A stretch of DNA of 64,000 nucleotides. Source: Caenorhabditis remanei (taxonomy: Eukaryota; Nematoda; Chromadorea; Rhabditida; Rhabditidae). The stretch is from the NCBI RefSeq assembly GCF_010183535.1, contig NC_071330.1, forward strand, positions 15,481,717-15,545,716, written 5' to 3'. Both the position numbers and the translations under genes were made by a program. This document shows positions 1 to 64,000 of the stretch, piece after piece. Below the pieces are notes generated by a model. The model worked only from the letters and a program-made list of their open reading frames with translations, did no database searches and was not told where the DNA came from. Positions within the stretch are counted from its first letter, which is position 1, and each line of letters opens with the position of its first letter.

Positions 1-2266
1 AAATTGTGTGTGATGCTTAGCGGAAAAATATGAAAACTTTGAGACAAATGATGCCAATTTTCGGCGGGAAAATGAAAAATATTCTGTTTTGCACCGCGCA
101 AAATAAAAAAGATTCCGATGAAATCACATGTGTGCTTAGATGGTCAATAAACTAAGGTTCTGCCAAAAAATCCGATTTTTTACAACATAATTCATCAAAA
201 ACAGCGAAAAATCTCAAAAAAAATTCGAAAGCTATGATTTTTCAAAAAAAAAAAAAACTTCGAATATTTTCAAAATCTGAAAACCGCTGAAATTCGTGTA
301 GATCTGGAAACCAAGCTGGAAAACCTAAATATTCATATTCAGCGCGGTGAGAGCTTTCACATGAGTATAATCATGCCTAGGTTTGGAAAATTTGGAAAAT
401 TTCTGAAATTTGGGTCCCACCACGAAAATAGTGAAAAATTAAAATTTTCAAAATTATGTCATGATTATACTCATTTGAAAGGTCTTGTCACGTTGATTTT
501 GAAAATTCAAATTTTAGAGAGTTTGGAGCAAAACTGACAGAGATAGAGTAGGATTTGTGATTTTCAGATTTTCGAAATTTTTCGAAACTTTTCGAAAATC
601 TCTAACTTTTTGATTTTCCAATATTTTGAGCTGGTTTAAAATGAAAAGTATTTGGAAATGCATGAATTTTGCTAAAAAATGTTTTCAATCGGTTTTTGAC
701 TATATTCCATCGGTCCCCCTCTCATTCCAAAACTTTTCTTTGCAGTTTTCTGTTTTTTGGTCCCCCCTTTCATCCTCCCCCGCTCCTTCTGCATTTGTGT
801 CTATGTGTCAGTTTCAATATACTTGGTTCTCTTGGTTCTCCCATTTCCACAATTTCCCGTTTTCCAACTTTTTGTTGTCTGCTCTCTCAGTATCAATTCA
901 ATGGAGTTCATTTTGGAAGGAGCAAGAATTGGAAAAAAGAACGAAGAAAGTTTAGAGATGCAAACCTCTATCAGAAGTATTTTTCCAGAAAATTCCGAAA
1001 ATTCAGCTCATTTTGAGCCAAAAATCGACTGAAATGACTCAGAAATTAAAAAGTTACAGATTTTCGAAACTTTTCGAAAATCTTCAACTCACAAATTCTA
1101 CTGTATCTTTGTCAATTTTGCTCCAAACTTTTGGAAACTTAAATTTTCGAAATCTACGTGTTAATACCCTTTAAATGAATACAATCATGCCTAGTTTTGG
1201 AGCAGGTTGACTTTCAGCCTACTGTATGCGCCTTTAAAGTCGAAAAATATGAAATTTTCGTGTCGAGACCAAACATGGGCGTAGTTATACTCATTGGAAA
1301 GGTCTTGTTTTGCTGATTCTGAAAATACAACCTTCAGGTAGATCAGACGCATCTGGACCGAGTTACAGTAGGATATGTGATTTTCAGATTTTCGAAAAGT
1401 TTCGAAAATCTGTAACTTCCCAAATTTTTACTTAATATTTCTGATTTTTATGTCAAAATACTTCTCATCATTGTGGCTCCTCAAAAAAAAACAGTTTGAC
1501 TCATGCCTACAGTAACCAATTAGTTTAGTGGTGAGACCAAAATTTTTCATTTTTTTCAAAATTTCCAAAAGTAAGGCATGATTATACTCATTTGAAAGGT
1601 CACGGTTTGCTGATTCTAAAAATACAAGTTTCAGGTAGATCAAACGCATCTGGACCGAGTTACAGTAAGATTTGTGGTTTTCAGATTTTCAGATTTTCGA
1701 AAAGTTTCGAAAATCTGTAAATTTTCGGGTTTTAGAGATTTTTGACTGGTTTTTGATAAAAAATGCTCAGCATTTTTTGGATTTTTTGGCAAAAACAATT
1801 GCATTAGTTACAATCGTCCTTATATATTTTGATCCCAATAAATCCGGAACTGAAAATCTTCCCCCTTTCAAAATGACGTGATTTTCATAAAAAGTGCTCA
1901 TTGAGCACATCCTGTTGTCGGCGGCTCCCCCGAGCAAAACACGAGAATTTTCAGTCCCTTCAGTATTTTCTGGTCCCTCATGCAGAAGTCGTATAAGGCA
2001 AGAATCAAAAGTAGAAGCTCAGCAACAAAATTGAATTTGGATGACTTTTCAGTGAGCACACGACGGAGAGCAAGAAGTTTCTGAGCACATGATGCTCCGA
2101 TAGATTTCTCAATTCGATTTCAAGTGTGTAGGCACTTTGGATTTGATTTGAATTGACAACTTATGTAGAAACTTCCGCTCAAAAATCAGCTCCAAATCAA
2201 AAAAAAAATTTGGAAAAAATTTTTTTTTTGAAAATTTTTTTTTGAAATTTTCGCGCCCAAACTGAC
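1..2266. other. Repeat-filled non-coding stretch, probably intron of the GPCR gene
   Basis: I found no convincing exon here. The GPCR exon ending at 2267 ends at a splice donor on the minus strand, so its next exon must lie at lower coordinates; none is recognisable here, so this is probably intron running off the window. It holds several half-units of the dispersed GAGTATAATCATG family (near 364, 458, 1176, 1283 and 1577) with TTTCGAAA cores, plus A/T homopolymer tracts. A GAGCAC motif recurs near 1899, 2053 and 2083 without an evident gene. Confidence 0.5.
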
Positions 2267-3408
2267 CAACAAGTCCGCGACGGCCAGAGAGAATATCAGA
2301 TAGTACTGCGGTCGACCTCTTAAATCCCGTTCCATGATGATTGCCAGAATAACGAAAAGGTTACCGATGAAACAGGAGAGGATGAGGATTAGCAGCACGG
2401 AGGCCAGGATTACGGTCTGCAACAAACAAAAATTTAAGTTTTTCCAAAAAAATCCAACAAATTCTGAGCATTTTTCAGCAAAAACCAGGTGAAAATCTTT
2501 AAAAATGAAAAAGTTACAGACTTTCGAAATTTTTCGAAAATCTCGAAAGTCTGAAATCCTACTGTATCTCGCTCCAGATTCTTTCAATTCAAATGAAACT
2601 TATATTTTTTAAATCAGCAGAGTAAGACCTCTCAAATGAGTATAATCATGGGTATGTTTGAAAAATTTCGAAAAATCTGAAAAAATTGGTGTCACCACGA
2701 AACTAATGGGTTACTGTAGGCATGACTGGAGTAAAACTGTTTATTCTGAGAAGTCACAGTGATGAGAAGTATTATGACACCAAAATAAGAAAAATCGAGT
2801 GAAAGTTTGAGGAGTTATAGATTTTCGAAACTTTTCGAAAATCTGAAAATCTGGAAATCACAAATCCTACTGTATCTCGCTTCAGATGCGTCCGATACAG
2901 ATGAAACTTGTATTTTTAGAATCAGCAAAACAAGACCTTTCAAATGAGTATAATCATGCCTAGGTTTGGAAAATTTTGAAAAATTCTGAAATTTGGGTCC
3001 CACCACGAAAATAGTGAAAAATTAAAATACTCAAAAACATTTCATAATTATACTCGTTTGAACGGTTTTTTCACGCCGATTCTAAAAATACAAGTTTCAA
3101 AACATTTCGACTAAAACTGACAAAGATACAGTAGGATTTGTGGTTGGAAGATTTTCGAAAAGTTTCGAAAATCTGTAACTTTTCGAATTTTAAAATTTCT
3201 AGACTGATTTTTGCTGGAAAATGCTCAGAATTTGTTGAATGTTCAGGAAAAATAGTCTTACCTGCACCAACGGCCAATCGGCATCACTAAAAATCTCTGC
3301 ATGCGCCGGGAACTGATCCACCAGATGTGTGCCCCTCGCCACCGCCGACAACACCGTCGGTGGTGGCGCCGCGGTCGTGAAGTTGAGAAGCGTCTCGTCG
3401 ATCATCAT
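2267..3408 (-). CDS. Class A (rhodopsin-like) GPCR, N-terminus to TM2, partial
   Basis: Two exons join in phase on the minus strand. Exon 1 is 3408-3262 (49 codons from an ATG-ATG pair; donor GTAAGA). Exon 2 is 2416-2267 (50 codons; acceptor TTGTTGCAG, donor GTCAGT). Exon 1 encodes a hydrophilic extracellular N-terminus with an N-glycosylation site (NFT). Exon 2 encodes TM1 with the GN motif (CFIGNLFVILAI), the first cytoplasmic loop (MERDLRGRPQYYL), and the start of TM2 with the near-invariant SLAVADLL. These are rhodopsin-family hallmarks, and the TM2 sequence resembles biogenic-amine and peptide receptors. The remaining five helices are not in the window. The frame is open upstream of the chosen ATG to a poor acceptor (TTTAAAAG) near 3440, so the true start may be further upstream. 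Ligand cannot be assigned. Confidence 0.75.
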
Positions 3409-3759
3409 CCGGATGACACGAGCCTCATCACGACGCGTCTTTTAAAAAAGAAATGAAATGTAAATGGTGGAAATCGAAGCAATTGGAAGAAGGAATTAGA
3501 AAAAAGAGAAGCGGCGGCGGCGGAGGGGGGGGGGGGGAAATCCAATAAGAGAAGAAACAGCAGAAGGCGTGTATGTATGTGTATGCATTTGTGTCAAATG
3601 TAAATAAACGGCGGAGGACTAAGAAGATGTTGAGGACAAGGGAGGAGCAGAATAATGTTCGGCGGTTTAAGTGGTTTAAGGGGAATCGGGATGAAGGGGT
3701 CAGAATAGGGTACTGTGGAAATGTTTTTTGAAATGATAAAGTTGTACGGTACGGTAAGG
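3409..3759. other. Non-coding, upstream of GPCR exon, with G-rich tract
   Basis: No gene is supported. A GGC/GGA-rich run passes into a G homopolymer of about 13 bases around 3510-3537. An open minus-strand frame across this region is low-complexity and shows no recognisable domain. Confidence 0.5.
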
Positions 3760-4214
3760 TACAGTACCGCTCAAAAGTATTTTGAGTTTTGGTTTTTTCA
3801 GTTGAAATGGTCCGACTTTGAGAGTGTGTCATGGTAATACTTATTGTCGCATCAAGTAGATTTTGATGGATCATACAGATCAAAGGTAGAACTTCATTTT
3901 TGTAGTTGACAACTTTTTTGTACGGACACTCCCTAGCAAGTTACATCTCGTTGAAGTAATTACTCCCTCAAATCGACCAATTACAGTGCAAAATAGTGCA
4001 ATTTTTGAGCTGTCGTCTTAACATGACCATAACTCTCTAAGGAGTTCTCGTACAAAAAAGTTGTCAACTGCAAAAATGGTACTCTACTTTTGATCTGTGT
4101 GATCTATTAAAAACCTACTAGGTGTGACAATCAGAATCACCATGACACACTCTCCAAGTTGGGCAATTTCAACTGAAAACGGTTCAAGTTCATATCCTAT
4201 TGAGCGGTACTGTA
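3760..4214. mobile_element. Tc1/mariner-type MITE, about 455 bp
   Basis: The left end reads TACAGTACCGCTCAAAAGTA and the right end is its inverted counterpart ending TTGAGCGGTACTGTA. Both ends carry TA, as expected for Tc1/mariner target duplication. The start closely resembles Tc1 inverted termini (TACAGTGC..CCAAAA). The arms extend inward with imperfect complementarity: GACAACTTTTTTGTACG near 3908 faces GTACAAAAAAGTTGTC near 4050, and GTGTGTCATGG near 3824 faces CCATGACACACT near 4140. No transposase reading frame is present, so it is non-autonomous. Confidence 0.8.
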
Positions 4215-5700
4215 TATATATATATGGTTAAGCGTTTTTATATAGAGTTCCGAATCGGCAAATACATAGTATACGCAAAAATGACACATATAGAACGGTG
4301 CGGCGGCCTATACTTGGTCGATTGAAAAAGCGTAACCATAGGAAAAGTTTGACGCCCTAACTCGGTTCACAGAAGGATTTAGCAGAATTTTATTCTAGAT
4401 TCGGAATCTACGGATTCGAAAATGTCAGGGGATAAATTATTGAGTTTGTTCAAACAAAGAGACTTCAAGGACTTTCGTTAATTCCAGTGATTCTGAGTAT
4501 CTGATTTCAAAACTGGCCCAACATAAAAACACGGCGATATACAACGATTTGAATCAGATAACCAAAAAGCACCCGGATGATTCACAAAATCCCTCGATGA
4601 TCTTATTTTATATGAGATTATGGGTTAACATTTGTTTATGGAGATGTTTATGTCATGGTGGTCGTCGTCAGAAATGGTTTATCTCAAAGGAAGATATGAT
4701 TAGGTCATATGACAAGTATGATTTATATGATAGTCATGATTTCAAAAATTATATCAAATTTCGGTTTTTTACAAAGTTTCAAGGTTTCAAGAAGCCAACT
4801 AAGGGAACTGAAAAAAACCCTGAATTTTCTGAGAGTATTTATAAGTATTTTGTGCTGAGTTAAGTTAACTGTAGAATTGAATTTTGCTCTGTACTTATGG
4901 ATAAGAAATATATCAACTTTTTGCTAGTGAAAAAAAAACTGATGATCGTTTGGCCGCTGATAAGTCACAACCGTTTTGGGACCGCCCGATTGGAAATTCT
5001 TCCAAAATTAATTACTTAAAATCCTGCGTGACCACTCCTACCAATGGGAAAAAATAAAAACTCAAATGACCATTTTTAGACTATTTTTCACAACCAGGGC
5101 TCTAGACTTCCCGGGAATAAATAATGAATAATAATGATAAATATATATGTACCTTTTTGAAATTTGGACAAGATTATAAATTCAAGCAGTTACATATAGC
5201 TAAGTACATCTAGCAAACTCTAATCTTTAGCCTAAAAGAAGCCATCAGATAAGAATACACTCTATTTAAGACCTGAGAGCAACATCAAAAAAAGAATGAA
5301 AAAAAATAAGAAGACATTCAAGACGTCCCCCCCTAGTGCAAAATGTGTGTATATAAGTATATATGAGTGTTGTTTTACACTTCTACGGATAAGAAGGACG
5401 TCTCTCTTCTCACAAGAGGAGGAGCTGAAGGGAGAGCAGGAAGTGGGAGGAGCAAGAGAAGAAGACGTTAGGAAAGACGAAATGACGATGGGTTCGGATT
5501 AAGGGCAGCAGCGAAATGCTGTGAAATCCGGAATCCTGTTAGCAAAATGGAAAATCGAAAACCAAAAATGCGAAGACATTTTTATTTCAATTTGGGGGAT
5601 TACTTAGATACAGTACTCCCCAAATCTTGTTAAGTGGGAAGGAAACGATAAAACACAAAAAACACAAGAAAAAAATTTAGTGAGTTTAGTGGTTTTAAGA
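4215..5700. other. Non-coding stretch, nothing recognisable
   Basis: AT-rich DNA with a short TA microsatellite near 4214 and many short spurious frames. I see no spliced coding pattern and no RNA gene. Confidence 0.4.
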
Positions 5701-5724
5701 AAATTGGAGATTTTATGTGGAAAC

Positions 5725-6512
5725 TCAAAAAATTACAGATTTTCGAAAATTATCACATCCTAAAACCTACTGTATCTCGTTTAGTTGTGTTCCAAACATT
5801 CTGGAACTTAAATTTTCAAAATCAGCCTGTTCAGGCCGTTAAAATGAGTATAATCATGCCCTATTTCGAAAATTTTGGATTTTAGACATACCAGGGGGCT
5901 GGAAAGGGTACTATAGCAAGTTTGATACAGCCCCAAGTGTTTTTATCAACTTCAACAAGTAATTTAACGCATTTTAAGCCAAAACTCATAAAAGTGGAGT
6001 AAAAACTCAAAAAGTTACAGATTTTCGAAACTTTTCGAAAATCTGAAAATTGTCAAACTATAAAACCTCCTGTATCTCAGTTCAAATGCGTCCGATTTTT
6101 ATGAAACTTGTATTTTAAGAATCAGCATAACGAGACCTTTTAAATGAGTATAATCATGTCTTACTTTAGAAAATGTCGATTTTTGACACCCTCGGGGGAC
6201 CGTTTTCTGAAATTTTCAAAAGTATGTCATGATTATACTCATTTGAACCGTCTTGACACCCTAAATTCAAAAATGTAGGTTTCATCGGGATTGAACAAAA
6301 TCTAACCGAGTTACGGTAGCTTTAGTGGGGAGGTCAGAACCTAGAAATTTGAAATTTTCAGAATATAGGCATGATTACACTCATTTTAACGGCCCTAACA
6401 CGCTGATTCTAAAAATTTAAGTTTTAGAAAGTTTGGAACACAACAAACCGAGATACAGTAGGATTTGTGACGAGATGATTTTCGAAAAGTTTCGAAAATC
6501 TGTAACCTGTTG
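5725..6512. repeat. Dispersed palindromic repeat units (GTATAATCATG family)
   Basis: Half-units in both orientations: GAGTATAATCATG near 5846 and 6145, and CATGATTATACTC near 6228 and 6369 (the last degenerate). They are bordered by TTTCGAAACTTTTCGAAAA-like cores at 5737, 6022 and 6480. Between core and motif sits a conserved phrase: a CTACTGTATCTCG segment, then a GAAACTT..TTTTAGAATCAGC segment. Confidence 0.8.
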
Positions 6513-7020
6513 AGTTTTAAAGAGAATTGGATGGTTTTTGGCTTAAAATGTGCACAATCTCAACAATTATATATGAAAAAAATTTAAGCCCTATATCTGA
6601 TAAGGAAGTGAAATAAAAACTGGTCAAAGATTTTAGTGCCCCCCCCCCCCCCCCGGTTAAGTGTCTATATGTACTCAGGAAATATAGCTCAACATTTCCG
6701 GCGGGGCCCATCCCTCTCGTGTCTCCAAACCATGTGAAAAGAAGTAAAAGTGAGACTTCACACATTAATTCCAAAAAGTTCAAGTTTGCTCAGCACAGGG
6801 GGGACCGGGCGGCTCACACGTTGTTTGACATGCCCGCGGGCTAAAAAAACGTAGTGGGGGGAGGACCTTTGAGATTATGTGTATGTATGTGATGTGTGTG
6901 CAAGTAGGATAGGAAAATGTGTAATTTTGAGAAAATGAAGGAAAAGAAGACGAAAAAATTTGGGATGGGAAAGTTAGGGGGGCTCGATTTTTTTTAAAGG
7001 GAATTTTTGTAGTTGACTAA
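6513..7020. other. Non-coding stretch with a C homopolymer
   Basis: A run of about 15 C occurs near 6639. No supported gene. An open minus-strand frame crosses the homopolymer and is judged spurious. Confidence 0.4.
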
Positions 7021-7024
7021 CTAG

Positions 7025-7290
7025 GGAAGGCCCTCGACTCGGTGTCTGGAGTTATGGGACGTGACCTATATTGTTGGAAAGCTGAGAAAACGCTGATTCC
7101 AAATATCTATTCCGTTTTTGCCCTCGAGGCCTGGTATTCGAGAAAAATGAGGTCAAAGTTTTAAAAGTTTTGACCCCTGTCTGAAAGGGACCTCGTTTTT
7201 CTCGAAGACTAGACCTCGAGGGCAAAAACTGAATATATATTTGGAATCAGCGTTTTCGCAGCTTTCCAATGATCCATCACTTTATGACTT
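7025..7290. repeat. Foldback repeat, about 265 bp
   Basis: Inverted arms face each other. The left arm runs AAAGCTGAGAAAACGCTGAT, then a ..TTTTTGCCCTCGAGG.. segment and CGAGAAAAATGAGGTC. The right arm is its reverse complement, from GACCTCGTTTTTCTCGA near 7190 to the AGCTTTCC segment near 7265. There is no coding potential. A third, single-arm copy lies at about 7695-7835. Confidence 0.75.
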
Positions 7291-7523
7291 TTCCTAGGTA
7301 GCCTTCAATACTTATAAATATACCGAACATTCTTAAACATCATCTTACGTTACAGTAAGACTTCCCGTTTCCTAATTTACAGTAAACTCGTCGATCCTTG
7401 CTATCCAATTGTGAACCAAAAAATTCAGCATTTTCAGACATTTTAAAGCTTTTTTACAGTGTTTTATTGTTTACAGTGACATTTCGAAAATTAACCTCAA
7501 ATCTCGAACATTGCTAAATATCA

Positions 7524-7590
7524 TACAGTACCGCTCAGAAGTATATCAAGTTTTGGTTTAAAACTTAATACACTTTTGAGCGGTACTGTA
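7524..7590. mobile_element. 67-bp minimal Tc1-like MITE
   Basis: It starts TACAGTACCGCTCAGAAGTA and ends with the inverted counterpart CTTTTGAGCGGTACTGTA, with TA at both ends. It shares its termini with the 455-bp element at 3760-4214 but has almost no internal sequence. Probably an internal deletion product. Confidence 0.7.
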
Positions 7591-7694
7591 CCTTACCGTA
7601 GAACTCAATCCTACCGTACAACTTTATCATTTCAAAAAACATTTCTACAACACCCTAGAGTAACCGCTTCATCCCGATAAAAAAAATTACTTGC

Positions 7695-7835
7695 CAGGGG
7701 CCAAAACTTTGACCTCGTTTTTCTCGAATACCAGACCTCGAGGGCAAAAACTGAATATATATTTGGAATCAGCATTTTCTCAGCTTTCCTATGATATAGG
7801 ACACGTCTCATAACTCCAGACCAGCTTTGATTTAC
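7695..7835. repeat. Single-arm copy of the 7.0-kb foldback repeat
   Basis: The sequence CTCGTTTTTCTCGAATACCA followed by GACCTCGAGGGCAAAAACTG repeats the right arm of the foldback at 7025-7290 and continues through the AGCTTTCC segment into the CATAACTCCAGA segment seen inverted near 7050. Confidence 0.7.
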
Positions 7836-8159
7836 ACAGTCATATAACATGGCCATAGTTAAAAAAAAACAGTTTATTTTTTGAATTTTTAAATATTTTT
7901 AACTTAAAACTGTAGTCCATATAGTTCATATTCCTAGAAATTAAGTCTAGACAGTAGTGTTCACTAATAAACATAGTCATGATAAACAAAACAATTCTGA
8001 AAATTGTCAAGTGAGACGGCGGACGGAAATTGTAGCAATAACACTACGAGTTCAAGACAAGAAGTGCTGTAATCGGACAACAATGAATATTTGATCTTTT
8101 TTAAAATTTAGAAAAAAAAACGAATTTTATGCTAAAAACCATAAAATACAACTGGTAAT

Positions 8160-8700
8160 TCAAACAGTTAAAGATTTTCGAAACTTTTTGGAAATCATCT
8201 TATCACAAATCCTACTGTATCTCAGTCCAGATGCGTCCGATTCAGATGAAACTTAAATTTTTAGAATCAGCACTACGAGACCTTTTAAATGAGTATAATC
8301 ACGACACTCTTTGGAAAACTTCCATTTTTGAGACCCTCAGGGGACCGTTTTCTGAAATTTTCAAAAGTATGTCATGATTATACTCATTCGAACCGTTTTG
8401 ACACCCTGAATTCAAAAATGTAGGTTTCATTGAAATTGAACAAAGTCTCACCGAGTTACGGTAGTTTTAGTGGGGGAGGTTAGAGCCCGAGAAATCAGCC
8501 ACAGGTCAAATATCTAAATTTTCAGAGTATAGGCATGATTACACTCGTTTGAACGGCCTTAACACGCTGATTCTAAAAATTTAAGTTTTAGGAAGTTTAG
8601 AACACAACAAACCGAGATACATTAGGATTTGTGGATTATGGATATTCGCAAATTTTCGAAAATCTGCAACTTTTCGAGTTTTTTATGGAATTTTATGGTT
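8160..8700. repeat. Dispersed palindromic repeat unit, near-complete copy
   Basis: Reads TTTCGAAACTTTT core (8174), TACTGTATCTC, GAGTATAATCACG (8290), CATGATTATACTC (8374), a CATGATTACACTC variant (8537), GAGATACATTAGG, then a TTTTCGAAAAT core (8654). It is one of the clearest copies in which both half-units and both cores can be read together. Confidence 0.8.
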
Positions 8701-9430
8701 TTTGGCTCAAAATGTGCACCATAGCCAATATTATTTGTGAAAAAAAAATAGTGGGTCCTATAGGCGGGACCCAAAACACCCCAACCTCTTATATAGTAAA
8801 AGCCTAAAGTGTTTCCAATAACTTTTTAAATTCTTAATAATTCTCAAAAACGTCTAACCCATAGATCTCTGTGAGGGAAATAAGTTCTTGAAATTCTCCT
8901 AGTGTTTATTATTATTATTCCGTCCCCCTTTTTATCTACACTCCCACCAGAAAAAAACGGAAGAAAAAGGAAAGAATAACAAGCAATTTGAAGTTTCCCT
9001 TCATCTCTTGTGTCCCCTACTATTGTACATACAAATGCATAGAAAAAAATAGAAGAAAAGGGGGAAAAAACATAACAGATTTTTTTTCTTGACTACTACT
9101 CGGTGGGAAAAGGAAAGAATATTATAACAATAGGCAGAGAATGTTCGGGAAATAAGTTTTTTTTTTGCAAAAAAAATGAAATAAAATGTTTGAAGTGATG
9201 AGAGAGACGTCCCTACGTCAACTACTAACTAATTCATTGGCTCTAAAAGTGGTCAGAAATAAGGGAGCAGGGGATAAAAGGTACATTTTATGAATTTCCG
9301 ACGGGCGGTCGATTTATGGGTTCTTAGGGATGGGAGCAATGGGTTCAGGGCGCTAAAAAGTTTGAGGCGGAAATTTATGGTTTTCGTGGTGGGACCCATT
9401 CTTCATAAACAGAAATCATTTCACACTTAG
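8700..9430. other. Non-coding stretch
   Basis: A/G-rich and T-rich tracts only. No exon-like open frame with splice sites was recognised. Confidence 0.4.
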
Positions 9431-9479
9431 AACATTTTTGTGCTTATTTTAAGCCAAAAACCATAAAATTCTAGTGGAA

Positions 9480-10230
9480 ACTCAAATAGTTACAGATTTT
9501 CGAAACTTTTCGACCGTATCTCGGTTAGTTGTGTTCCAAATTTCGTGATAATTAAATTTTTAGAATCAGCGTGTTAGCGCCGTTAAAATGAGTATAATCA
9601 TGCCTGTATTCTGTAATTTTCGAATTTTGAGGTTCTGACCTCCCAACTAAAACTACCGTAACTCGGTCAGACTTTGTTCAATCCCGATGAAACCTACATT
9701 TTTGCATTCAGGGCGTCAAGACGGTTCGAATGAGTATAATCATGACATACTTTTGAAAATTTCAGAAAATGGTCCCCCGAAGATATCAAAAATCGAATTT
9801 ATCTAAAGTGGGTCGTGTTTATACTCATTTAAAAGATTTCGTTGAGCTAATTCTAAAAATGCAAGTTTCATCAAAATCAGATGCATCTGGACTGAGATAC
9901 GGTAGGGTTTGTGATAGGATGGTTTTCGAAAAGTTTCGAAAATCAGTAACTTTTTGAGTTTTTATTAGAATCTTATGGTTTTAAGCTTAAAATAAGCGCA
10001 ATAACATGGTCTAATTGTATAAAATTGTGCCAGGTAATTTCAGCACCTGGAAAACTACAGTACCATTATTTAAAGGCGCATAGGCATGGACCACGGAAAT
10101 TTCAAAATTGTCGGAGTCTAGTCATAATTATACTCATTTAAAAGGTCTCAGCTTGCTGATTTCAAAAATATTAATTTTATTTCGTTCAGGTCAAATCTGG
10201 ACGAGATACAGTAAAAAAATTTCTTACTGT
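9480..10230. repeat. Dispersed palindromic repeat units
   Basis: GAGTATAATCATG near 9590 and 9733, with inverted half-units near 9818 and 10126, again bracketed by TTTCGAAA cores (9496, 9925). A short open frame inside (9769-9957) is repeat-derived and not a gene. Confidence 0.75.
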
Positions 10231-10790
10231 TTTGAGTTTTCAGAGCGTATATGAAAAATTTATATTATAAATTTATTCAAAATATGTTTTCTATATAAAT
10301 TACCAAGTTTAGGTAAAAAATGGAAATAATTCAAACGGACGGAATATGAAAAATTTCGAAAAAAAAAGTCTCACATCACTTTTTTTCGCTTAAATAACAA
10401 AATTCCAAAAGTTCACCATTTGAACCCATATACTCATTTTTCTCATTTCCAAGCTATTGCCCCCTTTTTAAAACTCCTAAGAACTCATTGACCAACACAT
10501 AGGCTACATATTTGCCGGCATGTCATTCCGGTTGATGAGATCCATAACATGAACATTTTCGTTTTTTTTTCGTATTTTTTGGAGGAGGAGTTCGGGAGAC
10601 ATCATCTTTGATTTCTGAATTTTATCGTGATGAAAAGCCGAAAAAAGTTGAAAATGACTTGCAAAGGTTAATATGATTAACTTTACACAAAAAAAGATTG
10701 GCGGTAGGTGGAACCGAACTACAGCTACTCTTTCATTTTATTCTAATGTTTAGTGAATATTTAAAAATTCCACGAATTTTAAGCTTAAAT
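10230..10790. other. Non-coding stretch
   Basis: AT-rich with homopolymers; nothing recognisable. Confidence 0.4.
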
Positions 10791-10855
10791 TCATAAAAAT
10801 CGGTAAAAAAATTCGAAAAGTCACAGATTTTCGAAACTTTTTGACACTTTTCGAA

Positions 10856-12520
10856 AATCACTAAATCTACCATACCCCACTCAGATTCGTGTCAAGACCC
10901 ATGAAACTTATATTTTCAAAATCAGCGCGTCAAGACGGTTCAGAAAAGTATAATCATGCCCAGATTTGAAAATTTAAGAAAAATGGGTCAAAACTTTTCA
11001 AAAATCTGAAAACCACAAAATCTGGTGTAACTTGGTCAATTTTCATCCAAATTTTGTGAAAATACTATTTTTGAAACAAGCGTGTCAAGACCTTTAAAAT
11101 GAGTGTAATCATGTCTAGGTTCTGAAAATATCGAAAAATAGTCCCTGTCAGGGTCCAAAATCAAAATTTTCAGAATATAGGCATGATTATACTTTTTTGA
11201 ACCGTCCAAGCGCGCTGATTCAGAATATATAATTTTTATAAATCTTGACGCAAATAGAGCTGAGTTACTGTAGATTTAGTAATTTCCAGAATTTCGAAAA
11301 TTTTCGAAAATCTGTAACTTTTTGAGTTCTCAACCGATTCTCATGGTTCATAGCTCAAAATGACCGGAATTACGTTAACTAACTAGGGAAAATAAAAAAA
11401 GTCCCAAAATATTCGGTGAGCTCCGTGGTGCAGTGGGTATGGAGTCATACCGGTAGTTTAGCATACCCGCCAAACTTTTTTGCTTCTTTTAAAAGGGCGA
11501 ACTTTTTCATTTAGAGACTTCGACTAGACACCGGATAAGCCAAAGACACCCAGATGGGGTCTCTGAAAAAGAAGAGAAAAGTTTGACCTATTCTCTGCTA
11601 GGGACTGACCGGAATTTCACGAGGAAGGGGGAGGGGGGGGGGGGGGGGGACAGGAAGTCGTTAGACTATTACCCCGGGAGCTTTTTGTGACTTTTTTGTT
11701 CAAAAAACTAGAGAATTTTACTTCAAAAAGTAGAGGAAATAAACATTTGAGGAGCAAAAAAAATTCATCGAAAAATGTTTTTTTTTGAGAAAAAAAATCC
11801 TTATCCCCTGTGCTCATCGGATATAAATTGCGGCTCTAGTGAAATGTGCTTTTTCCGTTTTACACACCCTAAGGGGATGTTGCATCGCGAAAAAAAAAGA
11901 AGACGTGTGAAATTACGAAATTACACCGGGGAAAGGGGGCGGGGCTTTATATAGAAGGGCGGCGCCAGAATAGAAATAATAAATGAATTTGAGACATCAC
12001 AATTCTATTGTTTTGAATAAAAAGAGTGGGCACGGAGAATTTTTAAAAATTGGGGAAAAAAAGTTTTTGGAAAAAAAAAGTTTTTGGAAAAAAAAATTTC
12101 CAAAAATTTCACAAGATAGAAAAACAGGAAAAACAGTTTTTCTAGTTAGTTAAAGTGATTCCGGTCATTTTAAGCTATGAACCATGAGCGTCGGTTGAGA
12201 ACTTGAAAAGCTACTGATTTTCGAAACTTTTCGAAATTCTGGAAATCACTAAATCTACAGTAACTTAGCTATATTTGCGTCAAGACCCATGAAACTTACA
12301 TTTTTAAAATCAACAGGTCAAGACGGTTCAGAAAAGTATAATCATGCCTATATTCTGAAAATGTTAGTAATTGACCCTTTTCTGGACCCATTTTTCTTAA
12401 ATTTTCAAATCTGGGCATGATTATACTTTTCTGAACCGCCTTGACGCGCTGATTCTAAAAATACAAGTTTCATGGGGTTTGACACGAATCTGAGTGGGAT
12501 ACTGCAGATTTAGTGATTTC
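10856..12520. repeat. Large inverted repeat built from the dispersed family
   Basis: The segment 10856-11395 is largely the reverse complement of 12133-12520. Shared landmarks include CCCACTCAGATTCGTGTCAA, AAAGTATAATCATGCCCAG, GGTTCATAGCTCAAAATGAC and GTTAACTAACTAG. The left arm holds an extra half-unit (about 11010-11160) that the right arm lacks. Between the arms is unique DNA with a poly-G run (about 11627-11649). A stretch near 11418-11470 (CTCCGTGGTGCAGTGGGTAT) resembles a tRNA A-box region but has no matching B box. Confidence 0.65.
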
Positions 12521-13185
12521 GAAAAAACATTGAAAAAAAATTTTTCCCAATAATTGTATTTTTATCCTAATTCTAGGATGTGAAAGTTTCCAGAGACAAA
12601 AATATCAAAAAAAAAACTTTGTGGTGGTTTTCAATATGTAATGCAAACCAGCCAACCAGGTGTGTGTCCTTTGTGAAATATTCATTGTATTCAATATATA
12701 AAATCTATCTCATGACGGCGGTCGGCCAGCGAAAATTGATACTTTTTGGTGTATGTGTGCATGTTTTACATAGGGATTTTTGATTGGGGGATAGTGTATT
12801 CACGTATTTTTTCGATAAAAATTTAAAAAAAAACACACACAAAAATTTGAAAAAATAGTGATAGGGATAGCGAAAGGGAGACTTCAGGAATTTTTTTTTC
12901 TCAAGTCGTGTGACAATCCAATTTAATTTGAATAATTCAATCCCCTGATATCGTTAGTCGGCGAAAATTGGAAAAAAACAAATTTAAGTATTTTTTTCTC
13001 TCGAACGGAATGCGATGAAAAACAACAAAAAACTTATTATAACTTTTTGTGAACAGAGGACTTTTAGGCAGAAAACAAAAATATAAAGGTCTAACATAAT
13101 GAATGAGTAAAAGGTCCTTGAAAAGTTTAATGTTTTTATTTTCAGAACTTTTTTTTCTTCGAAAAACACCATTTTAAAAGCATAG
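12521..13185. other. Non-coding stretch
   Basis: No gene supported. Short open frames here lack splice sites or recognisable domains. Confidence 0.4.
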
Positions 13186-13189
13186 GCAC

Positions 13190-13545
13190 CTTCAGAATAG
13201 TGTCCCCCTGCTTAAAAAAAATACAAAAAAAATTTTACCCTACCTCGGTTCGAACCCTGGTAGGTAGATTTCTAGTCTACCTCCTTACCGGGTACACCAC
13301 GGTTGTCACCGTGGAGAATCGGCCGGCGGCGAACAGTTCCTCCGCTGTAGGGGAGACACCGCGCTTATCACCGCCCTCGCCTCCTCCTCCTTTGTATGCC
13401 CAAGTGGCTCAGTGGAACTGTTTTTGACATTCAGAATCGGATACCAGGGTTCGAACCTCGCCGGTGGCAATTCTTTTTTGCATTCTTTTTAGAAGCATAA
13501 AATGGCATTTGGAAGCTTCCTACACACTTTCCGCCGAAAAGAAGA
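13190..13545. mobile_element. Compound element of two opposed tRNA-like units, copy A
   Basis: A plus-strand tRNA-like unit has an A box (TGGCTCAGTGG, 13405-13415) and B box (GGTTCGAACC, 13448-13457). A minus-strand unit has its B box at 13247-13256, and its body (GTACCCGGTAAGGAGGTAGA followed by CTAGAAATC) resembles tRNA-Ser. The 5' ends of the two units face each other across about 100 bp, and the B boxes face outward. Each B box is followed on its own strand by a T run and GCATTCTT-like sequence, so the outer borders are also inverted repeats and could act as Pol III terminators. The acceptor stems do not pair, so these are tRNA-derived repeats and not tRNA genes. Confidence 0.75.
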
Positions 13546-14225
13546 AAATATTTGGAAGTTTTGGATATTAAAATGATGTAAAAGATGAAATTGAAAAACG
13601 GGAGGATCTCTCTATTCCGTTTCGGACACTCATTCGGGGGACATGTCGCTGCGCTTAGAGGGGGAGAAAAAGTGACGGCTCACTTCCCGCTTGGACGTGT
13701 CTGCGTCTCTTCATCTCACACAAACTCTCTCGTTTAGTTTCACGCGTTTTGCTCTTTTTTCTTTACGCATAGGTAATTAGGAGTGGAGGAAGCCGGGGGA
13801 CTGAAAAAAAAAATGTTGCCGAATGTTGAATGAAGAGAGAGAGTGAGAGACGCAGGAAAGAGGCTCTCAATTAGGAAGAGAAGAAAAAGTTGAAGAAGAA
13901 GAAGATATTTTTAGAAAAGCAGGGTCCTTCACACTAGTTAGACTCGTTATGGCGAGAGATTTTTCTGCGAAAATTGGATGTGTGTGTATGTGTGCAAAGA
14001 GGATTGCTCACGACGTCACAGCAAGAAGTTTTTGAGTTTTTGCTAAGCTATTTCGGATGCTCAAAATATTTTTTTTAAGCCAAAAGATCTCAGATCAAAC
14101 TTTCAAAAAAAAACTGCAAAATTTCTTCAAGGAAGAAACTCCTTTCACTATTCAAGTGTGCCTCAACACAATTTTCGGACAATAGAAGGATTCGGGGATT
14201 TAAACGTCACTTTTGAATGAATGAT
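13546..14225. other. Non-coding stretch with CTGCGTCTCT motif
   Basis: GTGTCTGCGTCTCT occurs near 13697 and its complement GAGAGACGCAGG near 13843, beside a purine-rich tract. This motif recurs in the window. No exons recognised. Confidence 0.45.
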
Positions 14226-14259
14226 CTTTGAAATTCGACTTTTTTTTTTGAAAAATACA

Positions 14260-14474
14260 TTTTCAAAAGTGTGGAATAGTGTATCCCTGCTTAATAAAGA
14301 ATGCAAAAAAAAGGAAAAAAAGTTTGACCCTACCTCGGCTCGAACCCTGGTAGGTAGATTCCTAGTCCACCTCCTTACCGGGTACACCACGGTTGTCACT
14401 GTGGGGGGAGCGACCGCCGGCGGCGAACGGTTCAGGGTGACACCGCGCTTATCGCCGCCCTTCGCCTACCCTTC
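14260..14474. mobile_element. Opposed tRNA-like element, copy B, left half
   Basis: The left border and minus-strand Ser-like unit (B box GGCTCGAACC, 14337-14346; one mismatch from copies A and C) match copies A and C. The copy breaks at 14474, in the linker after the CGCTTATCGCCGCC segment, exactly where a CACAG...CTGTG element begins. Its right half resumes at 16156. Confidence 0.75.
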
Positions 14475-14760
14475 CACAGGTAGTTGGCCAGCGACGAAAT
14501 ACGGACCATATATGCGCCCGCGCGCGGACTCCAAAAGAATTAGCTAAGGACGAAATGTGTGCGTCATATACGGTCCGTTTCGAGTCCGCGCGCCGAAAAA
14601 GTCGCTCCTCTTCCTCCCACCGCCAGCCCCCTCCCTACTTTTGTTTCTCGGTTGAGATCGTCATTTAACAAGGAAGATTAGTGATAAAATTACTATTTTA
14701 TTTAAAGAAAGATAAAAGAACATTAAAAATAATGAAAATAGGAAGAAAACATAGCAAATT

Positions 14761-15418
14761 AGACATAGAAACACAGCACCCTGCACGAGGAATGCGCAAC
14801 ACTAAAAGATGTTCCTGTGAAAATAAAGGCGCATTTGCTGTGCGTGTCTGCGTCTCTCATTTTCGCGTTATCTCTCGCTCATTTAGCAAGAACGCCCACT
14901 CATTTTGAGAATTTGAAAATTTTGTGACTTTTTTCGACTCAGGGACATATCAGAAACATAGAATACATCAATCTGAACAGAAAAACTCATTTTTGCCAAA
15001 AAATTTTTTTCATATTTTTTGCCCGATTTCTCAAGTTTTGATGAGAAGATCTCATTTTTTCCATTAGATATCTTGATAATCAAGCTTGAAAGAAAGTTTT
15101 TATATGGAAAATCTAAAATTTCACTTCAAAAAACTAGTTTTAGTCGGTTCGAAAAAGATGCCTTCAGGAAAACGAGCTGATCTCACTGAATACGCAATGT
15201 TCCGCTATAAATTTTATATATTTTCGTAAAGAAAGACATTCTCTACAATCTGATGGTGTGCAAATCTTGCGAAAATTGCCTAATTTTGAGTAAAACGACG
15301 CGAACCGGCGACGTTTTCAGCTCTCAGTTGTAAAATTACAGTATGATGCAAACGCGCACCACGGCTAATTTCTCAAAAAAGCTTTACGCATTCCTTGTGC
15401 AGGGTGCTGTGTAGAAAT
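14761..15418. repeat. Inner inverted repeat within the CACAG element
   Basis: The sequence at 14766-14800 (core CACAGCACCCTGCAC) recurs inverted at 15385-15418 (core GTGCAGGGTGCTGTG). The right copy coincides with the 3' end of the open frame at 15384-15517. This may be a nested foldback or a partial inverted duplication of that frame. Confidence 0.55.
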
Positions 15419-15720
15419 CACAAGTTTGTCGGGCAGTCGTGTCCTTGAAATCCATCGAAATCCAATTGTCGTAGAAACAATTTCCAGTCGTTGATTTCAG
15501 TTTTTCCCTTTGTGTTTCTGAAAAAAATCAACTAATTGATGAATAAAATAAAATTATTCAGTTAACTTACTTTCGAAAATGGGTTCCTTCCTCCGGATGA
15601 TGCGTGATTGAGAAGTTGTTTTATCGAATTTCCTCACTGAAAAAAATTTATTTTGAATAAGGAATGCTGAAGACTATTACAAACCTTCAAGGAAATCGAT
15701 GAATTGATTCCATTTCAGCT
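15384..15720 (-). pseudogene. Possible three-exon gene remnant, unknown product
   Basis: On the minus strand three segments join in consistent phase. The first ends at 15685 and is open only back to a TAG about 35 bases upstream. The second is 15636-15571 (acceptor TTTTTTCAG, donor GTAAGT). The third is 15517-15384, ending in TAA (acceptor TTTTTTTCAG). The readable peptide of roughly 80 residues includes WNQFIDFLE, SQSRIIRRKEPIFE and CFYDNWISMDFKDTTARQTC. I do not recognise a family. No in-frame ATG was found, so either an upstream exon is missing or this is a decayed gene carried by the CACAG element. Confidence 0.3.
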
Positions 15721-16155
15721 ATCGCCGCTGTTTCTCTTTTTGGGATCATCGGACTGACTGAAAACACAATAATTTTTCGATCATTTACATTAAAATGCGA
15801 GAATTTTTTTACGGAAAAAATTAATTAAGAGAAATTTCAATAGAAAAAACATTTAAAAGAAAGCGAAACTTTCGAAAAATAGGGAAAGAAACGAAAAAGC
15901 TCCGTAAATGATTAAAAAAATATCATTATCCGAGAGAAGTCCGAGAGCTTCGGAAGAGCTGCTGCATACGGCGGCCGCGGCCAGCGTGTCCATATACGGT
16001 CCGCGCGCGGACGCCTGCTGCCCACTTCCTCCTCTTTTCCCAAAGTCCACACTGCGTCCATATAGAGTCCGCCGGGACCACATTTCCGCCCCGGACTCTA
16101 TACGGACGGAAAATGGGACTGAATCCGCATGCGGACCACACGCCAACTACCTGTG

Positions 16156-16300
16156 TCGATATCTGAGCGATTGGCTCAGTGGTAGCGTTTTTGACTTTGA
16201 GAATTGCCCACCAGGGTTCGAACCCCGCCGGGGTAAAAACTTTTTTGCATTCTTTTAAATACCATATTATGATATTGGGAAGCTTTCTACACACTTTTTC
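16156..16300. mobile_element. Opposed tRNA-like element, copy B, right half
   Basis: Carries the plus-strand unit with A box TGGCTCAGTGG (16172-16182) and B box GGTTCGAACC (16215-16224), followed by TTTTTTGCATTCTTTT and the GAAGCTT..ACACACTTT border seen in copies A and C. It continues the half at 14260-14474. Confidence 0.75.
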
Positions 16301-16929
16301 GGTTAAAAATGATGTAAAACTTGAAATTGAAAAAAAAAAGATTTTTCTACCGGGTCCAAAACTCAAAAGGACAGCACCGCCTAATTCAATAATTTTTTCT
16401 TCTTTTGCAAAAACGAACAAAAAAGGTTTACGGTAGTGGAGAGGACTAATCCAGGGAATTTATTTTTAGGCGTTGTTTTTCAAAAGAGTATTATTTTCGC
16501 ACCTCACTTCTGATCTTACATGGATCATTACAACTAATCTGTTATGATTTCATTTGTTTTTTTCCGAAATAGATCGGTTTTTTGATTTTCGAAAAATTAG
16601 AAACTACTAAATTCCGGGGGATCTCTTTGGGGACCCTCTGCAAACGAAGAAACAAAGCGCGCGCCGAGAAAAATGATGGGACCGAAAAAAAACAGGAAAA
16701 AGATGAGGAAAAATGAAAAATTGACGAGGCTTACCACCCCCGAAAGTATTCGAAATTTTGGTTCTTGGTATTTTGTTTAAAGAAATCTAAATAGCATCTT
16801 GATATTAGATTTCGTGCAAAAAAAGAAGGAAAAGAGGTGCAAGAATACGTGCAAAATGCTTTAAAATGTGGAGAATCACGTATTACGGTATAAAAAAGAA
16901 TTTGAGTCAATTTTATGAAAAATTTCAAA
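16301..16929. other. Non-coding stretch
   Basis: No gene supported. Confidence 0.4.
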
Positions 16930-17295
16930 AATTTTTCGGCGGAAAGTGTGTATGAAGCTTCCAAATATTTCCAAATGCCATTTTATGCTTCTAAAAAGAA
17001 TGCAAAAAAGAATTGACACCGGCGGGGTTCGAACCCTGGTGGGCAATTTTTAAAGTCAAAAACGCTACCACTGAGCCACTCGGCCAGATAAAAGAGGACC
17101 TGGCGAAGGCGGTGATAAGCGCGGTGTCTCCCCCACCTTCTCGCCGGGGAACTGTTCGCCGGCGGCTCACCAGTGACAACCGTGGTGTACCCGGTAAGGC
17201 GGTGGACTAGAAATCTACCTACCAGGGTTCGAACCCAGGTAGGCCCAAACTTTTTTTGCATTCTTATTTAAGCATGGTGACACTATTCTGAAGGT
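16930..17295. mobile_element. Opposed tRNA-like element, copy C (reverse orientation)
   Basis: This is the mirror image of copy A. The minus-strand unit has its B box at 17026-17035 and A box at 17068-17078. The plus-strand Ser-like unit (GTACCCGGTAAGGCGGTGGA then CTAGAAATC) has its B box at 17226-17235 and is followed by a TTTTTTTGCATTCTT border. All landmarks are intact, making it the best-preserved copy. Confidence 0.75.
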
Positions 17296-17299
17296 GCCT

Positions 17300-17890
17300 A
17301 ACAGGTTTTTTTCAAGAAAATCGAAAAACAACAAGTTCTGGCGAACTTGAAGAATGCAAGAATGCGGCTATGACCCTGCAAAAAGAGAGAAGTACCCGTG
17401 TGAGGAGGGGACACATTTCGAAAGAAAAATAGGAAGAAAAGTAAGAGCTCCTCCTCCGTTGAGGGGGCTCCGTCCGCCGCTCTTTTTCGCTCTCCTCACG
17501 GCGTCACTTTAATTCAATTTGTCATCTGACCCCATACTCACATCTTTTCGTCGTTTTGCTACTCGTTTTTTGACAAAAAAAAACGTATTTTTTGAGTTGA
17601 GTCCTCTTTTAGCAAAGATGTTGAGATGGGCGGGACTTTAGGTCACGTGTTGAGGGGGGAATGGGTGAATGACGATTTTGCAAATTAGTAAAGAATTTTG
17701 AAGTTTTGAACTTTAGGGGGGATTAGGAGGCGAGAGATATCACAAGGAGGGAATTGAATTATATAAACGAAATATAATTGAGCACAAATTGATAAATAAG
17801 ACGTATATATGTAGATAAGACGGGATTTCAGGAATTAGGGGTTTGAAACCGAAAATTTTTCAACAAAACAGTCAAAAAACGGCATTATTA
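17300..17890. other. Non-coding stretch
   Basis: Unique-looking DNA with CT-rich and GA-rich patches. No exons recognised. Confidence 0.4.
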
Positions 17891-17894
17891 AAAA

Positions 17895-19025
17895 GACAAG
17901 ACTTTCTGATTATTCATGACCATCTTATTACTTTCCACCATTTTTTGTTATTTATAATTACTGGATTTGATAAGAACGGTGATCAATGCACCATTGGATC
18001 ATAAGGATGGATACGCAGATTTAAAGGCGCATAACTTGTTTTGGTTACGGGATTTGAACGTTTCGATCACTTTGAAATTGTAGAGAATTTCAAGGGCTAC
18101 AAGTTTATAGTTAACAACGTTTTGAAAAAATTACCGAGAAATTGAGAAAAATTGGTTAAAAAAAATTCAATTAGATAAAATAGCAGGAAGATATGAAAGT
18201 TGAAGTTTAAGGTGAAGGTGAATGGGAAAGCTCTAAAATGATTCATTTTTTAAGGATTAAAATTCCTCAAACGTAAAAATGGGAAATATAATAAAATAAC
18301 TAAAAATTTGCAACAAAATGAGCCTAAAATGAACAAAATTGAGTGAAAAATAAGAAAGCTGGAGTTTTCGGACAAAATTGGTAAAATTGACGGGAATGTT
18401 GAGTGTATTGTGACAGTTTAGAACATGATAGCGTAAAGACAACGGAATTATTATAAAGAAACAAAAATTTGCTGAAAAACAAGCCAAAAATGAAAAAAAT
18501 CGAGACAAAACACAGAAATTCGTAACAGTTTTTTTCAGCGATCACACAAATATTCTGTGAATGAAAATTAGCCGGTTTTAAAAGGTCTAGATAGGTATAA
18601 ACGTTTTGAATTCTATATTTTCTTGAAGCTCGTTAAATTTCCTACAAAACAAGCTTAGTTTCATGAACAATTGAGCAAAACTAAAAAAGTTATGGAGGTT
18701 TGAAGTTTGAAGCTTAGTGAAAAAAAATTAGTGAAAAAAATTCAGAAAAATTTTTCAAACCAATTTTTCTCAATATCGCGGTAATTTTTTTAAAAAGTCG
18801 ATAACTACAAATTTGTAGCCTTTGAAATTCTCTACAATCTCAAATTAATCAAAATTTCAAAATCCCATCACCAAAACAAGTTATGCGCCTTTAAATCTAC
18901 AAATTCACCTAAAGCACCAACATGGTGCATCGACCACCGTTCTTATCGAATTTTATCAAATCTACCGATTAAAAATATCCAAAAAGTAATAAGATGGTCA
19001 TGAACGATTCGAAAATCTTGTTTTT
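17895..19025. repeat. Foldback repeat, about 1.1 kb
   Basis: The left arm (about 17895-18160) contains TTCATGACCATCTTATTACT, AAGAACGGTGATC, TTTAAAGGCGCATAACTTGT and ATTGTAGAGAATTTCAA. The right arm (about 18765-19025) contains the same landmarks inverted and in reverse order, ending AGTAATAAGATGGTCATGAA. The loop of about 600 bp is AT-rich. Fragments of the arms recur near 20170-20470 and 20880. Confidence 0.7.
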
Positions 19026-22000
19026 ATTAAAAAAGTACACTTTTTTCAAAAAAAAAATCTAAATCCGCGGGACAAACATCATTTTTCTCATTTTTCCATA
19101 AATACATCGTTTTAGTAATCCGAAATCCCAAGAGGTATTAAAAACTGAGAATTATATAAAAATATATGGCTGCAGTAATACAAGATCAGGTTTTTGAAAG
19201 ATTGGTGGTCGAAAATAAAAATTTGAGAAAAAAATTTTTTTGAAATTTTTTTTTGAAATTTTTAATATTTCGAAACCTTATCAAACTCGAAAGATAAAAA
19301 ATGTGTGTGTAGATCAAATAATATATTTTTTCTCCTATGAAGAATCTTTTTGATCGGAAAGCGGTCTGAGGGGGTCGGGGTGTTTAATCCGTGTATTTGT
19401 TCAGGCTTTGCACTTGTCCTGCGGTTTGCTTAAGCCTAACCACACCTAGTTTTTTTTTCGGGCAGAAAAAAAACGAACACTGATCAGTTAATGTAAAGAA
19501 AAGAATCCCGCAAAAAAAATTTCAAAAATTTTTTTTTTTTGAAATTTAATTTTTTTGACTATTGCTAAAATTTTTTCAGATTTTTATATAAAAATTTGAA
19601 TTCCTCGTGTATTTTAACCCCTATCCCCCATTTCCTAGCAATTTTCCGCAATTTGTCGTAAGATATGATGTTTCACTCGGTGTTTGCGTACTTTCCGAGC
19701 TACAGTACCCCAGAAATTCAAATTTTGAGTGAAAATTCCCAAAAAAAGTGGTTCCGACGCAGAATTTTGCGAGAAATTCGATTCTGACAATTAAAATGCA
19801 CTAAGTGAATTTTCATTAAGTGAAAGCATCCAAAAAATGACAAAAAAAATTTTAGGAAAAAAAAATGCAATGACATTTTTCCTTATCGGAAACTAGGAAA
19901 ATAGCGGTCAGAAAGAACTGAAAATGCTGAAAATTCAGAAAACAAGATGTTTTTTTTATTTCAGACAGACTTATGATGAGACAGGTGAAAAAAAATATGT
20001 GAAAAAAAATTTTTGACATAAAAAATTAGTTCCGAGAAATATTATTCTTATAAATCTGCTATCATTGGTTTTAGAAAAACAGTTATAGGATCGGGCTACT
20101 GTAGTTTTAAGGGTACTGTAGTTAGGATAGGGTTACTATAGCTGACACATATAAATCTCTCAAAATTGAAAAATGGAAAAAAATTCAAACCAATTTTTCT
20201 CGATTGTGTGGTGATTTTTTCAAAAAGTTGATAACTAGATAGGTATATACATCTTAAGTTCTATATTTTCTTGAAGCTCATTAAATTTCCTACAAAACAA
20301 GCCTAGTTTCACAAAAACTTGAGCAAAACTGGGAAAGTTATGAAGGTTTGAAGTTTGGAGCAAAAATTAGTGAAAAAAATTAGGAAAAATTTTTCAAACC
20401 AATTTTTCTCAATTTTGCGGTAATATTTTCAAAAACTTCATAACTACACACGTTTAGAAGTATAGAATCTCAAAAAGGGGGTTCTTAATAAAAGATTGCC
20501 CCGAAAAATTCCTATCTTTTAAAAAAATAAAATCAAAATTTCATCGAGAATCGGAAAAGTTATTAATGGCGCAATTTGGGTATAAAATCTTGACATTTTT
20601 TTGTCGCTTTTTTCGCCTATTTCTGAGCACAACTCTGCTCTTTTCCACTCCAGAAGTATGGAATTTGGCAAAAAGCAAGAAAAAGTTATTAGCTAAACAG
20701 CTAAAAAAAAATTATCGGAAAATATGAAGTTTGAACAAAGCTACACCGGCAAAACTGAAAAACAAAATTATCTACACGCGCTTAAGCCCCGCCCACTTTT
20801 TTTCCCCCCGCCATACCTACTACCCATTGGGAAAGAAGGTGGTGGATTATAAAACTTTGAAAATTGTGAAAAAGGGATAAAATGGTCATGAACGATCAGA
20901 AAATCTTATTTTTCAAAAAAAAAAACGGTTACTGTAGTTATAAAATTTGTAAGTGTACTGTAAATATAATAAGATTACGGAAGTAAGGTACTGTGGAAGC
21001 TTGTTATAGGATTACTGTAAGCTTACTGTAGTTTAGAGAGTACTGTACCTATATGTGTACTGTAGTGGTCAAAGAGTACTGTAGCTAAGGTTACTGTATT
21101 TAAATATAAATAGAATCGGTGTCTCATAGAACAGAACAAAAATTCTTGAAAAAAAAATTTTCTTTTGCAGGTGAAAAAAAGTTTTTATGAGTGCTCATAA
21201 AACATAATCTTATCAACATGTTGTACATATCATGTGATAAAAATTGAGCGCTGAAGGGCACTGGAGCAGAAAGTTCATCTTTTTGGGCTATTTTTGACTG
21301 AAACTACAAAAAAAAAATTTTTGAAAATTTTTTTTTTGAAAAATCTGGTGACAACAGGTACCTGGCACCGTGAAATGTTTAGTGGTGCATGAAAAATAAT
21401 AAAAATTGTGTTTTTTTTCGAAAAAAGAATTCGAAAAAACTAAAATATTGTCAACTACTAAAATAAAGCTCAGAAAATTTTCAATAATTTTATATCAAAA
21501 TTTTCAGAAATGAGCAAAAAATAACATTTTTACAATGTTAGAAAAAATTTTAGTCAATTTTTTTTTTGAAAATTTTGAAAACGTTTTTTTTTTCTGAAAA
21601 TATGTTTCTTGCAAATTTTATATATATAAGTACCTATTTTTAGTTATTTTGATACTTAATAGTAAAAAAAAGAAAAAAATGATGAGCAACAACAAAAAAA
21701 GAAGACGAAAAAAAGTGTCGCATGGAAATTTGATAGGGTTACACTCTCTGGAGAAACAAGACTACGGGGGTGTGTCTGCTAACAGATTTTTGACTCTTCT
21801 AGGTGTTGAAAAATAGATATATGTAATTAGAGAATAATTTTTAGAAAACAATTACAAAAAAAATTTTTTTGGAAAATTTTTTTTTTGGTCTGAAAAATTT
21901 GTTTCTGAAAATTGTCTGAAATTTATTGATATTGGTATACAATATATAGTCAGAAAGCAGGAAAAAAACATTTGAAACCATAATTCGTTTTTAAAACTAT

Positions 22001-22540
22001 ACTATAAATGGGAATTTAAAAGAAAAAAACCGCCAAAAAATTCCAGCCAAAATTTTTTTTTTCTTTTGAAATTTTTTTTGTGGTTTGAAAAAGAAATTAC
22101 TGAAATTGACAATATGTAGTTAGAAACCAAGAAAAATGATTAGAAATCGTCTCCTGATAGCTAAAAATATACTGCAAAAAAATTTTTTTTGAAAAAAAAG
22201 TTTCAGCTAAAAAATTTAAAAAATTTTCATATCATATAACTTTCACAAACCGCTGAAAATGTATGTCTAAATAAAATATGTTCAAAATTTTTTCTTTTTT
22301 CGTCTCCAAAATCAAAAATTCTGCTTACTGACCCCATATAATCCCCCAACTAAAGCCGCCTCCCCTCTCTTCCAAAATTTTGAAGCACCATAGACATAAA
22401 CTAATTTTATGACGACTAAATATATATTTATATCAAGTTTATAAGAAGAATGTCTGAAATAATGAAAAAGTGAAGAATTCTGGAAGAAATGCGAAAAAAT
22501 GCGAAAAAATAGAGTGGCGGAAAACAGGAAGTCGGGGGAG
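19026..22540. other. AT-rich, homopolymer-laden non-coding region
   Basis: Dominated by A and T runs and decayed repeat fragments. A CGGTGTTTGCGTACTTTCC copy near 19679 belongs to a repeat also present in the introns at 60-62 kb. TACTGTA motifs are scattered around 20950-21090. No exon or RNA gene was recognised. Confidence 0.45.
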
Positions 22541-22796
22541 TGGGTTACTGTAGTTTTTGAATTTTCGTATCGAGACCCAACTTGCGTCAAATATGGTCAT
22601 GACTATATTCATTTGAAAGGTCTTGACACGCTGGTTTTGAAAATTTAAACTTTGTCGAATTCTGGTCAAAACTGTTCGAGATACAGCGTTTTGAAAAATC
22701 TAAACATTTTCGAACATTTTCGAAAATCAGAATTTACAAAACGCTGTATCTTAACTAATTTCGACCGGAAATTGACAAAAATAAAATTTTCAGAAT

Positions 22797-23200
22797 CAGC
22801 GCGTCGAGACCTTTCCAATGAGTATAACCATGGCCAAATTTGAAGAAAGTTAGGTCTCGACATGAAAATTCAAAAACTACAGTAACCCGTGGTACGGTAG
22901 TTTTTGTGGTCATGACTATACTCATTCGAAAGGTCTCAACGAGTTGAACTCGGAAATTTTAGTTTCGAAAATTTTCATCCAAAACCTGTTGAGATACAGC
23001 GATTTGAAAATTTCACTATTTTCGAATTTTTTCGAAATTTTTCGAAAATCCATAACTTTCTTATTTTCAGACCAATTTTTCTAATTTTTAGCTTAAAACA
23101 ATCCTCATCCCTCCTCCTACCTTTAAAAATACTATTATTCAATTTCAGTCCACGCCCACCATCACTGTCTGCTCAGAATTCATGGAAACGTCCAAAAACC
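22797..23200 (+). pseudogene. Decayed inverted copy of GRXCR-like last intron and exon start
   Basis: This segment is colinear, on the opposite strand, with about 40870-41270 of the GRXCR-like gene. It shares an ACGAG..TGA..TCGG segment, GATACAGCGATTT, CATAACTTTCTTATTTTCAG, AAAACAATCCTCAT and CAATTTCAG at the splice acceptor. From 23149 the exon start (peptide STPTITVCSE) matches the intact exon (TTPTLAVCSE), then homology stops within about ten codons. Only intron and a few codons were copied, so it is non-functional. Confidence 0.75.
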
Positions 23201-23722
23201 GTTTTTTTTTTCGAAATTTTTTCGAAATTCCGCATTTTTCTCATTTTTCATGCGTATAAGTTGATTTTAAGTTTGAAATGCGTAGAATTTTCAAAAATTC
23301 TATTTAAAATATATTTGACATAGGCTGAAAATTATTGAAACTATAAATTTTAAAAAACCATTTGACCCCGGATATGACACACGCCGTGGTGAAACCAAGC
23401 AAAAAGATAAAACCCAAAACTTTTTCCCCTTCTTCCTGTCAAAAATTTCTCCCTTCAAATCTCCCAGTGAGAGCAACTGTCCCCCCTCTGTGTCTCTGCG
23501 TCTCTCACGCCCAACAACACTCTCTCGTCGCCGTGTAGAAGAAATAAGAAGAATGTCACAAAATGTATCAAAAGGTCGAAGATTGATGGAGGAAGGACTG
23601 ATAGGAGTTGAGATTTATTGATGTTGATGACAAATTTTGAAAAAAGAAGATCATTTTTTTAAAAAGGGACAAAAAATTAAAATGGGGGAGTATACTCATT
23701 ATTATACTCATTTGAAAGATGT
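23201..23722. other. Left flank of the palindrome
   Basis: No gene. A TCTGCGTCTCTC motif lies near 23493. The last bases (TTATACTCATTTGAAAGATG then T) are a half-unit of the dispersed host family, interrupted by the insertion at 23723. Confidence 0.6.
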
Positions 23723-24111
23723 CAGAGAGGTATGGGGGTGTGCTAAGGTAACGCCCAGGGGAGGAGCGAGGGGGTCCATGAGTCATTGACAGCAGGGAAA
23801 CTGTATTTCCCACAAGATTGTTTATTTGTTTATTGTTTATTTTTAATTAATTATCAATTATTTTGTTTTAACTAATTAGTTCTCAATCGTTAATTAGTAT
23901 TTCATTAATTAGTTCAAGTAATTAAGAAAGTAACTGATAATTCCAGAAGTTTGACACGTGAACAGTTGATACACTTAATTCATTTTTGTTTTGAAACATG
24001 AACTTGATTCACAATGTTATTTTCAGAAAATGGGTGTTTTAACCACAAATTACCATTTTCGAGCATTTTCAACCTTTTTCGAGGTTTTAACAGAAACTTA
24101 CCACTAATCAA

Positions 24112-24365
24112 GCATCTGAAAAGGGGCGGAGCCTAATAAAATAGTATTTAAGGAAACCTAGGCCCACCTACATTGTCATTCTGAGCAATAAATAATGTTA
24201 TTCCCAGAAAACGGAGAGTTTTAGCAACAAATTGTTACTTTTGCGCATTTCCACTCATTTTCAACGTTTTCATGGTGATAGAGCACTAATCAGGCATCTG
24301 AAAAGGGGCGGAGCCTAATAAAATAGTATTTAAGGAAACCTAGGCCCACCTACATTGTCATTCTG
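24112..24365 (+). promoter_or_regulatory. Tandemly duplicated core promoter of the small gene (left arm)
   Basis: A segment of roughly 180 bp is duplicated in tandem. The 72-bp core of each copy (24112-24183 and 24294-24365) is essentially identical: AAGGGGCGGAGCC, then a TATA-like TATTTAAG (24145, 24327), then GTCATTCTG 30 bp downstream (24175, 24357). The upstream parts of each copy have diverged strongly. Only the inner copy is followed by the GTGAGT donor of the 5' UTR intron, so it is the likelier start. The GTCATTC element recurs at the polymerase promoter. Confidence 0.65.
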
Positions 24366-24462
24366 TGCAATAACTAGTGTGAGTTTACTTTCATTTATTT
24401 ATGATTATTGTTTTCAACTTTTGAATATTCATTCTCGAATAACAACACATATGTTCCAGAAA

Positions 24463-25016
24463 ATGGCTAAAAGAGCATTGTTGGTCATTTCACATGATAA
24501 AGTTCAAATAGATGATCTTACACTTCCATCATCTGATGAATCATCTTCCGATCAAGTAGATGTCAAGAATAATCTTCCGAGTCAAAAGGTATATAAAAAT
24601 AAGAAAGTTTCAATCTACATATATTTCTATTTCAGCCAGAGTCTAAAAACATTGTAAGAGTTTTGAGTAAGACATGTGACGAACCAAAAGGAAAGTTTCA
24701 AGGAGCGATTGCAACTGTTCGTCTTCTTCTTGAACTACCGCCAGCCTTGATTTTGCTCGACTCAGAAAAATTCGGAGAATGTGCAGTCAAACTTATGAAA
24801 ACTCATAACCCGTTTAAATCTGACCGTTCCATTGTATCCATCGCCATCGAAGGAGATGACAATGTAAGCAATGTGTCTACTCAATTCAAACCAATAGGAA
24901 ACATCAAACCTGTAGATGTTGCTCGTTGTATTGAAGACGCGGACCATGAAATAGACCTTGGTCTTCGACAGAAGACAGTAATCTTCACATATTTGAATCC
25001 ACCAAGCTCAAATTGA
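24463..25016 (+). CDS. Stand-alone paralogue of the polymerase N-terminal domain, 168 aa (left arm)
   Basis: Two exons, 24463-24588 and 24636-25016, join in phase. A 5' UTR intron probably runs from GTGAGT near 24378 to ACAG-type acceptor TTCCAG just before AAATGG. The N-terminus is short and acidic (PSSDESSSDQVD). The rest aligns with residues 14-160 of the polymerase: RVLSKTCDEPKGKFQG versus RILTKHAEDANGRFNG, then a LELPPA/LELSPA block, NPFK/DPFK, and TYLNPPSSN/TYLNPPNGS. I recognise no known fold. Position first in the arm and shared promoter architecture suggest a replication partner, possibly a terminal, primer or DNA-binding protein; that is inference. The frame is intact in both arms. 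Confidence 0.75.
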
Positions 25017-25934
25017 TTACTATAACAACTTTGTGTTGTTTTTATTCTATTTTATCAGAATTTTGGTATTTTTCTTGTTCTTGTATCATTAATCTATGTA
25101 CTCTTTAGTTATTTTGCAGTATCTATATAAATTTTGTATATTTCCAAAGAAGTGAAAGTGTGGAATGTTACATAAAAAGATACATGTATGAAGAACACTA
25201 TCCAAGTTATGCTAAAGTTAAAAATGGAATTTGTATTTTGCTGTCGCTTCATCTCCAGGTCACTTGTTGTGGCCCTCCGACTTGCTGGATCGTGATGTTG
25301 TGTCATTATATGGGAAAGGAATGAGAAGAAATTAATTCAAGATTTCAAGACCGAGAAGTTCAGTGGAGCAGGTTTGCATTGTACGTAACGTAGAAATTTT
25401 TAGCATTTTTGCCATCGCTTCATCTCCAGGTCACTTGTTGTGACCCTCCGATTTGCTCGATTATGGTGTTGTGTTGTTGTATGGGAAAGGGATGAGAAAA
25501 CTTCAACTGAGTTCAGTAGAGCAGGTTTGCATTTCACACAGCCTAGAAATCTAAACAAGTGGATCCGAGAAAATCACGGTGATATTGCATTTTTATGGAG
25601 AAACTTGCGAAAGTGACAATTATTGGACGTATGGTGATAGAATGATCAAAAATCGTAAAGTTCAGCATTTGGTACTTTTTTGAAATAAGTGACGTCATCG
25701 CTTTAAACAATTACAAGATATGACGTCATGGAATGAAAAGGTAGAAAAAGTTTCAAAACCAGTAATTATAGCTAAATACCACGTATTTCCTATATTCCCA
25801 TTAGTATCATATGCTATGGAGTGATGAGAAACTTGAAAAATGACGATAATCGGGCGTATGACGGTGAAACGATCAAGAATGGTAGAATTCTGCATAAAAT
25901 AAGATATAAGGCGAATATCAGCCACCCGGAGGGG
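25017..25934 (+). promoter_or_regulatory. Intergenic control region with tandem repeats and TGACGTCA sites (left arm)
   Basis: About 920 bp between the two genes. A unit of about 170 bp is tandemly repeated; it contains TCGCTTCATCTCCAGGTCAC followed by TTGTTG at 25244-25269 and again at 25415-25440. A second pair of related segments lies at about 25599-25675 and 25827-25900 (landmarks GAGAAACTTG and GATCAA). Two perfect TGACGTCA palindromes, the CREB/ATF-type site, lie at 25690-25697 and 25721-25728. The arrangement looks regulatory or replicative. Confidence 0.55.
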
Positions 25935-25968
25935 TATATAAGGGAACATTTTTGACAGAGAGTCATTC
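25935..25968 (+). promoter_or_regulatory. Core promoter of the polymerase gene (left arm)
   Basis: A canonical TATATAAG box at 25935-25942 is followed 27 bp later by GTCATTC at 25962-25968, the same pairing seen at the small gene. A TTTA tandem repeat follows in the leader near 26011-26037, before the ATG-ATG at 26049. Confidence 0.65.
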
Positions 25969-26048
25969 ATTACGCACTTTACAAGTGACGGTAGCTCGGC
26001 TCTGCTCTTTCTTATTTATTTATTTATTTATTTATTTTTCAAGACCGT

Positions 26049-29000
26049 ATGATGGATTCGAAACTACATGAGAGCGACGAAGAAGTGGTAAGAGAAATCA
26101 CTATTTTTACTACTTTTCATTGAAAATTGTATCAGGTACAAGCGGGAGGTGCCAATGTTCGAATTTTGACAAAACATGCTGAGGATGCAAACGGAAGATT
26201 TAATGGACATGTCAACACAGTAACACTTTCTCTCGAACTTTCACCAGCGATGACGTCCGATCCACGTGGGGCAGAACTATTTGCAGACACGCTGATTGGA
26301 CTAGTAAAAAGAAATGACCCATTCAAAACACCACAGACTAGAGCAGGATTCAACTTTGAGTCCTCAGAGTTTAATGAGGCTGTTGGAATTCCATTCCAAA
26401 AAATTGACCACATGTCAGCTTCAAAGATTGTGGAAAATATGGCGAAGATGTCACAATCAAGTAGATCCCCACTCGAGCTAGAAGATCGCAAACTGACTAT
26501 GAGGATCACATACCTCAATCCACCGAACGGAAGTGGAAAACGGAAGATCAATACAGGAGATATTTTGGAACTTACCGCATTTGAGAAGAAGAAAAGGACA
26601 GAAGATACCATTGACGAACCATGTTGTGAGGGTAAATGTGTGCTAGAAACAAAACAAACGAGATCAAATATAATGCCGAATGAAGGTAACAAAATCATAT
26701 AGCTTTATTACAATAATCATGTTTATTTCAGTACTCGAAAATTGCCTAGTTCATGCACTGTATCAAACTCTTAAGTATCAAGAATGGAAACAAAATAGGA
26801 CCATCGAAAATCTAAACAAGTACCGCAATTCCGTTAGAAAAACATATAAGCGTCCAGGATTTTGTCCAGAAGTATATAATGCAGTGAATGATATGAAAGA
26901 GGTAAAGTATGACTGTGATATATTATTAAACAAGTTTTTATTTCAGAGAGCAGGAATGACGAAATCTAGTGATTTTGACAGACTAGATATAGAACAATTT
27001 CAGAAAACTGTATTTGCAAGAACACACCAAATAGTTGTCTTTGTTGAAAATTCAACTACACCATATTATATGGGTCCATATGTCGGTCCAAGTAAACAAC
27101 TGGTTTTGTACCTGTCTAAAGGACACTTCAGTGGTGTGAGAAGTATCTGTGCCCTTCTTAAGACAGAATATTATTGTTTTTTGTGTAACACAAAGTACAA
27201 AGATGCATCTTCGCACTACAACTGCCCACTAATTCACCGCGTGTGTGGCCAGAAGAACTGCACTATTTCGAATGAAGATGAAGAAATTCGTTGTAACAAG
27301 TGCACAATCAAATTCCGATCTCGATTATGCTTTGAAAATCACTTGAAAAACGGTAACAAAATATAATTTTAAAGTAGCTGATATTTGTTTCCAGGGCCTA
27401 AGAACGGAAAAAGTCGCTGTCAACACACACAAGTTTGCAAGAAATGTGGAGAAGCGTATTATACAAACAAAAACAAGGAAGGCCACAAGTGTGGAGAGAA
27501 ATGGTGTTACCGATGTAACTGTAAAAGAGCAAAAAATCATCAATGCATTATGCCTACTTCAACGAAAAATGAGAAGAGATTGACAAGACGTCGAGTATTT
27601 TTTGACATTGAGGTATTATCAAAGCCTAAGTGTATTTTTGTTAATGTATTGTTTTTAGAGTAGAGCAGATGAAAAGACAGGTCAACAGCATGCAGTACTC
27701 TTTGTGGCACTTCGTTGTTGTCCAGAATGTTCTTCATCAATACCTAAAGCTCTTCAAGATGCCTGGAAAGAAACTTGTAAAAAATGTGCACCAGATGGAA
27801 GATTAAAAGTTATTGAATGTGTTACCATTAAGAATAGAAAAGTTGATGTTGCTTCTGAACTAACCGAATGGCTCTTTGCGGATCATCACAAAGGAAGTGT
27901 TTTAGTTGCACACAATGCATCTGGGTAACTTTTGATTACTTGGAAAACATTATAATCACTACTTTTCAGATATGATGCACAATTCATACTGGAGAAGATG
28001 ATAGCAAGTAACAAAGCAGCACCACATCTTATACTGGACGGCACTAAATTAATTTTCATGGAGCATAATGGTGTGCGATTGTTGGATTCTATGAAATTTT
28101 TGACAATGAGTCTTTCTGCTTTAGGAAAAGCATTTGAAATTGACTCAGTCAAAGGGTGAGTGATAATTATTCTAACTAAAATAAAATATACTTTTCCAGA
28201 GATTTCCCCGTACTTTTTATCAAACCAGAACATTACGACTACAATGGCAATATGCCAGAAGACAAATGGTACAACTTGGGAAACAAACCTTCTTCTGTTA
28301 AGAAACAAATCATGAATTTTCTTGAAAATGAGAGAAATGCAAACAAAACATTTAATTTTGTTGATGAAATCATGAGGTATTGCTACAATGATGTTTATAT
28401 TCTTGCCAAAGCAATGAATAATTTCGAAACAGAGTTTGAAGCTATGACCAATGTGTGTCTTCTGGAGGTAAATCATTTTCCATTTAATACAAAACTAAAT
28501 ATAAATATTTAGGAGTCAACAACAGCTGCTTCTGCTGCCGCACTAGTTTTTCGAAGAAACCACTTGGTTTCTGAAAAACCGATTGTCTTGGATGCAAAGC
28601 CATCTGTTTCTATAAACAGTTCAGTAATAAGCCAAAAATACTTGGCATGGTTTGGAAGAAAAGAAGGAGTTCAGGTTAACATGTCTACCACATATGGCGA
28701 GCAAAAAGTAATTTTGAAAAGATAAAAGCAAATTTAAATGAATATTTACAGATTGGTGAACACCGCGTAGATGGTTTTGTCTCTCCCTGTGAAAAATTTC
28801 CGAAGGGACTGATTATCGAATTCTTTGTAAGTTTACACAATTCTTGTTAAAATCACTATTGTTTTTATTTTCAGGGATGTTACTGGCATGCACATAGCTG
28901 TACCTACACAAACTCTTCCATGATTGGTAGCGAAAATGGTCAAGAAATTTGGGATAGAGACGAAAAAAGATTGAATAGTCTTAAAGAAAAACATCCAGTT

Positions 29001-30812
29001 AAAGTAGTATGGGAGTGTGAAGTTAAACGAGAACTGTTGATTGACCCTGAAATGGCAGAATTCTTCGACAACTATGAACCAATTGTAAGTTATATAACTA
29101 TTAATCCATAAAATAATTCCATTCATCAGGGAATTTTACATTGTGAGAAGTCTCTTGTCGGTGGTAGAACGGAAGTTTTCAAGTTGTACGCCAATAACAC
29201 TGCAAAAGTTCTGCGATATTTGGATGTAGTCAGGTAATTTAAAATACCAGTACTCAATAAATAACTAATTTCCAGTTTGTATCCCACGGTCATGAAACAT
29301 GAGGCTTTTCCGATCGGACCCCCTGAAAATGTACCACAATCCATAATGAAAGTACCTATGAAGAAACCTGAAGATATAAAGTTTCGAGGGTTCATGAGTT
29401 GTAGAGTACTCCCACCCCGACAGTTGAAGCTGCCTGTCTTGCCAATCAAGTATGGAGGTAAACTGCTATTTGGACTATGTAGATGTAAGTTAAATTAAAT
29501 TTATGATGACAATGTTTTTCATGTGTGCAGGTTGTGCAAAGAGGATGAGTAACACATCTTGCAACCACTCTGATGAAGAACGAGCATTTAATGGCACCTT
29601 CACGACAGTAGAACTGCAGAAAGCCCTCAAGCTTGGTTACACTATACTTGAAGCTTACCACGTTAGTTCCAAATGGCACGATTGTTTGAAATTTTGAAAT
29701 TTTACAGGGAATAAAATACAACCACTGGGTTCAAAATGATGCAACCGGAGAAGGTGGACTGTTCACCAGCTATATAAATCAAATGATGGAGGAGAAAATA
29801 GTATGTTGAGTCCTATAGTGACATAAAATGGACTTATATTATTTCAGTATAGTTCTGGCTGGCCATCAAATGTCATCACAGATGCTCAGAAAGATGCGTA
29901 CTGCAAAGCATATTTTGACAAGGAACAAATTCGTCTCACAGACTACTCGCGGTTTGTGAAAAATCCAGGAAAGAGAGCCGTAGCTAAACTGATGCTCAAC
30001 TCATTGGTAATACTCTGACTCATTAACTTCTATAATTTTGAAATTTTTCAGTGGGGGAAATTCGCACAAAACGTTGATCGAGAGACCACGGAAATCGTTA
30101 TAGATCCTATGGAATTTTGGAAACTTGTCTATGATACAAACGTGGTCATTTCCGTTGTACGTTGTGTGAATGACGTTCTGGTTGTGAAATACAGAAAGCA
30201 GCATGAAACACTCCAGAGCTTAAAAACAAGTGCCATGCAACTTGCATCCTTCACAACATCTTATGCAAGACTTCGTTTGTATAGATTCATGGAATTGGTT
30301 GGAGGAAAAAACATCATCTACACAGGTTTGTTATTGCGAAACAACTAAAAAATATAACTTGCATTTTCATAGACACCGATTCCATAATCTATTCAGTACC
30401 TGCCGGTACGGAAGATCCGCTGAAAGATGAAGTCGGCTCTTATTTGGGGCAACTCACTGACGAGCTGAATGGTGAAATGACAGAATTCGTGAGCCTTGGT
30501 CCAAAAACTTACTGCTATAAGGATCGGCTTGACAACAAGGAAGAAAAAATTGTGAGGAAAGCTAAAGGAATCATCATGAACTCACAAGTGGAGAAAGAGG
30601 TCAATTTTGAAAAGATGAAAATCATGGTGGACGAAGCAATCGAAAATGCAGAGGCCCGTACAACTCTCTACCTACCACAACACACTATTCGTAGAGATAA
30701 CTCTCACAAAATGTATAGTCAAAACATTAAAAAAGTGTTTAAATATACATTTAACAAAAGAAGACTTTTGGCCGATGGTACTACATTACCATTTGGTTAC
30801 TGTCAACTTTGA
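26049..30812 (+). CDS. Protein-primed-type family B DNA polymerase, 18 exons, 1330 aa (left arm)
   Basis: Exons: 26049-26087, 26136-26685, 26732-26901, 26947-27352, 27395-27612, 27659-27924, 27970-28155, 28200-28467, 28513-28707, 28752-28826, 28875-29084, 29130-29233, 29276-29484, 29531-29661, 29708-29800, 29848-30006, 30052-30325, 30373-30812. All phases agree and the total is 3993 nt. Residues 1-196 form a domain shared with the small gene. About 300-450 is Cys/His-rich with several CxxC and zinc-finger-like groups. Exonuclease motifs: FFDIE (D459, E461), HNASGYD (D552), YCYND (D676). A GCYWHAHSC motif (792) is typical of animal Maverick-type enzymes. Polymerase motifs: DVVSLYP (D893), KLMLNSLWG (K1087), DTDS (1185-1188). 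Every catalytic residue is present, so the enzyme looks functional. Introns are about 42-57 bp, unlike the long host introns. It probably replicates the element. Confidence 0.9.
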
Positions 30813-31717
30813 ATATAATTATTTATGTTTGATTTTATAAAAATAAATGTTATATTTTGACAAAATTCTGAAAAAAAAACGAAAAAGTCGATTACTGAAT
30901 TTGTATTTTCCCAAAATTGTCATTTTTGTCAAGAAATTATACTTTTTGTCAAGAAATTATACTTTTCGAAACATTTCGAAACTACGGACACTTTTTCTTG
31001 TTGGGCAAGATGCCAACATGACGTCATCGAAACGGACGCGAGAGAGAGAAATGTTTTCATTTCTCCCACACCCCACATTAGCAACAAGTGACCTGGTGAT
31101 GAAACGGTAGCAAACTGCTTAGCTTTCCCTTCACCACTCCTCACCGGAGTGATTCAGTGGTCAGATTTTTGAAAAAAAAAGTGTCTGCGTTGTGAGAATC
31201 CAATCTGAAATTTTGACCCAAACCATTGTGTATTCCAAATTTTGTGCAAAAGTATTTTATGTTGGTGTTCACTATTCCAAATTCGCCTCATTTTTTCTGT
31301 TTATTTTTAGTTTTTGTTCCACACTACCAATATTTCCATTCCAAAACTCCAAAAAATAGTGCAAAAATACCGTAACGCGAAAAGTATTTTGAGTTGACAG
31401 ATTCTATTCGAAATTTTACCCCACACCAAGAAAGAAGACGGCATACACCATGACTCATCCCATTTTCCATTCCATTTCTTGTCCCGTACCAAGACGAAGA
31501 CACACAATGACTCACAACGCGCAAAATTTCCACCAGCAAAAAGTACTTTTTGTTCACTAATCCGAGAAAATTCGAAGAGTTATCGCTTCGACACCTATAA
31601 ATTCGGAATCTACGCAAAATTTTGTTCTAGAAAAATACCATATCGGGATATTTTCAAAAAAAAAAAAAAAAAAATGGAACCGCTAAGGATATACGAGAGA
31701 ATTGTGGCCTACATCTG
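30813..31717. other. Inner non-coding part of left arm
   Basis: A polyadenylation signal AATAAA lies at 30842-30847. A third perfect TGACGTCA is at 31019-31026. An inverted, slightly diverged copy of the 26-bp intergenic motif (CAACAAGTGACCTGG...) is at 31082-31106. The rest has loosely repeated phrases around GCGCAAAA and AAAAGTA and ends near an 18-base A run. An antisense open frame (31617-31324) has no recognisable domain. Confidence 0.6.
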
Positions 31718-32131
31718 AGATGCAGCCATTCTCTCTTCCCTACCCTACCCTACCCTACCCTTCCCTACCCTACCCTACCCTACCCTTACCCTCCAAAATT
31801 GTGCAAAAATGCAAAAATTATGTTAAAAATTATGAAATATCGTTTCGAGACCCAAAAATTCGAAATCTACGCAAAAATCCAGTCTAGAAAAATACCATAT
31901 CGGTATTTTTCAGAAAAATGTTTAAGGATGCGCTAAGGATGCGCTTAAAGGCTTTAATGGACCACCCGTGAGAAAATGATGCGCATCCTAGGGACTACAC
32001 ATCACGTGAGAGACGCAGACATGGTGGTCCCGCGAGGGAGCAAACATAGCGAAAGAGTGTGTGAGTGCGAGAGACGCAGACATTCCCTCTCCTCCCCCTT
32101 AGGCTAAGTGACCAAAGATCAAACTGTGTTC
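31718..32131. other. Unique spacer at the centre of the palindrome
   Basis: 414 bp, the only non-palindromic part. It has a (CCCTA)n array with CCCTT interruptions (31738-31792). A diverged copy of the adjacent inner arm end follows: 31841-31920 resembles about 31581-31660, sharing ATCTACGCAAAA and TAGAAAAATACCATATCG. Short GATGCGC repeats come next, then two GAGAGACGCAGACA motifs (about 32008 and 32069), a motif also found in host flanks. No coding capacity. Confidence 0.75.
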
Positions 32132-33036
32132 CAGATGTAGGCCACAATTCTCTCGTATATCCTTAGCGGTTCCATTTTTTTTTTTTTTTTTTTGAAAATA
32201 TCCCGATATGGTATTTTTCTAGAACAAAATTTTGCGTAGATTCCGAATTTATAGGTGTCGAAGCGATAACTCTTCGAATTTTCTCGGATTAGTGAACAAA
32301 AAGTACTTTTTGCTGGTGGAAATTTTGCGCGTTGTGAGTCATTGTGTGTCTTCGTCTTGGTACGGGACAAGAAATGGAATGGAAAATGGGATGAGTCATG
32401 GTGTATGCCGTCTTCTTTCTTGGTGTGGGGTAAAATTTCGAATAGAATCTGTCAACTCAAAATACTTTTCGCGTTACGGTATTTTTGCACTATTTTTTGG
32501 AGTTTTGGAATGGAAATATTGGTAGTGTGGAACAAAAACTAAAAATAAACAGAAAAAATGAGGCGAATTTGGAATAGTGAACACCAACATAAAATACTTT
32601 TGCACAAAATTTGGAATACACAATGGTTTGGGTCAAAATTTCAGATTGGATTCTCACAACGCAGACACTTTTTTTTTCAAAAATCTGACCACTGAATCAC
32701 TCCGGTGAGGAGTGGTGAAGGGAAAGCTAAGCAGTTTGCTACCGTTTCATCACCAGGTCACTTGTTGCTAATGTGGGGTGTGGGAGAAATGAAAACATTT
32801 CTCTCTCTCGCGTCCGTTTCGATGACGTCATGTTGGCATCTTGCCCAACAAGAAAAAGTGTCCGTAGTTTCGAAATGTTTCGAAAAGTATAATTTCTTGA
32901 CAAAAAGTATAATTTCTTGACAAAAATGACAATTTTGGGAAAATACAAATTCAGTAATCGACTTTTTCGTTTTTTTTTCAGAATTTTGTCAAAATATAAC
33001 ATTTATTTTTATAAAATCAAACATAAATAATTATAT

Positions 33037-36000
33037 TCAAAGTTGACAGTAACCAAATGGTAATGTAGTACCATCGGCCAAAAGTCTTCTTTTGTTAAAT
33101 GTATATTTAAACACTTTTTTAATGTTTTGACTATACATTTTGTGAGAGTTATCTCTACGAATAGTGTGTTGTGGTAGGTAGAGAGTTGTACGGGCCTCTG
33201 CATTTTCGATTGCTTCGTCCACCATGATTTTCATCTTTTCAAAATTGACCTCTTTCTCCACTTGTGAGTTCATGATGATTCCTTTAGCTTTCCTCACAAT
33301 TTTTTCTTCCTTGTTGTCAAGCCGATCCTTATAGCAGTAAGTTTTTGGACCAAGGCTCACGAATTCTGTCATTTCACCATTCAGCTCGTCAGTGAGTTGC
33401 CCCAAATAAGAGCCGACTTCATCTTTCAGCGGATCTTCCGTACCGGCAGGTACTGAATAGATTATGGAATCGGTGTCTATGAAAATGCAAGTTATATTTT
33501 TTAGTTGTTTCGCAATAACAAACCTGTGTAGATGATGTTTTTTCCTCCAACCAATTCCATGAATCTATACAAACGAAGTCTTGCATAAGATGTTGTGAAG
33601 GATGCAAGTTGCATGGCACTTGTTTTTAAGCTCTGGAGTGTTTCATGCTGCTTTCTGTATTTCACAACCAGAACGTCATTCACACAACGTACAACGGAAA
33701 TGACCACGTTTGTATCATAGACAAGTTTCCAAAATTCCATAGGATCTATAACGATTTCCGTGGTCTCTCGATCAACGTTTTGTGCGAATTTCCCCCACTG
33801 AAAAATTTCAAAATTATAGAAGTTAATGAGTCAGAGTATTACCAATGAGTTGAGCATCAGTTTAGCTACGGCTCTCTTTCCTGGATTTTTCACAAACCGC
33901 GAGTAGTCTGTGAGACGAATTTGTTCCTTGTCAAAATATGCTTTGCAGTACGCATCTTTCTGAGCATCTGTGATGACATTTGATGGCCAGCCAGAACTAT
34001 ACTGAAATAATATAAGTCCATTTTATGTCACTATAGGACTCAACATACTATTTTCTCCTCCATCATTTGATTTATATAGCTGGTGAACAGTCCACCTTCT
34101 CCGGTTGCATCATTTTGAACCCAGTGGTTGTATTTTATTCCCTGTAAAATTTCAAAATTTCAAACAATCGTGCCATTTGGAACTAACGTGGTAAGCTTCA
34201 AGTATAGTGTAACCAAGCTTGAGGGCTTTCTGCAGTTCTACTGTCGTGAAGGTGCCATTAAATGCTCGTTCTTCATCAGAGTGGTTGCAAGATGTGTTAC
34301 TCATCCTCTTTGCACAACCTGCACACATGAAAAACATTGTCATCATAAATTTAATTTAACTTACATCTACATAGTCCAAATAGCAGTTTACCTCCATACT
34401 TGATTGGCAAGACAGGCAGCTTCAACTGTCGGGGTGGGAGTACTCTACAACTCATGAACCCTCGAAACTTTATATCTTCAGGTTTCTTCATAGGTACTTT
34501 CATTATGGATTGTGGTACATTTTCAGGGGGTCCGATCGGAAAAGCCTCATGTTTCATGACCGTGGGATACAAACTGGAAATTAGTTATTTATTGAGTACT
34601 GGTATTTTAAATTACCTGACTACATCCAAATATCGCAGAACTTTTGCAGTGTTATTGGCGTACAACTTGAAAACTTCCGTTCTACCACCGACAAGAGACT
34701 TCTCACAATGTAAAATTCCCTGATGAATGGAATTATTTTATGGATTAATAGTTATATAACTTACAATTGGTTCATAGTTGTCGAAGAATTCTGCCATTTC
34801 AGGGTCAATCAACAGTTCTCGTTTAACTTCACACTCCCATACTACTTTAACTGGATGTTTTTCTTTAAGACTATTCAATCTTTTTTCGTCTCTATCCCAA
34901 ATTTCTTGACCATTTTCGCTACCAATCATGGAAGAGTTTGTGTAGGTACAGCTATGTGCATGCCAGTAACATCCCTGAAAATAAAAACAATAGTGATTTT
35001 AACAAGAATTGTGTAAACTTACAAAGAATTCGATAATCAGTCCCTTCGGAAATTTTTCACAGGGAGAGACAAAACCATCTACGCGGTGTTCACCAATCTG
35101 TAAATATTCATTTAAATTTGCTTTTATCTTTTCAAAATTACTTTTTGCTCGCCATATGTGGTAGACATGTTAACCTGAACTCCTTCTTTTCTTCCAAACC
35201 ATGCCAAGTATTTTTGGCTTATTACTGAACTGTTTATAGAAACAGATGGCTTTGCATCCAAGACAATCGGTTTTTCAGAAACCAAGTGGTTTCTTCGAAA
35301 AACTAGTGCGGCAGCAGAAGCAGCTGTTGTTGACTCCTAAATATTTATATTTAGTTTTGTATTAAATGGAAAATGATTTACCTCCAGAAGACACACATTG
35401 GTCATAGCTTCAAACTCTGTTTCGAAATTATTCATTGCTTTGGCAAGAATATAAACATCATTGTAGCAATACCTCATGATTTCATCAACAAAATTAAATG
35501 TTTTGTTTGCGTTTCTCTCATTTTCAAGAAAATTCATGATTTGTTTCTTAACAGAAGAAGGTTTGTTTCCCAAGTTGTACCATTTGTCTTCTGGCATATT
35601 GCCATTGTAGTCGTAATGTTCTGGTTTGATAAAAAGTACGGGGAAATCTCTGGAAAAGTATATTTTATTTTAGTTAGAATAATTATCACTCACCCTTTGA
35701 CTGAGTCAATTTCAAATGCTTTTCCTAAAGCAGAAAGACTCATTGTCAAAAATTTCATAGAATCCAACAATCGCACACCATTATGCTCCATGAAAATTAA
35801 TTTAGTGCCGTCCAGTATAAGATGTGGTGCTGCTTTGTTACTTGCTATCATCTTCTCCAGTATGAATTGTGCATCATATCTGAAAAGTAGTGATTATAAT
35901 GTTTTCCAAGTAATCAAAAGTTACCCAGATGCATTGTGTGCAACTAAAACACTTCCTTTGTGATGATCCGCAAAGAGCCATTCGGTTAGTTCAGAAGCAA

Positions 36001-37800
36001 CATCAACTTTTCTATTCTTAATGGTAACACATTCAATAACTTTTAATCTTCCATCTGGTGCACATTTTTTACAAGTTTCTTTCCAGGCATCTTGAAGAGC
36101 TTTAGGTATTGATGAAGAACATTCTGGACAACAACGAAGTGCCACAAAGAGTACTGCATGCTGTTGACCTGTCTTTTCATCTGCTCTACTCTAAAAACAA
36201 TACATTAACAAAAATACACTTAGGCTTTGATAATACCTCAATGTCAAAAAATACTCGACGTCTTGTCAATCTCTTCTCATTTTTCGTTGAAGTAGGCATA
36301 ATGCATTGATGATTTTTTGCTCTTTTACAGTTACATCGGTAACACCATTTCTCTCCACACTTGTGGCCTTCCTTGTTTTTGTTTGTATAATACGCTTCTC
36401 CACATTTCTTGCAAACTTGTGTGTGTTGACAGCGACTTTTTCCGTTCTTAGGCCCTGGAAACAAATATCAGCTACTTTAAAATTATATTTTGTTACCGTT
36501 TTTCAAGTGATTTTCAAAGCATAATCGAGATCGGAATTTGATTGTGCACTTGTTACAACGAATTTCTTCATCTTCATTCGAAATAGTGCAGTTCTTCTGG
36601 CCACACACGCGGTGAATTAGTGGGCAGTTGTAGTGCGAAGATGCATCTTTGTACTTTGTGTTACACAAAAAACAATAATATTCTGTCTTAAGAAGGGCAC
36701 AGATACTTCTCACACCACTGAAGTGTCCTTTAGACAGGTACAAAACCAGTTGTTTACTTGGACCGACATATGGACCCATATAATATGGTGTAGTTGAATT
36801 TTCAACAAAGACAACTATTTGGTGTGTTCTTGCAAATACAGTTTTCTGAAATTGTTCTATATCTAGTCTGTCAAAATCACTAGATTTCGTCATTCCTGCT
36901 CTCTGAAATAAAAACTTGTTTAATAATATATCACAGTCATACTTTACCTCTTTCATATCATTCACTGCATTATATACTTCTGGACAAAATCCTGGACGCT
37001 TATATGTTTTTCTAACGGAATTGCGGTACTTGTTTAGATTTTCGATGGTCCTATTTTGTTTCCATTCTTGATACTTAAGAGTTTGATACAGTGCATGAAC
37101 TAGGCAATTTTCGAGTACTGAAATAAACATGATTATTGTAATAAAGCTATATGATTTTGTTACCTTCATTCGGCATTATATTTGATCTCGTTTGTTTTGT
37201 TTCTAGCACACATTTACCCTCACAACATGGTTCGTCAATGGTATCTTCTGTCCTTTTCTTCTTCTCAAATGCGGTAAGTTCCAAAATATCTCCTGTATTG
37301 ATCTTCCGTTTTCCACTTCCGTTCGGTGGATTGAGGTATGTGATCCTCATAGTCAGTTTGCGATCTTCTAGCTCGAGTGGGGATCTACTTGATTGTGACA
37401 TCTTCGCCATATTTTCCACAATCTTTGAAGCTGACATGTGGTCAATTTTTTGGAATGGAATTCCAACAGCCTCATTAAACTCTGAGGACTCAAAGTTGAA
37501 TCCTGCTCTAGTCTGTGGTGTTTTGAATGGGTCATTTCTTTTTACTAGTCCAATCAGCGTGTCTGCAAATAGTTCTGCCCCACGTGGATCGGACGTCATC
37601 GCTGGTGAAAGTTCGAGAGAAAGTGTTACTGTGTTGACATGTCCATTAAATCTTCCGTTTGCATCCTCAGCATGTTTTGTCAAAATTCGAACATTGGCAC
37701 CTCCCGCTTGTACCTGATACAATTTTCAATGAAAAGTAGTAAAAATAGTGATTTCTCTTACCACTTCTTCGTCGCTCTCATGTAGTTTCGAATCCATCAT
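33037..37800 (-). CDS. Protein-primed-type family B DNA polymerase, second copy (right arm)
   Basis: Mirror copy of the polymerase gene at 26049-30812; each exon boundary is 63849 minus the left-arm coordinate. All splice sites, the three exonuclease motifs and polymerase motifs A, B and C are retained. The single base difference noticed is silent, so both copies predict the same 1330-residue protein. The TATATAAG box lies at 37907-37914 and the AATAAA at 33002-33007. The two copies converge on the central spacer, so read-through transcripts could be complementary. Confidence 0.9.
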
Positions 37801-38832
37801 ACGGTCTTGAAAAATAAATAAATAAATAAATAAATAAGAAAGAGCAGAGCCGAGCTACCGTCACTTGTAAAGTGCGTAATGAATGACTCTCTGTCAAAAA
37901 TGTTCCCTTATATACCCCTCCGGGTGGCTGATATTCGCCTTATATCTTATTTTATGCAGAATTCTACCATTCTTGATCGTTTCACCGTCATACGCCCGAT
38001 TATCGTCATTTTTCAAGTTTCTCATCACTCCATAGCATATGATACTAATGGGAATATAGGAAATACGTGGTATTTAGCTATAATTACTGGTTTTGAAACT
38101 TTTTCTACCTTTTCATTCCATGACGTCATATCTTGTAATTGTTTAAAGCGATGACGTCACTTATTTCAAAAAAGTACCAAATGCTGAACTTTACGATTTT
38201 TGATCATTCTATCACCATACGTCCAATAATTGTCACTTTCGCAAGTTTCTCCATAAAAATGCAATATCACCGTGATTTTCTCGGATCCACTTGTTTAGAT
38301 TTCTAGGCTGTGTGAAATGCAAACCTGCTCTACTGAACTCAGTTGAAGTTTTCTCATCCCTTTCCCATACAACAACACAACACCATAATCGAGCAAATCG
38401 GAGGGTCACAACAAGTGACCTGGAGATGAAGCGATGGCAAAAATGCTAAAAATTTCTACGTTACGTACAATGCAAACCTGCTCCACTGAACTTCTCGGTC
38501 TTGAAATCTTGAATTAATTTCTTCTCATTCCTTTCCCATATAATGACACAACATCACGATCCAGCAAGTCGGAGGGCCACAACAAGTGACCTGGAGATGA
38601 AGCGACAGCAAAATACAAATTCCATTTTTAACTTTAGCATAACTTGGATAGTGTTCTTCATACATGTATCTTTTTATGTAACATTCCACACTTTCACTTC
38701 TTTGGAAATATACAAAATTTATATAGATACTGCAAAATAACTAAAGAGTACATAGATTAATGATACAAGAACAAGAAAAATACCAAAATTCTGATAAAAT
38801 AGAATAAAAACAACACAAAGTTGTTATAGTAA

Positions 38833-39386
38833 TCAATTTGAGCTTGGTGGATTCAAATATGTGAAGATTACTGTCTTCTGTCGAAGACCAAGGTCTATTT
38901 CATGGTCCGCGTCTTCAATACAACGAGCAACATCTACAGGTTTGATGTTTCCTATTGGTTTGAATTGAGTAGACACATTGCTTACATTGTCATCTCCTTC
39001 GATGGCGATGGATACAATGGAACGGTCAGATTTAAACGGGTTATGAGTTTTCATAAGTTTGACTGCACATTCTCCGAATTTTTCTGAGTCGAGCAAAATC
39101 AAGGCTGGCGGTAGTTCAAGAAGAAGACGAACAGTTGCAATCGCTCCTTGAAACTTTCCTTTTGGTTCGTCACATGTCTTACTCAAAACTCTTACAATGT
39201 TTTTAGACTCTGGCTGAAATAGAAATATATGTAGATTGAAACTTTCTTATTTTTATATACCTTTTGACTCGGAAGATTATTCTTGACATCTACTTGATCG
39301 GAAGATGATTCATCAGATGATGGAAGTGTAAGATCATCTATTTGAACTTTATCATGTGAAATGACCAACAATGCTCTTTTAGCCAT
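38833..39386 (-). CDS. Stand-alone paralogue of polymerase N-terminal domain, second copy (right arm)
   Basis: Mirror copy of the small gene at 24463-25016; exons 39386-39261 and 39213-38833. No difference from the left copy was noticed. It carries the same acidic N-terminus and the same C-terminal TYLNPPSSN. Confidence 0.75.
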
Positions 39387-39483
39387 TTTCTGGAACATAT
39401 GTGTTGTTATTCGAGAATGAATATTCAAAAGTTGAAAACAATAATCATAAATAAATGAAAGTAAACTCACACTAGTTATTGCA

Positions 39484-39737
39484 CAGAATGACAATGTAGG
39501 TGGGCCTAGGTTTCCTTAAATACTATTTTATTAGGCTCCGCCCCTTTTCAGATGCCTGATTAGTGCTCTATCACCATGAAAACGTTGAAAATGAGTGGAA
39601 ATGCGCAAAAGTAACAATTTGTTGCTAAAACTCTCCGTTTTCTGGGAATAACATTATTTATTGCTCAGAATGACAATGTAGGTGGGCCTAGGTTTCCTTA
39701 AATACTATTTTATTAGGCTCCGCCCCTTTTCAGATGC
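39484..39737 (-). promoter_or_regulatory. Tandemly duplicated core promoter (right arm)
   Basis: Mirror copy of the duplicated promoter at 24112-24365, with both TATTTAAG and both GTCATTC elements intact. Confidence 0.6.
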
Positions 39738-40126
39738 TTGATTAGTGGTAAGTTTCTGTTAAAACCTCGAAAAAGGTTGAAAATGCTCGAAAATGGTAAT
39801 TTGTGGTTAAAACACCCATTTTCTGAAAATAACATTGTGAATCAAGTTCATGTTTCAAAACAAAAATGAATTAAGTGTATCAACTGTTCACGTGTCAAAC
39901 TTCTGGAATTATCAGTTACTTTCTTAATTACTTGAACTAATTAATGAAATACTAATTAACGATTGAGAACTAATTAGTTAAAACAAAATAATTGATAATT
40001 AATTAAAAATAAACAATAAACAAATAAACAATCTTGTGGGAAATACAGTTTCCCTGCTGTCAATGACTCATGGACCCCCTCGCTCCTCCCCTGGGCGTTA
40101 CCTTAGCACACCCCCATACCTCTCTG

Positions 40127-40733
40127 ATGTCGCCACGCAATACATTTTTTTTAAATTTTCAATCATTTTTTGGTAAAACTGATATTTAAATCATACTCAG
40201 CATGTTTTCAGCTTTCATTTGAGTATAATCATGCCTACATTCTGAAAACTTCGAATTTCGAGGTTCTGACCTCCCAACTAAAACTACTGTAACTCGATCA
40301 GATTTTGTCCAATCTCAATGAAACCTACATTTTTGAATTTAGGGCGTCAAGACGGTTCGAATGAGTATAATCATGACATACTTTTGAAAATTTCAGAAAT
40401 CGGTCCTCTGGGGGTGTCTAAAATCTCAAAAATCGAAATTTTCTAAAGTATGTCATGATTATACTCATTTAAAAGGTCTTGTTGAGCTGATTCTAAAAAT
40501 GCATACTATTTTAATTTTGGTGCAAAAATAACGAAACTACGGCAGGTTGAAATTTTCGAAGATTTTCGAAATTCTGTAACTTTTGAAATATTCAACCGAT
40601 TTTGTTTATTTTTAGCTCAAAATAACCGTAAACGCATTGACAACTCACAAAAAATATATTATTAAAGGTTGCAAAAATACAATCCATATTAATGAGACCT
40701 AGCAATTAAATACTAATTATCCCTAATTAAAAT
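40127..40733. repeat. Right flank of the palindrome, dispersed host repeats
   Basis: Starts with ATGT, then CGCCACGC, which continues the half-unit broken at 23722. Further half-units lie near 40216, 40362 and 40455. No gene until the GRXCR-like stop codon at 40734. Confidence 0.7.
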
Positions 40734-42795
40734 TCAATTAACACACTTCTGACACCTCGAAATCCCGTTCTCATCACAAAACGAGCATCTCAAAATTAGA
40801 CCAAATCGAATTTCAGACGACGTGGCGACATGATGACGTCGACTTCCATGACACACCCGACACACTACGTATCCGCGATTTCCGCATTCTGAGCAGACGG
40901 CGAGCGTGGGCGTGGTCTGAAATTGTATGGTAGTATTTTTTAGAGATAGGCGGAGAAATGAGGATTGTTTTGAGCAAAAAAACAGGAAAATTGGTCTGAA
41001 AATAAGAAAGTTATGGGTTTTCGAAATTTTTCGAAAAAAATTGAAAATTTGAAATCGCTGTATCTCCACGAGTTTTGACTCAAATTTTCTGAAACTTATA
41101 TTTTCAAACTCAGCTCGTTGAGACCTTTTGAATGAGTATAGTCATGTCCACAAAAACTGAAAAAACCGGATTACTGTAGTTTTCGTGTCGAGACCTAAAT
41201 TATCCAACTTGTTTCAAATATGGTCATGATTATACTCATTTTAAAGGTCTCGACGCGCTCATTCCGGCTACAGTACTCATTTTTCACTCACTTTATACTT
41301 TTCCAGAATCCTCTCCAACGTTTTCGCGTCATTCAGCTCCACTATTGTTTTATCGTTCTGGAAATCGATTTTTTCGATTTTTTTCAAAATTTTATTTGAA
41401 TTTTCAGACAACTTACCCCCAAAAAGTAGCCATCTACATAAATCAAAGGGAGCGACTCGAAAATCAGGTCCCTCTGAAATTCCTCATTCAATTTCAGCTT
41501 CTCCGCCAGCTCTGCCACGTGGAATGCGCTAATGTTGAGGTCTCGGACCTCGAACTTGACACGGAACGCTTCGAGGAGTGAGGTCTGGAAATTATTGGCT
41601 AGAAATTCAAATAGTATATTTTTCATACTTAATTCGAGGAATTACGGTTATTATGAGCTAAAAATTAGTGAAATCGGTTGGAAATTTCGAAAGTTACAGA
41701 TTTTCGAAAAATTGCGAAAATTTAGTTTCCACAAATTTAGCTGTAACTTTGTCAGATTTACATTTCAATTCATGAAATTTGAAAATCTGAACTCATCACG
41801 TACAGACGGTTCAAATGAGTATAATCATGCCCATATTCTGAAAATTTCAGATTTTTCAGATTTTCGAAAACTTTCTAAAAATTTATTTTTTTTTGAAAAA
41901 AAAATTATTCTGTTGCATTGACCCAGAAGCTATGTTTTTATATTTTTTATAAAAAATTAAATTACACTGCTTATTTTAAGCGCAAAATCAGCAATTTTGA
42001 TTCAAAATTAATAAAGTTACAGATTTTCGAAAAATTTCGAAAAATTTCAAAAATCAGATTATCACATTTTCTACTGTAACTCCACCAGTTTTGATCCAAT
42101 CTTTTAAAAAATAAATTTTTTGAATTCAGCGCGTCAAGACCTTTCAAATGAGTATAATCATGACCATCTTCTGAAAATTTCGATTTTGGACCCCCACGGG
42201 GACCATTTTTCGATATTTTCCGAACCTTGGCATGATTATACTCATATGAAAGGTCTCAACGCGACAATTCTGAAAATTTTAGTTTTAGAAAAATTGAACT
42301 GAAGTTTGTTGAGATACAGTGTTTTCAAATTTTCAATTTTTTCGAATTTTTGAAAATTTTCGAAAATCTCTAACTTTCTTATTTTCAGACCGATTTTTTT
42401 GATTTTTAGCTTAAAATCTTTGAAATTTTCTGAATTTTTCATTAACACTAACAACCGCTTTACACCTATCATACGACCGTCTCAACACGCCACACGACGT
42501 CAGGTACACCACCACTCCACAATCGCCTCCATTATTCTCCATCAATTTCGGTTCCATTTTTCGTAACGCATTTTTCACCAAATTTTTGCGACCTCGGACA
42601 CTTCCATTTCGTTTCAACATCACACTACGCATAGTGTTGTTGTTCAGGTCTTTAAGGATGTCACTGCAGGAATCCTGAAATTAAAAAAAAATCATTGGTG
42701 AGGTAAGTGCGCTCTATTGTACAACCCACCAACTGTAGTTTCATATGGTGCAGCTCTCGGAGCATTTCTAGACATCGCTCGGTGGTGATGGGCAT
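40734..42795 (-). CDS. GRXCR-like glutaredoxin domain, cysteine-rich protein, 234 aa
   Basis: Five phase-0 exons on the minus strand: 42795-42730, 42674-42453, 41584-41417, 41357-41292, 40916-40734. Residues about 70-174 form a glutaredoxin-like domain: VVVYLTSCGVLRRSYDRC (C83 at the redox site, second Cys of CxxC missing), then FRVKFEVRDL, LPLIYVDGYFLG and a LERILEKYK end. The C-terminus is a zinc-binding module with four CxxC pairs (182/185, 193/196, 218/221, 229/232) around CRVCHGS and CDENG, the pattern of GRXCR1/2 proteins and their plant relatives. Vertebrate GRXCR proteins act in actin-based stereocilia; the nematode role is not known to me. The gene looks complete, with a trans-splice-like acceptor 15 nt before the ATG. 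Introns 2 and 4 are long and full of dispersed repeats. Confidence 0.88.
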
Positions 42796-42825
42796 TGTTT
42801 AAGCTGTTTTCTGTAAAAAAAAACA
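42796..42825 (-). promoter_or_regulatory. Probable trans-splice acceptor before the GRXCR-like gene
   Basis: On the minus strand a T run followed by ACAG (AG at 42812-42811) stands 15 nt before the ATG. This is a typical position for a spliced-leader acceptor, though a short 5' UTR exon upstream is also possible. Confidence 0.5.
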
Positions 42826-43150
42826 CAATTTAAATGGTTTTACAGCCTTACAAAACAAAAAATATATTTAAAATGTGCAAAAACTCGGTAAAAATGCTCC
42901 AAAATGCACCAAAATGCACCAGAAACGAAAACTGGTGATATAAAGTAAACACCAGAGGTGTGATGACAGATAACCCCCCGAAAAGGGGGGTGCGCCTGCA
43001 AAATTTTGATATATAAATAAATATATATGCGTTTATTTGTATATGCGGTAGTAAGGGAGAGTATGTTATTATTTACATAACCTCCCGCCATGAGAAATGG
43101 GACGAAAATTGGTGGGAAAAGATTCATAGGGGAAAAAGGGTACGCATCAG
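42826..43150. other. Upstream region of the GRXCR-like gene
   Basis: No coding signal. Contains short direct repeats of AAAATGCACC (about 42900-42920) and a TATATAA-rich patch near 43010. Confidence 0.4.
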
Positions 43151-43163
43151 AGTTGCGCGGAAT

Positions 43164-43607
43164 TCCGACTTCCGACTTCCGGGCTGTTTTTCACTTCCGA
43201 CTTCCGACTTCCGACTTCCGACTTCCGTTTTGAAAATTTTACTTCCGACTTCCGACTTCCGTTTTCGGATGTTTACTTCCGACTTCCGTCATTCCATAAT
43301 TGTGGAATTTCGGAAAAGTACATCTCGCAGAAATAGAAGGAAAAATGGTTTACAAAGACAGGTTTTTTCTTTAGCCAAAAACTAATTTTCCACTGATTTT
43401 CTCAAATTTTATGAATTTTTTCTAGGAGTTTTTGAATATTTGCAAAAAATCTACTTCCGACTTCCGACTTCCGACTTCAGGGCGTTTTTCACTTCCGACT
43501 TCCGTTTTCAAAATTTTGCTTCCGATTTCCGACTTCCGGATTAGAAATTTTACTTCCGATTTCCGACTTCCGACTTCCGTTTTAGAAAAAATCACTTCCG
43601 CGCAACT
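43164..43607 (+). repeat. ACTTCCG minisatellite
   Basis: Tandem 7-mer ACTTCCG in two blocks (43164-43290 and 43451-43600), interrupted by TTTTGAAAATTTT-like variants and by about 150 bp of other sequence. The blocks share a GGGCGTTTTTCACTTCCG type of phrase, so a higher-order unit of array plus spacer seems to have been duplicated. Confidence 0.85.
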
Positions 43608-44150
43608 GTGGTACGCATTTTTTAGTTTTGAAAAAAAATTCTAGAAAATTCTGAACATTTTGAGTCTAGACAGAGCTGAAAGCAGAAAAAGCTAGAAAAC
43701 TGTTCGCATAGGTTACTGTATTCGAATCGGGAGGATAACGTTCTATCTTGGAGGAGGAGCTTAATATTCTAGTAAAAAAAACCGAGGTCAAACGTTCATT
43801 TTTAAAATTGTACCTTTTTATTTGAATTTCAGGCTCCGCCCCTAAAACAGATCTGAAATGAAAAGCTCACTTATTAAATACAATAACATATTTTTTCTGA
43901 GTAATTCAAGCGTTTACGGTGATTTCATGCTAAAAATAAAAAAAATCGGTTAAGAATTACGAAACTTACAGATTTTCGAAAGTTCTCGAAAACTCAGTAT
44001 CCACATATCCAGCTGTAACTCTGTCAAACGTGAGTTTTGGCTCATAAAACTTAAATATTCAGATTCAAGACGCCAGGACCGTTCAAATGAGTATAATCAT
44101 GACCATATTCTAAAAATTTCAGATTTTCGAAAATTTTCGAAAATTTTCGA
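43608..44150. other. Non-coding with one dispersed half-unit
   Basis: GAGTATAATCATG near 44090 with TTTCGAAA cores near 43974 and 44116; otherwise nothing recognisable. Confidence 0.5.
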
Positions 44151-44157
44151 AAATATC

Positions 44158-44422
44158 GTCAAAGTAATTTCTCCCTCAAATCGACCAATTTCAGTGCAAA
44201 ACAGTGTGATTTTTGAGCTGTCGTCTTAAAATGACCATAACTTCTTAGGGTGTGTCCGTACAAAAAAGTTGTCAACTACAAAAATGGAGCTCTACGTTCA
44301 ATCTGTATGATTCATTAAAAATGTTCATGGTGTGACATTCAGAATTACTACGGCACACTTTCAAAGTTGGTCATTTTCTACTGAAAACAGCCAAAGTTGA
44401 TACATTTTTGTCCGGTACTGTA
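44158..44422. mobile_element. Truncated Tc1-like MITE
   Basis: Matches the right part of the element at 3760-4214 (TTTCTCCCTCAAATCGACCA, GAGCTGTCGTCTTAA, AAAAAAGTTGTCAACT, then the right terminus GTCCGGTACTGTA). The left terminus is missing. Confidence 0.7.
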
Positions 44423-45540
44423 TATGCATCATATGTATCTATGATATGATACACAGTGTGTAAAAACTATTCTTTTTTTTCTGTTCGATCTCTAACGTTC
44501 ACAGGGAGGTATCATAGAGAAGGTCATACTTTCATTTGATTTATTACTTGTCGTTTTTTGCTTCTTTTAATGTGGTTTTGACAAGTTTTTTGTTGTATCA
44601 TGAGGTGGTTTCGTACTTCTAAGACTTCTGAAGCTTACTGAGAAGGCTGATCGCAAAAAATCAAAAAAAAAAAATTCATTATAATAAATTTTACATATTG
44701 ACAAAACAATTTAATTTTCTCCAATTTAATTTCCGTACACAAGGTTAATCCCCCCTGTCCCGACACAAGTATGTTGCATAATAATAAATCGGAACAGATA
44801 ATAAGAGAGATGTGATAGAAAGGGAAAGTGTTACGCAATTCATAACAATGCGTGTTCATACAGGAGATAGTATGTATTTGAAAAGATAAGGGGGTAGTAG
44901 TAGGAGAGGTGGACTATGTAACTTCGTCAATTTTAGTTCAATCTTTTTAAAAATTAGTTTTTTGAGTTCAGCGCGTTGCCAGCTTTCAGAAAAGTATAAT
45001 CATGCCTATGTTCTGAAAATTTCGATTTTGGACCCCCCACGGGGACCATTTTCCGATATTTTCCGAACCTTGGCATGATTATACTCATTTGAAAGGTCTC
45101 AACGCGTTGAATTCAAAAAATGTATTTTTAGAAAGATTGAATCCAAATTGGCACACTTACAGTAGGAAATGTGATAGAATTTGTTATTTGAGGAGATATT
45201 TGATTTAAATACTTAAAATCCTTCAATTTTTCCGCTCAAAAAATTTGATCTCCCAGAAAATCAAATGTTGCGAGTATACTATTTTATAACTTTCATAATT
45301 TCAAGGGTACTTGGTCAAGTGGTCAATAAATTCTATTTGATCTACCAAATCATTTTTTGTACTAAAATTCGGAAATGTGTGTTAAGTGAGGGGTGGTCAT
45401 GGAATCGAACATCGAACTTTATTTGGTAAATTTGTTTGTCTCTGTTATGTATTATGTGAATAACCGTAAATAGTTTAATTATGCGGAGAAATTAGTTTCG
45501 ATATTCGAAATTTCGAAATTTTTTAAATTTCGGTACATTT
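44423..45540. repeat. Non-coding with dispersed half-units
   Basis: A pair of facing half-units near 44990 and 45075 around GGACCCCCCACGGGGACCA, a phrase also present near 42190. Otherwise AT-rich without exons. Confidence 0.5.
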
Positions 45541-48500
45541 TTTTGTAATTTTCAGCATGAAATGCGTCGTAGTTTACGGTATGAATACAGTACCATTGGT
45601 TACTGTAACCACTACAACTACAGTACGCTTCTCTTCTTTCATATATAACTGTTTCAACCCATCCAGCCTATTAATTAATTCCAAACCAATTAACACCCAT
45701 TCCGTTCCTCTCTGCGTCTCCATCTCTCTGTCTCATTCCGAAATTCTTATTCCGCTTACCCATCACACCGCAATTGGCAATCTCCCCTTCCCCCTCCACC
45801 CCCAGGGACAGGGGGGTGTCTAAAAACTCGTTCTTTTTTCTATCCCTGTCGTTAGCCTCGATATCTGTGTGTGTTCCGCAGGGGAGGGAGACGTTTAGCC
45901 TTTTGTTTCATTATACTTTTCCTTATCAGATGTACTAATGACGTAATTTTTATTATAATATTTTATTTTTATTAAAAATTTTAGAGTTTTCTGAAAATTT
46001 TTGAAAATCGGAACCTTTTTCTATTTCTGATTGATTTTCAGGGTTTTACACTTAAAATAAGCAAAATAAGTTTAAATTATAGTGAAATACATACTTTGAA
46101 ATAAAAAAATATTTTACTTTATACGGTATAGACGGAATTACTGTAACTATAGTTAGTTAGGTACAGTATTTTGCAAAAATTAAATTTTTTTTCCAGTTTT
46201 CAAAAATTCTGGAAATACTTGAGATCCCGTCACGGGGTGTCAGTGTCTATTACTGTAGTTAGGTACAGTAACCCTATTATGATGCTTCTTATTATGGATC
46301 TATGAATTATAACAATTTACCAAAAAAAAAAATTTCCAGATTTCGATAATTCTGGAAATTCTTGAGATCCCATCACAGGGTCGTTCAGTGTCAATGCCAT
46401 TTTGTTTTTGGATTACTGTAGTTAGGTACAGTAATCCTGTTCATATTTTAGTTTTCTTCAAATTCTATGATTCTCAGTAAGGGTGGTTTATCAATATTGA
46501 AAAAAAAGTTTGTTAGAAATTTCCAAATTTTTACTATTTTTGTCACCCCGCCCTCATATCAGTTTTTGTCCCAATTTTACCTAACCTATATGTTTGTACA
46601 GCTCAAACCTAGGACTACATTTTTGTAGTTGTCCACTTTTTTGCATGGTCCGTTGCAAGACCGCTATAATATCCGAAAATCTGAAAATTTTCAAAAATTT
46701 TCAAAATAAAATTTTTTTCCAAAATTTCTAATTAAAAAAAAAATTTTAAATTGTAAATTGTAAATTTTCCCTGAATACTTACCAAGTTTTTACATTTTAC
46801 GTTGTACTCTAGTATTCTGTATCTTTTCACCTTGTCTGGCGCTCTTTTGGCGCTCCTCCCGCTATATCGGGTTACTGTAGTCTCAGGATCCAAATTTTTG
46901 GTTTGGGGTACTGTAGTTTCTGGATCCTAGATCCAGGATCGGGTAACCTCAGGATGCTCGAGTTTCTTAAAGAATATGTCTTAAACTTCATTGTATTTTT
47001 TTTTCAAAATGCCATCCTACCGTACCCCACTCTTCTCTTCTAAACCAAAAGGAGAAATTCATAGGTATCTCTTTCGTATCCCTATCCCTTTCCCTCTCTC
47101 TTCTTCCTATCTCGATTTGATTTGGTGAGAGAAATGCCGGTCATTTATTTTAGTCTAGAGAAGGAGAAAGTATCATAAAAAAGGACAATTTGGGAGGTGG
47201 AAAGAGAGGGAAAATGAAAACAAGGTGCGGCTCTAGGTCGTTTTGGATGTGAAATTAAGAAATTTTAGGAAATTTTATTACTGGCCTCCTCACATTTGTC
47301 GATAGGCGGTGTGTCAAATGTTCACTTTGTCTACTTAAATATTCATTTTATATTTTATATACATGGCTTAAGAAATAGGATTCGTTAATTTACCAATTTT
47401 TTTGGTAGCGATTTATAGTAACCCTGTTCAAATTTTAGTTTTGAAAAATATGTTATTAAAGATTTTTATGACATTACAACAATTTTCCAATTAAAAACAA
47501 TTTGGCTAAATCTGAGATTCCGTCACAGACTCTATGTCTTATGTATGAACAGGATTACTGTACCTAATTACAGTAATCCAAAGACAAAATGACATAGACA
47601 CTGACCGGATCTGAGATTTAGCCAAATCTCGAAAAAAAGTTTTTCGGAAATTAATTAAATGAATAAATTCTTACTCAGAAACATCGTATTTTTTGAATTT
47701 TGCGGTTACTGTACCTAGCTACAGTAACCCTACTTAAATTACTGATGTACAGTACTGTAATGCCCAATTTCTATTTGAACTTTGCCCATTTTCCTTTTTT
47801 TCTATTATTTTCTATTATTATCTGTTCCTATCAATTCATATATCACCTACCCAATTATTTTTATGTGTTTCCAAGACCAGCCCCCCCCCCCCTAAGCTAA
47901 CGCTTAAATCTCATTATCTCACCTAAACCTATCAAAATGATGGATTATTCTTGGAAAAATCATAGAAAAATCTCAGAAAAAGTTGTTTCCAAAAACTGGA
48001 AGAGCCAGAATAATATTGGGTACCGCCCATGTATATAATGGCAAAGCTGCGTGATTTTTGTCAGAAATTCTAAAATGTTAGCTAGGGATTTATTAATTAT
48101 AACAATTTTGCAAATAATTATTTTTTCGAACTTTTGAAAATTCTAGAAATACTTGAGACAGGGGGTCAGTGTTTATATCATTTTGTTTTTGGATTACTGT
48201 AGTTAGGTACAGTAACCCCAGTTTCTAAAAATTCCATGTTGCTTAGTAAGGTTGGATATATTATATATCATAACAAATTTCGAAAATATTGAAAAAAAAT
48301 GTTTAGATCCCGTCCCTATATCAGTTTTTGTAATAATGTAATTTCCTTGTTGGTATACTGTAGTTAGGTACAGTAACTTTGTTTTTTTTTACTATTTCAA
48401 AACGGATTTTTAAATAAAGACATCAATATTCCTAATATAGATGTGACTCACCTTCTGTTTTCCTTCTTTTCTCTCAAAAATTCAAAATTTTTATCAAAAT

Positions 48501-49940
48501 TTCTCGAAATTTCCCTCCGCCCCTCCGGAATCAAGAATTACATAAACCTGATAATCGCAATATCTCTATCTTATTTTATTTCCATTGTTTTCTTTATTCG
48601 ATTCCCTTTTTCCCGAATACGTAATTCTCGAATTGCCAAATTTCTTTTTCATCTTCTTTTGTCAATTTTTGATGATTTTATTTAATTTTTGTATAATTTT
48701 TTTAAAAGGAGTAAATATACTTGATCCATATTCCAGAAATTTCAATTCATCAATTTCTGACCTTGTCACACCCTCTCTAAGCTAGTTGACCACCGGCTTC
48801 TAATTAATCCACCATGCCGACTTCGTGGGAATCTTACTCCACTTAGCTACAGTTGTCTAGTGAAGCCTTAGAATTGATGAGCATAATTAGAAATTTAAAA
48901 ATATTGGAGAACCACCACAAAAACGGTTAAAGATAAGAAAAATTTTCAGAAAAAGGTTTTTTTGTACATTTTTAAAATTGAGACAAACTTGCTGAAATTT
49001 AACTATTTTTCAACATTTGGATCATTATTAATGTACCTAACTAAACTATTACAAACACTGATATATGGAATCTCGAACGCTTTCAAACCTTTTAAATCAA
49101 AATGTCATAATAGTAATTATTTTAATTAATAAAACCTTACTAAAAAACATAGAATTTTTAAAAATTGAACAGGATTACTGTACCTAACTAACGTACTTAC
49201 TGTAACACTGATATATATCGTATAAAGCATGCGCTATTAAACTGTGATCAAAAACTGACCCTGTAACGGAATTTCAGGTTTTTTCAAACCTCGAAAAAAT
49301 ATTAATGTTTGGAAAATTGTTATAATTTCATTAAAACCCTTTATTAAGAAACATCTTCTTTTTTTTCAAAACTGGAGTTACTGTACAATCGAAAAACTAA
49401 ATAAATCGAAAAACTAAATAATATTACCACAGACCCCTTGTGACGGGATCTCAAGTATTTCCAGAATTTTAATAGAAATCTTGAAAAGAAATGTGGGAAA
49501 AGTTATTATAATTAATAAATCCTTGATACATTATATGTCCTAACTATGCTATATATCCTATGCCCATGCTTATGACCATCACCTGATCCTTATCACCACA
49601 CAATATATTCATACACATTTATTATATAATCAAACAAAGACGAAAAAATGTTCTTTTTCCCATAGTTGACCACCCCCCATCTCTCTTAATTTTCCATTTT
49701 CCTTTTTTCCCGCCATCCATGTCTCTATCCCGCAACAATTTATATCTTCTCTGCCCTCCCTAGCTAATCACTATCCCTTATCTCTTCCATGTTAGCCTCC
49801 GTATCCCTAGAAGTCAGGATGGCGCAAAAAATCAAGTTTTTGCATTTATTTTGTTCTGCCGTCACCCTCTCGGAATGTTTCTAAGGAAAATCGTTTTGGG
49901 TTTTTTTTTTTTTCGTCTTTGGTATTTTTTCACTAGAATA
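45541..49940. repeat. Gene-poor region with TACTGTA-GTTAGG-TACAGTA repeats
   Basis: A short semi-palindrome of the form ACTGTAGTTAGGTACAGTAA recurs near 46150, 46257, 46418, 48197 and 48358, and inverted near 47557, 47705 and 49176. It is often preceded by a TTGAGATCCCGTCAC phrase, which suggests decayed copies of one element of about 200 bp. A poly-C run lies near 47881. Open frames here are pyrimidine-rich and not supported as genes. Confidence 0.55.
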
Positions 49941-49967
49941 TGATTTCCAGGTCCCTTTATTATAAAA
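49935..49967 (+). promoter_or_regulatory. Probable trans-splice acceptor of the vWA-ZP gene
   Basis: GATTTCCAG ends at 49950, 17 nt before the ATG at 49968, preceded by a pyrimidine-rich tract. Typical of a nematode spliced-leader acceptor. Confidence 0.5.
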
Positions 49968-52900
49968 ATGCGTCGGAGGAGGAATCCAACGATACATATG
50001 AAGCTGATATTTGGATTGGTATTGCCGGTTTTGGTGGGTTTATTTATTTTTTTTAATTTTGAGTTAAAAAATTGGAAAAAAAGGTTTTTTCCCATTTTTT
50101 ATTTATTTTGGATACTACTGAAGAAATAGGATTTCTCACGTTTCAATATTTTTTGAAAAAGTTCATAGAATCCTGATCATTTTAAGCAAAAAATCAACTA
50201 GAACGAGCTGAAATTCAAAAACTTACAGATTTTAGAAATAAATCTCATTTTTTCCTATTTTGGATGCAGGAAGTTTGGATTCCCCGTGCTTTTATATTTT
50301 CAAAAAAGGTTCTAAAAATTTTGGTCATTTTAAGCAATAATTCAGCTGAAACGTGCTGAAATTCAGCAACTTACAGGTTTTCGAAACTTTTCGAAACTTT
50401 GAGACAATAATGTCGCAGTACATGACCAAAATGAGCTCTAAACTCAATAGGCCTAAGTTTTTTGAATTCACCGCGTCGAGTCCTTTCAAATGAGTATAAT
50501 CATGCCTAGGTTTGGAGAAAATTGGGTCTCGACGCGATAACTACAGTACCCCCACACCGGACTACGGTAGTTTTTGTGGTGAGACCCAATTTAGATCAAA
50601 CCTAAGCTTGTTTATACTTTTCTGAACCGTCTTGACACGCTGAATCTGAAAATTTAAATTTCAGGTTGGTTGGAGCAAAATTGAGTAAGATAGAAATACA
50701 AAATTAACAAAACAAAGAAAAATACAGTAATACATTCCATGCCGCAGTACATGACCAAAATGAGCTCTAAACTCAATAGGCCTAAGTTTTTTGAATTCAC
50801 CGCGTCGAGTCCTTTCAAATGAGTATAATCATGCCTAGGTTTGGAGAAAATTGGGTCTCGACGCGATAACTACTGTGCCCCGGGGTACTGTAGTTTTCGT
50901 GGTAAGAACCAAAGTGCTCCAAACCTAGGCATGATTATACTTTTTTAAACGGTCTTGACACGCTGAATCTGAAAAGTTGAGTTTCAAGCCTAAATTATGA
51001 GAGTTTCGAAATTTTGACCCTCTAGGCGCCTTTAAATTGACGGATTTCGTGTTGAGACCCAATTTCAGGAAAACCTAGGCATGATTACACTTATTTGGAA
51101 GGTCTTGACGAGCTGATTCTAAAAACTAAACTTTTGGTGACGGTGGAGCAAAACTGGCTGAAAATGAGCAAGTTGAAAATTTGGAGAGTTTCGAAAATTT
51201 TCGAAAATCTCTAACTTTTCGAATTTTTGACCGATTTTGATGATTTTTAGTTTAAAATAACTGGAATTTGTTGAATTTTACATAAAAAGTAGGTTTTTCT
51301 ATGACAAGCTTCAAAAACTAGAGTATAGTCTGCAACTATGTGTCTACTCAAAAAAATTTAGAAATTTTTTTTTGAAAATTTGGAAATTCCTAACGATTCC
51401 TATTATTCCAGATCTCCACTCAAACCTACGACGCAGTGCCCATCGGCCGCCCATTCCTCCGTCCCCCGCCATCCCCTCGCCAAGAAAATGAGCCGGCGCC
51501 GACACTAGCCAGAGGGTACCAACCACCTCCCAGACCGTCTCATTTCCAACCACCAAAAAGTTATCCGTCATTCCGACAACCTTCTCTGAATCTCGATAAT
51601 CGACAAAATCGATTCGGACAGCAACAACCCCAACAATTCAATTGGCAAATGCAACAACTCCAAGAACAACACCCGCAGAGGTTCCAGCCGCCGCAGGGAC
51701 GCAGAACTATACCTCAGGTAGGTTTTTTTTATAATTAAAAAAAAACTCAGAAGATTCTGCGTATTTTAAGCCCAAAACGGGTACATTCTATTATAGACCC
51801 CCGTAAGATTAGGTTATACACCCCCCTGGGTAAACGTTGGAATACACCCCCACAATGCGTGATTTAGTCATTTGGATGGGGGTGTTTATTGGAATGTAGG
51901 GACTATATTATGACCATTCTATTATAGACCCCCACACATTACAATATAACCCCCCAAATTTCAATCAGATGTGGGGGTATATATTGTAATGTGAGCATCA
52001 TTTTGATATAGGCCCCCCAATGACTGAGTATCATTGTTGGCAGTCAAATTGAATATTGATTACACCCAAAAATAATTATTTTCTTCCGATTTTTCTTCGT
52101 TTTTTCGGGTTTTCTGTGCGTTTTCAGCAGTTTTTCGCTAAAACTTTAAAATTTATCTTTAGGTTATAACTAAAACGTCGATTTATGCTGAAATTCCCCC
52201 TGATTTTCCACAATTCTTAGGCTTAGGCTGAAATTCCTGTATCATTCTATTACACACCCCCCAAGCTTAGCGCCCTGGAAGTAGTGATTACCTTAAAACA
52301 GGACACCCTGGAGCTTGCTCTCGCCCCGCCCATAAGCTTAGCGCCCTGGAAGCTGATTTTCCTTAATTCTTAGGCTTAGGCAGAAATTCAGTAGACATTC
52401 TATTAAACACCCCCCGGGGGGTGGTATACCAACATGGCGTTTTGGGGGTGTTTATTGATACACGTGGGGGGTTATAATAGAAGATTGCCTGGTGTTTTGA
52501 TATGAACCCCCACTTTCCACTGTGGGGGGCTTTAATGGTTTCATTATAACCCCCCACATTTTCTGTTCCATTATACAACCCCACAGTTATAACCCCCCAC
52601 TTTTCAGTTGGTGGGGGGTGTATTCCAACATGCGGGGAAGCTATCGGTGTGGGGGGGTATAACCGAATTTTCCCCCCAAAACCAACAATTTTGATCAAAA
52701 ATTGATGAAGTTACAGATTTTCGAAAAGTTTCGAAAATTTTCAAAAATCAAATTATTACATTTCTCACTGTAACTCTGTGAATTTTGGCCCAGTCTTTTT
52801 GAAAACAAGATTTTTAGAATTAGTAGGTTCTCAGCTTTCAGGAAAGTATAATCAAGCCTATATTCTGAAATTTTCGATTTTGGACCCTGACATGGACCAT

Positions 52901-55900
52901 TTTTCGATATTTTCAGAACCTAGACATGATTATACTCAATTTAAATGTCTTGACGCGCTGATTTCAAAAATAGCATTTTCACAAAATTTGGATGAAAATT
53001 GACCAAGTTACAGCAGATTTTGTGGTTTTAAGATTTTCGAAAAGTTTCGAAAATTTTTGAAAATCCATAACTTTTCAAATTTTAGTCGAGTTTCTTTGAT
53101 TTTTGTACCCCTTGCTTCACAATGATATGATCTACTCCTAAAAAATAAAAATTCCTAATTTCAGACGCCACCAGCTTTCCTGCCAGCACAAAACCATCTC
53201 CGAGCAGGTGCCCCCGGTCAAGTGCCAAGACAGCACAACCAATTCTCGAATCATCAAATTCCGCAGTTTCAGGTTAGTTGAATTTTAGATAAAATGTAAT
53301 TTTTCAGTGTTTTGTCTACTGTAAATCTGGTTGTTGGAATGTATACTGTATTTTTCCTCGTTTTGTAATTTTGTATTTTTATCTTACTCAATTTTGCTCC
53401 AACCAACCTGAAACCTAAATTTTCAGATTCAGCGTGTCAAGACGGTTCAGAAAAGTATAAACAAAGCTAGGTTTGATCTAAGTTGGGTCTCACCACGAAA
53501 ACTACCGTAGTCCGGTGTGGGGGTACTGTAGTTTTCGCATCGAGACCCAATTTTCTTCAAACCTAGGCGTGATTATACTCATTTGAAAGGTCTCGACGAG
53601 CTGAATCGGAAATCTAATTTTCGAGAAACTTGGAGCAAAATTGTCCGGGTTACGGTAGCTTGAATGTCTGAAAATCTCAAAATCTGAAAAAATTTAAATT
53701 TTTTTCTAATTTTTAGATTATTTTTTTTGTATATTCTATATTTCTTTTATTGTTTTTTTCTTTGTGTATTCTGTATGTACTTTGTAGTTTTTGTAGTTTT
53801 TGTAGTTTGTAGTCTGTATAGTCCTTTCCCCTTCTATCCTGTCGTGTTAAGTGTTAATTACCCTCTAATTACCCCCCGCCAATCAATTTTTCAGCGCCCT
53901 CACATCAGAATCCCAACGTCTTCTTTCCAGCAGCAGACTCAAGTGGAAGTTTCACCGGCGGATATCAGAAATGTTTCTTTTTAGACCAATTTTCTGAATT
54001 TTTCGAATTTTTTGCTCATAAAATGCCTAATTATCGATGTTTTAGGGTCCCCAACACCTTGATCCGGTCAACAACATCATAATCCATCTCTACCTGAATG
54101 CAAAGGACCGTATGCCGACACACACTGAAATTAAGACACCTGTCCACGGATTATTCGGAATTGGAACGTCTCACGGCGGACCGGGATCACATTCTGATCC
54201 GATTGTGATCACCAAAGATTTTGATAGGGAAACGTTGGAGTTTGTCGATGAGGGACAGGCGAAGGTAAGGATTTTCAAAATTTTCAGGAAATTTCCAACA
54301 TTTTGAGCCTAAAATCACCGAGTTCCGTTGAAAATGTGCAAAGTTATAGAGTTTCGAAAATTTTCAAATCTCTCAAAGTCTTTTGGTTACTCTATCTTTG
54401 TCAGTTTTGCTCTAAACTTATCAAAATTTATATTTTCAAATTCAGCTTGTTGGGAGCTTTCAGAAAAGTATAATCATGACAAGGTTTGGAGTGAATTGGG
54501 TCTCGACGCGAAAATAACCGGGGTTACTGTAGTTTTCGTGGTGGGACTCACTTCAGGGCAAGCATGGGCATGATTATACTTTTCTGAAAGCTCTCAACGA
54601 GCTAAATCTGAAAATAAAAATTTCGATAAATTTGGAGCAAAACTGACAAAGATACAGTAATCTGAAAGTTTTGGAAATTTTCGAAAATTTTCGAAACACC
54701 ATAACTTTGCAAATTTCTAATAGAATTTGGTGATTTTAAGCTCACAATGTTGGAAATTGCCTGGAACTAAATTTTTTGAAAAAAATACTTAAAAAATCGA
54801 AAAAAAGTTTTTTTTCAAAATTTCAAACCCTCATAACTTTGCCAATTTTTGCTCAATTTTTTTGATTATTAGCTTAAAAACTTGGAATTTTTTTTTCCTT
54901 ATTTCCCCACTTCCAGAAGCTCTCCTCCCCATCCAACATCATCGAAGTCAAAGCAACCGTCTCCACGCCCAACCGTCAACTCGAGAATACCGTAAACCAC
55001 GCCGTTAACCAAGAATTAGACCGTGCAATACCAAAAGTGATGGATCGGATGCGTGGAAGTACAATGACAATGGACAATGGGATGCGTAAGGAGCTCGAGG
55101 AGGCGTTAGTGGACGAATTGGCAAAAAATCTCGGCGAGACCATAGATAACACAGATATTACTCAGGAGGACCTGGAAAAATTGATAGAAGAAGGGTTTGA
55201 GGAGGTACAAAAGGGGGAGGAGCCTACTACGGTAAGACCAACACCCAAGTTGGTCACTATCCCACGGCCTACAGTAACCCGTCCTACTGTAACTACAGTA
55301 ACCCCGTCTGACTTCAACTCAGATGACGACTATATCACTGAAGACTCGGAGGACATTTCGCAGACTACAAAAACTACAGTACCCGCGGCGGCCACGCCAA
55401 CCAGGACCACGCCCACCACAACCACAACTACGCCGCGCCTTACCACAACTACCACTAGAATCGTGGTAACTAGCGCTACAAGGATTTGGACAACCACCCA
55501 GACTCCGCCCACGCAGACTCCGCCCACGCAGACTCCGCCCACCACAACCACCACGGAAACCACGCCCACCACCTGGACACGACCCACCGACGGACATGTT
55601 CATGTGATGCCAGGGATTCGAGTGACAGAGGTGAGAAATTTGGAAAAAAAAGTGAAATTCGAAAAAAAAAATTGAATTTTTTAAATCCTGGATCGGGGAT
55701 CCGGGGTACTGTAGCTGAAAATACAACAAAAAAATTGGATTCTGGATCCTGGATCCGGGGTACTGTACCTGAAAATGCAAAAAAAAACAATTTGGATTCT
55801 GGATCCAGGATCGGAGTACTGTAGTTTCAGGATCCTGGATCCAGGACCGAGTTACTGTAGTCTTAGGATTCAATTTTTAGGATTGGGTTACTGTAGTCTC

Positions 55901-58900
55901 AGGATCCAATTTCGGGATTGGGGTACTGTAGTCACTAGATCCTAGATCCAAGATCGGAGTACCGTAGCCTCAGGATCCAAAGTTAAGGATCGGGTTACTG
56001 TAGTCTTAGACCCTAGATCCTGGATCCGGGGTACTGTACTCTCAGGATCCTAGATCTAGGATCGGAGTACTGTAGCCTCAGGATCCTAGTTTTCGGATCG
56101 GGGTACTGTAGTCTCAGATCCTGGATCCTGGATCGGGTTACTGTAGTTCCAGACGAATTTTTTCAAATTTCAGACCTCCTCAACCTCCACAACCACCCAA
56201 GCCCCGCCCACAACAACCAGAACCACCTGGACTCCGCCCCCAACCCTCCGAGCCACAACAACCACCCAAGCCCCGCCCACAACTACCCAGACTCCGCCCC
56301 CAAAAACTACAACAACCCAATCTCCGCCACCAACCACCACCACCACACAGGCCACGCCCACTTCCAGACCGACCTGGGCGCCATGGACTCCGCCCACCAC
56401 CACAACCACACGGTCCCCTTACCGTCCCCCGACATCGGTGGTGACATTCTCACCGGATTCCGAAGAAATTCAGAAAAATATCGAAGGACAAATGAGCCAT
56501 GCGACACCGGATATCCCGACTCGCCGGCCGCTCATCGAGGTACCCGCCTCCATAGGCCCCGCCCACCACGGAATTGTCAGTTTGGAATCGAATGAGGAGG
56601 ACTATGAGAGTACTGTGACGTCACGGCCGATTTCTATGTTTACTACAGGTAATTTCGAAAATTTTGAGCCTAAAATCAGGAAAAACGGACGAAAAATAAG
56701 GGAGTTATGGAATTTCGAAAATTTTCGAAAAGTTTCGAAAATTAGAAGACCCCGTAACTTCCTTAAAAGAGCTCTGATCTCAATGAAAATTTAATTTTCA
56801 GTTTTAGCACGTTTCCAGCTTTCATTTAAATATAATCATGCCTGTATTCTAAAAATTTTGAGAAAATAATTTTTTTGGGGTCACCGACCTAAAACTACCG
56901 TATCTCTGTCAGATTTCACCAAAATTCAGAAATTTTTAAATTTTTAGAATCAGCGCGTTAAGACCTTTCAAATGAGTATACTCATGCCTATGTTCCAAAA
57001 TTTTCGATTTGCAGCTTATTTTAGACCCCCCCCCCCATAGGGACCGTTTTCAGACATTTTCAGAACCCAGGCATGATTATACTCAAACGAAAGGGGTTGA
57101 CGTGCAGATTTTGAAAATGTACAAAATTTCAATTTTGGACAAAATCTGAACGAGTTACGGTCTAATCAAAATTTTCGAAATGTTTCGAAAATTTGTAACT
57201 TTTTAATTTTAAGCATTTTGAAGAGATTTTTGCACCAAAATGTGTAGTTTAGAGTGCACTTTTCAGAAAAAAGAAATTCAGGGCTCAGGGAGCCATTAAC
57301 TACTAAAAATGGGGTCCCTGAGGCTCATTTTCGAAAAAGTTCTCAATTTTTAGGAACATAGCCTTGATTATACTCATATGAAAGCTCTTGACGTGCTGAG
57401 TTTCATAATGTTTGAATTTTTAAAATTAGGTAAAATCTGAACGAGTTACGGAACTTTCTGAATTTTTGAAAAGTTTCGAAAATCTCTAACTCCTTAATTT
57501 TTTGTCAATTTTTTCTCATTTTTAGCTTAATATGCTCCAAATCGTCTGAATTTTTTAAGAAAAATATTTTAAATCGATTTCAGAACGCTCCACGGCTCTC
57601 CACAACCTGCCAACCAAGCCATCCTCCTCCAACACCCTCCATCCATCAACTTTCAGTCCGCCATTGGTAAAAACTGAGCCGCCAACTTCCACAGACACTC
57701 AAGAGCCCTTCACATTCTCACTGGACACCTCAGAAGCCACGCCCACCACAACCACGCCCACCGCTCCTACAGTAACCCAGCCCACCACGCCCACCACATC
57801 TACAGTATCCATCCGCCGGTATACTGTAGAGGAGAAGATCGAGGTGCACCCGCACACGATTTACACCGAGGAACCGTACTTCTCCACGTCATCGATCGAA
57901 TGGAATCCGACGACGTCGGAATCTGAAGACTACAGTAACCCGACGACGCCAAAAAGTGTAATAAGAGAGGATGAGGATTATGATTACACTAACGAATTCG
58001 CCGCTTTCCCACCTACAGTAACCACTACTATCGCTTCTACTATTAATAGTACTAATGCTGATGATAAGGTAACCGTCAAACCGTAAATCGACACTTAGCA
58101 CCGTAATTTCGTCATAACTTTTTCAAATTGAAACCAATTTTAAAATAAGTAAAATTTTTGTGATCAGTAGGCTAAAACGGTTCAGAAAAGTATAATCATG
58201 CCTATATTCTGAAATTTTCAAATTTTTGGACTGAAAATGGCTGAAAATCGAAATTTTCAGAATACAGGCATGATTATACTTTCCTGAACCGTCTTGCTTC
58301 ACTGATTCCAAAAATTTGAAAAATTTTCAGTTTTTGACAAAAACCAACCGAGTTATAGCACATTTTGTGAATTTCAGATTTTCGAAAAGTTTCGAAAATC
58401 TTTAACTTTTGGAGTTTTTATCCAATTTTTTTGTTTTGAGATGTAATTGATAGAAAATCACTGAATCTTGTCACAAAATATAAAATAAACCATAAGAAGC
58501 TACAATCACGGCTGGAACTCAAGATTACTGTAGATTGCATAGGTCGAAAATTGAAATCTTCCAAAATAGTTCTTGATTATACTTTTCTGAAAGCTCTCGT
58601 CTCACTGAATTTCGAAAATTAAGAATTTCAAAGATCCGTGAAAATCTGACCAAGTTACAGTAGCTTTTAGTCAAGAGGTTAGAGTCTCTAACCCCGAAAT
58701 TCCAACAAAAATGGTTTTTGAGTTCTGGTACCGTCCGTTTTTGTTGGAAACAAAAAAAATTCAACATTTTCAGATTTATGAAGACGAGACCTTTCATTTG
58801 AGTGTAATCATGACTATGTTTCGAAAAAAAAATTTTTTTGGGTCCCGCCACGAAAATTTTCGATATTTTCCAAATTTTCAGAATATCGACATGATTATAC

Positions 58901-61900
58901 TTTTCTGAAAGCTGAAAACATGTTGATTCTGAAACTTTTATTTTTATTGAGGTCAGAGCTTATTTGAGCAAGTTACAAGGCTTTCTAGTTTTCGAGGATT
59001 TTCGAAATTTTCGAAGATTTTCGAAAATCCATAACTTCTCTATTTTTTGTCGGTTTAAATTGTTTTTAGCTCAAAATGAGCCAAATTTTATGATCTACCG
59101 AAGAAAAGTAACAATTTTACTAACTTTACACGTTTTCACTCAACTTTATCTCATATTTGAAAAAATTCAAAAATTCCTTTGCAGACTTCCAAACCAAAAC
59201 ACGTCTCGTCGTCCGAAGAAATCCAACCGAACTTTGTGATTCCATCCGGTCAGTGTCCTACACCAAATCAACCGAATATCGATAGAAACCAAACGGATAT
59301 TCTATTCCTGTTGGATTCCTCCGATAACTTCAACGAGCAACGATTCCATAGAGCAATTAAGTTAATTGGGGAGACCGTTTCGAAATTCAATAATTTCGGA
59401 GCGGACGGTGTGCAAGTGTCGTTGGTACAGTATAACGATGAACCGTATTTGGAGTTCTCGTTGAGAAAACATAATTGTAAGAAACATTTGTTGGATGATA
59501 TCGCGGATACCGAGTTTATGACGGTAAGTGGTGGAAAAAACGAAAAAAAGGCAAAATAAATTGCTTTAAATTGTTTTAAATTGCTAAAACATCGCTCACA
59601 ACTGCTCAAAATTTTCTTAAATCGTTCCAAATCGCACAAAACTGCTTGAAATACTTTCAGATTGCTCAAAATTGTTTGAAATTGCTTAACATTTTTTCAG
59701 ATAGCTTAATATTGCTAACTATCGTTCCAGATTACTCCAAATTGTTGGAAATCGCTCAAAATCGCATAGAGTTGTTCAAAATTGCTCGAAATTGCCCAAA
59801 ATTACTTAAAATCTTATCAGACCGCTCAAAATTTCTTAAAATTGCTCAAAATGGCTCAAAATCAGTTGAAGTTGCTCAAAATCGTTCCAAATCGCTCAAA
59901 ATTGCTCAATATCACTCCAAGTTGCCTAAAATCATTTCAGATTGCTCCAAAAATTGCTCCAAATCGTCAAAAATCGCTTTAAATTGTCCCAAATTGCAGA
60001 ACTCTATTTGAATTGCTCAGAATTGCTCAAAGTCGTTCAAAATCTTTTAAAATTGCTCAAAATTGATTAAAAACGCTGAAAATGCTTTAAAAATCGCTTT
60101 AAAACGACCAAAAACCTCTGAACCCCAAATTTACCGGTTTTGTCCAATAGAGCGCACCTGCATTATTACTTTTTTCAAATTCTCAACAAAATTTGAATTA
60201 CAGGGAGGAAGTCAACTCAACAAAGCACTCGAAAAAGTCTCGCAGTTTGCATTTACGAAGAAGAGGGTGAGTTTTTTTTATTTTTATTTGAAAAAAAACT
60301 GAAAAAAGCTGAAAATCTGATGGTCTCGTATGGTTTTTTAAGCAACATTCGAATTTCTAGCTTATTTTTTACCCTTTATCTGCCTTTTTCTAGCACTTTT
60401 GCTCGAATTGTCGTTGCATTCGGTGTTTGCGTACTTTCCAAGCTACAGTACCCCCGAAATTCAAAAAAATAGCTAGAGCCCCCGGAAAAAAACCTCTAGA
60501 CTCAAAATTCAACGAGGAATCTAAATTTGACATTACTTTGCTCTCAAAATATCATTTTTCAAGTGAAATTTTTAAGGGAGACCGCCCGGACGCCGAGAAC
60601 ATTCTCATCATTGTCACCGATGGTCAATCCAACGGACGGATCCAAGAGCCCACTCGTCTAGCAAAAGATAACAATGTTACAGTACTAGTAATCTCAACCA
60701 TTGAAGCGGATAAGCAATTCTTCAATGAATTATCTGGAAATCGTGCTGAAAATCTGTTTGGTCTCGATGCAGCCAACGAGGATTTGTCTTGGAAACTCGC
60801 CCAGCGAATTTCCACGTCTTCTGGCACTTCTGGAGCTTCTGAACCCAAAAAATCCGGAATTTTGAGTCCAGTTTTACCGAAAATTGATGAAAATAATGAA
60901 ATCCCGGTCACCCGTCGCCCTGAAAACACTGAAAATTCTGGAATTATCGATTTGGAGTGTGTTGGCGATGGATTCAAGATTCAAGTCAATCCACCGCAAG
61001 GATTCAGAGGTGTAGCCGTCGTCAAGGGGTATCAGGATGATGTTAGGTGCAAGGCGGTGAGTTTTTTTTTGAAAAATTCAAAAAAAAATTTCCAAAAAAA
61101 TTTTTTCCAAAATTTTTTTCAATTTTTTTTAGAATTAACTTCAGGTTTTAAGAGTTCTAGGTCAAGTTTTTCGTGTTTGCGTACTTTGGAAGCTACAGTA
61201 ACCCTTAATAATTAAAAAATATTAAAAAATAGTCTCACAAATTGTCGTAAATATAACCGATTTTTCGAAATTTTTCTAGTCATTTCAGTAATCTAAAGTC
61301 ATTTTCATAATCAAATTCGAATTCCCCGCCTATTTTTACCACTATTCACCATTTTTCAGCTATTTTGCTCAAATTCGGTGTTTGCGTACTTTCAAAACTA
61401 CAGTAACCCTAAAAACTCAAAAAATTCGCTAGAGACCCAGAAAAAAGAGTTTAGACTCAAAATTTGACAAAAATCACGTTTCTAAAAATTTTATCCGCTA
61501 AAAACTACCCTCAGACCGTCAAAATCGGAATTTTCATTTCTAGTATCAATTTTTCCTTCCAAGGATCCCTAAAATCTGGAAAATCTTGTTTTGAATCGAT
61601 TTTTCTTGTCAAAATTTGAATTTTTCACCTATTTTCACCCCTGTCCGCAATTTTTCCAACATTTTTGCTCGAATTGTCGTTGCATTCGGTGTTTGCGTAC
61701 TTTTGGAGCTACAGTACCCCCGAAATTCTAAAAATTATCTAGAGCTCCAGGAAAAAAACGTCTAGACTTAAAATTTCACGAAAAATTCAAATTTGACAGT
61801 TTTATCCGATAAAAAACACCCTAAAATTGTCAAAATTCAGATCAGTGTTTGCGTATTTTCCAAGCTACAGTACCCCCGAAATTCTAAAAATTAGCTAGAG

Positions 61901-64000
61901 CTCCAGGAAAAAAGCGTCTAGACTCAAAATTTGATAAAAAATACGTTTTTGATTGTTTTATCCGCTAAAAACTATCATAAACCCGTCGAAATCGGGATTT
62001 TGCAAGATTTTTTTGTTTCAGTTGGTGTTTGCGTAGTTTCCAAGCTACAGTACCGCCAAAATTCAAAAAATTAGCTAGAGCTCCAGGAAAAAAGCGTCTA
62101 GACTCAAAATTTTGCAAGGAATTCAATTTTGACAATTTTATTTGTTGAAAACTATTCCAGAATCCTCAAAATTTAGATTTACCTTCCAGACCGCGCACTC
62201 CGAAACGCCTCTCAACCTGTTCATCTCCAACGAGGAATGCGGAGTGACTCAAGTGAAGTCTGCCGATCCGAAAGGACTCAATTCCAGTCTTGTCCTTCAT
62301 CTTCTCCATGAAAACGACCTAAATACGGCGGAAGACAGGGCGTACTTACTTCAATGCTTCATCGGCGCGGCTCCAGATGAGGACGCCGTCCTCTCCACGA
62401 ATCTCGACGTCGTCCGATCGGAATTGGCGATTGCTGAGACTATCTCGTTGTCTACTCTTCCCCCGACGTGCACTTACTCGATTCGACGCGATGGACCCGA
62501 GGGACCGATCGTTAATAAGGCGGTGGTCGGACAAACTGTATGGCATCGATGGGAATGTGATGGAACGAATGAGACAACTCAGGCTTATGGAATACAAGTA
62601 TGTTTTTCAAAAACTTTGAGAAATTTCCTTTTTTTAAGCTAAAAATCACTGAGAAATGTTAAAAACTGACCGAGTTATAGATTTTCGAATATTTTCGAAA
62701 ATAATCAAACATTTTTGGAATTTCATCCTACCGTATATCGGTTAGATTACGTCACTGCCCTTTTAAATTTGTATTTTTAGAATCAGCACGTTAAGACCTT
62801 TCAAATGACTATAATCATGACAGAGTTCGGAAAATTTTTGAAATTTTCGAAAAATGACCACCTGGGGCGCATTTTCCATAATTTTTAGAATATAGGCATG
62901 ATTATACTCATTCGAACTGTCTTGATGCGCTGATTCTAAAAAATATGAAAATTTTAAGTTTGGCCAAAAACTGAGCGAGATACAGCAGTTTCTGTCAGAA
63001 GGCTAGAGTCCAGAGATACCAGACACTCTGCGTCTCTGACCCCGAAATTCAAAATTTTCAGAACATAGGCATGATTATACTCATTTGAAAGCTGAAAACA
63101 TGCTGAATCTAAATAATTTAGTTTCGATCGTTTTAAATCAATTATGCTGAAGTTGTGCTCAAAGTTTTGAGATTTTATGCAATAATTTTTTTTAAATTTT
63201 AGTCTTTTTCCTAGGATACTTTATTTAAAACAAGTTGTTTTTATAATTTTAATAGTTAGTTCATACAATTTTCAACATTTCGAGCCATAAACCACGTTGC
63301 TAGTTAGAAAAATAACCAAGTTATGGATTTTCGAAAATTTTCGAAAATACTCAAGATTTCAATTTGCTGTAACTTGGTCAGATGACGTCACTATTTTTTT
63401 AAATTAATATTTTTAGAATCAACACAAAAAAACCTTTCAAATAAGTATAATCATGACTAGGTTTGAAACTAGATGGGTCTCGACGCGAAAATGACCGGGT
63501 TACTGTAGTTTTTCGTTTTTCAGCAAACCATGACATGATTGTACTCATTTCAATGGTCTTGTTGCGCTGATTCTAAAAATATACATTTTAAAGGCCAGTG
63601 ACATCATCTGACCAAGTTACAGCAATTTGAAGTATCGGATATTTTCGAAAATTTTCGAAAATCAGTAACTTTTTAATTTTTCAACATTAGAAGCTGTTTT
63701 TAGGCTTAAAAAACGCAGAATCTTTTGATTTTTCTACTTAAAACATTTTTTTCAGATCCACAGCTGTTATGCCAGCGATGACGTGGAACGAAAGTTTGCA
63801 TTCGTCGATCCACGTGGTTGCTCCTCCGATTTGGCTCTGCTCAGCGATTTGACCTACGCGGACGACTCGCTGACCGCCTGGGCGGCCAGTAACGTTTTCA
63901 ATGTTCATGTGAGTCATTTTTTCTTGAAAATCTGAAAAAAATCTTTTAAAAACTAAAAAATCCCGAAATTTAGGACGCCGACTCGCTCAAATTCGTGTGC
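49968..64000 (+). CDS. Secreted vWA plus ZP domain protein (cuticlin type), 5' part
   Basis: Exons: 49968-50033, 51412-51717, 53165-53272, 53895-53972, 54046-54264, 54917-55630, 56174-56648, 57584-58068, 59185-59523, 60204-60266, 60577-61056, 62190-62597, 63756-63908, 63974 to beyond 64000. Phases agree throughout, giving about 1307 residues so far. Exon 1 encodes a signal peptide (hydrophobic MKLIFGLVLPVL). Exons 2-4 are Pro/Gln-rich. Exons 6-8 (to residue 817) are Thr/Pro-rich, mucin-like. A vWA domain spans about 853-1035: FLLDSSDN gives the metal site (D861) with the last Ser of DxSxS replaced by Asn, and TDGQSN supplies D966. A ZP domain starts near 1077 (LECVGDGFKI, then VKGY..VRC). vWA plus ZP is the arrangement of nematode CUT-6-type cuticlins, which build cuticle or apical matrix. 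The exon 4 donor (GTTTCT) and exon 11 acceptor (TTTTTAAG) are weak. Confidence 0.85.
50034..51411. repeat. Intron 1 of the vWA-ZP gene, with a recent 131-bp direct duplication
   Basis: A block from GCAGTACATGACCAAAATGA to GGGTCTCGACGCGATAACTA at about 50414-50545 recurs apparently unchanged at about 50743-50874. Both contain a dispersed-family half-unit; further half-units lie near 50617, 50930 and 51080. Confidence 0.7.
51780..52685. repeat. C/G-tract-rich block in intron 2
   Basis: Roughly 900 bp in which runs such as ACCCCCC, CACCCCC and GGGGGGT recur on both strands, tied to a phrase like ATTCTATTATAGACCCCC (51787, 51925) and its complement (GGGGGGTTATAATAGAA near 52466). A direct repeat of GCTTAGCGCCCTGGAAG occurs at about 52263 and 52328. 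The rest of the intron (52685-53164) carries ordinary dispersed half-units. Confidence 0.7.
53273..53894. repeat. Intron 3, dispersed half-units
   Basis: AAAGTATAAACAAAGCTAGG near 53452 and GATTATACTCATTTGAAAGG near 53570 flank a region with GGTACTGTAG. The 3' part is a T-rich tract of TTTGTAGTTTTTG repeats (about 53770-53820). Confidence 0.6.
55690..56155. repeat. GGATCC/TACTGTAG repeat array in intron 6
   Basis: At least nine loose repeats of a phrase combining CCTGGATC(C/G)GG, GTACTGTAG and TCAGGATCC. Unit length is variable, roughly 40-60 bp. An isolated relative occurs near 46865-46955. Confidence 0.75.
56649..57583. repeat. Intron 7, dispersed half-units
   Basis: Half-units near 56829, 56973, 57074 and 57369, with TTTCGAAA cores at 56710, 57175 and 57470. 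A C run of about ten lies near 57027. Confidence 0.7.
58069..59184. repeat. Intron 8, dispersed half-units
   Basis: Facing half-units near 58190/58270, and others near 58577, 58800 and 58891. No additional exon found. Confidence 0.7.
59560..60120. repeat. Short-period TTGCTCAAAA array in intron 9
   Basis: About 550 bp of degenerate tandem units of 10-12 bp such as ATTGCTCAAA and ATCGCTCAAA, with many substitutions. It creates long open frames of low complexity that are not genes. Confidence 0.85.
61057..62189. repeat. Intron 11 with repeats of a GTGTTTGCGTACTTT element
   Basis: Copies of GTGTTTGCGTACTTT with the following GCTACAGTACCCC lie near 61166, 61376, 61686, 61843 and 62023, and one more in intron 10 near 60420. 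Most are followed by AATTAGCTAGAGCTCCAGGA, then a GCGTCTAGACTCAAAATTTG segment and a TTTTATCCGCTAAAAACTA segment, about 170 bp in all. A related copy sits at 19679, outside the gene. Confidence 0.8.
62598..63755. repeat. Intron 12, dispersed half-units
   Basis: Half-units near 62807, 62899, 63070, 63445 and 63536 with TTTTCGAAAAT cores. A CTCTGCGTCTCTGACC phrase occurs near 63025. Confidence 0.7.

What the first reader, a model, noticed from the sequence alone, without database searches (positions are those of the whole stretch)
23723..40126. A 16.4-kb near-perfect palindrome encoding an intact protein-primed-type DNA polymerase in each arm
The arms are 7995 bp each with no indels; position pairs sum to 63849 at every point checked. 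Maverick/Polinton elements with this polymerase type have much shorter inverted termini and many more genes. Here the whole element, promoters and genes included, is duplicated head-on around a 414-bp spacer. This looks like a head-to-head dimer of an approximately 8-kb linear replicon that entered the chromosome, or a new class of foldback element. Such palindromes arise naturally when a protein-primed or hairpin-ended linear DNA switches template at one end.
Basis: partly seen in the sequence, partly recalled or inferred. Interest (0 to 1): 0.95.

Follow-up and report, generated by a model that had tools for sequence, protein, structure and literature searches.

The report
Palindromic Maverick transposon lacking an integrase
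A roundworm chromosome carries a 16-kilobase mirror-image jumping element that looks like half of a virus-like Maverick transposon copied head-on onto itself, one of dozens in this genome, and its centre suggests that such elements fold back and copy themselves while spreading.

Summary
The palindrome is real: arms 23722-31717 and 32132-40127 (7996 bp, one mismatch, no indel) around a 414-bp spacer. It is a transposed element (23724-40125) with a perfect 6-bp target duplication GATGTC and Maverick-type ends (AGAGAG...). It is not unique: at least 32 mirrored loci lie in this genome (Caenorhabditis remanei). Thirteen had both ends read; 13 of 13 have perfect, different 6-bp duplications, which practically excludes an assembly artefact. 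Each arm holds one intact-looking protein-primed DNA polymerase gene (17 predicted exons, 1331 aa; dN/dS 0.10-0.15 between copies). No integrase or capsid hit lies inside. Full ~20-kb Mavericks with the same ends carry an integrase and are likely helpers. Palindromic polymerases fall in several places among full-Maverick polymerases (one clade rejected, p-AU 7e-5), so palindromes formed repeatedly. In palindromes with the window's type of ends the centre is a tiny nested Maverick; mirror symmetry runs exactly to it and fades within its terminal repeats, as expected if a nascent strand folded back there and copied itself. New variant of a known kind; not found in the searches made, but one key nematode Polinton paper could not be read.

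The parts
23724..40125 (.). whole palindromic element (16,402 bp), ends AGAGAGGTATGGGG...CCCCATACCTCTCT
   Evidence: pattern hits at both ends
23718..23723 (+). left target-site duplication GATGTC
40126..40131 (+). right target-site duplication GATGTC
23722..31717 (+). left arm
32132..40127 (-). right arm, mirror of the left, one mismatch
24334..25016 (+). small upstream gene (two open frames); its second frame is about 31% like the N-terminal part of the polymerase protein of copy P1; no Pfam match
26052..30812 (+). protein-primed DNA polymerase gene, 17 predicted exons, 1331 aa; PF03175; motif A DVVSLYP, motif C DTDS
33037..37797 (-). mirror copy of the polymerase gene
   Evidence: symmetry about 63849; frames
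38833..39515 (-). mirror copy of the small upstream gene
31696..32153 (.). central small nested Maverick-like element (458 bp) with 22-bp inverted ends AGAGAATTGTGGCCTACATCTG (a diverged form of the end motif)
31718..32131 (.). asymmetric spacer = body of the central element; 31796-32154 is 78% identical to terminal DNA on the polymerase side of full Mavericks at C2:19.73 and C6:21.115 Mb

Best explanation
The element is a Maverick/Polinton derivative in which the polymerase half of the genome was duplicated head-on and the other half (integrase, ATPase, protease, capsid genes) was lost. Proposed cycle: (1) the element, or its Maverick ancestor, replicates as linear DNA with protein-primed ends; (2) a nascent or displaced single strand that has copied from the polymerase-side end through the polymerase reaches an inverted repeat (here the ~27-bp ends of a tiny Maverick nested downstream of the polymerase), folds back, and its 3' end copies the strand itself out to the end, giving a perfect palindrome whose loop is the body of the tiny element; (3) the palindrome keeps two good Maverick ends and its own polymerase, and inserts with a 6-bp duplication using the integrase of full Mavericks with the same ends; (4) each later round of copying makes the arms identical again, while selection keeps the polymerase working. 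Shown by sequence: the ends and duplications, no integrase or capsid hit inside, same-end full Mavericks, repeated association with different Maverick polymerases, the symmetry boundary at the inner terminal repeats, purifying selection. Inferred: the free linear DNA, fold-back priming, integrase supplied in trans.
For: Perfect, all-different 6-bp duplications in 13 of 13 palindromes with both ends read and 3 of 3 full Mavericks; ends (AG)3 or (AGT)2, the two end motifs given for vertebrate Mavericks in PMC8097293 (passages read). Of 19 mirrored polymerase pairs 0 hold a listed rve hit between the arms; of 38 unpaired polymerase loci 16 have one within 8 kb, 3.0-6.3 kb away. Full same-end Mavericks carry an rve hit. 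Polymerase tree: palindromes as one clade rejected, p-AU 7.5e-5; 8 changes, at least 6 forced by starred branches. Three palindromes are 92.5-98.7% identical in DNA to the polymerase half of particular full Mavericks, the match ending within about 120 bp of the integrase gene's 3' end. In 10 of 10 same-end centres examined, symmetry is complete up to the inner motif; in 9 of 10 the first mismatch lies 7-30 bases inside it, against 27-bp repeats in full Mavericks C6:1.61 and C4:24.59. Mismatches occur inside the inner repeats of P1-P3 but in 0 of the adjoining 40 bases. The 6-mers beside the central element are inverted, not direct, in 4 of 4 centres where I read them (P1, L027-L029), so it was there before the palindrome. 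Arm-arm divergence 0-0.13% against dS 0.04-0.58 between copies P0-P3; dN/dS 0.097-0.146. Of 57 polymerase elements 19 are mirrored, of 59 capsid loci none was accepted as such, Fisher p 2e-7; 3e-6 if the one doubtful capsid pair is counted.
Against: Centres of other clades lack the nested-end signature: C2_5.48 has an integrase remnant in its 209-bp loop and no end motif at its centre, and C2_1.27 is almost loop-free, so the fold-back seed is different or unknown there. Centres of C4_3.92 and C2_16.89 share short homology (71-89%) although their polymerases come from different Mavericks; this hints at exchange between elements and makes the number of independent fold-backs uncertain. P0's centre gave no match to that of P1-P3, so centres also turn over, and its inner motif is degenerate. 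The tree warns of long branches near the window clade and leaves that clade unresolved. One capsid pair on C76 passed the score tolerance and was set aside because its copies differ (97% and 98% identity to the query). rve hits lie just outside two palindromes: 163 bp beyond the end of C98 and 7 kb beyond C4:24.91; I read them as neighbours, untested. No free linear form, fold-back intermediate or trans integration was observed.
Confidence: 0.72

Rival explanations
1. Two-molecule template switch or recombination: two separate linear Maverick genomes (or a palindrome and a full Maverick) are joined by switching between inverted terminal repeats, rather than one strand folding back on itself.
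For: Shared centre pieces between palindromes with different polymerases; no match between the centres of P0 and P1-P3.
Against: Arms are 99.87-100% identical within copies P0-P3 while P1-P3 are about 85% identical to the window copy, so both arms come from one template; the boundary lies in one nested element's own paired repeats.
Confidence: 0.15
2. Head-to-head dimer of an ~8-kb linear replicon that later entered the chromosome.
For: The arm carries an end, a polymerase and little else; protein-primed linear replicons are known (recall).
Against: No pair of opposed ends 8-9 kb apart seen outside palindromes among the places listed (a cut list); the centre is a nested tiny Maverick (end motifs in the order + + - -); three other palindromes match ~20-kb full Mavericks closely.
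Confidence: 0.05
3. Palindromes formed in the chromosome after insertion (breakage-fusion, inverted duplication, gene conversion between arms).
For: Fold-back inverted duplications are known in yeast and human chromosomes (PMC7467729 and PMC3907307; titles and abstract starts seen in the listing).
Against: The mirrored segment ends at the element ends and is flanked by the duplication at 13 of 13 sites; P1-P3 share one centre at three loci, so the palindrome moved as a unit.
Confidence: 0.05
4. Assembly artefact (palindromic chimeric reads).
For: Long-read libraries can give palindromic reads (recall).
Against: Different flanks with perfect 6-bp duplications at 13 loci; mismatches inside the inner repeats; one centre shared by three loci.
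Confidence: 0.01

Closest known systems
Maverick/Polinton elements (Polintoviricetes)
   Same: 6-bp target duplication, (AG)n or (AGT)2 ends, protein-primed polymerase of the same family; full same-end Mavericks are in this genome
   Different: No integrase or capsid hit inside, no ATPase or protease seen; the whole body is an inverted repeat instead of a short terminal repeat (27 bp in full C6:1.61)
Snap-back / symmetrical defective genomes of linear viruses (recalled; no paper read)
   Same: Mirror-image genome that keeps one end and nearby genes, loses the rest and needs a helper
   Different: Here the polymerase is kept and under selection, and the form is inserted in chromosomes in many copies
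Foldback transposons (FB of Drosophila, Tc4 of C. elegans; recalled)
   Same: Very long inverted repeats around a short loop
   Different: Those lack a polymerase in each arm and belong to other transposase families (recall); ends and duplication here are Maverick-type
Fold-back inverted duplications in yeast and human chromosomes (PMC7467729, PMC3907307; listing only)
   Same: Single-strand hairpins proposed to prime an inverted duplication
   Different: Chromosomal events, not mobile elements

Membership tests
Maverick/Polinton | 6-bp target-site duplication | tested here: met
   Window GATGTC; 13 of 13 palindromes read
Maverick/Polinton | (AG)n or (AGT)2 ends (PMC8097293 passages) | tested here: met
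   AGAGAG at the window ends; AGTAGT in C2_5.48
Maverick/Polinton | protein-primed family B polymerase | tested here: met
   PF03175 at 1.8e-17 and 1.1e-19; best solved match phi29 polymerase 1xhx, whole-sequence E 4.1e-10, though no single stretch passes alone; relatives in Caenorhabditis and other animals. Protein priming itself is inferred from kinship
Maverick/Polinton | retroviral-type integrase (RVE) | tested here: not met
   No listed rve hit within the window element or within 19 of 19 mirrored pairs; the list gives lower bounds
Maverick/Polinton | capsid genes | tested here: not met
   No major-capsid hit in the window element and none within 6 kb of the 19 mirrored pairs
Maverick/Polinton | packaging ATPase and protease | tested here: inconclusive
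   None in the Pfam scans of 7 frames and 3 protein pieces of the arm; not searched with dedicated models
Protein-primed linear replicon | free linear DNA with protein-capped ends | not testable with these tools
   Needs DNA from worms
Foldback (FB/Tc4) elements | their own duplication length and transposase kinship | not tested
   Recall only; Maverick features were found instead

The most novel reading that the evidence does not exclude
A self-sustaining class of satellite elements in which the self-complementary hairpin/palindrome is the normal replication form: the polymerase gene sits in both arms, each copy templates its own second arm, and integration is stolen from full Mavericks. The window clade and a nine-row clade of the tree would be long-lived lineages of it rather than one-off defective copies.
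Probability: 0.4. Interest if true: 0.92.

Novelty: new variant of a known kind. Interest (0 to 1): 0.82.

Why it matters
As far as I recall, Maverick replication has never been watched directly. These palindromes look like genomic footprints of single-strand fold-back copying, formed more than once, so the protein-primed, strand-displacement model becomes testable by sequence and by looking for free palindromic DNA. They also suggest a Maverick satellite that carries its own polymerase but no integrase, and they put dozens of very long near-perfect palindromes into a normal animal genome.

Tried and rejected
A 4-bp duplication (ATGT) that I first noted at the window ends (note) was dropped when the other copies showed that the element starts at AGAGA and the duplication is 6 bp. 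Three loci taken as free-standing tiny elements (L027-L029) proved to be centres of further palindromes, since their flanks are inverted; L030 is a small element with near-matching flanks GTGTCC/CTGTCC. Assembly artefact, the 8-kb dimer, and late insertion of the central element were considered and rejected. My first polymerase model missed motif A through a misplaced splice site; corrected against copies P1-P3. The first Pfam scan of single exons gave only weak polymerase matches; the spliced pieces gave strong ones. Single C6:21135699, 96% like the C2:16886 palindrome, was expected to be its parent, but the match stops 152 bp beyond the piece already held and no inverted second arm was seen in the 8.2 kb fetched. 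Structure prediction was not used. Literature: 10 searches; among the papers listed none has a title or abstract start about palindromic Mavericks (44 papers hold both Polinton and palindrom*, 25 listed). The nematode Polinton paper (10.1093/molbev/msad274) is not held and may say something on this.
Full report
WHAT IS THERE. The window holds a near-perfect palindrome: arms 23722-31717 and 32132-40127, 7996 bp, one mismatch at 28338, no indel, 414-bp spacer. By comparison with other copies the element proper is 23724-40125. It starts AGAGAGGTATGGGG and is flanked on both sides by GATGTC (23718-23723 and 40126-40131), a perfect 6-bp target duplication.

ORGANISM. The genome search places the window at C3:15481717-15545716 of a 130.5-Mb assembly of 186 contigs. 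A protein hit named GCK72_000375 [Caenorhabditis remanei] lies on a contig of 17,247,545 bases, the length of C1 of this assembly. So it is C. remanei; strain PX506 is my recall.

A FAMILY, NOT A FREAK. PF03175 hits in this genome include 19 mirrored pairs: opposite strands, polymerases pointing inward, equal scores, 7.6-14.5 kb across. The arm DNA adds 8 more mirrored loci and the end motif 4 more; with the window that is at least 32. Arms were aligned with each other in 13: P0 (the window), P1 (C2:19.21 Mb), P2 (C4:20.22), P3 (C4:10.56), C124, C5:16.14, C2:16.89, C4:3.92, C2:5.48, C4:24.91, C1:15.15, C5:21.55 and C2:1.27, in several only over the part fetched. The others rest on mirrored hits or motifs. 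Thirteen palindromes had both ends read (P0-P3, C2:5.48 and eight): 13 of 13 have perfect 6-bp duplications, all different. So do 3 of 3 full Mavericks: TCCGGC, ATTTAT, GCCGTT.

WHAT IT CARRIES. Each arm has a small upstream gene (24334-25016) and one large gene (26052-30812). The large gene reads as 17 exons with introns of 42-81 nt, 1331 aa, no internal stop; the model requires GT-AG borders. Pieces match PF03175 at 1.8e-17 and 1.1e-19. Motif A DVVSLYP and motif C DTDS are present (motif names recalled). A profile of a polymerase piece with 14 homologues finds phi29 polymerase, the protein-primed prototype, as best solved match (1xhx, 4.1e-10 for the whole sequence, no stretch passing alone). 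PMC11071308 (section 6 and passages read) counts the C. briggsae Polinton polymerase among the protein-primed ones and treats its terminal protein as a domain of it; by analogy this gene may supply both. No listed rve or major-capsid hit falls in the element.

THE RELATIVES ARE MAVERICKS. Full ~20-kb elements with the same ends occur, for example C6:1607815-1627843, C4:24592966-24612943 and C5:18614249-18634219, each with an rve hit (the C6 copy's frame has one stop and the C5 copy's two, the C4 copy's none). The polymerase exons of the C6 copy match the window's in the same order (42-71% identity for the matching frames), with a homologue of the N-terminal segment directly upstream (38%). Its other gene names are by eye, except the capsid, which matches that of C43. 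C43, another Maverick type, gave Pfam matches to Chromo and rve in one frame, Pox_A32, Peptidase_C5 (below its cut-off) and PIF1. Of 38 unpaired polymerase loci 16 have an rve hit 3.0-6.3 kb away; 0 of 19 mirrored pairs has one inside. Two rve hits lie outside palindromes but near them: 163 bp beyond the end of C98 and 7 kb beyond C4:24.91.

REPEATED ORIGIN. A tree of 33 polymerases (19 palindromic, 11 from full Mavericks, 3 unclassified; 374 columns) needs 8 changes of the palindrome label, at least 6 forced by starred branches, and rejects one palindromic clade (p-AU 7.5e-5). Twelve of the 19 palindromic rows had their arms aligned; seven rest on mirrored hits alone. Three palindromes are near-copies of full Mavericks: C4:3.92 (92.5% DNA over 3.6 kb with C6:16.5), C2:5.48 (96.8-98.7% over about 9.5 kb with C4:1.95) and C2:16.89 (96.8-97.7% over 2.6 kb with C4:19.31). 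The match ends about 117 bp inside, 37 bp inside, and 50 bp short of the integrase frame's 3' end respectively. The last two keep integrase scraps (73-89%) further in. C2:5.48 and its full relative start with the same end AGTAGTAGG.

THE CENTRE. The exact end motif occurs four times, in the order + + - -, in 8 loci (P2, C124, C5:4.40, C5:20.64, C1:15.59, C2:3.22, C4:13.67, C6:9.37); P3 and C98 show three of the four, P0 and P1 only the outer two, their inner ones having diverged. The inner pair encloses 0.4-1 kb. I examined 10 same-end centres: P0-P3, C124, C5:4.40, C1:15.59, and L027-L029, the last three known only as centres. In 10 of 10 mirror symmetry is complete up to the inner motif (40 of 40 bases in nine; the whole arm in P0). 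In 9 of 10 the first mismatch lies 7-30 bases inside it; C1:15.59 stays symmetric past 60. Full Mavericks C6:1.61 and C4:24.59 have 27-bp terminal repeats; C5:18.61 at least 31, all that was fetched. The right end of centre L028 carries the same sequence as the left end of full C6:1.61 over about 50 bases. The window's spacer 31796-32154 is 78% identical to terminal DNA on the polymerase side of full Mavericks. So the centre is a tiny nested Maverick. Its flanking 6-mers are inverted, not direct, in the 4 centres where I read them (P1, L027, L028, L029), so it was there before the mirror was made. P1-P3 carry mismatches within the inner repeats though the arms beside them match perfectly. A strand folding back on those repeats, then copying outward, predicts this.

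MOVING AS PALINDROMES. P1-P3 share one centre (96-97% alike) at three sites with three different duplications. Arms within P0-P3 differ by 0-0.13%. The copies differ from each other by dS 0.04-0.58 with dN/dS 0.097-0.146 (Nei-Gojobori, on my gene model). So the arms are made equal again with copying, and the polymerase is under purifying selection, including among P1-P3, which already share a palindromic centre.

WHY ALWAYS THE POLYMERASE HALF? With a different marker, 59 major-capsid loci of at least 300 aa, none was accepted as palindromic, against 19 of 57 polymerase elements (Fisher p 2e-7). One capsid pair on C76 passed the score tolerance but its copies differ (97 and 98% to the query) and their positions fit two separate Mavericks; counted as a palindrome it gives p 3e-6. 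The lists hold only the best-scored places, so counts are lower bounds. I read this as a need for the polymerase in cis.

LIMITS. Free DNA, fold-back and trans integration are inferred. The other clades' centres that I read do not show a nested Maverick, so their seeds are unknown. Shared centre scraps in C4:3.92 and C2:16.89 allow exchange between elements. Other Caenorhabditis genomes could not be searched; only their proteins were seen, such as a C. brenneri protein 71% identical over 66% of the query piece. Not-in-print statements rest; msad274 was not readable.

Noticed in passing
window 1-23000 and 40200-64000: The flanks are full of a dispersed repeat (31 copies of a 78-nt unit around GATTATACTCATTTGAAAGG at 60% identity or more, and inverted copies); the palindrome's left junction lies in a similar stretch.
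   Followed up: no
C5:21371717-21383927 and C3:13394916-13407124 (G000): Short repeats in mirrored order about a centre suggest two more large palindromes without a listed polymerase hit.
   Followed up: no
C6:3693491-3708070 (G000): Mirrored fragments of a Maverick capsid gene, the only mirrored capsid pieces noticed besides the near-equal C76 pair.
   Followed up: no
window polymerase, region matching profile positions 352-412: The polymerase profile also matches Vsr mismatch endonuclease structures (1odg, 1.3e-5), perhaps an endonuclease-like domain inside the polymerase.
   Followed up: no
L036 3921359-3922954 and L035: Centres of palindromes C4:3.92 and C2:16.89 share short homologous stretches although their polymerases derive from different Mavericks.
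   Followed up: partly
window 26052-30812 against copy P1: Introns differ less (0.18) than fourfold-degenerate sites (0.30) between P0 and P1, but not between P1 and P2 (0.085 and 0.094); unexplained.
   Followed up: no
C2:1271624-1276600 (L067): A palindrome with practically no spacer: mirror mismatches only within a few bases of the centre.
   Followed up: partly
L027, L028, L029: Central elements of other palindromes are themselves rich in inverted repeats, in L027 383 nt at 99%.
   Followed up: no
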